From Lineolata rhizophorae (lineage: Eukaryota > Ascomycota > Dothideomycetes > Lineolatales > Lineolataceae), in NCBI GenBank assembly GCA_010093515.1, contig MU001674.1:606246-670245 (forward strand): a stretch of 64,000 nt of DNA, written 5' to 3'. Shown here in pieces: positions 1-64,000 of the stretch (the stretch's first letter is position 1; each line of letters begins with the position of its first letter). The notes under the pieces are model-generated. The model had not been told where the DNA came from. It was given only the letters and a program-made list of their open reading frames with translations, and made no database searches. The position numbers were made by a program, and so were the translations under genes.

Positions 1-1700
1 TCCGACCGTCCAGCCTTGCATCCCGTCCTCAGCCCCCCTCGAGCCCATATTGGGTGCAGCTGCGGCCTTGGGCCTAGCGGTTCAGCTTGTGCTTGTATGT
101 ACGTAGTATAGCAGCATGAAGCGAAGAAAACAAGCCACCAGAAGCGGGGCAGGCTGGGCCAGCGTTTCGATGCGGGAGGGACAAGGCTGCAAGCGCGCCA
201 AAAACCTTAAAGCGCGGGCTGACGGGCTTGGACCTAGACGGTCCGGTCCCAAAGCGGGCGCATTTGCATGCGTGTGTGTGTGTGTGTACTACGTACAAGA
301 AGACGCATACGCAATACGCCATCTGTATACAGGAAACAGGCGGGCGGTGGACGGGCTGAGGGGAAGTCGCCGGCTGTCGCCAGGTGCGACAAGAGAGGAG
401 AAGCATACAAAGTACCGACAAGGGAAGGTGGCACGGGCACCGTACGGGCGCGCCCTGATTGGCCCAGCGGCGCGGGAACCTTGTCGCGGCCGCCTTCGGA
501 GGCCTGGGCTTTCTCTCCCTCTTCTCCTCCCCCCCGCCTCCAACCTGAGGCTGCGCGCGCGTCCTTCCTTGTACGTAGTAGCAGTATCTAATCCGCAGCC
601 CGCTGTGTCTGTAGCTCGAATTGAAACAAGATTTATTCCCCGTTTCAGATGCAGGGCTGCGCCGAGATGCTGCACGCCCGGGCGCGCGTGTGTGTGGCGC
701 CGAAACGCCAGATTCTGCGCCTGGGCGGACGGCGAGGGCGCCAAAAAATGTATTGGAAAAAGTGCCCGCCACAGGCCTTCGATGGACGGCCGGTGGGTGG
801 CTGAAAGCGTGTACATACATACGTAGTACGGTACGGACGCAGACAACACGAGGGCGGGCGGCGGCGGAAAGCCACAGCCCGGGCCTTGCCTGTTCGGACG
901 CTTGGGGGCAGCCAGGGGCGCCCCTGTGTACGTAAAAGCTGGGCGGGCGGGCTGCTCGGGCAACGCACAGCCCCCGGCCCCGGCGGCGGCCGTCGCTTCC
1001 AACAATAGGCTGTGCCACCCCCGGGCCCCCGGGCGCGTCTTGCCGGTCCTCTCCTCCCCTTCCCGTCCAGGGGGCAGCCGCGACCTGTGATTGTTGTTTC
1101 AACGCTGCCGGGTCTTCGTGCCAGCCTCGACGTTCGTTCCAGCCAACTGTTGTGTACCTTCGCTTTTCCACCTCCTCCGGCCAAGCAGCCACACCTTCGT
1201 TCGCTGCGGCGCGCGCCCGACTCCCGCTTCCGTTTACGCCTTCGAGCCCGCCGCCTCGACGTCACGCCAGACGCGCGCCTTCCCACAACCACCGCCCGCT
1301 ACCTCAACCTTCCTGCTCTTCACCTCCCGCCCAACTTCCTCCTGCCTAGCCGTCGCCGCTGCATTCGCTCGAGTCTTCGGCTATTCTCCGGAGCATCTTT
1401 GCTCCACCGCGCTCTCGCCGCCTCTTTCTAGTCTTTCGTTGGCCCGCGGCGCCTTCCTGCCAACGCATCACCGCCGTTGCTACTGTCGTTCTCGTCCAGA
1501 GCTTCTGCTGTCGAGACTCGCCGTCGCCCGTCGCCGACATCCGACGGCAACCGGGGGCTTGGCCCACCGTCTACGTGAGTCCCGACCCAAGGGGGAAAAA
1601 AAAATACAAAACATTGAGCGAACTTGTGGACGAATTGCTGCCTTGCTTGAAGAATGTGTGGAGTGCGGTGGCTAACAGCATCGCGGTCCATTATAGCATC
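1..1700 (+). promoter_or_regulatory. Upstream region and probable 5' leader of the chitin synthase gene
   Basis: GC-rich sequence with no supportable gene; the open frames on both strands are by-products of GC richness. It holds a (GT)n run near 271-287 and five copies of the palindrome TACGTA (100, 290, 572, 820, 929). A pyrimidine-rich stretch covers about 1100-1560. A likely 5'UTR intron runs from 1575 (GTGAGT) to 1696 (TTATAG), with a GCTAAC branch site near 1672 and the start codon 5 nt downstream. The promoter role is inferred from position. Confidence 0.5.
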
Positions 1701-4700
1701 ATGTCCCAACGCCAGCCGGCGTCTCCCAAGCGGGACCCGAAACGGTCGCCGTACAAGGACTCGCCGTCGCGGCGCCGCCGGCCCTCGGACATCGAAGCGA
1801 AGCCGCTCGACAACCTCGCCTCCCCCGTGTCGCCGACGCGACGAGCCGCGCGCCACGGCCACGGCACCTCGCAGAACCGGTTCCCGTCGCCGGGCACGCC
1901 GACCGGCGACCGGGATCCGATGATGCCGCAGCGCAAGGAGAGCAAGGGCCTCGGCCGCAAGAGGAGCCTGATCCGGCCGGAGCGCAGTCGCATCGATCGC
2001 GACCACCCCAATTACCACTACCGGAAGCATGCGCAGAACATGCAGGTCTTCCCGTCCACGACGGGCAACGAGCCCATCACCGAGGACGTGGCCGAGGCCG
2101 AGACGGTCAGCTCGGCGAGTTCGGATCAGCGGGGCCTGAACCGGCAGGGACAGAGGCACGTCTCCGGCGAGAGCCGAGGTTACGGCGAGTCGCCCAAAGA
2201 GAAGGGGGCTGGGGATCGAGGCGATGGATCTCGGAAGATCCAGCGGAGGCTCACGCGCAAAGAGACGAAGGAAATGGAGGCGTTGGAGCGTCAGCGCCAG
2301 AAAGAGAAGGATGCCGCGGGACCTATCAGCCTATGGACCTTCTACTGCGCAGTCGTCACCTTTTGGTGCCCGAATGCCATCCTCTCGTGCTTTGGGAAGA
2401 CGCAGAAAGCGCAGCAGCGGGCTTGGAGGGAAAAGATGGGCCTCATCAGCATTATCCTGATCATTTGCGCCTTTGTCGGTTTCCTCACCTTCGGATTCAC
2501 TCAAACTGTGTGCGGCAACGGCGGTGGCGAGCGCCTGCGCGTCAACAAGGTCGACCGTGGCTTCATGATCTTTCACGGCAAGGCTTATGATCTTGCGAGG
2601 TCTCAACATCCCCAGGTTCGCGCCATTCCGGACGGAGCCAACGTCCTTTTTGACCTTCCCGAGAAGCACGGCGGACAAGATGGTAGCTTTCTGTTCCAAA
2701 ATGTCAATGGCGCCTGCAAGGATCTCATCACGAAAGCGGATGACGCCAGCGTTCCTACGAACGACAATGGTGACCTTGCTTGGTACTTCCCCTGCAAGAC
2801 ATTTAACCAAGACGGCTCGAGCAAGCCGAATATGACGGAGGAATACTACTACGGATATGCTTGCCACACATACAAGGCCGCCCGCGAGCCTTTCTACGAT
2901 CTGCGCAGTTTCGGCGATGTTTATTTCACCTGGGACGACATCACGAATTCCAGCCGCAATCTCATGGTCTGGAGTGGCGACGTGCTCGATCTTAACCTGC
3001 TCGAATGGTTCAACAAGACCGAGGTCAATGTGCCGGACGAATTCGAGGAAATCCGCACGAATCCTGCGGTCCATGGGATCGATGTCACTCTCTCGTTCAC
3101 CAGCACCCGAGAGAAACAAATTGCTCGGTGCCTGTCCGAGATCGTCAAGGTTGGTTCCGTCGACACGGCTACGATTGGCTGCATCGCTTCCGAGGTGGTC
3201 CTTTACGTCTCCCTGGTCTTCATCCTCTCCATTGTCGTTGCCAAGTTCTTGCTGGCTTTGACCTTCCAGTGGTTCCTCGCTAGGCGATTTGAAGCGGACA
3301 AGTCCTCCATGTCTACCGATCCCAAGAAGCGCGAACAGCAGATTGAAGACTGGAGCGAGGATATCTATCGTCAGCCACCCAAGATTGGGGATGGCTTCAG
3401 CAGCGCCACCAGTGACCGGGGTCCTAAACGGTCTAGCTTCCTGCCCACTACGTCGAGATTTACCAGTCCGTATGCTATCGAGCGCAAGAGCCGCCCGGAA
3501 CCGACCACCATGGCGAGCCAGAGCTCCACCGCCCGTCTTTTGCCGGGAAATGCACTGTATAGACATGGCAATCACAGCCAAGGCACCATGCCTACGTTCA
3601 CAGCCGATAGCCATTCCAGCTTCTTGACATCCCAGGCTCCGGATCAACGCTACTCGAGTGTCATGGGAGAGGTCGACGGCCCTGGACCAGCTGGCTTTGT
3701 CCACGAATCGGTCGTTCCTCAGCCGCCTCCCGATTGGCAGCCCTTCGGATATCCCCTTGCGCACGCTATCTGCCTGGTTACCGCTTACTCCGAGGGTGCT
3801 GACGGCTTGCGAACGACTCTGGACTCCATCGCAACGACGGAGTACCCGAATAGCCACAAGCTCATTCTAGTCATTTGTGACGGTATGATCAAGGGCAAGG
3901 GCGAGGACTTTTCGACCCCGGACATTGCGCTCGGCATGATGAAAGACCACGCGGTGCTCCCGGACGAGGTTCAGGCCTTCTCGTATGTCGCTGTTGCTAG
4001 TGGTTCGAAGCGGCACAACATGGCGAAGATCTACTCCGGCTTCTACGACTACGGTGAAGACTCGCACGTGGCTCCCGACAAACAGTCTCGCGTTCCAATG
4101 ATGGTTGTAGTCAAATGCGGAACTCCGGACGAAGCCAAGAAGTCGAAGCCCGGCAACCGTGGCAAGCGCGACAGTCAGATCATCCTTATGAGCTTCCTCC
4201 AGAAGGTCATGTTCGACGAACGCATGACGGAACTCGAGTTCGAGATGTTCAACGGTATTTGGAAGATTACGGGCATATCTCCGGACTTCTACGAGATGGT
4301 TCTCATGGTAGACGCCGACACCAAAGTGTTCCCCGACAGTTTGACCCACATGATCTCCGCTATGGTCAAGGACCCAGAGATTATGGGCCTCTGCGGCGAG
4401 ACCAAGATTGCGAACAAGAGGCAAAGCTGGGTGTCTATGATCCAGGTCTTCGAATACTTCATCTCGCACCACTTGTCCAAGTCTTTCGAGTCGGTTTTTG
4501 GTGGTGTCACCTGCCTTCCGGGCTGTTTCTGCATGTACCGCATCAAGGCGCCCAAGGGTGGCCAGAACTACTGGGTGCCGATCCTCGCGAACCCTGACGT
4601 TGTGGAGCACTACTCGGAGAACGTCGTCGACACGCTGCACAAGAAGAACCTACTGCTGCTAGGCGAGGACCGCTACCTTTCCACGCTCATGCTAAAGACG

Positions 4701-5480
4701 TTCCCCAAGCGCAAGCAGGTCTTCGTCCCCCAGGCCGTTTGTAAGACCACCGTTCCCGAAAAGTTCAAAGTGCTCCTTTCTCAGCGTCGTCGCTGGATCA
4801 ACTCGACCGTGCACAACCTTATGGAGTTGGTGCTCGTGCGCGACCTCTGTGGGACCTTCTGCTTCAGCATGCAGTTTGTCGTCTTCATCGAGCTAGTCGG
4901 AACGCTCGTCCTGCCGGCCGCCATCTCCTTCACCATCTATCTCATCTCCATCTCGATCAAGGCGGCCGTCGAGGGCACCGAGGCGCCCGTGATCCCGCTG
5001 GTGCTGTTGGCGCTCATTCTGGGCCTGCCGGCGGTGCTCATCGTGCTGACGGCGCACCGCTGGTCCTACGTGGGCTGGATGTTCGTCTACCTCATCTCGC
5101 TGCCCATCTGGAACCTGGTGCTACCCTCGTACGCGTATTGGAAGTTCGACGACTTCAGCTGGGGCGACACGCGTAAGACGGCGGGCGAGAAGAAGAAGAA
5201 GGGTGGCGTCGAGTACGAGGGCGAGTTCGACAGCAGCAAGATCACAATGAAGCGATGGGGCGACTTCGAGCAAGGTAAGTTTTGTCATACGGGATCCGAC
5301 CCCCTTTAGCAGGAGCGTCGCTTTAGTTAACACAGGTGTTGCGCAGAACGGAGATTGAAGGCGCCCACGAGCGCAGCCGGCTGGTCGCAGCAGTCGACGA
5401 CCACGGCGCAGGGCTGGGCTCAGATGCAACCGCAGCCGTCGGAGAAGCACGTTTACGAACCCCAGCCTTACGATTATTGA
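1701..5480 (+). CDS. chs4: Class IV chitin synthase
   Basis: This is a processive membrane glycosyltransferase that makes cell-wall chitin from UDP-GlcNAc at the plasma membrane. Exons are 1701-5274 and 5347-5480; the 72-nt intron (GTAAGT...GCGCAG) splits a Glu codon. The protein has 1,235 residues, normal for class IV. A basic, Pro/Ser-rich N-terminus (about 1-200) precedes two hydrophobic segments (about 210-275), a cytochrome-b5-like region (about 285-500) and another membrane segment (about 490-530). The catalytic GT2 domain shows VDADT (about 870), GEDRYL (about 988) and the signature QRRRW (about 1028). At least three membrane segments follow, then a Gln-rich tail. The start [10 protein letters not shown] lies just after the probable leader intron. 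In this family the mature enzyme is trafficked through chitosomes. Class IV rather than V/VII is chosen because no myosin motor domain is present. Confidence 0.95.
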
Positions 5481-6633
5481 AAACGCTCTTGTTTGCATCG
5501 GTCGGGGCACCCTCTTCCGCTTAATTTTTCTTTTGGCATCCAGAACCCCGCCTGAAAAAGAGTCCTTTCCGGGTTTTGTTTTTCCACTTCTGTCGGGAAT
5601 CCCCTGTTCGTGCATGGGTGTGGTGTTGGTTTTACATTCTGTGTGCTTTTGATTTTTGGTGTGTCTCTTTCTCTTACTCAGTATTGGGTTGCATCAAAGT
5701 CGGCCTTGCTGTGTTTCTGCCTGTTGTTTTACTCTTTGCGGCCTTGTTTTTAACTAATGCTGTTGTGTTTTTTTTCTCTCTCTGTATCTGCTTTTTTTCC
5801 TCTTGGATTTGTCCGACTTTTGACTGTGTAAAAAATGCCTCTTTCTCACACAGCTGCGGTTTTCAAGCTCCCCCTCTCCCCCTCCCCCAATACCTTGCAC
5901 TTTTGTACAGAGAATCTTGTCATGTGTTTGCGGCGTAGAATCCGGGCTTGGGGGCTCAGCATGAGCCTCTGAACGTTGCGTTGAGTGGAGGGCTGTGGTA
6001 AATGGGAGGAGGGAATGGTGCGGTATTCGGGTACGGACGTGTACGGGATGTATTGTAGAAGCCTGCATTCATAGGATAGTTATTCTTGGTTCCTAATGGG
6101 AGGTGAGACATTGAACTGCTTCTTTGGCGCCTTTTGTGGTTGCATGGTCGCATCGTGGCGCGCAAATGGCTGGAGGAACTAGGTATGGAATGGTCTCGCA
6201 GTCGGTGGCGGTGCTTGCGTGGTCTGCAAAGCGATCTTGGAGGAAAGTCTACTGTGGGCGTTGACGCTGATCTCGATGCCAGCATCCGCCTCGCGGGATT
6301 TCCGTGCCCGTGCCTCAAATACTTTATGGAGTTCTAGTAGTGTTCATGTATGCCCTATGCCACAATGAGCCATTGAGCGTCCCCAAACCCGAGCTTCTTA
6401 TTATTCAACTCTCTCCCATCCTGTCATTATCGTTCTCGCGATGGCACGTCCTTAATTTAATCCTGCAAACAACTACGAAGTCCAGCATGAAGGTAGCAAG
6501 AAGGCATTCATTGTCCACTGCTTGCCGCCTATCCCGAAGGACTGGAAATGGAAAGAACGCGCGACAAACGGTAGAGCGAGCGACGAAGTCCACGCGACAC
6601 GCGGCTCAGCGCAACTATCCCCCCCGACCCACC
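5481..6633. other. Spacer between chitin synthase and the DUF6914 gene
   Basis: The two genes converge here, so the spacer should hold both 3' ends. About 5570-5930 is strongly T-rich, which produces a hydrophobic-looking but meaningless open frame. No gene, RNA or repeat is supported. Confidence 0.5.
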
Positions 6634-7226
6634 TCAAGGCACGATCTCCTTCCCTCGGAGCAGATCGTACGTCGGCTTGGGCTTCGACATATCCTCGCCC
6701 TCGGCGTACCTCCCGGCCGCGGCCTTCCGGGCGACGTAGCGCCTCGCGAACGCCTCGACCACGCCCCAATCCAGCTGCGCGGCGCCGACGCAGGCGCCGT
6801 CGGCGGCGACGGCGGCCAGCGCGCGCCCGACCCAGGTGCGGCACCGCCAGCCGGGGTCGCCGTTGACGACGGGCTGGGCGCGCAGCAGCGCGACCAGGCG
6901 CGGCTCGTCGGCCAGCTTGGCGACGACGACGCGCGCCAGCAGCGTCGTGCCGGCCCGCACGTCGGCCACGCGCTTCTCCTCGTACGCCCAGCCGCCGAGC
7001 GGGTGGTTCTTGACGTGGTACTGGACGCCGGGGACGGCGGCGCCCGCCTCGGATTTCGGCCCGATCAGGAGCGCCCAGTGGTATCTGCGGGTGTGGGTGT
7101 GGGTGTGGGTGTGTTTAGCGCGTGGCGGGCGGGCGGGGACGGCGTGCTCGGATACCTCTTCTCGCCGCCGGTCGAGCCGCCGCTGGGGTACAGGGCGATG
7201 TATAGGCGCTTCTTGTTCGCGGCCAT
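6634..7226 (-). CDS. DUF6914 family protein of unknown function
   Basis: A small fungal protein that I match to the family I know as DUF6914; its function is not known. Exons on the minus strand are 7226-7156 and 7084-6634, with a 71-nt intron (7085-7155, GTATCC...CCGCAG), giving 173 residues. The N-terminus MAANKKRLYIALYPSGG and the segment KRYHWALLIGPK (about 23-34) are typical. A Trp/Cys segment (GDPGWRCRTWV) lies in the second half, and the protein ends in DLLRGKEIVP. The fold resembles small hydrolase-like proteins only loosely, so I assign no activity. The intron contains four perfect GGGTGT units (plus-strand reading) next to the acceptor. The first ATG of the conserved frame was taken as the start. 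Confidence 0.8.
7089..7112 (+). repeat. Four perfect GGGTGT hexamers inside an intron
   Basis: Four uninterrupted GGGTGT units (ACACCC on the coding strand) lie inside the intron of the DUF6914 gene, a few bases from its splice acceptor. They make up part of the C-rich tract before the acceptor AG. This is not the usual fungal telomere repeat TTAGGG. Confidence 0.9.
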
Positions 7227-9983
7227 GGCGCCTCGGCGTGGCCTACCTTGATGCCTCGGTTGCGGTGGATACGTGGCGCCTACGGGTACGCGATTCTTTG
7301 GGCATGGATCGAGGCCTGCACGTTGTGTGAAGCTTTTCCCCAAGGGTGGAAGCGGACGCTTGAGGTAGGAAAAGTTGCGGGATATTGGAAACTCTAAAAG
7401 GTAAAGGCGAAGCGGAGTGAAGCGATGATAGGGAACAGCTAGCAAGTTGAGGAAAAGGTTTGGCTTTTTACTGGGATTGCTGCGGTGGCATTTATATGCC
7501 GTTCCAGCCCTGAAGTTTAAAATAAGGTTGGATAACTTTATGCTCGCTTAGTGCGCTTAAGCTCAAAGTTTAGACTTCTCGCGAAAGGCATCGTAAGCGC
7601 TTTACTCATTCTCGAAGACATGGAAAGTATACTGGACACTCCTTCGTAACTCTCGAGACGTTGCTCCCATCGTTTGCATATGTGCGTTCGCACCTACTAC
7701 GTACTTATCCGACGCATTGGCAACTACACAAGCACCCGACGTGAGATGCGAGGCCGTCGGCCACCGTCCGTTTCGGGCATTGATCGATTAATAATTGCTG
7801 CAGCTTTGCGAGCCGCCAGTTGTGCGAATGATGGCAACCCCGGGAAGGCAGTTAAAATAAAGATTTTAAATAATTTTACAAAAAAAAATAAAAGGAGGGA
7901 GAAGCAACTGGGGGAAATGGAAAAATGGCGTGCTTGATTCGACCTTGTCAGCTCTTTTTTATTTTATTTTTTTTTTTTTCGCGTAACCTTTTAAACTTGC
8001 CCGTCCCTCTCTCTCCCACTCCCTCTCCCTCTCCTCCGGACCTAGGCGGGGACCGAGCCGCTTGGAGGCTTGTGGCAAGCCTCCATTTGCGGGCTTCGTA
8101 CGCAGGCGGAGGGGGCTGGTTCGTCTTGCGGGCACCCTACGTGTCTACTGAAGGGTGCCACGCGGGCGCGGGGCGACGAAGCGGGCCGGGAGGCTGCCAA
8201 AGGGGCGGAGGTTGTGTCGAGTCGTCCGGCGAGGAAAAGCTCGTACTCGCGAATGCGGCGGGCGGCGGCAGCCAGTGAGTATGTGCATGGTAATAGGCGG
8301 TCTTGTGTGATTCGAACCCGACGCATGCCCAGCTGTCCGCTTCCTACGTATGTGTACTGTACACACTCATCTCCTAGGTACATAGTCTACTAGTATATCT
8401 CTTACCCAGCTCACCCGGAAGCGCGCATACCTGCCCTCTTTTTTTTCTTTTTTTTCTTTTTTTTTCCCCGTATTTTCGTAGAGTACAAGAGGGGGCTAAG
8501 GGCAACCCCGGTACAAAAGCAGAGAGTCTGGGGGTTGGAGGGGAAGATGTCCTCCGGACACTGTGTTTGCGCAGGTACCTGACCTTGCTCTCCCCCCAGC
8601 CACCCGTCACGCATCCCGGTGGCCGATACAGAGTACCTTTGCGCCACCGGCAGCTCACAGGGCTCTCCAGCTAGCTCGGCGACATTGATTGACCCACACA
8701 CACACACATACCACCACACGGGCGCACACGCATGCGCATGCCCACGTCTGCCCGCCGTACGACCCCGAAAACCACTCCCGTCATCCTCCCGGCGAGGGGA
8801 ACCGGCAGCGTCCCGCTTCCGTCTTTTGCCGGCCGCGCGTGCGCCGCCGTCCTGTCATGCAGGTAGCCCGACGGGCACGGCCGCGGGCATCAGACATCGG
8901 GGAGGCAGGCGGGAGACGGAGAGAGAGAACGGGCCTGGCGGAGAGGCAAAGGGATCGGGGATTGAGGGCTTGGCGTTTAGGTGGATATGTGGCATGTAGC
9001 GTGAAAGCAAGGTACGGACGGGCGCTTTTGTTCCGTTTGCTTCCTTTTTTTATTTTTCCGTTTTTTTTTTTATAATTCTTTTTTTACAGGGTACATAAGT
9101 GCGGTGTCAGCATGCATGCGCATCTGGAGGAAAAGGCAAGACCGGAGGGCTTCTAGAAGATTGCACAAGGACGGGGCTTCCGCAAGAGGAGAAGGGGGCT
9201 CCCGCGTGCCGGCTCTCGTGCTCCGTCGCCGCCAGCCGTGGTGGTGGCTTCCCTTTCCGGCCGGCCGCGGCGCGGGCCACGCCTTCCCAGCGCGCCGTTG
9301 GGCGTGGAACGAGGGCGCGGGGGAGTCGGGGAGTCGGGGGCACGGCGCGGGGGGAGGGGGGGCGCCCTCCTCACACCACAACTGCCTACCTATGCACTCC
9401 GTACCTACATACCTACTACTGTACGTCCTGCCCGAACCACAGCTGACCAGAGCCTCCGAGCCTCGTCGGCCGACGGCTGCCGGCATAAAAGGCGAGCTTG
9501 GCCCTCTGCCGTCCAGGACGAAGCCCTCGCGGCCGCTGCTAGGCAGCCTGCCCGCCATCCGGGGCGTCTCGCGCCGTCGTCGTCGGGCTGCGCGGGCGCC
9601 GGCTCGGCGGGCGCGCCTGCCTCGATCGTCACCTCTGCGGACCCGGCTTCACGGCGCTTTCTGGTCGCACCTACCCGCTGCTCGAGGCAGCAGCGCGCGC
9701 TGCCTGCAGCCGTGCCTGCCGTGCCTGCCGCGCCTCTCTTTGCCCAACACCCGCGCTCTTCTTCGCCGCCGCCCTCTTCCGCCCTTTTCTCTTCCTTCGC
9801 CACTCCACCTGCTTCGACCAACCGCACCTAATTCATCGTCCTAACACCTCCAACCTTGACGCTTTGACTCCACAGCTACCAGCACCACCAGCACCACCAC
9901 TATTGCTACTACTACTCCCACCTACGCTTGCCTGAACACCGTCCTCCGTACCTGCGCAAGAAAAAAAAATAGATAAAAATAAA
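7227..9983. promoter_or_regulatory. Long divergent spacer upstream of DUF6914 and WD40 genes
   Basis: The two flanking genes point away from each other, so this should carry both promoters. It holds A- and T-homopolymer tracts (about 7880-7910, 7965-7980, 8440-8465, 9045-9085), TACGTA palindromes at 7698 and 8345, and a TATA-like CATAAAAGG at 9484-9492. About 500 nt of CT-rich sequence separates that box from the WD40 start codon, which suggests a long leader. Reading frames of 100-250 codons here are Pro/Arg/Ser-rich artefacts of GC bias. No gene is supported. Confidence 0.45.
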
Positions 9984-12180
9984 ATGAGTGCGCCGCCAAC
10001 GTCCGAGCCGCTGGCTAACCCAAACGAACCGCCCTGGATCGCGTCGCTCACTTCCGGGACCGGCTTCTCCATACCTTCGGAGTCGGACGAGTCGGACGAA
10101 TCTGCGACTGACGGCGAGTACGCCTGCCCGCACGAGCTTTGGGGACACTCGCTCGATGCCATTCAGGCTTCGTACGCGGCCATGATGCCGGACCCCGCTG
10201 CCGCCCCAACAAGCGACGCGCACGACGATGTCACCCAGAGTCACTTGGCGGCCGCCCAATCTCCGTTTTCTTCAGACGTCGACTCCACTACCCAAGGCGA
10301 CCTGCCGGGTGCCACCGAGTCGGTGGAACAGAACGCGCCGTTACAAGACGTCGAATCGGACGAGGACTTGGTGGTTCAGTGGCATATGATGGAGCATCTC
10401 GACACCCTGCTAGAACCTGATTCCGACAGCGACGCCGACATGATGGACCCGCTTGGCCCGCTCCAGGTCCTGCAGCAGGCGGCGCAGACGCAGCCGCCCG
10501 CGCTGCCCCCGCTGCCCGCGATGACGCCGTTCCCTGGCCCCTTCGGCGCCGCCATGAACCCGGGCGCCTACGTCGGCTTCAGCACCCCCAACTGCGTCTT
10601 CTCGTTCCTCATGAGCTGGAACCGCAACGTCGACCTGCGCAAGCGGTTGGGCCGGCGCCCGCGCACCGTCAACTTCCTGGGCCCCGAGGTCAACCGCATC
10701 TGCCAGTGGGTCCGGCCGGCCGTCATCAGGCGGGATATGCTGCAGGGAGACCACTACGATATCCAGGGCATCGATTGGGCGAGTCTGGGGACCACGCGCG
10801 AGGAAGCCCGGCTCATGCGCGGGGATACTTTTGCGCAGATTTCCGTGACTGGCGCCGAGATCGAGGCGCCGAAAGAGGTGAGATCTGAAATTTTACAGAA
10901 AATACTTTGCGCACCTGTTGAACAGTTGGTTATGCTGAACAGAGTCACAGAAGGCATTGGCGAGTACCGAGAACTTCTACCGCTTCTCGCGCATGAACAC
11001 CTCGTGTAACGCGTATATTCGACATTACCAGCTTCGAAACCTTCTCGTAGCCACCTCAAATTCCGATCTTTACTATGCGGACAACAAGCGTGTTTACCAC
11101 GCTCACCCGTGCGGCATGGACAAGGAGACCGTCATGGACTTCTCGAGAGACACGACCGATCCTATGGAAGTGACCGCTCTGAGTGGGTGCGATAACTTCC
11201 TCATTGCCGGAGGTTACAATGGACACTATGCTGTTAAGAACCTGTTGACCGAGGTGGGCCAGAAGCCAACCGTCGGCAAGCTCACTACCGATGACAATGG
11301 AATAACGAACCATTGCCACACCTTCTACGACCGTCTGTCGGGCCAGATGAAAGCAGCCTTCTGCTCGAACGACCGGAAACTCCGCATCCTCGACTGCGAG
11401 ACCAACAAATTCACCGCCGCTTTGCCCTACCACGACCCCATCAACTGCGCCGCCACGTCGCCGTCGGGCCGACTCCGCGCCGTGGTGGGCGACTTCAACC
11501 AAACGCTCATCACCGACGCCACCAGCGGCGCCACCGTCGTCACGCTCGACACGCACAGCAAGGACGTCTTCGCGGCGGCCTGGGCGCCCGACGATATCAC
11601 GGTGGCGACTGGCGCGCAGGACTCGCACGTCGTGGTGCACGACGGGCGCATGTGGGCGCGCCCGCTGGCGGTGCTGGGCACACCCCTATCGTGCCCGCGC
11701 AGCCTCGCCTTCACGCCGGCCGGGTCGGGCCCGCGGGCCCTGCTCGCCGCCGAGGCCGACGACAACGTCCACGCGATCGAGGCGGGCGGCTTCGCGGCCC
11801 AGCAGACGCTCAGCTTCTTCGGCAGCGTCGCGGGCCTCGCGGTGCCGCCGGCCGGCGACGGCTTCTTCGTCGCGTGCTCAGATCCGCACTTTGGCGGCGT
11901 GCTCGAGTACGAGCGGACGCTGGGGAGCTTCGAGCGGTCGAGGGGGAGCGTCGAGTCGGTGCGCCCGCCGCTGCTGCCGCGGCGGGACGTGGCCATGCGG
12001 AGCATGCGGGGTAGCGATGATGACGATGGGACTCGGCGGGAGGAGACAAACGAGGAGCGGAATTGGCGGCTTCATGTGGAGGCGAAGCGGAGGGTGGAGT
12101 GGATGGACGAGGACGACGAGGCGGCGTTTGGTTCGAGCGGGGAGAGGAGGGGCCTGGATCTGAGCGGTGTGATTTTTTAG
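9984..12180 (+). CDS. WD40-repeat protein with acidic N-terminus
   Basis: Probable scaffold or adaptor with a WD40 propeller; the specific role is unknown. Exons are 9984-10877 and 10951-12180 with a 73-nt intron (GTGAGA...TCACAG) between codons, giving 707 residues. Residues 1-200 are acidic and low in complexity (several Glu/Asp/Ser runs). A conserved block follows (about 225-300), with a segment starting VRPAVIRRDMLQGDHYDIQG and another, GIDWASLGTTREEARLMRG. From about residue 320 come roughly six WD-like blades, for example GAQDSHVVVHDGR. The C-terminus is a basic/acidic helix (about 650-700). The layout recalls uncharacterised fungal WD proteins conserved from fission yeast to Neurospora; that comparison is from memory. 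The start follows an A-rich Kozak-like context (AAATAAAATG). Confidence 0.88.
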
Positions 12181-15100
12181 GCAAAGTTGGGGGACGGGCT
12201 GGCGGAAAGGTCTAGGATGCTGGGTGGGAAATAGCTAAGTAGGCTATGCGGGCAACAGGTTATGGGTTCGGCGTTGGTGTTGCTTGGGACTATAACTATT
12301 TAGTGCCGGGGGGGACGCTTGGCGTCTTCTAGGTAACGGATGGCGAAGGGCTTTCGGATGAGAGGTAGGATATCCGGGCTTTCTTGGCCCAGGACAAGAA
12401 TGCTAAAATAAAGGACGGTACAGAGCCCTGCACCTTTTTCTCTTGTTATTTTCCGTTCTCAAAACCTCGTTCTTCGGCATAAACGTCCCATCTATCATGT
12501 CATGCGTGGGTTTTCTAGCGTCATTGTCACCAGGTGGTCATGTCTGGTTGTTTTTGTTTTTTTCCCTTTCAAAAATATATCCCCCCCTTTTCATTTTCTC
12601 GTTTTGCATGCGCCATGGGTTTTTTTTGGTTTGGGGCGACAGTTCTTTCGCGTGGAAATTGTAGCATGCTCTAGGCTTTGTTCACTTGGTTGAGTTCTTT
12701 TAGGACGGAACGGTTTGGTGACGGGAGGAGCGGGACTGGTAGACTTGGCCTATTTCCGGCATGGTTGTATGGACTTTTTTGCATGTGTGTGTGTGTGTGT
12801 GTGTGTGTGTGGCTTGGGTTTTTTTTTTGTTGTTGCGTCCATATTGGACCTGGATTTTTTGCCCGCCTACGTGGTGCAAACCACGCTTTTTGATACCAAT
12901 TGCACACTTCTTTTGCGTTCGTGCCCGTTGTCCGATACTCCTGGCACTGGTTCGTGGCGTACGGGAAATGCCGAGTGCTCGGCCGGACCTCAGCGGTGGC
13001 ACACGTACGGCTGCCACGCCCCCGAGTCGGGCCTTGCTCGCGGCACCCTTTTTTTCCCTGGACGCCCGCTGCCGCGCCGTGCCCTAGCTACGCATATACA
13101 TACTCCCTACGTAGTATGTACCCGTCCTCGAACCCCCATGCCCCCCCCCCCCGGGGCCAAAAAAGACCGCCACGATCCCTTCTCCCTCGCCGCGTCCCGC
13201 CCCGCGCGGCCGTCTCCACCGCCGCACGCCGCGCCCCTCGCGAGCAGCCGCCGGCCCGAGCCGCGCCTTCCTCCCCCCTCTGCGCGTCGTTGTCGGGGGA
13301 CGGCCTTTCCGTGGGCTGGTTGGTTGGCTGGTTGGTTGGTCCCGGGCCCCAGGACCCGATCTGAGGCCCTTGTGGAGCGGGCGAGGTGGGGTCTGTCGCG
13401 CTCGTTTGGCATTGGGGGGGTGGAGGGTGGAGATGGGATGGGGTGGGGAGTTGTTGGTCGGGGTGGAGGGCAAATAGGCAAAATGGGGCGGGGGGTGCGG
13501 TACTCCTTTTTTTTTTTTTCTTCCTCACCTCTTTTTTGTGAATATGTTTGTTGACTGCTGGAGTGGTAGGGCAAGCACTCTTTGTATATGGAAGGGTGGC
13601 GGGGCAAATTGAGGCGTGTGTGGGCGTAGTAGTAAGATGTAGGTGTGCATGTCTTGTCTATGTGCGTATATGCGCATGGGGGGTGCCTTGCTTGTTGTGA
13701 TCAAGGGCGTTGCGGAGATTACTTGGCCTCTCTTAAACTTGACCGGCAGTCAGAGGAACAAACCAAGTTTTGTTACGTTGGTCGGCGGCGCCCCTTTCCC
13801 CCGCACCGGTGGAGGGTGAGAAGTTGGTCTGTTCACTTCTTTTCTTTCTTCTGAACAGAGCAAATATCGATTCCGCACGCGCGATCAAACATTCGCCAGA
13901 CGAGTATCTTCCTAGCACCTATCTACCCCTCCACTCAAGAAGGTTAGCAGCTCCATTGTAACCTGCCCTCTACTCAGACCACATCATTTCTTCCCCTCCT
14001 ACCCCCTCCCCCCCCCAGCAGCACAAGCACCATACCCGCTCCTAGCTCCTCACTTACCTCACCCCGCCTAACTTCTTCCAAGCTTCACCACTACGCACCT
14101 GAAAATCCGCGCCAGTCCCGCGCACTACCAACGGCCCGTATCAGCGAACGACGAACGCCGCCCCCGGAGGGACTACCAGGCCCTCCCCCCTCCTTTCTCT
14201 AGCACCAAATCATGGACAAACCCTACAGCAAGCCACTCGCCGCCGCCGAGGCCACGTGGGCCCCGCCCAACGCCCACCGCACGTACATACGTATGTCCTC
14301 CGTACCGCCGCGGCGTCTGCCCACGCATGTCCTACGTACGCACGCGCCGCCGAGACAAACAGAAAGGGGCCCGGTCCGCACTGGACGCGTGTGGCACGCA
14401 GCGTGGCGCGCGGGGCGCGCAAGGCGCGCAAGAGGCCCTCCCCGGCAAAGAGGCGCGTTCGGGATCGACGCGTGCGTACACACGGGCGCAGCGCGTCAAC
14501 GTGGCGCGGTACATGCATGGCGCCTGAAGGTGCGGGGGCGAAGGGGGGATTATTTGGCGTGCGACGCAAGGGGCGGAGAGCGGCGGGCCGGCATGGCAAA
14601 CGGGATCGAGGTCGGTCAGGTTGAGAGGAGAGACCGTTCAGACCGCTTTGCCTGCGCGTAAGCGCTGCTGGATGGGTCCCCTGCACCCCTGCACATGCGC
14701 ATGCACATATCGTAGCATATCCGGTGGGAAGGCTGGTAGGTAGGGTTGGCAGAAACAAGCCTAGAACAATGGCTACCTTTGTACTACCTCTATATATCTC
14801 TCTGCATATCTCCGTAGATGCACGTGTGTATGTGAACCAGTCAGCCTCTTAGGGGGCTGCCTCAACCTAACCCATGTATCCTATTCCCGTCCCGCTTCTA
14901 TCTGACGGCTACAACCATATAACCTTAAAGAAAATCAAATAAAGAAAAGGGAGGTGCACGAAAGTCACACAGCTACAACGGCGGCAACAACGCGCAGAAA
15001 AAAGGTTCAGAAAAGGCGTCCAACCTGAAAACGGTATCCAACAGAGTCTTCGTTGTGCAAAACCGTTTCAAAACGTCTTCGCATCGGATGTTCGTTGTTG

Positions 15101-15515
15101 CGTTTCCTGCCCGCCCAGCCGTCCCTGTCGATCGTCTCACCCAGTCGTTCGACATGCGCAGGTATCCGCGCTTCACCGGTTCCACAAAGCGCCTCCGCAT
15201 CCCCTCGCCGTCCAACGGTTGCACGTGTACTGGCTCGCACGCCCGGCGGTCAGCGTCCGAGCCTGGACCGCGTGACACGGCTGTTGCACCACCGAACCGG
15301 CTCGACATCCAGACCAATAACGGTACGGCGCTGGATCCGACCCCCAACAAGCCCGTGGTATCCATCCGCCCAGCCTCTCGGGCATCGCTATCCCTGCCGG
15401 AGAGAAGGCGACACACGAACCTGGCCAGCCATGTGCCGACCCGCCGTTCACAGATACACCCGCTCATCCGCCCCTCATCAAGTCAAATCGCACGTGCACA
15501 CACACACGCGCGCAT
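12181..15515. other. Gene-poor spacer between WD40 gene and hydrolase gene
   Basis: The flanking genes converge. The stretch contains T-rich tracts (12430-12640), a (TG)14 microsatellite at 12784-12811, a C14 run near 13141, a T-tract near 13507 and CT-rich sequence at 13950-14200. An ATG at 14212 lies in a fair context and opens a 149-codon Arg-rich frame, but composition and lack of any recognisable motif argue against a protein. TACGTA occurs at 13108, 14288 and 14333. No gene is supported. Confidence 0.4.
12784..12811 (+). repeat. (TG)14 microsatellite
   Basis: Fourteen uninterrupted TG units in intergenic sequence downstream of the WD40 gene. Confidence 0.95.
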
Positions 15516-18020
15516 TCACAGCACCAACTTCCACCTCCCCTCCCCGCCACCGAACCCCCTTCCCAACCCCCACGTCTCGTCCCTCCCCAACCTCATCGCC
15601 AACCCATGCTGCGTCGCCGCGGTCCGAAACCTCTCGCGCCGCGCCTCCGCGCCGCCTTCCCCATCCCCCAGCCCGTCCCCGATCCCGAGGCGCTGCAGCA
15701 GCCGCGACGGCTCCTCGAACGGCCCCAGGTCCGCCGAGCACACGGTGCCGGCGGCCGGCAGCGTGGCGTTGCGCAGGTAGGCGCGTATGTGGGACGAGGT
15801 GCAGCGGGACGGCGCGGCGAGGGAGCAGTGGCCCGGCGAGTCCTGCGTGAGCGCGACGGAGCCGGGGAACTTGGCCGACATCATGTGGGCGCTGCGACGG
15901 CCGCGTTAGTCGGGAGATGCCGTGTGCATGGTACGAGGGAAAGGCTAGGAGCGTGCCGAAATGATATCAAAGAAGACCCCGGTCGGAAGGGGATCGGGGA
16001 AGACATGACCGAAGCTCAAAACGGAGAAATGGACCAACTCACTTCCGCACAGGCGTCACCGGATCCGCCGTGTTCCCGATGAACAGAATTGGCACCTTCG
16101 TCTCGCCCCCAAACGGCCCAGTGAACCGATGGACCGGCCGGATAGGCCACCCCGTGCACGCGAGCCGGATGCGCGCCCAAATCGCGCCCGCCATGTCGCT
16201 TTTGCCCTCGAGGAGGCGCGCGTACTCTTCGAACTTGGCGGGCGTTATGCCGTCCTGGGCGTCGCCGTCGCTGCACGCGATGGCCTGCTCCGCTGAGCCC
16301 CCGCGCGGCGCCGCGTCCGTCGCGTTGTTGCCGCCGCCACCGCCGTCGGCGCCCTCGTGCCTCTGCGTCGGCGGCGAGCACGTGTAAGTGTGTAGTCCGT
16401 GCATGCGCGTCGTGAAGTAGGACGCGTCGCCGCGCTCGAGGGCGGCGAGAGCGCGCGCTAGCGGAACGAACAACGCCATGGGCCCGTATAGGGCGGAGAA
16501 GAAGACGAGACGGACGTCGCTCCAGGTGAGGATCTCGGGGACGAGGGGATCGGCGGGGGTCCCGCCCGCCGCGGCGGCCGTGACGGGGAGCGGGTTGTGG
16601 TAGAGACGCGCCAGGATGGCGCGGACGCGGGCCTCGACGGCAGCGGGTGTCGTGGTGTTGGCGTCGGCGAGCGCGCAGCCCGCCGGCCCGGCGGCCGCGC
16701 ACCCGGCGTAGAAGGAGTGGTACGTCTTGTCTGTGTCTTCGAGGTTGTCGGACCAGAGCCCGCCGACGTAGTCCTGAGCGTCGATGACGCCATCGAGGAT
16801 GAGGCGGCCCACGCGCGAAGGGTACATGGACGCGAAGGTGATGCCCAGATAGGTGCCGTACGAGAAGCCCCAGTACTGGACCGCCTCCTCATCGGGCTTG
16901 TACCTTAGGTGTTCGGGCACCTCGATGGACCGCGCAGGCGCAGCGCCTTGAGGACGCCCCCGGCATTCGCTGTGCTGCCGCGACTCGGACAGCAACCGCG
17001 CCGCTTCATTCTCGCGCCACGCGCCGTGCTGCTCTGCGAGCTCGAGCATGTCGCGAGCGACCGACGCCGTCGTCATGTACTTCTTGATGTCGGCGTCGTC
17101 CAGCGTCGCCGCGCACGCGCCGCCAAGCGCGTGCGTCATGGCCCACAGTCGGCCCAGCGCCGCATCCGAGCTGTCCATGAGGCCCTGCGCCAGCATGCGC
17201 AAGCGCCAAGACGAGCTTTCGGCTAGCGACTCGAAGCAATGGCCGCCCGGTGTGGAGAAGGCCACGCCACGCGGGTCGAAGCTGAGGACGTCGAAGTATT
17301 TCTCGTCGGGTACATCGCCGTCATGGTCCGCCGGCAGCGGCGACGGCACTGCTTTGCTATCGACGGCGTCCTGTATCCCCCGGCCCTCAGCCACGATCAG
17401 GGCGATGCCCGAGTTGCCGGGGCCGCCAGGATTGACGAGGATGGCGCCGCCGTAGCGCGGGTCCGTGATAGGGACTCTGGCAGGGAGCTTGGCGACGGCC
17501 AGGCTGATCGTCTTATCTGGGTGGGTGCCGTTCCAGTAGTCGAGGGGAAGCTCGAGACGTGTGCATTGGAGCCCGTCGTAGCAAGGTTGGAAGTCGAAGT
17601 GGGAGGCGGTAGGGACCTGGAGTTCTGATCAATCAGACATGAGGCCTTTCTGTGGCTCCACATGGCCCAAGGATATTTTTGATGCTGCCAAAAGTACCAG
17701 ACCAAAGCGAACGCAACGACTAGAGCTCGTTTATAGCGCAACAGAAAAGCGCTCTTCAGACTCACGTTGAACCAATCAAACCCGAGCTCCGACGATGGGC
17801 GGCCATCATCGCCGTGTTCATGGTGACTCTCCATGCGAGAACCGAAACAACGTTGGAAGGCGGCGTGAACTTGGCTTCCAAACAGCCAGACCAACGCCTG
17901 GTATAGGAGGATGGCTGTCAGCGAGATGAAAAGCACGCTCCTCGACCCTATCGAGCCATTGGGGGGATGATAGCGGCCTTGGTGGTACGCCCCGCCAACG
18001 TCTAGCTTCCCGTACTTCAT
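15516..18020 (-). CDS. Membrane-anchored alpha/beta-hydrolase peptidase, TAP-like
   Basis: Likely serine exopeptidase of the alpha/beta-hydrolase class with a tripeptidyl-aminopeptidase-like C-terminus. Minus-strand exons are 18020-17766, 17616-16043 and 15891-15516; introns of 149 and 151 nt both join in frame, giving 734 residues. Residues about 27-48 form one hydrophobic segment after a short basic N-terminus, so the enzyme looks like a type II membrane protein rather than a freely secreted one. NPGGPGNSG (about 143) fits the oxyanion loop, GFSYGTYLG (about 335) carries the nucleophile Ser, NTADPVTP (about 603) the acidic residue, and SPGHCS in exon 3 the catalytic His. A Gly/Asn-rich low-complexity insert lies near residue 490. 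It could instead act as a prolyl-type aminopeptidase. Several N-glycosylation sequons suit an extracytoplasmic enzyme. Confidence 0.88.
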
Positions 18021-19881
18021 GGTGCACGGCCCAGATCCGAGGGAGGGAATTCGGCCGCCGGACGCCGATTCTCAGCTGGGGAAGAATGCAACCGGAGAAT
18101 ATGAATAATCGACGGCGCAAGGAATGGAGTCGCGGCCAGGCTATCACGCTGGCACGTTTCGCCGTCGTCGGGTCGCCAGTCGTCGGCCGGCGAGGGTTGG
18201 ACGGCACGACGGGGCGGGAGGGGTCCTCGTTGGCTCAGCTCCCCCCGTGCCCCGCGCTTGCCGCATCGGGCTACGGCGGGGAAGCCGCGCGCCAAGCGAC
18301 GGGGAGCCTGGTGGTGGGCGCCACGGTTGCCGGCGGGCCAGAAGGGCCCAGGACCCCCGGCCGAGGGGAGGAACCTGCTCGGGGTTTCCCACCGATCTCG
18401 CGCGGGAAACCGCGGCCGGCTGGGCAGCGCGGGTCCCACCGAGGTACGTACCTACATACATACTGCGTAGGTAGGTGCATACCTGGCAGCCCGGCGCCAG
18501 GGAAAGATATCACACATCGCACACGGCCCGCGGGCGCCACCACCGCCCGGGGAAGGAGCGTTTCTGTCTTCTCCGGGACTCGCCGTGCGCCGCGACCGCG
18601 GCCCCGTCGTATGTGCCCAAGGCCCAGGCCGCGGCTCCCGCCGCTGCCCAGGCGCCCGGGCGGCGCCCTCGTGACCGGGCCGGCCCCCGACTGCCCTTTC
18701 CCCGAGCCGCCATCGTGACGAGAGACGAGACACGACGAATCGAGCGGCGCCGTCCAGCTGCCCGCCAAGGCTGCCGCCTGGAGCGCGCGCAGGCAGCCGC
18801 GGCGACGTCGCCGCGGCGAGAGGGCGAGACCGTCTTCGGAGCCGGTCGCGGTGGCGGGAAGGAAGCGCGTCGCCGGCCCAGAGAACCAAGAAGCTGCTTC
18901 CAGGCTGCAGCGCCCGCACAACGTCCTTCCTCGTAACGCAGGCACAATCGTCCTGTCGGCCGCGCGCGCGAGCTAGGAAAGCTGTTCGGAATGGGTGCGG
19001 GAGAACCTCTCCCTGCCATCGCCCATTGGGCCGCGGCTCCGGGTCGATCTTTTGGGCACCGTCTAAATAGGGACGCCGGAGCTGTCTCCGATACCCCCTC
19101 GCTTGGCCAGACCCCTTCGGCGTTGGCGAGAGGCATCCATGCCGCGTCGCTGTCCGCCGTCAAACCTGTCAATTTGTTGTGTCGGTAACTCGCCCCCCGC
19201 GCGCATGACGTCAAATGGAGTCGCGGTGATCTATCCGTTGTAAGGGGGGGTGAGAGGAAGCCTCGTTGCAGCGATGACGTTATTACGGCCGTCCATATTC
19301 GTACGCTACTCTTAACCCTCCAAAGAAGAGCTAGCTCTACAAATTCGTCTCAAAATAAACTCGATTGCATGAATAAAAACGTCCGGAAAGCAGGTGTACA
19401 TTTCAATTTCGAAAGAAAGGTGATTTGCCCTCAAGCGAATGCAAGATTCGACAAGCATGATCGGGGGTATCAATCCCTAGTCGCTTTGCTCAACTGTGAG
19501 AAGAGAATTAAACCCTCCCTTTGCCCATGTTGTGTTTGTTGCCGCAGATCAGATGGAAGAAGTATAAAAGGGGGAAAGAGAAGTATTGAATAGAGGGGCG
19601 GGATGGAAAAAAAAAAAAAAAAAAAAGCAGTAAGAGGGAATTACGGCCCAGCAGCGCACCAACCTAGGTAGTTGCCTGTGCTGAGCCCACGAATGGAAGA
19701 TGGTGTGGTTCTTTGATGAGAAAGAACAAGGAAAGGCAAAAGCAGACTGCCAGACTGTGCCCATCGTTTTCCCAGATCCCGATTGTCCCATGCGCTGAAT
19801 TACCCAACCAAGATCATGCCCACCCATGATGAAGATCCCGTCCCTTTGTTGCCTGACAGCCCAAGAGAGTCGTCACGCAAT
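18021..19881. promoter_or_regulatory. Upstream region of the hydrolase gene
   Basis: Both flanking genes are on the minus strand, so this is the hydrolase promoter plus the 3' flank of the RRM gene. The first kilobase is very GC-rich and has a run of TACGTA/TAGGTA-like words at 18441-18485. A perfect CRE palindrome TGACGTCA is at 19206-19213 and an A20 tract at about 19607-19626. No gene is supported. Confidence 0.45.
19206..19213 (+). promoter_or_regulatory. CRE-type palindrome TGACGTCA
   Basis: Perfect eight-base site of the kind bound by fungal ATF/CREB bZIP proteins, with a related TGACGTTA about 65 bp downstream. It lies 1.2 kb upstream of the hydrolase start. Function is inferred from the motif alone, and one such octamer is expected by chance in a window of this size. 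Confidence 0.3.
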
Positions 19882-20841
19882 TTACCACTGTCCACCGCCC
19901 TGGCCTTGGTTCTGGTCACCATAACCTTGGGGCGGTGGCGCGCCATACCCCCCTCCACCGTACCCGCCAGGCTGGCCCGCTCCCCACGGCATCGGGCCTC
20001 CACCACCGCCGTACCCTGTGTCACTTGCGTCAGCCCGAGCTATCGCTCAAATAATACAAAGTCTGGAATATTACCCTGTCGAGGATAGCCACCCTGCGGC
20101 ACTTAAACTGGAGTCAGCGCGAGCTGCAACGAGGTATGGCTGATGTGGAGCAGCAAGGTAGTGACATACCTCCGTAGGGTTGGTAACCACCCGGAGCCAT
20201 GCCCGGTCCAGGAGGTCCGCCCGGCTGGGGTCGGTTATAGCCTCCGCGGCCCTGAAAGCCACCACCACCACCGGACTTATCTGATGCCTTGTCTACGCGG
20301 ATCAAACGGCCATCGAATCTGGGAAGGACGTTAGTGGCTACTGCGTGCTTGGGCCTAAACGCGAAACCTGGAATAAACTCGCGAATACATCTTGAAAATG
20401 ACGTAGTTGTGCAGATAAAGAAGTTCCCATGATAACGCTATCGATAGACGGCGCAGATTCGCGAACTGAGGGATGAGTGTGGGCAGAGGTGAGACGGTGA
20501 TATTGGGACGCACTCGACATTGTTCATGGAGGCGATGGCAGCATCGGCCTCGCTTTCCTGGGAGAACCGGACGAAGCCAAATCCGCGGCTGCGTCCAGTG
20601 TCGCGATCCTTAACGACGACCTGAAGAGCAAATCATCATGAGGTGAAACATTCCAATCGATCTGTACCTTGTGGAGTATGTAGACGAACCGCCTCTTCGA
20701 CATGGCCGAATTCCTCGAACTTTGCGCGGAGGGTGGCATCGTCAGTGTGCCAGGCGAGGCCACTACCGCGAACACATCAGAACGTCTTGTCAAATGGCCC
20801 GCGGGCGGATCGCGTGCTTACCCGATAAATAGCTTAGACAT
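19882..20841 (-). CDS. Glycine-rich RNA-binding protein with one RRM
   Basis: Single-RRM, glycine-rich protein like those that bind RNA in cold or stress responses. Six minus-strand exons: 20841-20822, 20762-20690, 20620-20514, 20318-20170, 20101-20075 and 20015-19882, giving 169 residues. The RRM spans about 1-80, with RNP2 as LFIGGL (4-9) and RNP1 as RGFGFVRF (about 43-50); [11 protein letters not shown] closes it. The rest is Gly/Pro/Tyr/Gln-rich (for example [16 protein letters not shown]) and ends GGGQW. Intron 2 uses a weaker GTTCGT donor; splicing there gives the expected [16 protein letters not shown]. Intron 3 is long for this gene (195 nt). For intron 4 the acceptor after TTTAAG was chosen because the nearer CAG would bring a stop into frame. 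Exon 1 codes for under seven residues, so the true start is easy to miss. Confidence 0.88.
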
Positions 20842-23800
20842 GCTACTTGCTGTTCTTCGACGGGACGGAATGCGCTCTAGCAGTGAAATCTTAATGTCTC
20901 GTGATGTTGCGCCCAATGGCGAATGCAAGAAACTCGGATTCGAACGAGAGGAAGAAAAGATGTATGAGGAAGTTTGGGCCGAAGTTTAGGCGCCGTTGGG
21001 CAGAGGAAGTGAAGTGTGCGTGCGTGACCTGCCAAAGGGTGGAGCAAACACCGGTAACAATGTGAAAAAGGAAAAAAAGAGAAAGGGCCAAGCTGACAAG
21101 CGGAACATACGAACTTTGAGAAGTTTAGGCGCGGCAACGAATCCGAAAGAACGTTTAACGGAAATTCGCCAGCGACGAGATAAAAGACGTTGAGCGACAG
21201 GAGGACCCGTCTGATTCGGCGAGGGAGAACAGACCAGTGGAGTGATGGCGGGGAGAATATTTTCCTGGCGGGAAAGCTTGCAGGGCCCCGATGGCGGCGG
21301 GGCAAAAGAAAATCGATGCGAGAGGAGGCATCGATCGAACTAGCCAGCCCCTCCTGCAAGGCAGCGCTAACGGGAACAATCACCAGGCTGGTCCACTAAT
21401 CTCCTCTCGTATAGGACAGGAGGGTATAGCGGGAAGACAGGTCGCCGGCACGGTGGGAAAGGGTAGACGCGGAGTGGACGTGACGATTGCGACATGGATT
21501 GACCGGCCATGCGGACTGGCAATCGGCAGCGGCCCATCTCTCTAGCACGTCTTGACGGGGGCCTTGGCCTTCGTCTAGAAGCGCGCGCTCAGTCCGGCGA
21601 TCCCCTCTCTCTACCTACTCAGTCTCACTCCTCAGCGACGGCGGCGACGGCGCCGGCAGCCGCTGCTCGCCCGGAGCGGGCACCATCCATCCCGTGCCCA
21701 TTAGATCATGCGCTCGGGTGCTAGCTGGCCGCTATAGGGCCCAATGGCGACTAAGCGGCGGGCGTTCGCTGACTTGGGCCAGAGGTGCCTTATGCATGTG
21801 AGGTGCAAGCTAGGTTTGATAGGGCAGACGCGCAAGCGCGTCCACCGCTGCATTCTGTACATGCGGCCTGCCTGTCAAGGCGGCCGAATACGGCAAGACA
21901 GGAAAGTCAGCCACAGGCGGCGGCGGGTCCCGGCGGGGCCGTCCATCGCGCGGCGAGAGCTGAGCGAGCTAGCTGTCCGACTATCCTAGCTGGCAGCTCT
22001 GGGGGAACGCAGGGCCAGCGCCACCACCAGCAGCCCGTGCAGGCCGACATCTAGACCAAGATGACGAGAGAAAGAGCGGGCGAGTCGGAGAAAAGCAGTC
22101 CGACAAGACTTCGAGACTTATGGAGCAGTAGCAATGATGGTCGTTCAAGAAGCGCCTGCGGACAATGGCCTCTGGGGCGGTGCTCCAAAGAAGCTTATCG
22201 CAAGCTATCAGAGACTGCGGAGAAGGCCAGGCGGCATGTATTGGACAGGGTGCCCGGGGCGCAGGAGGATCCAGGCCGGCGCCAGCGGGCGCGCGCAAGC
22301 GGGCGCCTTGGCCCCCGTCGCCCTCGCAACTACGGCCGCGGTCTGCGGGCAGGCCGCGAACGGGAACACGACCGGAGCTTGGCTGGAGGGCTGACTGGGT
22401 CGCATTTCCGGGGTGTGTTTACTTGCTGCTCATTAGTCCGCCTCCAGTCGAGAGCCTACGGCTCCTTTTATGCGCAAAAAAATTGCCACAAGAGCCACTC
22501 GCAGCTCTCCAAGGAAAAATAAGGACCCCCCACAGATCCGTCCACTCCGGTGGCTTCTGCCACCACCGCCAACACCACCACTTCTGCCAGCCATTGCAAT
22601 CGCAGCCAACCTCCATCGCCTTCAAGCACCCAGCAACACGGACCCGTCGGCGCATGAAGGCCGGGCTTCGGATACAGAGGCCTCGGATTTTGGTCGCGGG
22701 TGGCCGCGGGCCAACGGCTCCGCGCCTGCATGGCCTGTGGCCCGTTCCGGTGGACGGCGGCAGCTGGCAGTAGGTGGTGAGGGAGTGAGTGGGCTACCGA
22801 CGCAGGCAGTCCTTGCTGCGCTGGTGGAGCTATCCGCAATGACGACGACGTCAACGACCAACCATCGACCGGCTAGGCACTTTGCCAACGAAGGCCCCAA
22901 GGCCGGCAGGCAGCTTGTTTGCCGGCTTCTTCTGGGTCTCCACGCTCGCCAATTCCAGTGCGGGTCCATCGCTGCAACTTTGAAGAAAATCAATTGATGC
23001 GGCGATTCGAAGACGACAAATTCCCCTCGTCCCTCTGCCCCCCTGGCCGTTGCCGCCACTGTTGGCTGCCATTGTTACTATCGTTTCCACCGCCGCCTGC
23101 CGTCGCCAGCACGACAGCCATTGAATGCGCGCCTCTGCCGGATACCCTGAGCGGCATACTTGGGGCGTACATGCTCAACATGCCTCGTAGCTTGTTTCGG
23201 GCCCAAATGTTCTGATGGATGGCGGCGGTGGCGCTCGGTTCGTCCTGTCCACGGATCCTCGAGGCCCGGGGTTAGCTGCACGTATGCCCGCCCATGCCGG
23301 CCGTCCATTGACAGCCTGGCTGAGTTGTCTGTCGTGCAGCGTCGGCGTGCCGCGTGTGGGCAAGGCGCCGATGCTTCCCGCGCAGCAAGCGAGCGGCCTG
23401 GCGGAGATACGTGCGTGCGTGTGCGCGTGCTTGCGTGCTGCGCGAGAGAGCATACTAGTAGGCATGCTGCCTGGCCGAGGATAAGAAGGAGGGGGTATGG
23501 GAGGGTCCTTTTCGCCCGGCTCTGATGGATATGCCAGTCCGCGCGGCTGGCTTCCGTCGGTTAGCCCGGGCTTCTCCCGGTATATAGCCAGCCGTTAGAC
23601 GTACGGCAGTCGGTTCCAGTTAAGTTGCTCTATAAGCGGGTCTTTAAATATCCACACTCGCTGCTTTAGGGGATGGTGACGGTCCGAGGCCACGCCGTGG
23701 CAGGCCTGCCAGCAATGATGACGGTGACGGTGACGGCGATAGCGATGAGAGGCGGCGGTTGAAATAAGCATTGCAGCTGTCAGAGGCATCGAGGGAAGGA

Positions 23801-24603
23801 AGGTGCGGTCCGCGCCGTGTGCTGCTTCCTGGAACTGTCCCCGTCGTGCCTTCCCTCCATCATCTCCACGCGGCTTCCTCGACGTCCTTCGGGGGCAGTG
23901 GCGGCCCCGGGCAGCGGCCTGGAACTGGCGACGGCGAAAGGCCCGCCCTGACGCTGATCCCGTCTCTGCGACCTCCACCTCCATCTCCCGTCCGCCTTCT
24001 GCACCCTCCGCGCCCAGGTCACAAGTCACATTGCATTAGCCGGCCTGCCCTGCTCAGCGCGCCCGCGCGCCCGCCTCTGCCTAGGCCGCGCTTTTCTGCC
24101 CGTGGCGGCGCCCGCCGTCTTTTGGCTCTGAATGACCCCGCGACCGCTGCCGCTTCCTGCGCGCTCGAGTTACACGGCATCCTTCTGCCCGCTCTCTTAA
24201 CGAGCCCATTATTAAGAACTGGCTCCCCCAGCAGCACTGTCCCTTCGAGCGGTCGAGCCCGTGACTTCTACCCCCGCCGGAGCGTGTTGCTGCCGAATCG
24301 GACGTCGAGGAAGCCGGTGGGAACGAGTCCTTCGAGGAGCAATCGGCCGTCGGCGAGGGTAGGGGGGCAACAGGACGCGTTCGCGGCGCAACTCTGCAGG
24401 TCCGTTTCTTGACTCAAAAGGCTCGGCTCGCTGTGGTGAAACGTACCGGGGGTACACACAACCTCCAGACTTCGCCAACCCAGGCCATGAGGAAGAAAGA
24501 GGAGACAGGATTGAGGCAGCATGTTCGCAAACAGAGTGACGATCCGACTGTACCCGAAAAGCTGGGCCTCCTCCATTTTCTCCAGCCTAAGGATTCGATC
24601 AAG
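20842..24603. promoter_or_regulatory. 3.8-kb spacer without a supportable gene
   Basis: The spacer lies between the divergent RRM gene and the hypothetical gene at 24604, so both promoters are here. Frames are short or have biased composition (Arg/Ala/Pro/Gly-rich) on both strands. Purine-rich sequence near 21060-21200 and pyrimidine-rich sequence near 22530-22640 and 23860-24000 look like leaders or promoter tracts. I saw no tRNA, rRNA or mobile-element signature. A long non-coding transcript or a gene with very short exons cannot be excluded. Confidence 0.4.
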
Positions 24604-26606
24604 ATGACTTCTGGCAGGCATCCGGCCCGGCGAAAGCGACCCTCGTCGGACAGCTCCTTTCTTAGTGTGCAGAGTTCGCACTCGCACAGAATCAGGGGGG
24701 CAGCGTCTCCCAGATGTCAACTTCGACGAACTGAGGGGCCTTCGGATGATCCTTCGAGGCCTGCCAGAGAGCCTTTATCCATCGAGTCGCTATCATCCGG
24801 TCGGTACAAGCGAAAGCGACGAAGAAAAACACGGCCTGAACGGTACGAACCGAAGGAAACCGAGCGGCGGGACAGATGCCGGAAGCATAATTCAGAACAA
24901 AGGAATGCGAAGAATAAACGCAAATCAGGGCGCCGAAAAGAAGGAACTAGGGCGGCTCTCGCTCGGAACTTCGAGGCCACAAACGTTGCAAAGGAGCGAC
25001 TGACTGTACGAGACTTGGCACAGACCCGGGAGACATTTACGTGCAGGCACTGATCCCAAACAATAGCTCAAACCAAACGAAAATGTTGGGGTATTCAAGA
25101 GAGGAAGGGCGTCATCACCAAAACGAGGACAAGGGTGTAGGTGTCTTCGCAGCGAATTACGAGACTCCAGGAGAATGGGACTAACAGCCTTTGCCAGTGC
25201 CAGACCTCGCCTTCTCAGAAATGCGCTTTCTCAAGAAACGCCACGATTCGCAACGGGACGAAGAACCAGCTGACGGGAATGAAATGCGCAGGAAGAAAGA
25301 TCCTGCAAAGGCGGATCGAGAGGAGATGTCGGCTTACTTCTTAAATCGGCCACCCTTGAAGGGAAAAGATGGCAACCTGTCGTCGGAAGCCCAAGCTCGA
25401 CCAAGAAAAAGTCGCGGCGAGCAAAAAGGATTGAACAAACCGAAGAGTTCACCGCATATGGGTCGCCTGCCTCCACCCCCAGTCCTGTCTGAAAAGCTAT
25501 ATCTTGGCTCTGTTAACGGGGCAATAGGCCTCGAAAGTTCGCCCAAACTAACGTGGTCCGAGACAAACTATAGCACAGGTCACTTCCCGTCTGACCCGCC
25601 TGTCGTAAATTTTGAAGGCCCCGAAACTCCCACAACGGGGGAACGCGTTTCCATGGATGCCCATGACTCACGTGCTTCAACATTTGTTCGACATGCTCAA
25701 CATCATGAACTGACCAAGAGTGACAATGAATGCACACAGCGTAACCGCCGAGCGGATTTGCCTTCACCTGGTATTCAAGAGTTATTCTCCACTTCGCGGG
25801 AAAGATCTATAACCCCAAGACCAGATGTCGTGCCCAGAATCGATGTGAGTCTGCATCACAGTAATCAGGCGAATATCCATCCGCCCATCTCTCGAGGCCA
25901 ACAACGCGAGCGGTGTGAAGATGGAATTCTTGCGTCGTTCGAAATGCCCCCAAGCGGCGACGGCCACTTCGTTGGGCAACCAAACGAACTCGACGGCATG
26001 ATCATAGTCAACTCTGCTACGGACATGAGCGGGGAACGCAGGGATGTACCATCATCGCTCGACAAATTCCTTGAAAACGCCAACAGATTGTTGGAACCAC
26101 ATACACAAACGGACTATATGCTATACGAGCATGCCAATAGCAATTGTACATCAGGGGACGGTCACAGCGAACTCTTCGGGCCAGCTGGCCCTCAACAGAT
26201 CCCGGTCCGAGGTACATACGGCAACCGGCCTAATCGCATAGTCTCAGGACCGGGCTCCATCTGTAGCAAGAGCATTTGGGAGCAGCAATTGGAGCGGCCC
26301 GTCACAGAGCCAATAGCAGGATCTGTGCCTGTGATACACGGCGACGTGGACGGACTGGGTTGGTTCGAAACGAATGAAGACAGCGCCCGCAACGATGACG
26401 TAGAGCATGGGACCTTTGAGGAAGAATTGGCACGGAGACTCGCAGGCAATCTTTGGGGGAACGAAGATGGGCTTGACGGACTCGACTTGCTCTCCGAGTC
26501 AGAGCCACACGATGAAGACCCTTTCACATCCAAGCCAAGAGAGGAGCCTTCTACAGACAAGGAGAAATTTTTAGCAGGATTTTGGAGGCCGTACAAGTTG
26601 TATTAG
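24604..26606 (+). CDS. Conserved hypothetical protein, disordered, ends GFWRPYKLY
   Basis: I do not recognise a function. The second part (about 25197-26606) is one open frame of roughly 470 codons that is hydrophilic and Ser/Asn/Asp-rich, with acidic stretches near the end and a C-terminus GFWRPYKLY that I recall from other fungal hypotheticals. A first exon likely starts at 24604 (MTSGRHPARRKRPSSDSS), basic and Ser-rich. How the two join is not settled: the starting frame stays open to about 25053, while a second frame through the same DNA is open to 25003. Candidate donors are GTACGA near 25009 and GTGCAG near 25033; acceptors are CTAACAG (25187) and TTTGCCAG (25197). No transmembrane segment or signal peptide is visible. 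The large downstream exon is fairly sure; the 5' structure is tentative. Confidence 0.55.
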
Positions 26607-26978
26607 CAAATTAGATACGACCTTAAGGGTGTAATTGCGGCCCCACACTGCTTTCATGTGGGCTCGGACTGTGGAATGGGTCTGACTAAGCGGGGGTAGG
26701 ATCTAGGTTGGCCGGCGGGCTTGTGCGGTGCAGCTGTAAGGGGCTCGCTCGGTCTGAGCCGCGGTGAGCTTCTTGGAGGTCTCGTGCAGTTTGGCTGCGT
26801 CCGGCCCGTCGTCCATCAGCGTTGGGAGCCTTTGGCCGCGGAAGAGGGAAAGCCTCGGGTGATCGGCCGGTGGTCATCCGCCAATCCTGCCGCTGTACGT
26901 GAGTGAGCGAGTACTTGTAGAGCTCGAGAGCCTCTAGCCTTCCCCGGAGGATCCAACGTCGCGCGCGCACCCAGTTTG
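26607..26978. promoter_or_regulatory. Short spacer before the pyrophosphatase gene
   Basis: Holds the 3' end of the upstream hypothetical gene and the proximal promoter of the pyrophosphatase gene, both on the plus strand. No gene or clear element is visible. Confidence 0.4.
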
Positions 26979-28678
26979 ATGTCGCTCTCGCGGTCGCCGC
27001 CGCTATTCCCCGGCCGGATTCTCCTCGCCGCACCGCAACCGGCCGTTTCTGTCGCCCGGCGCCGCGGCCGGAGCGCACCAGGGCGCATGCTCGCCACCAG
27101 CACGCTGGCTGCTCATAGGATGACGGGCTCGCGGAACAGGAGGCCAGCGCCAGCACCGGCAGCAGCACCGGGGCCTGCCAAGCGAGCGGCGAGCGCAATC
27201 CAGTCCCGTGCGGCCCTGGTCGCCGGGCACCTTTCGACCGCTGCCCCGCAGCCGACCCTGCCCACATCGTCATCGCCCTCGCCGACTTTTCGTCCGCAAC
27301 AAAAGCCCTATTCCACTTCTTCCTCCTCTTCCCCTGCCACCGCCTGCGGCTCCGACGACAAGGACAGCAACGACAAGATGGCTTTCGGGTACACGCCCCG
27401 CAAGATCGGGGCGCCCAACACGCTCGAGCATCGCATCTTCATCGAGAAGGATGGCGTGCCGCTCTCGCCCTTCCACGATATCCCGCTGTACGCGAACGAC
27501 TCGCAGACGGTGCTCAACATGATTGTCGAGGTGCCGCGCTGGACCAATGCGAAGATGGAGGTGCGTCCGATCGTCGCGAGATCTGTCTTGCTCTTCTATT
27601 TCCTTTTCAATTGATTATTCTCCCAATTGATCGCAATACCGTCGTCTCCGAGAATGCGTTTTAAAATCTCGCCCTCTGTCTTGTGGTCTGGTGTTGAAGT
27701 TTTGCGCTGCTGGCCTGCCCCTCCGTTGGACCGACCGAAGCTAACCTGACAACGACTCACCCACGTCACAACACAGATCTCCAAGGACGAGACCCTCAAC
27801 CCCATCAAGCAGGACACTAAGAAGGGCAAGCTGCGTTACGTGCGCAACTGCTTTCCGCACAAGGGCTATCTCTGGAACTATGGCGCGTTCCCTCAGGTAA
27901 TGCACGCCCATCAGCATCTTCACGCCCTCTCTGCCGAGTCGTGTCCCGCGAAGAGATGGCGACAGTCCCACGCTACACCTTACAATGTTCACACTAACCG
28001 TGCGTCACTCTCCCTTTACTACCATCGCAGACTTGGGAAGACCCCAACGTGGTGCATCCTGAGACCAAGGCCAAGGGCGATAACGACCCACTGGACGTGT
28101 GCGAGATCGGCGAGCTGGTGGCCAAGCCCGGCGAGATCAAGCAGGTGAAGGTGCTGGGCGTTATGGCCCTGCTGGACGAGGAGGAGACGGACTGGAAGAT
28201 CATCGTCATCGATGTCAACGACCCGCTGGCACCTAAACTCAACGACGTCGAGGACGTCGAGCGCCACCTGCCCGGCCTCCTGCGCGCCACCAACGAGTGG
28301 TTCCGCATCTACAAGATCCCCGACGGCAAGCCCGAGAACCAGTTCGCCTTTTCCGGCGAGTGCAAGAACAAGAAGTACGCCATGGACATTGTGCGCGAGT
28401 GCGCCGAGGCCTGGGAGAGGCTCATCACGGGCAAGACGCAGCGCGGCGATATTTGTCTGTAAGTTAATTGCAAGCTTCGATCGCTTTTTACTGGGAGGTC
28501 GATTTGCAAGTTCGTTAACCTGGAGCTTTCGAACAGGGCCAATGGCACGGTCCAGCACTCGCCTGACCGTATCAACCCGAGCACGCTCAACATTCCACCC
28601 CACCACGAGCAACCGCCTGCGCCGATTGACCCTAGCATCGACAAGTGGTTCTTCATCTCCGGAGCTCCGACCAACTAG
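26979..28678 (+). CDS. Inorganic pyrophosphatase, with in-frame N-terminal extension
   Basis: Family I soluble pyrophosphatase, which hydrolyses PPi to phosphate and pulls biosynthetic reactions forward. Exons are 26979-27560, 27777-27896, 28031-28458 and 28537-28678; all junctions are in frame. Counting from the second good start, [14 protein letters not shown] at 27378, the enzyme has 290 residues, the usual fungal cytosolic size. The active-site signature DNDPLDVCE lies at the start of exon 3, followed by [17 protein letters not shown] and [11 protein letters not shown]. Exon 1 stays open upstream to an ATG at 26979, adding 133 residues that are Arg/Ala/Ser-rich with almost no acidic residues until the last ten, including [11 protein letters not shown], which looks like a mitochondrial processing site. 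Either two forms are made or the extension is only a leader. Catalytic identity is firm; the start choice is open. Confidence 0.95.
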
Positions 28679-29018
28679 ACGCCGTCGCTGCCACCGCCAT
28701 TGTCGTCGCAATAGATCATCTTGCACTCGACCATGGTCACTGAATTCGGAGAACCGGAGGTGTGGATTCTGCTCTCTTCTTTCCCCCCTCCAGTGGATAA
28801 TACAGCTTCCTTGTCCTTACACACAGCATGCTGTGCTGCGATAGATAAAAGTACAACTTCCAAGTTGACACTTGCGAATTGGGATACGTCGATTATAGGA
28901 AAGGCGATCCACTAAAATCAATGATGTGATAAACTCCCTAACCAATGCTGTGACTTGCGTGGCCGTCTAACGGGTGCAACCTCTTCTTACTTCATCACCG
29001 TACCATCTCGGCCTCGAA
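28679..29018. terminator. Shared 3' region of two convergent genes
   Basis: 340 bp between the stop codons of pyrophosphatase and mL53, which face each other. It should contain both polyadenylation regions. No gene is visible. Confidence 0.45.
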
Positions 29019-29455
29019 TCATGCCGACGACAACTCCTCCTGCCGCCCCAGCATTCGTGAATGCCGATCCACCTCCTCCACAATGTCCCCGATCTTCACC
29101 TGCCGCAGATCCATATTCATTTCCTTGCCGTCCTCTACGACAATCGTCAGCAATCCGAAATTCAGTCATCCACGTGCGCCATCCCATCCACGCCCCTCCC
29201 ACGCAAGCCCATCCAACCCACAAACGCCTACGAACAGGGACGGAAGGAGCGTCGTTTCAACGACAGGGCGCACGCACTGAACTTGAGATTGAGCACGGGC
29301 GGCTCCGCGCTCGCGCGGGGCAGCACCGCGGCCTCGACCTTCATGGCCGCCCGCGCGTCGGGCGGCAGCAGCGCCAGGAACGACCGCGCCGCCTTGCTGC
29401 GCGGCCGGAACGGGTTGAAGCGCACGGAGACGGCGGTTATGTAGCGGGTTATCAT
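29019..29455 (-). CDS. Mitochondrial large-subunit ribosomal protein mL53
   Basis: Member of the yeast Mrpl44/mL53 family, a small protein of the mitochondrial large ribosomal subunit. Exons are 29455-29278 and 29134-29019, with a 143-nt intron, giving 97 residues. The start MITRYITAVSVRFNPF and the block RSKAARSFLALLPPDAR match the family, as does the junction LNLKFKDGKEMN, which the chosen splice sites produce exactly (A from exon 1 joined to AG from exon 2). The C-terminus is a helix, IGDIVEEVDRHSRMLGRQEE. A likely 5'UTR intron lies at 29565-29635 (GTAAGC...TCCAG, branch GCTAAC). The N-terminus is basic and can serve as the import signal. Its 3' neighbour is the pyrophosphatase gene, in convergent orientation. 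Confidence 0.88.
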
Positions 29456-30439
29456 GGCGGCGGGCGGCGCGGGCGCACGGGGGCCGGGGGAGAGGATGGG
29501 ACGGGCGTCGCAGAGAGGGGCGCAAATGAGAGGCTGAGGGCTGTCGGTGGCGGGTGGGAAGGCGCTGGATCGAGAGGGAGGTGAAGGTTAGCGGCGAGGT
29601 GACGGATTGATTCTCAGAATGAGGTGCGCGCTTACGTAGATGGTCAATTCGCAATGGCTTTGGTTGTAGTATGGAGTTGATGATTTGCTGGCGCTGGGCG
29701 CATCTATTCCGCCACGAGATTATTCCCTCGCGGCCGCAAGAACGGCTCTTCCGCTTCCGAGGTTTCGACTTCTTTGTCACGCACCAATAGAGTTGCACTA
29801 TACCTGACGCTATTCCTTATTTAGCAAGATTCAATCTTAGCGCATTGGAAGAGTATCCACGTCGTATCCGACTTCATGTCAATCGTCGTTAATACGGTCT
29901 TAACTATTTCGGAGCCCCCATAAAACGCAATTCACTCTTTGCCCGACAATGATGATGGACAAATATTGTGCGCAACAGTTCAGTTTCCGAAGCCGCAACA
30001 TTCCGTAGAGATCACGTTGAGCAAGCCCAAACCAGATTACAGGATGGTTTTACATTTGAACTATCGAAATCAGACTGCACTTCATCGCACAGAAAAGCTT
30101 TGAAAACCAGACCACGCATGGATTACCGTAGGGTAAGCTCAGTTACTAGCCTCATCCATTCTCCCAAGCTGTTCAGTTCCCAAGCTCAAGCCTAAAGTCA
30201 AACCGCCAACTTTACCCATCAACTTCAGCCAGCCCTCTCAATGTTTCCCGTCTCCGCCAGCTTCAAGCTTTTTTTTTCTTTTTTTGAAGTTCTTTAATTT
30301 TTTTTTTTGGTTTTTCAATTTTTAGGGTTTTGATTCCTTGATTGTTTTTCTCTCTTCCATTGGTTTCTCCTTGCTCTGGTCATTCCTCGAAGCGCTGCAC
30401 GTTTTCAGCTCTTCTCGTCGTTCCCTTCGTCAAATCCAT
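29456..30439. promoter_or_regulatory. Spacer with mL53 leader and promoter
   Basis: Upstream of mL53 and downstream of the AAA+ gene (both on the minus strand). The part next to mL53 includes the probable leader intron at 29565-29635. Two T-rich tracts at about 30268-30330 lie just past the AAA+ stop codon and probably belong to its 3' region. No gene is supported. Confidence 0.4.
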
Positions 30440-32713
30440 TTACCAGTAGCTCTTTTCGCCGTCGCCATCGAATTCCTTATTATACGGCATCTGGAAGTGA
30501 CGACCATCATGGACCGACGACTCCGGGCCCTTGTAGGAACGGGCAGCAAAAGCTGCCCCACCTTGAATGAACGCAGCCGGGTCCGCAGCTAAGGCACGGT
30601 CGTCGCGCAGTCCTGCGAACTTCTGAGCGGGTTGAGTGGTGCTGCTAGTGCCTTGGGCGCCGGACATAATACGATGATGAGCCATCACCGTTCGCGGGGA
30701 GAGACGCTGCTCGATTCCGTTGGGTGTGGTCATTTCCATGGGCCCCACGCTATAATCAGTGTCGTTAATCCCCATGGTTTCCATTGCCTTCGTAGCTGCT
30801 GCAAGTTGGGCTTCGGTTCCAATGTCGTTCGAAAACTGGTTTTCTTTCTTCGCAAGGACATTTTGGGCCTTGGTCTGTGAAATCGGCTTGGCCTTTCCCT
30901 CAGAAGAAATGTTCAAAGCCTTCTCCTTCATAACCGCTGCCATATTGGGATCATCCTTTTTAACGACGATAACCTTGTTGAGGTGATTGGAGATGGGATA
31001 GAATTTAACTTCGAACATTTGAAGGTCGCCGGCATTAATGTCCTCTTTGACTTCCTCTTCGCTGCGACAATATTCTTCAACGAATCTCGCGCGGATTTTG
31101 TTGACGGCATGAGCCACGGACCTAGCTCCAGTCTCCGCGTGGAAGGCAGCTTTCGCAATGTAGCGTGCGAGCTTGGTCTCGTCTCCGTAGTCCAAAAAGG
31201 CGTGGCCCACAAGGCGCTTTTCTCCCGCATTAATTGGTCCGCGGATGCTGTTGTTTAGATCAAGCAAGAATTTATGTGTGACAACGGCTTGTTCAGCAGG
31301 GTTGAAGGGGAAGAAAGGGACGAATTCGTTAATGCGGCCTGCCAAGGGCGCCTGTCAAGGTCAACGTACGCATCATGTTCCAAAGGTTAGTTATTATTTC
31401 TGGAAGATGCTTACACCCAATCCCTTGATGAAAAGATCGCGCAGAGCCTTTTGAATTTTGGGAAGGGGATCCTTGGCCTCGCTCGACTCTCCGTCTTGAT
31501 TGCTGTGCTTGGCAATTGCCTTTTCACCGTAGTTGGTTGCCAAAATCCAAACCGTCTTCGATGAGTCAACCTTGCGATTGTTGCGACGATCGTAGTATTC
31601 ACCTGTTTATTGTTAGCTTCTATTGCTCTTAGAGAAAAAGGTTGCTTTAAAGTGAGCGATCTACTTACCTGAATCGAACAAAATGAGTAGTGAGGTGCGC
31701 ACATCGTCCGTAGTCTTGTCAAACTCGTCTAGGAAGACAATATTGGGTGCACCGTTATTCTGGGCCAAGAAATTGTTCAACTGCGAACCCTCAGTGGAGC
31801 GCTGGTATCCTGCACGCGGTCCGAAAAGACCAGCTTCATCGAAGAATTGGGTGCAGTCAATCTTCGTAAGAGGCAGCCCCAATAGGACGTGCATCTGAGT
31901 GGCAAGTTCGGTCTTCCCATGTCCAGAAGGGCCAACAAAAGCAAGAACCAGAGGCTCCGAGGCACCAACAAACACATGAGATGTCACCGTGTTAGTCATG
32001 GCACTGATAGCGAGGTCCTGGCCGATTATGGTGAAAGGAGCTTTCAGAAGATTTGTCATGCCGTGGTTGCTGCATAGCTGCTTCATGCGCGCAGTAACAG
32101 GGGCGATCTTGCCCGCACGGTGTAGCAAATAACGCTGCGTCAGGTTAATGGTGGCTGCGAGGAGGAGGAAGTGGTCCTTCGAAAACCAACGGTTGCCTGT
32201 AGAGAGCCGCTCCCAGATGCTCGGAAGATCGACTAGGACTTCTGCAGGGGACTTCATGTAGTCGGCCCACAACACGTCGGGTACAATGTGAGGATCGGCA
32301 CCATGCGACAGCAGTGTCTTCACGATCTCAGAAGTGTCCCAATGGGTGTATGATGCCGACATGATTGCGAAGGCCAGAGGAGGAGCGATGCCCTCACTGT
32401 AGCTGATATTTGCTCCGCAAGCGATCAAGGCCTTGACCGCCTCTAAAGAGTTGGCCTCGATCGCATAGAGCATGGCAATGTCAGCGTAGGTAGCAGCACC
32501 GCTCCTCAGAATTTTCTTGCCCAGCATCATCTCATGGCTTTGGATATATGAGACAATGTTATGCTCTTCACAGCCCACTTGGAAGGCCGCGCAGAGGATG
32601 TAAACGTTGAACTGCGCAGGGGCCCGCGCGAGCAGCAGCGCCTCGTTGGGCGGCACACCGGTGTCTGGCATAGACACCGGGGGCCGACGGATGTCTTGAA
32701 CCACGCGGTTCAT
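30440..32713 (-). CDS. Ankyrin-repeat AAA+ ATPase, ClpB/Hsp100-like
   Basis: A single-ring AAA+ protein with an ankyrin region, the arrangement seen in Skd3/CLPB-type disaggregases. Minus-strand exons are 32713-31669, 31602-31415 and 31351-30440, with 66- and 63-nt introns, giving 714 residues. Ankyrin-like helices lie at about 70-135 (YAIEANSLEAVKALIACGAN, LLSHGADPH). The ATPase domain starts near 215; Walker A is GPSGHGKTE (about 261), Walker B IVFLDEFDK (about 326), and TVWILATNYGEKAI follows. PLAGRINEFVPFFPF is the conserved segment carrying the arginine-finger region. The last 150 residues are low in complexity. In animals Skd3 is mitochondrial; here the N-terminus is not clearly a targeting sequence, so location is uncertain. 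I see no second AAA domain or Clp N-domain, which sets it apart from Hsp104. Confidence 0.85.
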
Positions 32714-34173
32714 CTTTGTATCCCTGTTTTTCGCGTGAGAATATCTAGATCGTTGGGAATCACCAGTCTTAACAGCTATCTTAGACGCGCATTTGGTGGC
32801 GCTGATATGCTGCGTTTACGAAACACATGATAGCAACGCGTACTTACAATGAATTTCCAAGGAGCACAACGAGCTTTGAAAAGAGTATGTCGGTATAGAC
32901 GAGGTGGTTTATACCTGCAAGGGCGGACCGGCGGGCGTTGGCGGGTGTTGGTGGGCGTGGGGTGGTGAGATGAAAGTGTGAAGGAGGAAAGATGTTTACG
33001 CGGAGCGCGAAGTTTATGTTTACAGCGCGGTGTGCGCAATTTGCGTTGCTGCCTACCGTAACATTGTGCGGCAGCGGGTCCGCTGATTTTCCGCTGCGTT
33101 CTTTCCTGGGCTGCAACTGAAGTGCGCCGTGCATGCCTAAACTGCAATTCCGAATTCAGTAATCCCAACCCCACAACAGGCGTTGCGCATCTGGAAGCAT
33201 CTGGAAGACACCTGCAATGTCATCCAAGGAATACACATGCCAACTTTGCTATTGGAAATGCTTCAGACTCTTGGGAGAGTCTGTGATTTCGTACCAAGTA
33301 TGGCGTTTATCGAAAGATTTGGTGTATCTGGTATCAAAAGCTTGAACATGATAAATTTATAATCTTCGCCTAGAAATATGAAACCAACACGAATTAGATA
33401 CATTTAAGATCTAAACGCGCTATAAAGTGAGAAAAGACTAATTTCTACAGATCGAAGAACTTGATTTCTTTAGTATCGTCTCCGTCGCCTAGAATCGTAG
33501 GTGGACAGTCCGCATAGTTATCTACAGTAAAGTTGCAACGCCAACATAATATTGCATCTCGGGGTTATACGTTTCAGCTCTCCTCCGCGTTAATATCTGA
33601 CAGAGTAACAACAACACCTAGGACATCTAAATTTGAAGTCAAACCCCATGTCTGTGGAAAAAGTTTCAGGATAGCTAGTGGGCGCCTTAGATCGTTAGCT
33701 AGCCTCGGTAAATAGCACGTGCCCTGGACTATGAGTTGGTTCAAGGAACTTTCCAAGCTCTAGAATTACATTCGAGACCTACTAGATATCTAATACTTTA
33801 CGGTTCAAATTGCACTTCTTCCTTCTTATGGCATCCTTGGGTAATCTAAGAGGTCTTTCAAGATCTTTCCGTCTTTAGAATCACGTAACACGTCAGGATT
33901 TATATGAAAGCTTGAGCCATCCTTCGCTAGATATAGATATCATAGAGCAGCATTATGCATATGATACACGGGGGATGCTGAGTCGCGAAACGCCTTCCAA
34001 CTCTGTACAGCGTGTGGTTGGAAACCGCAAGAAATAAGGAGACGAAAGTACTAAGAACAGGAGTTGTCCGCAGAACATCGAACCACACAACACTCGAACT
34101 GGCAACTTAACACATACAAAGCAGTGCAGAATAGCAACATTCGGCCCTACGTAGAAGCACGCTTGTCTTTCCT
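32714..34173. other. AT-richer spacer between AAA+ and dynamin genes
   Basis: The first 450 bp are the promoter side of the AAA+ gene. From about 33200 to 34150 composition shifts to AT-rich with many TA steps, and frames are short on both strands. A stretch near 33574-33756 (minus) reads as 60 plausible-looking residues but has no motif. It may be decayed sequence; no gene or element can be named. Confidence 0.4.
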
Positions 34174-36814
34174 CTATAATACCTCGCCCACGATCTTAGC
34201 TGCTTCCTTGTACGTCGTGAGAAGCTTCTCGCATTTCTCACGTTCCGCCTTGATTGTGTCGTCCTCGTAGAGAAGCTCCTGGAACAGATCCTCCTTGTAG
34301 AGTTCGCTGACGAGGCGATTCTGGACAACGTCCTTAGAGTGGTTGACCAGGAGGTGCATGATCGCTTTCGGAACCTGGTCCGCGATCGTTTCTCGAACGA
34401 TGTTGAAGTATGACGAGATAAGTCGCCGAATCAGCTCCGTTTCGAGCGCCTCTCGCTCCGTCATCGCTGGTGCTTGATCGTTATCTATGCCCTATACAAG
34501 TATTAGCACACTATGCTATTTGCAAAAGTCGTTGAAGCCAAAGTATGGAATACTAGGATCCGTACAAATGGAGACGCATCGTAATCACGAGCAGACAAAG
34601 GCGGGCCGTCCATTTCCTCATGCGCAACTTCTGGGATGCTGTTACGATCCGGCATCCTCGTATCGCCTCGCCTTATGCTACCGGCAAAGCTCGGTTCGAC
34701 GTTTTGGCTGACATGCCTGCTGCCTGGACGCTCGACGTGAGACGAGGGCGGCGGGGCAGTAGCAGAAGACCCTGGAAGGCTGCTATCCTTGCCGAAAAAG
34801 TAGTTGAGAAAGCTATCCCTAGCAGAGCCAGTTCCCTGACCACCAAATCGAGGAGGGGAGCCAGCCCGGCTGCCGTTCAAAACGCTCGCAATGTTGTGGT
34901 GGCTACGGCCCACGGCAGGGGACATACTCCTACTTGGCTTTGACGATTGGCCTCGAAGCGGTAACTGAGCGGCTTTCTCTCCTGGCACTTCTGTCTCCTC
35001 CTCGTCCGGCGGTGTTTCAGTCCCGTTGACGCCATTGAGCTCTCTCAATCGACGGCGCTCTCTCTTACGTCTTTCTTCCGCTATCGCAGCCTTCTTTTCC
35101 TTTTCCTGTTTGTCGTTGATAACGGAGTGCATCGCCGCGGCCGCGCCCAGGAAGTTGGGATGGTTAGTATTGATGTAGGCGCGCTGAATAGCAATGAGCG
35201 ATTCCACATAAGTGGAGGCCGGCCCCAGTCGCTCGCGGAGCAAATCGGAAACGACTTCAATAAGCTTCCCTTGCAACCGAGGATATCGGCTCAACTCTGT
35301 TGAGCCGCAGGTGTGGCAAACTTTAATCAGCTCCTCGTAGACGAGTTCAACGCAGCGCTGGCTCGGTATTTCGAGTAGCTTGATCTGAGGTCTAACGAGG
35401 AGGTCGAAGGCAAGCTCAGGGACGAAGAGACTGGGACGAGGGCCGGTGGAGTTGCGGATTGCGGTTCGGATGTCGAGGACTGATAAGTTTTGCGTCGGAT
35501 CGATGGTCTCCAATGAATTCCCAAAGACGGAATTGAAGATGTAGTATATCCGAGCTCCTCCACATAGCTCCTTTGTAGAGATCTCGGACGAAGTTCCATC
35601 GATTGATGATATGAAGGAAGACGCAAAGCGGGTCATCAACTGGAGGACCAGGGACCCTCGATGTTCTGGGCCGGTAAAAGCGGCGTCTCCGTAGCTTGCA
35701 AGCTCTTGTTGCGTCTGTCCCATCAGAGTATTAAGCCGCGCCTTGATATCCGGTAGCCGCTCCCGAATGTGGGTCATGAGAGTTGTATTTAGGGTCTTTG
35801 CTAGGAATTGAGTACCACAGCGGTGAGCCATATTCCGGTAGGCAGGGTGATGTCTGAAGAAATCCCGCTCGGCTTGCAGCGCGTCCGCCAAAGATTTATT
35901 CCCTTGGATGTCCTGCTGAGATCTATTCACCACGCCAATAAAACCAAGCTTTAATGGGTATACCCGACCAGACAGGATATCCAGCGCGTTTGTTCCATGA
36001 TCCATCAAATCCAGCTTGGTGAGGACACCAATCGTCCGCCGACCCATAGGGTCCACGTGTCGCGCGAGTTTCAGGGCCTCGGAGTTGACGATATCCACAT
36101 TCGCGGGAGATACTGCCAGAATGATGCTATTTGGCTTTGCAATGTATTCCGTGATAAGGTTTCGAGTTTGCTTCTCGATGTCGGAGGGCTGATCGCCGAT
36201 GGGCACCTGCGGAAGGCATCAGAATAGTCTCCCTATGTGTTAAAATTGCTGCCCTTACCTTCGTCAGACCTGGTAAGTCAACGAGAGTCAGGCTCAGCAC
36301 ATGGGGGGAATATATCTTCAAGTTGATGGGCTGCCGGTTGATCCCCTTGTTATTGCCAGCTATTCTCGCCGTCTCCGACTCGATCTCCCGCTTGACTTCA
36401 CCGAAATCGTGAAACCGCCTCCCCGGAATGTGGTGGAACTCGGCCCATTCATCTTGTCCAGCGACGCTAGCAGGCGTGTGAGGTACGTGAACTTCATCGC
36501 TGCCAGGCTTGTCGTCCCTTTCGCTGGGGATATTAATGAGTTGGAGAATGAGAGGCCTCCGAGTGACGATGCCGCTTCCCCGAGGCAAGAAATCTCTGCC
36601 CACAATGTTCTCCAGCACAGACGACTTCCCCGAGGACTGAGAACCAACTACGACCTACGGCAAGTCAATTCAACGCTCCGGGCTGCGAGCTCGGCCGAAG
36701 AGGGGCAGGACTGACGATTTGCGGAAGATCTAGAGAGTCATTTCCGATCGTGTTGAAAACCAAATCTTGTAGCTTGTTGACAGTCGCGAGAAGTTCTTCT
36801 CCCAAAGAAGCCAT
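34174..36814 (-). CDS. dnm1: Dynamin-related GTPase Dnm1 (organelle fission)
   Basis: Self-assembling GTPase that constricts mitochondria and peroxisomes during fission. Minus-strand exons are 36814-36716, 36654-36259, 36206-34566 and 34491-34174; introns are 61, 52 and 74 nt and all fall between codons. The protein has 817 residues. It starts [18 protein letters not shown]-loop is GSQSSGKS (37-44), then [19 protein letters not shown] (about 159) and TKLD (about 229). The middle/stalk region includes [20 protein letters not shown] and [21 protein letters not shown] charged, Ser/Pro-rich variable insert (about 540-700) holds NYFFGKD, and the GTPase effector domain fills the last 105 residues ([14 protein letters not shown]). 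[14 protein letters not shown] and NYFFGKD match Dnm1 rather than Vps1. No pleckstrin-homology domain is present, as expected. It would be recruited to membranes by Fis1-type adaptors. Confidence 0.95.
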
Positions 36815-37748
36815 GATGAGGACAAACGGCCTGCGCCGGCCGTCGAGATTTGGCTGCCCCTCCCTTCTCTCGAAGGTGTAAACAAATCGTCGGCCTTGGG
36901 CGCGGGGGTCAATACGTGCCGCGACGGGCGTCGAGAGCGTCGGTGGAAGAGGAACGGAGAAACGCGATCGCGCGGAGTTCTAGCAGCCTGCGAAGAATAG
37001 AAACGTTCTTTGGTAAGGGCGGCTGATGGGCCTGGCACGAGGATGGCGATGTCTTGGGGCGTTGGCCAACCTGTTTTGGCCTCCCAGTTAGGGATCCGGG
37101 TCAAATGCTGCAACCCGCCCACGAGCGTGGGACCCTCGGTCATTTGCGCCAGATGGCGCCGCGACTCGGGTGACTAAGCGAAGCCCATGGGCGAATGGAT
37201 TGGTTGCGGGCCTTTCCTATTCTGACACGCTCGCGCACGGGACTGGCCCTTGCGATTCTCTGACGTTTAAAATACTACGTACGATAACTTTGCAACTAAT
37301 CGTACATGTTTGGTACAGTTTCGTTGTGGATTTGTTCGTCGCCGACTACGTGTGTCTGTCTGAGCTTCGTAAAATGGAAAATCGCTGCCATGCGCAAGGG
37401 CGAGAGAAGCATGGAACTGCCGGGTTAGAGCGTCCAATCAGCATCCCGCTGGCTACGAGACAGTCGCACCTCATTGGCTCCTCGGGGCGGCTTTCTGGAT
37501 GTTTGCGGCGTTTGTTCCCAATAAGCTCACCACTCAGTTGGGGATGATCGAGGAATGACGTACGCAGAATATGCGACCGCGGTTAGCCTCATGCCCCGCA
37601 ACGCGGCTCAATGGGCGTTCGAGATGCGACTCAATCCTTCAAAAGCTCTGCTTTTGGCCTTGGAGCTTGGCTTGAACCCGACTCTGTTGCCGCTCCTCCC
37701 TCCATTCCGCCTTCCGTGCACAGCCCGCCCCCTCAATCTGGAGTCAAA
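36815..37748. promoter_or_regulatory. Divergent promoter between dnm1 and the PEBP gene
   Basis: 934 bp separating two genes transcribed away from each other. TACGTA palindromes occur near 37276 and 37561. Short frames run across it, but none resembles a protein. Promoter function is inferred from position. Confidence 0.5.
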
Positions 37749-38643
37749 ATGCTTTTGATGACCGGCACCCGCATTTGGTCCGAAGTGATGGCCTGCCTGT
37801 TTCCGGTGATGCTGCTGCTCTTGGTCTTGGGGTTGGCCAATGCCGGCCCTCCGGACCAGGCTCCCCTCGGAAACGCACACAATGAAGAGATGCTCAGTGT
37901 CCGGGCGGAGTACGTCTGTCACGTGCCCCCGTGTCGTTCTATTAAAGCGAAGAGCTAACTAAACGTGATACTAAGACTCAAAAAGGCCGAGATCATTCCA
38001 ACCGGTACGCAGCCGCAGAATGCCCAGAGCGGTCTGGCCTCACAGCTAACTAACCCCAACGGCCAGTCATCGACGACTTCATCCCCTACATCTCGGTCAA
38101 CGTGACCTGGCCCACGGGCAAGACGGCCGACCTAGGCAACACCATCAAACCCAGCAAGACCCAAGGCATGCCCGACGTCCATCTCAGCGCCGACATGACC
38201 TCCTCCGCCGCTAGCAACATGACCTACACCGTCGCCATGACGGACCCCGACGCGCCCTCGCGCGACAACCCCGAATGGAGCGAGATCTGCCACTGGATCG
38301 CCACCAACGTGTCTCTCTCTAGCGCCAGCGGCCTGGATGAAGTTATGCCTTACTACCCGCCGGGCCCGCCCGAGAAGACCGGGAAGCACCGCTACGTACT
38401 CCTTGCCTTTGCGCCGGCGAACGGGACGACCGCGCCCCTGGATCTAACCAAGCCGGCGGACCGACAGCACTGGGGCTACGACGACGAGCGCATGGGCGTG
38501 CGAGAGTGGGCCGACGAGAATGGGCTTGTTCCTGTTGGTAAGTAGCGAGGTCGGAGTGACCGCCAGGAAGAGCTTTTGGCTGATGTCAGTGCGACCATTA
38601 AACAGGAGCAAATTTCATGTATGAAAAGAACAAGAAGCAATGA
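37749..38643 (+). CDS. PEBP-family protein with signal peptide
   Basis: Phosphatidylethanolamine-binding protein family (relatives include yeast Tfs1, a carboxypeptidase Y inhibitor). Four exons: 37749-37909, 37976-38004, 38067-38537 and 38606-38643; introns are 66, 62 and 68 nt and each join restores the frame. The protein has 232 residues. Residues 12-32 are hydrophobic and end LGLANAG, a good signal peptide. The PEBP core shows YTVAMTDPDAPSRDNPEWSE (the ligand-site DPDAPSR), then CHWIATN, PPGPPEKTGKHRY and a C-terminal REWADENGLVPVGANFMYE. Several NxT/S sequons support passage through the ER. The microexon of 29 nt was placed by phase. Most yeast relatives are cytosolic, so an extracellular or vacuolar role is inferred from the leader only. 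Confidence 0.9.
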
Positions 38644-39494
38644 GTTTTGGCGGAGGTGGGCGTGATTGAACGCACTAAAATAATGAAACCAACATAGCTT
38701 CCGACATCTCAATGCTTTAAATGGCTATGAAATGGGACACGGCGGGTATGAGCACGATGTTAGCGTTATCTGTTTACTCATGCATCGCAGTATTGCAAAC
38801 CGGAAAATTGTATGACTCCAATCACCTATGTATCAAGTACCAGGAGCTCTATTGTTTCGTATAATTAAAGTCAAAAGTATAGTGTCATTAGAGCATGAAT
38901 ACACTAAAAACCAAAACCGACCAACAAGAGCCCGCTTAAGTTCGTGTCGCTGTAGTTCCCCTTACTTAAAAATTAAAAAAAAAGGAAATGACCCGTAAAT
39001 CCTGCTAAATGTCTCCGAAAATTGACAATTCCTGAAAGGCTAATACAAATATTTTGTCACTATGCAGAGTGGCACGGAATACGTGCCACTCAGCACATGA
39101 CCGAAGCAGGGCCATACAGCTAGTGATCAAGTTTCTCCTCTGGTCATACCTTGATACAAGTGATATTTTCGTGTTGTGATCTGGGGTTCTCCCGCCGGCC
39201 TGGGTAATATCTGAAAATCACTCATTCAGCTGGATCTGTTCCGTACTGGAACAAGACATTGGCTGACGAGCTTCCCTAGTGACCCACCCGACGCCCTTCC
39301 AAAGCAACTCAACCGTAACCAGAAAAGAAAATCCAGAAACCTACCATTCCCATGGAGAAATCGTTTTGTAACTTATTTTTTTTTTTCTCTTTTCCGTTTT
39401 CTCATGCGCATAATCCTTCATCTGTGTCATTTCATGGCGTCCTCTTGCCTATTTTATCATTCCCCCCTTCACGTCTTTCCCCAACAAGATCGAG
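38644..39494. other. Convergent spacer, AT-rich
   Basis: Between the stops of the PEBP gene and the first C2H2 gene. About 38700-39350 is AT-rich with many TA steps and no open frame of note. No gene, RNA or named repeat is visible. Confidence 0.45.
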
Positions 39495-42400
39495 TCAACA
39501 CATCAGATCTTTCGGGTTCACACCCGGCATCTCACCACCCATTTGCCCGTCCATCAGTGATACGCGCGTGCAATTCTGGCACGGCATGTGCTCGCAATAG
39601 CCCATGTGGCTTCCCGACCCATTGCACCGTTTGTCCAATGACCAGAGGTGGGGACCGCTCCCGCATGCGCACTACAGCTGACTGTTATTCACCTTGCTCT
39701 CATCGAAATTCAGCAAGGAGAGACACTTACGCATAACCAAACCCGCTCCTTCTTTGCCCGATGCTGCATGGCGCCATCATCGCTTGCCCACCGCTGCCGC
39801 TTCCGGCCCTCGGCAGACGCGCCCGGCGAATCTTGTATCAAACTGCCGGGGTCGTTGGCGCTCGGCTGGGGGCAACCGCTGCCGTCGTCCATTTCGTCTT
39901 CGAAGATGGTCCGATCAAACATCTTGGCGACCTCGCGTTTCGTCTTGTTGTACTCGGCGCACCACCAGCCGGCGATGCTCTGGCCGTCGCGGATGTGCTG
40001 GTCGATGTGGTCGATGCGCTCGGACCAGGCCTCGACGCCGCCCTTGGTCAGCCGCTGTATCGACCGGCAGAAGCCGCACCAGAACTGGCCCTGGTAGTTG
40101 CGACCGATGCGGTGGTTGGCGATGATGCGGTCGAGCACTTTGTCCGATGCCGTGACGTTGTGCTCTTCCAGAATGTGGTTAATGAAACTTTCGCGCTTGT
40201 AGTACAATTTCCCGCATTCCTCTTTCCTTGGAGGCGCGGAGTTTGCGGAAGGATGCGTCCTCTGGTTGCCACAGCTTTCGATGTCGCAACGCCACATGTC
40301 TAACTGGAAGTGTTGGTAGTACTCGTGGCGTTTCCAGTCACTCTTGCTTCCAAAGTATTTTTCGCATCTAGAGTAAGTGCACCCGTATGGACGATCGTGC
40401 CTTTTCATATGCTTCCTATCACTTGGTTAACACTAACGTCTCAAATCTCCTAGCATGGTAACCAGTTGGTGGGTAATGCGGACGCTTACGTCAATTGGCA
40501 TTGTCGCCTATAGGCCTTGTTACAGCCCTTTTGGTAGCACTTATATTGAGCTGTATTCACAGGCCTTGATTTCGCGTCGACCGGCGTTGTCTTTTCGTTC
40601 TCCGCAGGGTGATCCTTGTGAAGACTTGCCTTCATATCGGCCGAACTACTAGCTACCAAGTCTTTCGAGCCTTCGAGCGAACCAAGTGTCACGGCCGGCG
40701 GGCTATTGCATGAAGAGCTCTCATCGCAATCCCCGCCCACGCCATTGGCACCATTTTGAGTGCTGTCTTTGCCACCAAATAGAGAGCTTAATGCGCGTTT
40801 AAGTTTCTCAGCTTGAGACTCGTCACTCGGCCCTTCGTTCAACTTAGCCATGATGAGCGCTGAAATACTGTCTAAATCTCCAGGAATTCCTCCTAGGGAC
40901 GCCGATACCGTCGCAGCTGGGTTTCTAGTGTCCTTCAGGTTTGGTTCTTCGAAGGCATTTCCCTTTGACGGCGCTTTTGATTGGGCCAGCGGATCGGCGA
41001 GTTCGTTGGCCTGTTTAGTTCGGTCGACTACTGGAGAAGGCTCCTCCGAGATGCTCAGCGCAGGGCTACCGCGAACACCTGAAAGATCTCTTGTTAGCTG
41101 GTTCTGAAACCTAGATAAAAGAACGACTCGAACGTCGCAGTGAGTAAAAACGGCGTACGGGAATAGGTATGTACCTTGTTGGCTACTAGTACCGGCTTGA
41201 TGCGGCATATTAGGGCTTTCAAACTCGCCCCATTGCATAATTGCATGATCTCCCAGCCCGGGCTGGCCTGGATGGCTATTCATTATGGCGCCTAGCGTAG
41301 TACTTTGCCCTTCGGCGGCCGCTGCCGGGTCCATTCCGACCAAGTCCTCTGCCATATTATAACGGATGGTATTTTCGGGCTGACTTGGGCCAGGAGGGGG
41401 GAGGACGACTTTAGAACTAAAAGGAATTAGCTCAGTCCATAACCGTGTACATCGAAATGGTGGCTTACTTCTTGATGACCTTGTCCTGGTTCTCCGTCTT
41501 ATGCATCCGTTGAACATGTTGCTTGAAATTGTCGAGTCGAGGCCACCTTTTATTCAGATGTTTGCAACCCTTTCCGGCGCACTGGTACCATGAACCGGAT
41601 GTAGAGCTCCCGTGGACACTCTTCTCGTGCCGTTGGAGGTCATTCTGTGTCTGGAAACCGTCTTGCCGTTTACAATCTGGCCATTGGCACTTGAACGGTT
41701 TTTTGTGCCTATTGATGTGTTTCCTGGACCCACTTGTTAGAAATGTTAAGGGTTTGGGGGATAGCCACTACACACTTGTATTCCGAATTACATTTGGGGA
41801 CCTCTCCACAAAACGGGCATTTTTGAAGCGGACCTTTGCGCGATCCTTGGGTCTTCTGAGCCGGTTGCGACACTTCTTTGGCGCCTTCTGAGGGCTTGTA
41901 AGGCTGCTGTGTGTCGGCGCCCCGGCCGGTAAAAGGCTGGAGATGGTCAAATGTCGGAGTGATCTCCAAAGACTCGTGGCCACCCTCAGTGGGCTCCTTG
42001 ACGGAAGCCGAGTGATACGCCGAGTCTCCTTGGTAGTGGCTCGAGGCCTCATCTATGGAGAACGTTTGCTGGTCGCGGAACGAAGTGAAGTTGACGTTCG
42101 GGTTCGACTGTCGTTGGAACCCCATCGGCGCGTTTCCACGCACAGGAACCCATGGAGGGTCCACTTCAGTGTAGAACCTGAACATCGGCATTGAACCGGT
42201 GGGCAAATCAAGGGCAATTTCCTGAACAGGTGAATGCCCATTTCCACGGCCGTTTGGGCCGTTTCCAAAAGCAATCATCGTCCCTGAAGGAACCCTTTGA
42301 GAGACCTGCTCGTAAGCTGGATTTGCTGGTTCATCAAAAGATTGCACATGGCCAGCGGTATGTTGAGAGAAGCCATTTGTGGAAGTGGGTCGTTGCCCTA

Positions 42401-42503
42401 GCTGGCTGTACTAAGAGTAGAGAATTAGAAATACACCCAAGTTACTCTAGAACTGTGATAAGCCTACAATTTCATGGCTCATGCGTGTATAGTCGTTGGC
42501 CAT
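39495..42503 (-). CDS. C2H2 zinc-finger protein, seven exons
   Basis: Probable nuclear DNA-binding regulator; targets unknown. Minus-strand exons: 42503-42468, 42410-41776, 41723-41469, 41416-41175, 41078-40490, 40421-39731 and 39671-39495, giving 874 residues. Introns are 52-96 nt and phases all agree. A first finger group lies at about 205-295 (FKCQWPDC..., YQCAGKGCKHLN...), after a Gln/Ser/Pro-rich N-terminus. A low-complexity linker follows, and a second group spans about 565-625 (YKCYQKGCNKAYRR..., YGCTYSRCEKYFGSKSDW) with further Cys/His pairs to about 720. The intron at 41079-41174 is a multiple of three without a stop, so it could also be retained. The last intron is inferred from a GTAAGT donor just before an otherwise early stop; exon 7 then adds a Cys-rich tail (CACGSG, CNGSG, CEHMPCQNC). 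The gene shares finger layout with the next C2H2 gene. Confidence 0.82.
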
Positions 42504-45243
42504 TTTTTATTCGCTAAGACGTTGTAAGTATTCACTCGTATTGCAGGTCATCCTAGACTATTTGCAGAAAGCAACACTTTACAGTATCCAACAAAAGTCC
42601 AGTAGGATATCAATCAGTAGTGTGAAGCACAGTACCGTGCCTTATTAGGATGGGACAGTAAGATGAATAGGACAGCAAGAGAGAGATTTAGGAAAACGCA
42701 CCTCAGCGTTGGGGCCCTGTACAAAGAAGAGTTGTCGTAGCCTGAAACCAGGCAGACTTCTCTACCGCAGATCCTCTGGTGCCAAGCTGTCCTGGAATCG
42801 TGAAGGCGTCGGCTCATCCAAAATATAGTTCACATTCAAGAAAAAAGGGACAAGAGAGAAGAATTTAGGGGATGGACCAGAAGATTAATTGGAAGGCAGG
42901 ATAACCACGCATTAGTATCCACCCACACGGGGGCGTGGGCGGCACAGAGTCGCGCGGCGTGATCTCACCGCTGCAACAGCCGCAGTTGCTACACCTGGCA
43001 GCAGCGTTCTCGCCCCGGTGGGCGGACAAGCCGGGAACTGGACGAATGCCCTTTTGACGCCAAGCGCGGATGGGGATTGCTGATGGGAACACAAAGAAAG
43101 ATGCGGCCGGCGGCAGCCGGAACGTCCCTGCCGGTGTGATGGAATTGGCCTCGGGCGTCCCTCAGCGGGTGACAAACAAGATGGCGTGCGGGGATAGGCA
43201 GGTACTAGGGCCGACGGAGTGGCAGAGAAAGAGGGCGAGGGACCGGCCTAGTCGAGCATTGGTCTGGGTAGTTGCCTTCTTTTCTCGGGGCCGAAAGACG
43301 CTTGGAGCCGCGGGCGCGTTGAGCAACCTGAACGGCTCTGGAATCCAATAAGGACGGCCGAATGCGTTGGCAGATGGCGCGTCTCCAAAAGGAATAGGTT
43401 TGGAGAGGGGTGAAAGTTCGTGCGTCAAGTCCGGTGGGCTGTGACGAGCGGTGGGAGGACTCGAACGCGCTGCCGCGGCTCACGAATAGGGCAGAATCGA
43501 TAGGATCAAGGTAGAGCTCGTCGGGCGAGAGAGTCTCGTGGCTGCGCTGACGCAATGAATGGGGCGTATTTGCCGTGTTTCTGCCCGCTGCAGACCTGGG
43601 TGAATCGACCGTAAATGTTCTTTATTGCAGAGGTTTCCGCTCAACGCTCGAATGGAACGGGTGGATGACTGGGGGGTGGGCCAAGGTGGGCCAAGGTGGT
43701 GGGTTGCGCGCACTGGACCGCATCGAGTTTCTCAAATGTGAAAAGAAGGCGTTCGGTTGCCTCCAGGCCTGGGCGTGTCTGCCTAATTTCCAACCTTAGC
43801 GTCAGGTTGCCTTCCGCCCTCCAGCCTTCACCGGGCGGACCACCAACACTTCCCCCCCATCCCACTCACGGGGGGCAGTGCAGTGCGAGTCACCTTGGGG
43901 CGATCGCATTCGCTCGTTTTAAATCGCGCGCTTATCTGTGCAGCAGCGGGAAGTCCCAGTGCCTTGCCGCGGATCAATGACTATCACGCGGGATCAGGAA
44001 TCGGACGCACTAAGTATCTCCAGTCGCCCTGTGGCGCCGCCAAGCCTTCTGGCTGAACCTCTCCACTGGACTTACGTAGCTATCCATCGCCGTACGGCCG
44101 GCCTCAATGGGCACAGACAGTCTCACCAAACGCCCAGTTTGCTTCTTAGTGGCGCACATTTCTGCGTATTGCTTCCCGCTACGCAAGGGGCGGGTGAGCA
44201 AACAAATGCGTAAAAAGAAACCGGCCGTGCCACCTCGCCATGCATCGACTTCTCGCCCTATTCAACCACCCGGGCGCAGTACCCACCTGAAACCGTCAAG
44301 CCGCAGGACGAAATACAGATCTGTCGAGAAGAAGCGTGCAGATGCCGGCGACCGGCATCCCTGACAGTTGTCCCGAACACCGCATGGAAAGTGCCCAAAC
44401 GAATCAGAAGCTCGGCAATAAATTCGCGCTATCTACATATCTGCACCGCCCGTCTCGGTCGCCTGTTCGGGGCAGGATGCGCCCTCTGACCCCACTCGCG
44501 ATTTGACCGAACAGGGTGCCATCGAGATCACTCCATTTGCGCGGCATCTAGGTCTAGCCATCTCTGCCGTGTAGGCGCTTAGAGAATAGAAGTTGCACAA
44601 GTGGTGCTGGGAAAAGACAGTCATAGCGACTGTTGATGGAGTCCTTTGAAATCAGTAGCGCCTTCACTAGCTAACAGGGTTGTCACTAAACCGTTCATTC
44701 ACTTGCAGTGGGCATCTCATTTCCAGCGTCGTCAAAGAAACAGGCAAAATTAGTGAAATAAGAGTGGTCGCAACATGCAGCAGATGGATATAGAAATTCA
44801 ACCTATCCGGGCTAGATAGTACGAGTTTTTAGATGCTTTTCAAATATATGTAGAGCAGCAGCCCGAGTCTAAGGAAAGCCCGAAAAAGGGCGGCAAAATG
44901 TGACCAGGGACACCAGAACGCCCGTCTATCCGAACAAAATCAGCCAAGAGAAATGTCCCATAAAAGAGTCAGAACGACCAAAGCCTCAGTAAAGTCCAAG
45001 CAGTACAGACGGGATATCATAGGTAAATCATCCACCACGTATTCTCTCACCACTCGTAGATCCGAAAAGATGTCCACGCCCAAAATCCTTTCCTGGCCCT
45101 GACACGTATCCCCCAACCGAATAACCCCCAACGGCCTACCCTTTCCCACCCATTACTAGTACCAGACCTAAGTTTACCCCAAGCAAAAAGGAAACGAGAG
45201 ATATCGTGAAAAAAAAAAATCGATGACCACCAAACCTCTTACA
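42504..45243. promoter_or_regulatory. Spacer between two C2H2 genes
   Basis: Upstream of one minus-strand C2H2 gene and downstream of the other. It has mixed composition: GC-rich at 42880-43500 and AT-richer at 44600-45240. Frames reach at most about 115 codons and lack motifs. A TACGTA lies near 44074. No gene is supported. Confidence 0.4.
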
Positions 45244-48200
45244 CTATGCCGGATACCCCGAGTACCCATGCGGGGCCTGTTGCTGCTGCTGATGTTGTTG
45301 CTGCTGCTGCACATACCCACTACCGCCACCACCCTGCCCAAACTGCTCCGGCCCCATCTGCAGCCCAGCCTGCTCGAAATCGACCCCAGCAAACCCCAGC
45401 CCATCCGCCTGCAACCCTCCCGCTCCGCCCGCCCCGTTGGCCCCCAAGTAGGACTCGAAGTCGTCGTTGAACGAGGCCGTGTCGACGGGCGACGAGTACA
45501 TCAGCGACTGGCCGTACGACGCCACGGGCGTGATCTGCGGCCGATAGCGGCTCGCGGCGGCGCCGGGCGATTGGTAGCCGTTGACGCCGTTGGCGAGGTT
45601 GCGTTGCTTTGGGGGCACCTTGGGCGGCATGCTCGTCGGCGGGTAGGACTGGATGTAGGCCGATTGGGGAGCGGCAGTGAAATTAAAGGCGGAAGACGGA
45701 GGCTGCGAATGCTGCTGCTGCTGCTGCTGCTGCTGTTGTTGTTGTTGCTGCGATGGCTGCGCGCGCACGTTGAATTGGAGTGGAGGATAAGTGTGCATAG
45801 CTGCCGACGACACGGCAGACGACGGGAGAGAGCTCGAGAATCCAACGGAAAAGCCGGTGTCTAGTGGCTGTAGGCTCGAGCCTCCGTTGTACTGGCTTGG
45901 GTTGTTTGCTGGATAGGCGCTAAAGTTCGCCTGGGACCTCGCGGGCGACAGCGACGGCGCGTGACTGTGCGGCTCGACCGGGCTGATAACACTATCGGCA
46001 TGCAGATTCTTCTGCTCGACAAGAGGTAAAATAGGCATGCTGATTTGCTCCATGTGCTTGGCGAGGTGGACGGTCAGCTTCTTCCAGCTGTTGCAGATGT
46101 TGCCGCAAAAGCGGCACGGTTCGTCCTTCGGTTGCTTTATCGTGTCATTCCGGCAAGCGTCGACAAGGTCCCACACTTGCTCGGAGTGATCTTGGCCCCC
46201 CCAGTTTTGGTTGTCCCCAGCCTTATTGCTCGCTCGGCCGGTCCGGGCTCGAGGCTCGGGAACCTTGTGCTCCCTAACGAGATGCTGGACAAAGTTATCC
46301 TTGCGGAAGCATTGATGCTGGCAGTCGTTGATGTTGCAGGTCCAGCTTTCCAGCTGTCTATGCCTCTCATTCTCGTGTCGGACCCAGTCGGCCTTGCGCT
46401 TGAATGACTTTGGCTCGCTGCAGTTGGGGAACGTGCAAGTGAAAGGTTGGACGTCCTCATGCACGTGCTTAGTCCAATCCGAGGGCTTGAAGAACTTCTT
46501 GACCTTGAAACAGAGGGGGCACTCGAATTCGGCAGGCAGTCGCTTGACCGGAGGAATCGGAACACCAGGCGGGAACTGAGCGGGCACCATCGTACCTTCC
46601 TTTAAGTCCTCTTGGCCATCATCAGAAGCCCCTGAGGAAATGACTTGGAAGCCCATGAATGGGACGTCGCCGTCTTTGTTGCTGGCACGAGGCGGAAGGG
46701 ACTTTGACTCGCCACCCAGAGCAAAGCAAAACTTGCCCGACGGACAGTTCTTGTTCCGGACGTGGTTGAGATGCTTGACCTTGCACTCCTGGAGTCGCTT
46801 GAAGCGACGGATTTGCTCCTGCGCGACGCGTTCTACCATGTACTCGACAAGACGGGGGTTCAACTCGATCGCATGCGACTTGAACCCCTCAGGAGTCGGA
46901 ATAATTGGTATTGTACGAACTTGAAGGTCCATTGTAACAGCATCCACTGGTGAAGCATCTTCGTCGTCTTCGTCGTCAAAGGCACGACTCTTCTTCGGAG
47001 GCACAGGGGGTGGCAGACCGTGATCTGCATCGGCGCTTGGCGTTGCCAGAGTCGGTAAGGGCGGACCACCATGCTGAGTCATAAGCTCTGCAAGACCAGG
47101 TGATCTGCCCAAATCACTGCGGCTACGGCTCCGGCGGATAACATTTTTCGCCTGGGCCCAAGGGCCGGCAGACGTAGTTGCTCCGGCAGCGCTAGTCGGT
47201 GTCACATCCTTGGATGAGGGTGGAACATTAGTGTTGAGCTTTGGTGACTTCGGGCGTCCCCAGCTACCAATGCGTTTCGGACCGGATGGTTGGCTTGGTA
47301 TTGCCGGCTCTGGCGGGTGTGGGCTCGGTGACGATTGTCCGCCCTTCCTCTTGAGGTTATTGCTGTTGGTACGCTTAAAGCCGAATTGGTTGAAAAAGCT
47401 GTTGCGCCGGTCCCGCCTTTCTTTTGGCTCATTCTTATCGGCAATATCGGGTAGAGGCTTTGTCACCCCGCCGACTTGAGACAGACTGGCCAAGTCTGTT
47501 TCGCTCAAACGGCGTGATCCAATGGTCGCCGCCAGTGATGCGCTTTCAATATCGCGAGCCCTCTGGTGGAATCGCATCATTGCCGCGCTAGAAGTGGGAG
47601 GTTGGTACCTTGAGTCAGTCGGTTCTTGCTTGACTGGCGGGTCGATCCATGGCTTGGTGGCAGTCTGCGAGTTCTCATCCGCTTGTGGCGCCTGTGTGAG
47701 TTGTGCAGTGTCATCGGTGTTAGATTCAGCTACATCGATAGGAGCGGGATCTTCATCGTCCGAGTAATCGTATTCACCCAAATCGCTTTGCTCGTCAATA
47801 AGGGCGCCCGGACCTGGGAGGCCCGAATCATCAGGCAGGCCTAGGCCCACAGTACTTCGAAGAGCGGCGTCGTTAGCGCTCTTTGCTCGTGGTCGGCCCG
47901 AAGTCGACCTCCTGTTGCCGACTATGGTAGACGAGCCATCGGTACCGGCGTCGCTTCCAACGTCGTTCTTGGTGAGCCACTCTTGTACCTCGGCATTCTT
48001 CTCGGCGATTTGTCGCTTTTCCTCCGCTTCTTTGAGCGAAGGGACTTCGACTTCCTTGATCTCGTCTCGATCTGCAGGGCCAAGTCCGGCCTGGCCGGAG
48101 GTCTGATTGACTTTCCACGATCCGTCTTCATTTCGATTCGCTGCCAGTGGGTTGGGACAATAGCTGACTTGGACATGAGTCGAAGCATTATCGGACTCAT

Positions 48201-49209
48201 CGTCAGATTCTTCGTCCATCGGGTAGGGCGACAAGTGCGTGCCAGACATGTCGTGATTCCGCTGGTGCGCGGCATTATCGCCATCCCTTGAAGAGGAATC
48301 GCCGACACTGAGGTCGTCAACTCGGACGATGGGGCTCATCAAATGAGCGGGCAGTTGCTGGGCGGCACCGTTTGAGGCGTCAGAATGGCTGCGGGAGCGA
48401 GCAGGGCTTTGCTGCTGGCTGACGGTGGTGTTGAGGTGATGTGGTCTTTCATGGGAATGCTGGTGCATCGACAGCCCGGGGATGTGTGCTTGGGCAAACT
48501 GTGTATTGTGGGGTCTGAAGGCAAGGTGTGACTCGTCATGCTGGCCAGGGCTCGACGAGTTTGTCAGGCTCGGAGAAAGCAGCTGATTAGTCGGTCGGCC
48601 TCCCATCAAGGCCGTGTGCGCGGCCATGGCTCCTGTCGAGAGGCTGGCCGGAATTGCCGTCGACGTCAGATTGAAGGAGTCGTCCAGGGGCCCGGTCTGG
48701 TTGTCGCCGAGATGAAGCAGCGGGCCGAACTGGTCGTTTATAAAACTCTCGTCGAGGGCCGGTGTGGTATAGGTGCTGAGGTCGGCGTGCCCTTGCTCCG
48801 ACAGATAGCCCTCGGAGCTGAGCTGGTCATTGGAGGCGCCCGACGGCGAAAGGTTGTTATAACCAAGGTTCTGAGCCGAGGACCCGGCGGGATCTGGCTG
48901 CTGGAGATAGTCATGCGGCATCGAGCGATACTGCTGGAAGTCGACGCCGGCGGGGCCTGCGATAAAGGAAGAGGGGTCCGGAGCAGAGGTGTCGGCTTGT
49001 AAATTACTTGAAGACGCGGAGTGGCTCAGCCCATTTGCGGCCAGGTAGCTAGCGCCAGTGGCTGGGTCCGCCGAGAAGGGGAAGGAAAAAGCCGAGAAGC
49101 CATGTTGGGCGAAATCGCCTTCGGCAGCCTGGGCAGACATGAAGGCGCCGAGGTCACCGTTGGAATTGCGCCGCGGCCGCTCTTGGCCGGGGCGCTCCAC
49201 GGCAGACAT
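45244..49209 (-). CDS. Large C2H2 zinc-finger protein with poly-Gln tracts
   Basis: Uninterrupted frame of 1,321 residues, probably a transcription regulator. The N-terminal two thirds are low in complexity (Ser/Gln/Asp/Pro-rich, with acidic patches near 340-420 and 480-500). A basic patch with RRNSFFNQFGFKR occurs at about 610, and KNVIRRSRSRSDLG near 690 could help nuclear entry. Fingers sit at about 890-1065: CPLCFKVKKFF, FTCTFPNC, WTCNINDCQHQC and CRFCGNICNSW, the last followed by HLAKHMEQISMPILPL, a tail common in Pezizomycotina C2H2 proteins. The C-terminus has a Q13 tract (45712-45750) and further Gln/His runs before GYSGYPA. MSAVERPGQERPRRNS is the first Met of the frame. No intron is needed. 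Function cannot be named. Confidence 0.85.
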   Translation of the reverse strand: MSAVERPGQERPRRNSNGDLGAFMSAQAAEGDFAQHGFSAFSFPFSADPATGASYLAANGLSHSASSSNLQADTSAPDPSSFIAGPAGVDFQQYRSMPHDYLQQPDPAGSSAQNLGYNNLSPSGASNDQLSSEGYLSEQGHADLSTYTTPALDESFINDQFGPLLHLGDNQTGPLDDSFNLTSTAIPASLSTGAMAAHTALMGGRPTNQLLSPSLTNSSSPGQHDESHLAFRPHNTQFAQAHIPGLSMHQHSHERPHHLNTTVSQQQSPARSRSHSDASNGAAQQLPAHLMSPIVRVDDLSVGDSSSRDGDNAAHQRNHDMSGTHLSPYPMDEESDDESDNASTHVQVSYCPNPLAANRNEDGSWKVNQTSGQAGLGPADRDEIKEVEVPSLKEAEEKRQIAEKNAEVQEWLTKNDVGSDAGTDGSSTIVGNRRSTSGRPRAKSANDAALRSTVGLGLPDDSGLPGPGALIDEQSDLGEYDYSDDEDPAPIDVAESNTDDTAQLTQAPQADENSQTATKPWIDPPVKQEPTDSRYQPPTSSAAMMRFHQRARDIESASLAATIGSRRLSETDLASLSQVGGVTKPLPDIADKNEPKERRDRRNSFFNQFGFKRTNSNNLKRKGGQSSPSPHPPEPAIPSQPSGPKRIGSWGRPKSPKLNTNVPPSSKDVTPTSAAGATTSAGPWAQAKNVIRRSRSRSDLGRSPGLAELMTQHGGPPLPTLATPSADADHGLPPPVPPKKSRAFDDEDDEDASPVDAVTMDLQVRTIPIIPTPEGFKSHAIELNPRLVEYMVERVAQEQIRRFKRLQECKVKHLNHVRNKNCPSGKFCFALGGESKSLPPRASNKDGDVPFMGFQVISSGASDDGQEDLKEGTMVPAQFPPGVPIPPVKRLPAEFECPLCFKVKKFFKPSDWTKHVHEDVQPFTCTFPNCSEPKSFKRKADWVRHENERHRQLESWTCNINDCQHQCFRKDNFVQHLVREHKVPEPRARTGRASNKAGDNQNWGGQDHSEQVWDLVDACRNDTIKQPKDEPCRFCGNICNSWKKLTVHLAKHMEQISMPILPLVEQKNLHADSVISPVEPHSHAPSLSPARSQANFSAYPANNPSQYNGGSSLQPLDTGFSVGFSSSLPSSAVSSAAMHTYPPLQFNVRAQPSQQQQQQQQQQQQQHSQPPSSAFNFTAAPQSAYIQSYPPTSMPPKVPPKQRNLANGVNGYQSPGAAASRYRPQITPVASYGQSLMYSSPVDTASFNDDFESYLGANGAGGAGGLQADGLGFAGVDFEQAGLQMGPEQFGQGGGGSGYVQQQQQHQQQQQAPHGYSGYPA
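45712..45750 (-). repeat. Poly-glutamine (CAG/CAA)13 tract
   Basis: Thirteen consecutive Gln codons, mixed CAG and CAA, near the C-terminus of the large C2H2 protein. Pure CAG at one end makes it prone to slippage; CAA interruptions are at the other. Confidence 0.95.
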
Positions 49210-51807
49210 GGCGACTAAGCGGAGCGACGACGACGAGCCAGAACCGTGGCTTCAGATGACGGGTTGGGGGAGCGACGGTCGGCGCGGCGCGGCCTGGCCT
49301 GCACTGTGCAGAGCAGCGTCCCGGAGAGCCAGTCAGGGTGACGTTGGGAGTCGCGGCCAGGCGGCCATTCGGTCGTTGCCGTCGCGAGCAGTGAGTGGGT
49401 CGTGTGCGTCGCGAGCGCGGGCGAGGGGATCGCTTGGACGGTCTCTGCGGCGGCGGGATCGAGGTCGCGCAAGCAGGAGGAGAGCGGCCGACGGGGCAGG
49501 ATCGGCGAGAATGACAAGGCGCGGCCACGAGCGAAAAGCCCGTCGTCTCGTCTCGGGCAGGTTCCGGGAAAAGCGTTCGGGAGAGGTGAAGAGGGAGGAC
49601 GGTAGCGGGGCTGAGCGCGGCGGAGCCACAGAGCCTACGGAGCCCTCGAATCAGAGCCCGTCGCGCGAGGGACAGGGCCACCGCAGCGGCCGGGGCGTGT
49701 GGGCGTCCGCGTTCGTACCGCGCGCGGCAGGGCTCCCTCGAGGCTCTGTCGCGCCCGTACCTTGCTGGCAGGACGAACCCGCCGCCGCCGCGGGCTTGCA
49801 GTCAGCCTGCAGTTTCGCGGGCCCTAGTCCCCAAGCAAACCCGCCCCGGGCAGAGATGGCACGCTCGTCTGGCACGCTCGTCTGGCACGCTCGTCTGGCA
49901 CGCTCGTCTGGCACGCTACTCGGCCCGCGAGGCAGATTCGCAGCCCTCGCGCCCGGCCTCGTCCGCGAGCCACCCAACGTCGCCGAAGCGTCCGGCGCGG
50001 TAGAGCCATGGCTCCCTATCCCGGCGGCTGCTCCCGCCCGCCGGCGCCATTGGTTCGCGTCCACTTTCCGCGCCATGGATGCGGTCGATCCGGAGGCCGC
50101 CTTGACCTACGACTTCCATTCGCCGCTGCCTGCGCCTGTCGCCGACTCCGCCCACCTTCGACGTCGCATAGCCCGACCGTCGCTCGCAAATTGACCTCTT
50201 TGGCTGCCGGCTCGCCGCGTCGGATTCGGTGCCGATGCGCGCAGCTAGGCGAAGCAATTCGTTCCCGGTCCTGGTCAACAATCCGCATTGCCTCATCCTT
50301 TGGATCAAACATGCGACTTCAGTCTGTTTTCCTGTTCTTTCGGCGTCCACGTCCGCGCCGGAGTACCTGCGCATGCTCGCTAGCGTCGCGGCGGCCATGC
50401 ATAAACAGCGCGCCCTTCCTCTTCGGTCGCCAGAAGAGTTCTAGAAGTCTGCCTTGAAGCACGCGACTCCGGAGACGGTTCGCGTGGGGCACGGAGAACC
50501 GCGTAGAATAGCCGTTTCGAAGCGCCTCTACGGAATAACCACCCAGCAGACGACCCACAGCCCAGTGGGCTTCGCCGGTTAGATGCTCTCGGCACTTGGA
50601 ACGTCAAATGTCGTCCCCATACCAAGTGTCCTCGTCGCGAAGTCGGTTGTGATGAATGTCGGGTCGAACAGGCGCCAAGAAAACGGCCGGCCGACTCAAC
50701 GTGAGCCGCGCCTCCCAGACGCCCGGATGTCGACAGACTTTGTGATGCAGCAGAAGTCTGCGGCTTAAAGCCTATTCTAATGCTCCATACAAAGTGTGGC
50801 TGACGTTTCAGGCGGCATGAGTGGCGGTGCCGACGAAACACGCCAAGAATCTAACAACGAGCATCAAGACAACGCCTCTCGTTTCACCCGACTCAATTCT
50901 CGAACAAAACATCCCTGGCGCAAGAGGTGGATACCAGTAGTTTTGTTCCAATGACCGAGCTAGAATTAGGGTGGAATTATTCCGTAATGCGCCGCGTCGA
51001 CTTGCCTTTGTGCCATAGCGAGCTTCCTGGGTTTCCCCACATAGGTACACAGATTGTTGGGTTCTATTAAAAGACATCCCCGTTCTATATGTACACCAAA
51101 AGTCTTCGCAATTCAAATTCAATAACCAGTGTTATTGCACCGCACGAACAGTAAGAGCAACCTTCTCTACTGATATGCACCTCGTATAATATTTAATTCG
51201 CCCCGAACTAATAGGGTAGATCACTTGACCTGGGAGTTCTCACGTGGCGAGCTCAGTTGCTAGCGAGGCTACTACTCTCACTTGAGGCAAAGAATAGTAA
51301 CAAAAGTGGTGCATGTCTAGCCTGTTAAAAATATAGAGGTCCGGTGTGTGTGCCTGCCCGCTGCTTTTTCATTCCGTAACATAAGAAAAGGGAAAAAGAT
51401 TAGAACCCAACGGATAGGAGGGCAGTCTAAGCTATGGGATCTACCAAATCCCCATAAGCCCTTTGTGTCTCTATTTTGTGTTCTCAAGCAACATACAACC
51501 GGGAGTTCGGCACGCACTACTAAGGCCGCTAGGAAATGAAAGGGGCAAGAAAAGAAAAGGAAAAAATGGAAATTTATCGTGCCGATATTCAGCACTGCTA
51601 AACCCAACCGAAGCATGCTCTATAAGTTGCAACGCTGGGCAAGCGCAGTGGGGGAAAGAAAGAAAACCCAATAGACATGAAAATGGATGTGTGAAAACTG
51701 AGGCTGCAACTTCCTCGTTTTTTATTCATTGAAAGAGGTGCCAAGCTAATGCAGAATCCTTCTATCCGTCTGACGAGGCACCGTCAATCGTGTAACTTTT
51801 TGAGACT
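49210..51807. promoter_or_regulatory. Upstream region of the large C2H2 gene, then gene-poor DNA
   Basis: GC-rich to about 50500, with the tandem 13-bp array at 49858-49917, then shifting to AT-richer sequence. Open frames on both strands in the GC-rich part are Arg/Ala/Pro-rich artefacts. A short plus-strand frame near 50816 (45 codons) has no motif. The right end holds the 3' flank of the small secreted protein gene. No other gene is supported. Confidence 0.4.
49858..49917 (+). repeat. Tandem array, 4.6 copies of a 13-bp unit
   Basis: Four perfect copies of GGCACGCTCGTCT in a row plus a partial fifth (GGCACGCT), 650 bp upstream of the C2H2 start codon. The units are identical, so the array is recent or under constraint. 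A protein-binding role is possible but not shown. Confidence 0.95.
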
Positions 51808-52198
51808 CTAACAATCCGGAAGACAATCGACGCACTTGCCGAAGACCAATGTCAGCTCGACACTTAGCATTTTGCAGCGAGACAACTAAGACCCTACTTA
51901 CGTTCTTTCGATAGACGCAGACTTCGTGCTGACAGATGACAATAAATGCCCGGTTCCCAGGGTAACGCTGCGATATTAGTTAGACGTGTGAGTATGAAAT
52001 GTCTCAAGAGATAGTTCTTTATCATACGGCCAAGCAGGCATCATAGCGCTTAAGACAGGAGCCGCAGATATCATTCTCCGAACTTGTGGCCATGTCGAGA
52101 TCTGGAGAGAGTGAAGAAGTCTCAGCCGCGGCGGTGCCCGCGATCGCAGAGCCCGCCCATGCCAGAAATGCAAGGCTAGAGTAAAAGAAACCCTTCAT
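51808..52198 (-). CDS. Small secreted cysteine-rich protein (87 aa)
   Basis: Predicted secreted protein with eight cysteines; I recognise no family. Three minus-strand exons: 52198-52028, 51967-51902 and 51834-51808. Intron 1 is 60 nt (GTATGA...ATCGCAG) with a near-ideal branch site CTAACTAAT; intron 2 is 67 nt (GTAAGT...GGCAAG) with branch GCTGAC. Both fall between codons. Residues 1-20 (MKGFFYSSLAFLAWAGSAIA) make a clear signal peptide. After an Ala/Ser/Thr-rich linker, all eight Cys lie in residues 45-87: C45, C48, C55, C69, C74, C80, C83 and C87, the last being the final residue. Without splicing the first exon stops at once, so the gene is nearly invisible as an open frame. Size and Cys pattern are those of fungal effector-like or antimicrobial proteins; that role is inference. 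The gene sits alone in a gene-poor region. Confidence 0.7.
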
Positions 52199-54214
52199 AG
52201 TCGGTAAAGGGCCTGAACTGTAAGGTCTAATAAATTTGCCTTTTGGTGGGGGTATAAATGCGAAGGTGAGTCAACATAGAGGGAGATGGCGTCCATCGAG
52301 CGGTTTTGTATTGCTCATAGGTATGATTGCTTAACTAGCAAATATCGAATTCACTCTGCATTTCACCTTCCTCCGAGGCCGCACAGTCCAAAAGCTAGTC
52401 GTATGTAAAGGCTCTAAAGCTCATCAAGAAGCGAACCTATAAGAGTGGGAATACCAAACTTGCTTAGGGCCCATGACTCAAGCAAAGCCGCAAGTAAATG
52501 GTATACGTGAATGTCGATAGCATACAGAACTCCATCGGTTACTACTCACTTGGCAGCATCGACCTATGACCTATCTCATCCCTCCTCATGCATGGCCAAG
52601 CCTAATGCTCAGCATATGGTACAGGAAAGCATAGTACAGAGCTAGAGAAATGTGCCTCCAAAATGTGTTGGAAAAAAAAAGATGTGCGTATGGCCCTAGC
52701 AGGATTCGAACCAGTGCACTTCAGAATCACATCCCCAGCCTGCTTTACCTCCTTTCCAGCAGTTTTCTGCCTCAACATAATCAAAAGAAGAAAAAAATGA
52801 CAAAAAAACGAACCCATTGGGGAGCAAATGACTCTTTTAAGACCTCTCGGCCCCCTCCGATCAGCGACGTGACCCAAGGGTTGGTTTTTTGCCTTTTAAT
52901 CACCCGTTGTCCCCGAAAAGTCCGAAGACCAAACGCTAACCAACTACGCCACAAGGGCATAGCGGAAAGGACTGGGTTAGAAGACAACTACCACAACATA
53001 ATATATATATTTTAAGCCGTAGAAGTTTAAAACAAATATCCAAGTTTACCAAGGCAACGTAAACTAGGAGCGCCTTGCTGTCGCAAGATGGCCGGGTTTC
53101 GCTGCAAAGGACAATTCTGAAGCGCACAGCTTCGTCAAGCGCGTGCGAGCACACGCCTCTGTACGGGGAAATTGGCCCCCATTCACAGTCTCCGGTCTTG
53201 CACACTCGACCAAAGTGTCCACCCTAGGAGGCTTCAGAGAATGTATTCTACCGGGCACTGCCTAAATAAAGGAATATGACTTTGGCCAAATGTTGTGGTA
53301 TGGCCCCCCAACGTGCCGCAATACTTTCGGCGCGTGGGTGTCTCTTTACTAGAGCAGCACACAATGTAGACGAAGCAGCTTATCTTCAGATAAGAAAGAA
53401 AAATATCCACGAATGTAAATGAGCGAATACTCGAGATATCTACATCACTCGAGAGCTACGCCTATATTCCCAGCCTTTTCTTGCGCTCGGCAGGAGAACT
53501 GCTACAGCTAGGATACGCAACAAAACTACGCGGGATATTGATTGAGTTGGGTCCTAGAAACATATGACTAGCTAGTACGAAAAGCTAGGGACATAACAGC
53601 GACCAGCGGTGGAGGAACAAGAGAGTGTAATGTGTTCGTAGAGGCCATGGGAGAAACTTGAGAGCACGACGAGATGATGTGAGGTTCAGCGCAGGTTGGG
53701 GCTAGAAGGACGCGGGCCGACTGCTCCCGGAAAGCAGTAATCCGGCGCTAGGGCGAATAAGGGGATGATGTGAAGATCCCCGCTCGGATAGAAGGAAACT
53801 AGCAAATCTCCCGTCGCCCTTCCGCCGATGAGCTCAGCACTTGATGCGGTCCATGATGGCCTCGTGCCGCCCTCCAACAACACGAGGATATCGTCTCCTG
53901 CTTCGTCCTCCTCCTTCCCCTCATTTCTCGTTTTCTCAGCTTTCAACGTCGACGCCCCACGCCGCGCCTTGTCATGGAATTGTGGCTGCGGCACGAGCCC
54001 CTCTGACAGGCTGTTTCACATGTGACAACAGGCCACTCCGCACCAGTTTCCACCTTCCCCCCTCCTAGTTCCCGCTTGTGCATCCTCCATATCTTCATCT
54101 GCTTCGCTCAAGAAGTGCGTATACTGGGTAGTTGCCCATAGGATTAATAGGAAATCTGTCTTTCCGCTTTTGTGGTTTTAAATTAGGCTGTCTGCTACCG
54201 ACAAACCTTCCCGA
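52199..54214. other. AT-richer, gene-poor spacer
   Basis: Upstream of the small secreted protein gene, with a plus-strand-reading TATAAA near 52254 and the polymerase III-like unit at 52672-52958. From 53000 to 53650 nothing is recognisable. A 102-codon minus-strand frame (53686-53994) is open but shows no motif. The last 200 bp are the promoter side of the next gene. Confidence 0.4.
52672..52958 (-). ncRNA. RNA polymerase III-like unit with tRNA-like ends
   Basis: On the minus strand a tRNA-like 5' half starts at 52958 (GCCCTTG, then TGGCGTAGTTGG, which fits the A-box, and an anticodon-like loop CTTCGGA). A perfect B-box GGTTCGAATCC is at 52702-52712, followed by CTAGGGC and CCA. A run of nine T follows 18 nt later (52672-52680), as in polymerase III terminators. 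The halves are about 220 nt apart. The ends pair in 6 of 7 positions only if shifted by one base, and the T-stem has mismatches, so this is not a normal tRNA gene. Another T7 run lies inside. It could be a decayed tRNA, two remnants, or a tRNA-derived short interspersed element. Confidence 0.3.
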
Positions 54215-54274
54215 ATGCCACTCCCTATTTCCGCCTTCGAAACAAACTACACTTCTACATCAGAAGCAGGCGCC

Positions 54275-55615
54275 ATGGCCTCAGCAATCCCTCCGCCCTT
54301 TCCTCGCGATCTCCTTCAGCCGCTCCTTGCTTTCCTCCCAACATCGTTCGTCTCGACGCAGCCACCTCCCGAGCTTCTTCCTCACCTCACCCCGATATTG
54401 CGCCAGCGGGTGCAATACTCTTCGTTGGGTGGCTCTTCTGATTCATGGTTGACCAAGCTCAACTGGGATTCGCACCAGGCTTCCAAGCTGCCTGGTGCAA
54501 TTGAGTCCATCATGAGCTTGCTAGAGCCGCACCCGGTGTCGGGAGAGGTCGAAGCGCCTGAAGTTGAGCAAATGCGGTTCCGTCGGCTCGACCGCGAGAC
54601 ACTACATTCGCGTATGGATATGGTGGATCATGGCTTGGCGGCGATATTTCTGTGGTGTATGGGCGAAGGCGGCAAGCCTGGCGAAGGGTGGAAATTGGCT
54701 GAGCTGCGGTGTTTGGAAGACGCGGAGAATGGTGGGCCGTGGGCTACTAGCATGCCCGAAGCTGAAAAGGCGTACGCGAATGGGCTTGGTCCTGCAACGA
54801 ACGGGGCGACTATCAAGCATGCGGACATTGGCGTGGGTCAACATGCTGCCTCACATGCTGAGGATACCGCTGACTCCGATGACGATGACTACTGGAATTC
54901 TTACGATAGAACTCCGGGGCGAACGCCCGCACAGCGATCTCCTGCCCCGGGTAATCTTTCGTCTAACAGTGGGAATGGCCTTTGTGGGCCAGCTCCGGCA
55001 GCAGGCCTTCGAGATTCAGCGGCGGACGAGATGGACTACTATGCACAGTATGCGGAGGTTCAGCCTGCAATGGATGCTCACGATCCTGATGAGGCTAAAG
55101 CGGCCGATGGCCATGAATCGACCTTGGACGGTATGAGAATTCTAGAGGAGTTGCGACGTGCACGAGAGCAGGCCGAGCAACATCAACACCAAAATGGAGG
55201 AGCGCCGTCTTCCTTGTTGCAAGACGAACAACGAGAACAATCGCAGCCTGAGAATATCGAACACTCCACCGGAATCCCAGACCATCCGACCTGGAACTTC
55301 TCTATTAATCCTCCCGAGATCCCGACGTCCTTAGCGGGCGTGACCACATCTGCGCCCGCTCCAACCTCAATGCCAGCAAAAGTGGACATTCTCGAGCAGA
55401 CCGCTATTGGTATGCACCAAAACGAAGGTGAACGAAGAATCAATCAAGCCGAAGTCGGCGTGCGCCAACACATCAGCACAAGTATGAAGAGCATGTTCCG
55501 GCTAGCACGGGCCGCTGGAATTGATAGGGAGGAGTTTGACAACATGATCAAGGTGGAATTGGAGCTGTTGCCACTACTGGACAATTTGGATGGTGGAATT
55601 AATGGAGACGCGTAG
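54275..55615 (+). CDS. Conserved hypothetical protein, acidic middle
   Basis: Uninterrupted frame of 446 residues from MASAIPPPFPRDLL; an in-frame ATG 60 nt upstream (54215) would add 20 residues of poor quality, so the inner start is preferred. I recognise no domain. Residues 1-180 look folded: PPELLPHLTPILRQRVQYSS, a Leu-rich helix, and DRETLHSRMDMVDHGLAAIF, with several Trp. The middle (about 200-390) is acidic, Ser/Pro/Gln-rich and probably disordered, with DSDDDDYWNSYDRTPG. A coiled segment LEELRRAREQAEQHQHQ follows. The C-terminal 60 residues form helices (QHISTSMKSMFRLARAAGID, then EEFDNMIKVELELLPLLDNL). The two-ended pattern is typical of conserved fungal proteins of unknown role. No membrane segment or signal is visible. 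Confidence 0.75.
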   Translation: MASAIPPPFPRDLLQPLLAFLPTSFVSTQPPPELLPHLTPILRQRVQYSSLGGSSDSWLTKLNWDSHQASKLPGAIESIMSLLEPHPVSGEVEAPEVEQMRFRRLDRETLHSRMDMVDHGLAAIFLWCMGEGGKPGEGWKLAELRCLEDAENGGPWATSMPEAEKAYANGLGPATNGATIKHADIGVGQHAASHAEDTADSDDDDYWNSYDRTPGRTPAQRSPAPGNLSSNSGNGLCGPAPAAGLRDSAADEMDYYAQYAEVQPAMDAHDPDEAKAADGHESTLDGMRILEELRRAREQAEQHQHQNGGAPSSLLQDEQREQSQPENIEHSTGIPDHPTWNFSINPPEIPTSLAGVTTSAPAPTSMPAKVDILEQTAIGMHQNEGERRINQAEVGVRQHISTSMKSMFRLARAAGIDREEFDNMIKVELELLPLLDNLDGGINGDA

Positions 55616-56078
55616 TTGTCATACAACTCGAAGCCTCTCCAGCCTGCGCCATGTAGCAAAGTGCTTCGCCGAGACTGCGGCCATATTTCTTTTACATTGG
55701 TCATTTATCGTTGATCCATCTGGATCAAGTCTACTTGCATCAAGTAGGAGTTGGATTGGACCTCATTTGAAAAATTGCATTCGCCTGCATTTTCCAAAGT
55801 TGTCAAGTATTAGAATGGCAATTGGTATAGACTCGTGGCTATCTCTTGGTCATGAAAGCTACCGTTCATGATAACCATGAATAGCTACTGCTTCCTGTGA
55901 GGCGCTTATCTTTACTAATAGCATCTAGAGGGCAGAACGCAAAACTACCTGCCAATGAGAGCGGCAGGTCTTCCTGGTTCGTGGTCACGTGTTGCCTAGA
56001 GTCCTTACCGAAGTGCACAGGAGTCACCCGATAGCGGGGATGGCACCAGTATGCCACACGGCGACTCACTGCGATGCG
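55616..56078. promoter_or_regulatory. Spacer upstream of the F-box gene
   Basis: 463 bp between two plus-strand genes. It holds the 3' end of the hypothetical gene and the F-box promoter. In-frame ATGs upstream of the chosen F-box start (for example near 56040) are possible alternative starts. No other feature is visible. Confidence 0.4.
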
Positions 56079-57604
56079 ATGGACAAACTTCCGCTGGAAA
56101 TTATCGCCACCATTGTGGAGCAACTTCCTACTTGTGACCTAAAGACATACGCAACTGTAAACAGCAAATTCCAAGTCGCCGTCGAACGCAAAGCCTTCTG
56201 CAAAATCACCATTGCGAATGTGGAGCTTGAGCATTTTGGTCATGTATTCGAAGCCAGCCATCGTCGAGATGCTCTCCGCGAACTCGTTCTTAATGTTTTC
56301 CTCACCCCTCGTCCACCGAAAATGGAGAATCCACAGTTTGCCGGAGACGAATTACAGCGCGTCTTTTCCGACGCCGAAGAGATTTTGAACGCTACCATGC
56401 TCAAATTTTTCTCGCTATTACACGGCTGGGAATCAAGCACTTCCTCTGCACACAGCAATCTCGACCTAAGCATCACGTGGAATGCGTTTGTGCATAGTGG
56501 CTTTGCAGGCCTTGAGCTCCATAGGCCGTGGGACTTGCCGACTGTAGAAAGGGTTAAGACGTTTACATGTGGTGAAAGCCCTATCATCGACAAAGGGCTG
56601 GTCCGCTTAAGCAGCGTCATGTCAATAGCATCCAAGTTTCCAAACCTTACTAGTCTTAAGGTTTTTGGAAGGGACGAGCGATCTGAATGGGCTAGTTGGC
56701 CACCAGCTAATCAAACTCAGTATTCCGGTAAGTTCGAGTATTGCCTCCAGTATAGCCCCTGTGGATCTTCATTGTGTCTGATTAAGTTATAGACTTCGGC
56801 CATTCGCTTTCCGCATTTGCCATATCAGCCAATACACTTACTTCATTCACTTTAAAATATCCCTCCACCAAACGCTCGGGCGGTCCTTATGTTTACGAGA
56901 CCCATCCTGGCTTACATATCGTCACGAGGGGGCTACATGCTGTCTTTCGCCTTCCAAAGCTGAAGATTTTCGATTTATCAGGCGCTATGATAGTTCTCTG
57001 TTCGGATATCTTTGGTTCAGATGACACCCTATGCTCCGATTGCGCCACGAAAGATGGCGAGCCATTGTGGCCCTCGCTTGAGGTACTTCGCATGAGCAAG
57101 CTCAATTTAGTCCCTCTGTGGCCACCACAATTCATTCGGAGGACGGACTGGAAGGTAGAACCCGAATCGCCCGACGACTTTTTGCTCCCACCCACGTCGT
57201 GCATGCCGCGCGTGGGTCTCGCCCGCGAACAAATCGATTCTGGTGCGTTAAACCAGCTAGCATCATCGGCAGCTCGTTCTATGAGACCAAAATGCATGCC
57301 GAGATTGCAGAAAGCGTTCATAGAGGTATCCAATTGGATTGATCAGGGAATTTCATTTGAATTGAAGACGTCTTCAGAGAAGGTGTATGATTATCGCATC
57401 GACAGTTTTGTGAACAAGAGAGAGGCATCGTATAGGGTTCACCCTTGGTACGAGTGGACCATGCCGCAAGACATATGGCAGCTATGGAAAGAGTGTGCGG
57501 AGATTGACAGACAACCCGTTTCTTGGAGTGAGCGCGAATTATGGGAGGCGAAGTTTCGTTATGGCGCTCCCCCCGGGTACACCACCAGAGGAACAGTAAT
57601 GTAG
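56079..57604 (+). CDS. F-box protein
   Basis: Likely substrate receptor of an SCF ubiquitin ligase. Exons are 56079-56727 and 56793-57604 with a 65-nt intron (GTAAGT...TTATAG) that splits an Asp codon; 486 residues. The F-box is at the very N-terminus: MDKLPLEIIATIVEQLPTCD, then LKTYATVNSKFQVAVERKAF (about 1-42). The rest has Leu-rich stretches that may be irregular leucine-rich repeats (FPNLTSLKVFG; LPKLKIFDLSGAMIVL; WPSLEVLRMSKLNLVPLW), the usual substrate-binding design. The C-terminal part is Trp-rich (WYEWTMPQDIWQLWKECAE). MDKLP was chosen as start because the F-box normally opens the protein. Substrates cannot be guessed. Such genes are numerous and fast-evolving in Sordariomycetes. Confidence 0.85.
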
Positions 57605-58961
57605 AAGAGCCTGACTTCAAGGTCTAGGTTTCCTCTGGTCAATGCTTTTTCTTCCCCAATTTTTCCATCCTTTTCAGTCACTATATCCCTTCTAGCGGAT
57701 TTCCGTCTCACCTATCAAGTGCAAGGCTGGTCTGTATTTCAATATAACAGCATTGCAATCATAAAGGAGTGTATAGTTGCAGAATCTTTCGACCTAATAT
57801 TACGTACAAGGGGCAGAGCGCTTGACCACACGAAAATCCAACAAACCTAAAATCAATCAGGAGTTGGTTGTCGTAGCTGGAGGTACTTTTCGGTGTGACC
57901 ATCAAAAAGGATCGGGCCACCGCTTTACTAGAACAGTGCGTAATGCTGCGACCAGAGCAAGAACTTCACAGAAGACGTAACTGACAGTCCCTCCTTTAGT
58001 CCGTAGCGGAGAATATTAGCACCTTGAAAAGGACGCAAGATACAACCTATTCATGCAGCTTTATTCGGGAGATCCCAACTGGCCCAGTTTCCGCCCCCTT
58101 TATCGTTGTCATGTAAAGAACTGTCGTGGATTTTCATGTAATCACTAGCGGATGCCTCTACACCCCCGCCAAAGGAAAGCACGTGCCCGTTTTAGAGTCC
58201 AAGCGGGCTACTATATAGCATACAACTTCATGCCTTGGGAACGGCTCGTCAGGCAACCATCGAACGCAATATGCGTTTCTAATCTTCAAGTGTGGCTATT
58301 CTACGACATTGCCTCATGAGGCCTAGAAGTACCCTTAATAAGACTTGTCTGTGTCCAATAGATCGCTCTTGGGTTGCTCGTAAGCTCTCGGCTTCAGAAA
58401 AAAAGATATTGAATAATATCAGAGGTACAGCTAAATGATTTCGCTCAGGCTCAGCGCCGGCTCATGCGTGATACTTTGACGTTTAGTTTCAAAGGGAGTG
58501 CTTCAAACACAGTGTCCAAGCGTTAGTTGGGTTTATCACCATTGACATGCAAACCACGAGGAAAACGTTCGTCACTCAGCTCTTGTACTCAGCAACCGAC
58601 AAAACATTCGGTGGTAATAATGTGGTGGGTTTCACATTGTGATAACTTCATAGTGAGGTCACATAGCAAGTGCTACGAGATCAGCCCTTCCGGCCTGCCT
58701 CCTACTAAAAATGGCCAAACTAGGCTTTTACTTAATAGCATCTTGTTGAACGGATGACGCATTCTGTCAGTGTTATACAAATCCGAAACGAACTGAAAAC
58801 CCAACGCCATTCACCAAAGTGTACAATGCATCGAAGTTTGAGGTATCTAGAAGAATGTATCTGCCGTAATCCGAGCAGAAACATTAAACAGTTCCACAAG
58901 CGTCATAAAATATGCTTGAATTTGTGATCTTCGACACACACACAAATACCTGACAGGAGCT
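57605..58961. other. Convergent AT-rich spacer
   Basis: Lies between the 3' ends of the F-box and SPC2 genes. It is AT-rich with frames under 80 codons and no motif, apart from a TACGTA near 57803. It may be decayed repeat DNA, but no element family can be named. Confidence 0.4.
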
Positions 58962-59833
58962 CTAGCCTCTCCTTCTCGCCTTGCCAGCGCCGCTCTTACT
59001 TCCTGACGACGATCCGCTTTTCTTCAACCCCTCCAGAACGTCAGCCATGTCTCCCATCCTCACGCTTTGCATCTTTATGCCTCCAGGCCCAGAGCCGCCT
59101 CCGCCCGAGCCACGGCCGATCTCCTCAACGACGTTGTTCGGGTCCGCGGCACCAATGAATGGGACACTGCTAGCGAGCCATTGCCGGAACGGCTGCTGAG
59201 CGAGGTATCCGTCGGCGTGGAAGAAGCGGGAAAACGGTGCTGAGGCCTTGATCTCCTGGCTTCTGGCAGATAATGGAGGGGCATAAGTGGCAGTGAGATG
59301 GTAGGTTGGATCGTGTTTGTTCGTACGAGAGGCGAGCGTGAGCTACAGTGGGAGAATTCATGTTAGAAAACAGCTCGCCTACTTCAACAGCTCGAGGTCC
59401 GTGGAGAGTGCGCATTGGTCGTCGTGAAGGAATGTATGAGGACGCTCTTACCCGCCCACCGCTTTCGTCCACACCTTGATAGACGACGCCCTTCTCAACT
59501 ATCCATATCCAGTATGTAAACACTCCATTCAGAACGAAGTATGCCGCGACGGCCCATGCTGTCCAGTGCTTCGTTGGCTCCCAACCCAGCGTGTAGTCGT
59601 AGTAGAATGTGACCGCGGCAATCACGACGGCAGAATACCCCAGAGCTAGCCGCACGTCTGTGTTCTTGTGCGACTGCCTGAAGCCTAGGGAGGTGAGGTA
59701 CGGCGCGAGGGCATCGTCCGAGGTGTTCTTGAGATCTACGAAAGTATCCTCGTTAGCTTCTCCCGTACCTAGTTAGAGGTCAAATAGAACAAATACCGGG
59801 AAGGGAGTGAACAGCAATCTTCGATTCTGCCAT
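58962..59833 (-). CDS. spc2: Signal peptidase complex subunit 2
   Basis: Non-catalytic ER membrane subunit of the signal peptidase complex, helping to couple it to the translocon. Minus-strand exons are 59833-59797, 59735-59452 and 59342-58962, with introns of 61 and 109 nt, giving 233 residues. Exon 1 encodes only MAESKIAVHSLP plus one base. The conserved block LKNTSDDALAPYLTSLGFRQ leads to two membrane segments at about 43-60 (GYSAVVIAAVTFYYDY) and 68-90 (WTAWAVAAYFVLNGVFTYWI), the hairpin typical of Spc2/SPCS2. VEKGVVYQG follows, then the cytosolic C-terminal domain (LTLASRTNKHDPTYHL) and a Gly/Ser/Lys-rich tail. The phase of every junction agrees. It shares a 306-bp upstream region with EMC3. 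Confidence 0.92.
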
Positions 59834-60139
59834 GCCGCTCGGGTTCGCATGAAAAGAGTAAATCTCAAAAAATGAGGCCTCGAGACGTGTGAGGCGCTGC
59901 AGGTGGAAGGGTCGCCCGCATCGCGGTTTGGCAATGTGGTCAGAATGCGCTAGGCAGGCACTAAGGTTTCGGCCCCGGAACACCTTCGGCTGCCGGGATA
60001 GTCTAACGGCCTGATGGACGGCTTCCCCTCTGCAGCATCCGACCTTCAACCATCACCATTTTCACGGTGAACGAGGTCCGTCGGGCAGACTCTTTCGACC
60101 TTACCATAGCAGCAGAGCGGTGTCTTCGCGCAGCCAAAG
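59834..60139. promoter_or_regulatory. Bidirectional promoter between SPC2 and EMC3
   Basis: The start codons of two divergent ER membrane genes are only 306 bp apart, so the region must serve both. I see no TATA box or clear unfolded-protein-response element in it. Shared control is inferred from geometry and from related function. Confidence 0.6.
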
Positions 60140-61320
60140 ATGGCGCCACCGGTCGCGCAGACCATCCACCGGGATCCGGCATTATTGTGAGCAGCCTACG
60201 CCAGCTAGCCTCGCAACATTCACGACGCATTCTAATCCTGTCAACAGCTACTGGATCCTGCTGCCTATCACGGTTGTAATGGTGTGTCCATTGCGCCTGG
60301 AATGACCCTCTCCCGTACGACCAGCTCATCGCTCCGTAGATCTTCACCGGTATACTTCGACATTACGCGCAAACCTTGCTCCAGTCCGGTCCGAAGAAGC
60401 AGCCTGTGAGGTTACTGCGACAACAGCGATCGCTCATGCGAGGTGTCAACCTGCGCACGAACGCCAATGTGCTCTCTCCATCTAGTTTCCAGACCCGCAA
60501 GGCATATTTGGTCTCTGCCTTCCAGGACGGGGCGTTCCTTGCGGACCCGGAGAACAGAGGCAAGCCAAGGGGTAACCCAATGTCCGACCCAGCCATGATG
60601 GAAGGCATGATGGGCGGGATGAAAGCGAACGTGGCTATGATGGTGCCACAGACATTGATAATGGGATGGATTAACGCTTTCTTTTCGGGCTTTGTGATTA
60701 GTGCGTTTGCTCCTGCACGCTTGGGTGGATTTTCGCCTTTCTCCGCCACAACGTGGCGTAGCGCTTCATCCACCCTCCAGCCACGTTCTGGACGTGTTTG
60801 GCGCGAACCAGCGCTCAGCTGTATGCCTTCACTGACCTCGTTTCATTTGACGCGTAGTGAAATTGCCGTTCCCCTTGACGCCGCAGTTTAAGTCGATGCT
60901 GCAGTCAGGGGTGGGGACACGAGACCTAGACGTGAGGTGGGTGTCAAGTATGTCTTGGTACTTCCTCACCCTTTTCGGTCTGCAACCGGTTTACACTTTT
61001 ATTCTGGGCAACAACAATGGTATGGTCACCCTGAATATCACGGAACGCATTTTTAGCTCGCTTGAGCCTGCTGGGATCGCCTGCTCAGACGTATCGTTAT
61101 TGCCGATCTCAAGCACTAATATTTCCTTTCTTTTTTTTTTTTCCTAGCCGCGAGCCAAGTTACGCAGCAAATGGCACAGATGAACCCCGGAGCGGGCATG
61201 ATGGGCCCGGACCAAGATCCAGACAAGCTGTTCCTAAGCGAAGCCGAGAATCTTGAGGTGGTGGAGCACCGCTGGATTCTGGACGGGGTAGAGGATCGGC
61301 TGCTCGCGAGGTCAAAGTGA
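60140..61320 (+). CDS. emc3: ER membrane protein complex subunit 3
   Basis: Insertase-type core subunit of the EMC, which places weakly hydrophobic transmembrane helices into the ER membrane; related to Oxa1/Get1. Five exons: 60140-60186, 60248-60281, 60340-60700, 60858-61019 and 61148-61320; introns of 61, 58, 157 and 128 nt all restore the frame. The protein has 258 residues. It starts MAPPVAQTIHRDPALFYWIL; the first membrane segment is YWILLPITVVMIFTGILRHY. A basic cytosolic stretch with QQRSLMRGVNLRTNANVLSP follows, then Met-rich MMEGMMGGMKANVAMMVPQT and the second membrane segment (IMGWINAFFSGFVIMKLPFP). SWYFLTLFGLQPVYTFILG is the third. The Met-rich loop and KLPFPLTPQFKSMLQSG are family hallmarks. 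The exon-4 acceptor (GCGTAG) was fixed by phase. Confidence 0.95.
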
Positions 61321-63646
61321 TTAGAGCGTGGCTTTCGCGGTCCATGGGTCGCGGATCAGACGCAGAAGTGGTTGCATGGCGGGAGCTGAAGGCGTTTCTT
61401 GGTCGTTCTTGAGTGCGTGCGCTTTGCACCATTGGGATCCGACACGCGATCGAGAGATGCGTGACTAGGCTTTTTTTGGCTCTCTGGGACCCTTTTTGGG
61501 ATGGCCGCCAAGCGCTCATCAGATATTCAAGCGCCATCCGCATGTACATATAGTGGGGAAACGCCATCCACGTTCTCGTCCCAGTCTTTCACATCCGGAA
61601 TCGCCGGAGATGGCGCGCGAAAGCATGTCGAAGGGCTGTGCTCCCAAGACCGAACTCGACTGCCGAGACGGTGCTGGTCGTGAAGTTGAGGGCGGAATTG
61701 ACGAACTGAGATATCGTTTTGCTGTCGAGGTGTCTCGCGTCGTCGTGCACTTCGTCCCTCTCACGGCGATGCGCAAGTGAAGACGGACAAGCGCGAAATC
61801 GCAAAGCACCAGCGGGTGTCGAACGCGGGACGTCCAAACAAGTAAACAATCCCCGTCAGCAAAGCTTGCAAAGCTTTCCTCTCCTCAGGTCCCAGCCGCG
61901 GGCGCCCAAAGCCGTGGCATCTCTCAGCGCTCGCCGAAGAGAGCCGTTTCGGGTCGGCCACGGGGCTCCGATCCCTGCCAGCGCCGCTCGCCGCCGTGGC
62001 CCGCCCCTGACGGCATTCTCGCTCGAGTCGCACGTTTCTCATCATCGGCGACATGCTGCCGTTCTACATACCCTCGTACGAGCGATATTGGAGAAAGGCA
62101 AGGAGATTTCCGCGGGCCGGCACGAAGGTTGAGACTAAGGCTGGTGATCTACGGCGTAGCGCCCGGGGCCAAGGCGGGCCGAATCGCGAAGAGCGACGGG
62201 ACGACGGCGGGCGGGGCCCAGCGGGCGCTACGGGCTTGGGCCATTGGCCCGCCCAGCGGCCGCCCGCCGCGCCGCTGCCGCCCGCAGTGAACTACACCAC
62301 CCGTCATCGTACGGTCGCGCCGGCTTGGCGGCGACGACGTGCCTCGAGCCCGCGGCTGCTGGCGTAGGCCGCGATGCCTGCGTTGGGCCTCTGCGGGGAG
62401 TGGGGGGCGTGTGCGGGGTTCCGCAGCCGCCGAAAGGGAGGCACAGTAGCACGTCAATCTTCAGCTCGAGGGTCCTGGCCGGCGGCGCCAGGCACCCACG
62501 CTGCCGTGCCACCCTGTCCGAGAGGGACGCAGGCTGCCTGCTCGGCTGCTGCCAGCCTGGCGCTACAAATGAGGCAGACCTGGCAACCATACCGGCATGC
62601 ACGCCATACCAGCGCCCGTGGCTGCAAAGCTGCGCTGGGGGGGGCAGCGGTGCTGGGCAGTCCGGTGGCTGCTTTGCCCAACTAGGAAGCCGGCCGCCGA
62701 TGCGGCTCAAACTGGCCAATGAGCGGCAGCCGTGTGCCTCCCTGATGCGAACCTGCCGCTCCCTGCGTCCATCCTCTACCACGGCACGCCGTGCGGAGCA
62801 CTCCGTACCTGCACCCCTTCCCCTTCCCGCATGTAACGGGGCCTCACCTTCGCGGGCCCGCCTTCAGCTCGCGTTCGAGCCTTCAGCCACTCTCCGCCCA
62901 CCAGCACGCCTCCCACCGCGGCGCCTCCTTTCTCGCCTATCCATGCCCGGCCCCTCCCAGTTCGCTGGACTGGGTCCGCCCGCAGCCCGCCTGCTTCGCT
63001 CTGCCGATGGATGACTTCCCCCTGCTCCCGTCTGGGCGGCGCGGCCAGACACCCAAGGCCGTCCCACTGGGCCTGACGCCGCGATGTGATCTGCGCATCA
63101 TTCCTCGCTTTCGGGAGCCCATGCGCCGTGGCCGGCCCTTGCCGTGGCCTTCGGTCGCGCGGCCCAGCCCGGACGGCGTCGAGGCGTCCACGGATGACCA
63201 TGTTCTGTTAATGCCAAGCACACCGATGCGGGAAACGCCATACCCTGGAGGGCTGTGAGCGTCGGCAACGTGCAGCAGTTGGGCCGGAAATCACCGGTCA
63301 AACGGCCCCCCAAATCTGGATTCTAGTGGCCGCTTGTAGACCACCCATGAATATTCCCACCCCCCTCTTGAGAATGTTGCGGCTCTTTTGCTCCGCCTAT
63401 TTGCAGCATGTGGATGAGACAGATAAATTCGTGGTGGACGTCCTGTTGTGATGCCGCTCTTCTTCCCTCAAAGGGGCGCAGCAGCAATTCTTCCCTGCAC
63501 TCTATCCTGCGAGCCTGCACAGCAACTGCCGCCGTTCGCCCTACCAAACGCCCCATCCGTGCACCGCCTCACTTATCCATCTATCCATTGCGACTGGATG
63601 TCACCGTCCTTTTCCCGGCTCTCCACTGTATACATTCGCTCGACGG
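61321..63646. other. GC-rich spacer right of EMC3
   Basis: Frames on both strands are short or Arg/Pro/Ala-rich. A minus-strand frame at 61589-61849 has one protein-like segment but no motif or splice support. 62100-63300 is strongly GC-rich, like the promoter regions elsewhere in the window. No gene is supported. Confidence 0.4.
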
Positions 63647-63653
63647 TATATAA
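63647..63653 (+). promoter_or_regulatory. TATA box candidate TATATAA
   Basis: TATATAA in a GGTATATAATC context, followed by CT-rich sequence and, about 60 bp on, by a short upstream frame (63706, about 43 codons). It precedes the candidate gene start near the right edge. Confidence 0.4.
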
Positions 63654-63913
63654 TCTTTCCCCCAACGGGTGAAAACTTGCCGTCAGCACAGTCGAACTCC
63701 AACAAATGTGTGTCCAGCACCCTTCTCAATCCTCTATATTTTCTTCTCAGTTGCTTATGGTCGACGACCAGCACCTGCACGGAACTCCACCAAAGTGGCG
63801 AGGAGGCCCTGCCCATTACAATTGTCGAGTCACTTGAAAGTTCTTGATAACGTCACCGCTCAGCGACCTTCTCAATCGAGTTGTTGCTTTGCTTTTATTG
63901 TGCAAAGTGCGCA

Positions 63914-64000
63914 ATGGCGATCGAAACTTGCAGCGCTTTCTCGGATCTTCCGCAAATCGAGTTATACGCCCAAGATGAGCGCGCGTACGGTTCTGGAAGC
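63914..64000 (+). CDS. Possible gene start, cut by the window edge
   Basis: An ATG at 63914 opens a frame to the edge (MAIETCSAFSDLPQIELYAQ). A second ATG at 63974, with A at -3, opens another frame (MSARTVLE). Both lie downstream of a TATA box and a CT-rich leader. Which one is used, or whether a real gene starts here, cannot be told from 87 bases; no product is proposed. Confidence 0.25.
   Translation, partial: MAIETCSAFSDLPQIELYAQDERAYGSGS

Follow-up and report, generated by a model that had tools for sequence, protein, structure and literature searches.

Hydrophobins are small, secreted proteins with eight cysteines, typically including two adjacent (CC) pairs, and the hevein-type chitin-binding domain contains eight cysteines in about 43 residues, with an adjacent cysteine pair. 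PAF-type antifungal proteins are small, secreted, disulfide-bonded and cationic, with six cysteines, and the CS-alpha-beta defensins are small secreted disulfide proteins carrying CxxxC and CxC motifs; the CFEM domain also has a CxC motif, within a longer span. In the accessible part of one source, CFEM is described as a fungal, extracellular domain with eight cysteines, and small secreted cysteine-rich proteins (SSCPs) are defined by a mature length of no more than 300 residues, at least 4 cysteines, a cysteine content of at least 5% and secretion by a signal peptide (PMC4161775). Another group, the Y/F/WxC effector candidates, is characterised in the excerpt of its source by Y/F/W-x-C close to the N-terminus (PMC2886064).

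Here, a candidate gene for a protein of this general kind was analysed in a 64,000-nt stretch of contig MU001674.1 of Lineolata rhizophorae (the window). It likely represents a real three-exon gene, spliced as modelled, whose product is predicted to be exported.

Structure of the candidate gene

The whole model extended from nt 52198 to 51808 on the minus strand and comprised 87 codons followed by TAG, as read from the sequence and its translation. Exon 1 (nt 52028..52198; 57 codons) encoded the start, a predicted signal peptide, a Ser-rich linker and Cys 45, 48 and 55; exon 2 (nt 51902..51967; 22 codons) encoded Cys 69 and 74; and exon 3 (nt 51808..51834) consisted of eight sense codons (CVDCLPDC) and the TAG, contributing Cys 80, 83 and 87. 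Intron 1 (nt 51968..52027; 60 nt) had the signals GTATGA..CTAAC..CAG and intron 2 (nt 51835..51901; 67 nt) had GTAAGT..CTGAC..AAG, both in phase 0. The cysteines were thus spaced 2-6-13-4-5-2-3. Reading the sequence confirmed the coordinates, strand, length of 87 residues and two GT-AG introns in phase 0 given in the preliminary description, and translation bore out its count of eight cysteines in the last 43 residues, one being the final residue 87, and its last exon of only eight sense codons.

No stop or frame break was present in the exons. If intron 1 was retained, an in-frame TGA appeared as the second intron codon, and if intron 2 was retained, the frame stayed open for 51 more codons with one extra cysteine, giving 130 residues with six cysteines. 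In both introns the acceptor was the first AG past a CTRAC branch site.

The predicted signal peptide (residues 1-20, nt 52139..52198 of the minus strand) was assigned from hydropathy and a Lys at residue 2; its top 10-residue mean hydropathy was 1.67 under a home-made rule, the limit of which was either the candidate's own value or 1.5. As a guess, cleavage might follow Ala20 or Ala25. The mature protein as predicted was acidic (pI 4.75, charge about -3), and the cysteine domain alone was near neutral. A TATA-like TTTATA (nt 52253..52258), about 60 nt 5' of the start codon, and an AATAAA (nt 51721..51726), about 82 nt 3' of the stop codon, both on the minus strand, lay at fitting distances from the candidate as motif matches only.

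A repeated RNA-like element upstream

On the same strand, about 0.6 kb upstream of the candidate, a repeated RNA-like element was observed at nt 52690-53000 (minus strand), with copies at G000:C12:1003918-1004091 and C1:1535509-1535587, so that three genomic places were found for it in all, the window one included. It contained A-box-like TGGCGTAGTTGG and B-box-like GGTTCGAATCC about 230 bases apart. At lowered threshold only, ARAGORN reported a tRNA with a 177-nt intron in the element; with default settings it found no tRNA in the window. Neither of the two copies gave a tRNA. Conservation in the C12 copy was highest in the middle (117 of 125 bases), after which came a T run; a TATA-like stretch lay upstream. 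A search of Rfam assigned the element to no family, giving weak matches only, far below cut-off, and its fold was not unusually stable (z -0.55). One possibility is that the element is an RNA gene transcribed by Pol III whose B box lies past the terminator.

Rarity of the model in shuffled DNA

Both strands were scanned for models with a signal-peptide-like start, at most two introns with a branch site, a length of 50-130 residues and at least 8 cysteines within the last 50 or 60 residues, and the same scan was applied to shuffles of the window that kept dinucleotides within 2-kb blocks; these rules were written with the candidate already known. Under strict or loose splice rules the window held exactly one model, the candidate. 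Strict rules gave any such model in 1 of 200 shuffled windows, strict splice rules with the lower hydropathy limit in 0 of 100, and loose splice rules in 1 of 40; these counts are strong but are not clean probabilities because the rules postdate sight of the candidate. Under the loosest rules, which admitted any GT donor and no longer applied the Lys/Arg rule, models occurred in 7 of 40 shuffles (0.175 per shuffled window), and two were found in the real window, one of them of low complexity at nt 12497-12893.

A wider scan covered 253,901 readable bases, made up of the window and 20 further stretches. With at least 8 cysteines it yielded one strict model, the candidate, and one under loose splice rules; with at least 6 cysteines it yielded two models, both inside the window, versus 0.14 per shuffled window. 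The loosest rules likewise gave two models over all these bases, including the low-complexity one. The short last exon was evaluated separately by shuffling the DNA beyond the intron 2 donor: a tail of no more than 15 residues with at least 3 cysteines arose in 0 of 5000 strict shuffles and in 19 of 5000 loose ones.

Coding and splice signals

For the intergenic and long-ORF comparisons and the periodic model, the coding reference consisted of 48 ORFs kept from 64 without N, which are long open frames and not proven genes. Of 2000 simulations drawn from local composition, 3 equalled the synonymous codon choice of the candidate, as did 2 of 542 overlapping windows of intergenic DNA; among 256 long-ORF chunks the candidate's score fell at the 35th percentile. 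The score was 5.3 in frame and -0.2 in one wrong frame, against an intergenic 95% point of -2.0; since the wrong frame also exceeded that point, part of the signal is base composition. Overall, codon choice in the candidate is coding-like, with base composition contributing to the likeness. An order-4 periodic model gave -4.9 bits in frame and -9.6 to -39.0 bits in the remaining phases and on the reverse strand, and with -4.9 bits in frame it therefore provided no positive coding signal.

Strong splice and branch signals had been ascribed to the model. This held for the CTRAC sequences and the first-AG acceptors, but consensus introns were not enriched in the window (40, compared with 60.15 on average over 20 shuffles). 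Splice signals by themselves are therefore weak proof, and the AAG acceptor of intron 2 is the weakest splice signal of the model. Among introns with the strongest donors, AAG acceptors were used by 3 of 19 in 264 kb, the candidate's included, versus 3 of 7 in one shuffle. One intron of the window's dynamin gene, a gene named by Pfam, could be placed by reading frames (GTAAG..CTGAT..CAG), and its style matches that of the candidate introns.

Homology searches and genomic neighbourhood

Searches with the spliced 87-residue protein returned no described relative. Among 5.8 billion proteins, no candidate shared three 5-residue words with it, and a wider range of candidate lengths in the same set gave 15 candidates, none reaching E <= 10. 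Pfam-A yielded 0 families up to E 10, NCBIfam a single match (E 0.12) far under cut-off, and PDB four matches (best E 0.11) regarded as chance. At the sensitivity of these tools, the protein is therefore undescribed, as had been proposed, with respect to Pfam, NCBIfam, PDB and the 5.8-billion protein set. In its own genome, the protein search recovered the locus alone, with a single candidate scored each time, so that distant paralogs could escape, and the DNA search did not reveal another copy of the gene.

The neighbouring ORF at nt 54215-55615 (plus strand) matched the deposited Lineolata rhizophorae protein BDY21DRAFT_269519 in 390 of its 391 residues, the sole unmatched residue lying at a predicted junction. 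Among the best 120 of 1076 relatives of this protein, identity reached 52% over about 60% of the query, and the others were mostly 37-45% identical in alignments spanning the greater part of the query. In the taxonomy consulted, the order Lineolatales consists of one family with one genus. Missing homologs of the candidate are expected, because relatives of the neighbour are mostly at this level of identity and the candidate is short and fast-evolving; their absence from the searched sets says little on age or function, and does not establish a recent birth. Because the species is represented by at least one protein in the protein database and nothing candidate-like was found there, the gene is probably absent from the deposited annotation. 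BDY21DRAFT_269519 itself is marked partial, and its model omits a stretch of about 42 codons that reads through in frame within nt 54215-55615 (plus strand), either as a true intron or through a prediction error.

The description of the surroundings as gene-poor and AT-richer held locally. The GC content was 0.461 at nt 51001-53000 versus 0.567 for the whole window, and the nearest long ORFs taken as genes lay 2.6 kb (nt 45244-49209) and 2.0 kb (nt 54215-55615) away; mechanical ORFs of 150-378 codons were closer on the left side. The TpA/ApT ratio was 0.94 at nt 50900-53900, compared with 0.54-0.88 across the window's sixteen 4-kb bins and 0.69 and 0.73 in the two bins that overlap this region, and indicates mild mutation bias at most in this gene-poor DNA. 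RIP is marked by a characteristic pair of TpA/ApT and substrate index values; the substrate index here was 1.20, which does not form the RIP pair with 0.94, and a RIP relic was rejected.

Alternative explanations of the model

The rarity of such models in shuffles, the open exons, the GT-AG introns and the number of cysteines were all observed directly. An origin by chance in non-coding sequence, or as the remnant of a decayed gene, would agree with the lack of a relative in the protein sets, Pfam and own genome searched, with a coding potential near zero in the order-4 model and with the elevated TpA/ApT ratio as a hint of mutation pressure. It is nevertheless judged unlikely, as the counts in shuffled windows and the strict shuffles of exon 3, the coding-like synonymous choice and the exons free of stops and frame breaks stand against it.

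Quite unlikely as well is a real gene that is spliced otherwise, either with intron 2 retained or with another acceptor. The open frame through intron 2 and the weak AAG would allow this, and eight cysteines would also result from a GAG acceptor at 46 nt; however, the acceptor chosen is the first AG beyond the CTGAC branch site and leads to CxxCxxxC and a stop, a tail whose cysteine count did not arise in the strict shuffles, whereas the tail added by retention has one cysteine in 51 residues. A transposon copy was rejected, as no second copy of the gene was found in its own genome.

The three-exon gene spliced as modelled is accordingly the reading that we favour. A secreted eight-cysteine protein encoded in three small exons, as put forward in the preliminary description, remained the best reading of the sequence, its secretion being predicted only.

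Possible function of the product

Splicing of both introns would give the 87-residue protein, and the first 20 or so residues would act as a signal peptide for export. In the secretory pathway the eight cysteines would pair into four disulfides, so that some 43 residues would form a compact domain, preceded by a loose linker rich in Ser. Spacing alone would allow a layout in which a single helix presents Cys 45, 48 and 55 along the same side and is bridged to two other parts, a segment containing Cys 69 and 74 and a C-terminal loop containing Cys 80, 83 and 87.

Once exported, such a protein would work outside the hypha, with competing microbes as the first guess at its target. Lineolata rhizophorae is a saprobe of mangrove wood, and contact with competing microbes may for this reason be the likeliest use. 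A role in competition or defence outside the hypha is thus put forward tentatively, leaving the greater part of the weight with contact to a surface or host, or with the absence of any function. An antimicrobial role of the predicted protein is possible; the acidity of the predicted mature form makes a cationic, membrane-active peptide like PAF less likely. It appears unlikely that the domain represents both a new disulfide fold and a new family, in which a helix-led 43-residue unit with the 2-6-13-4-5-2-3 spacing and a C-terminal residue locked by a disulfide would serve as a secreted weapon or shield that arose, or was retained, in the Lineolata lineage alone.

An effector role, which had also been suggested, was left unsupported, since nothing in the analysis links the gene to a host and the fungus lives as a saprobe. 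Action on a living plant or animal host is accordingly considered improbable, although the gene sits in gene-poor DNA and the product is small, cysteine-rich, predicted to be secreted and found in a single species. The last four features are among the hallmarks of effector candidates given in the portion of PMC4759460 that was available, where expression in the host is a further mark. The same portion states that species-specific small secreted proteins were generally less numerous in saprotrophs than in plant pathogens, a point in favour of an effector, but also that effector-like proteins are reported from saprotrophic fungi (PMC4759460).

The locus suggests that an 87-codon, three-exon gene with an eight-codon last exon can stay unlisted in a deposited fungal genome, and the secreted proteins of such fungi may therefore be undercounted. 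If expressed, it would provide a compact disulfide domain from an order with a single listed family and genus. The candidate alone changes no general picture.

Comparison with known cysteine-rich proteins

Varied degrees of likeness were found between the candidate and the protein kinds introduced above. Like the SSCPs of fungi, it is predicted to be secreted, is well under 300 residues and contains eight cysteines, which make up 8 of its 87 residues; after either cleavage 62-67 residues would remain, with 8 cysteines (8/67 = 12%), in agreement with the length and cysteine limits in the accessible part of the SSCP definition (PMC4161775). It differs from SSCPs only in its sequence and cysteine spacing.

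The individual families were more distant. The candidate shares with the hevein-type domain eight cysteines in about 43 residues, but it has no CC pair, its spacing is x2, x6, x13, x4, x5, x2, x3, and 0 Pfam families matched it. CFEM proteins are likewise fungal with eight cysteines, whereas the candidate has no CxC, spans 43 residues and gave no Pfam match. Like the hydrophobins it is small, predicted to be secreted and has eight cysteines, but none are adjacent. With PAF-type proteins and CS-alpha-beta defensins it shares small size and predicted secretion and disulfides; compared with the PAF type, it has eight rather than six cysteines and an acidic rather than a cationic mature protein, and of the two motifs of CS-alpha-beta defensins, CxxxC is present and CxC absent. 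The motif of the Y/F/WxC effectors, as given in the excerpt of PMC2886064, is also lacking, the lone aromatic residue near a cysteine in exon 1 being in YDAC (Y-x-x-C, residues 52-55). The cysteine spacing agrees with no family in this comparison. The candidate is thus likely a small secreted cysteine-rich protein, ordinary in kind and new as a sequence.
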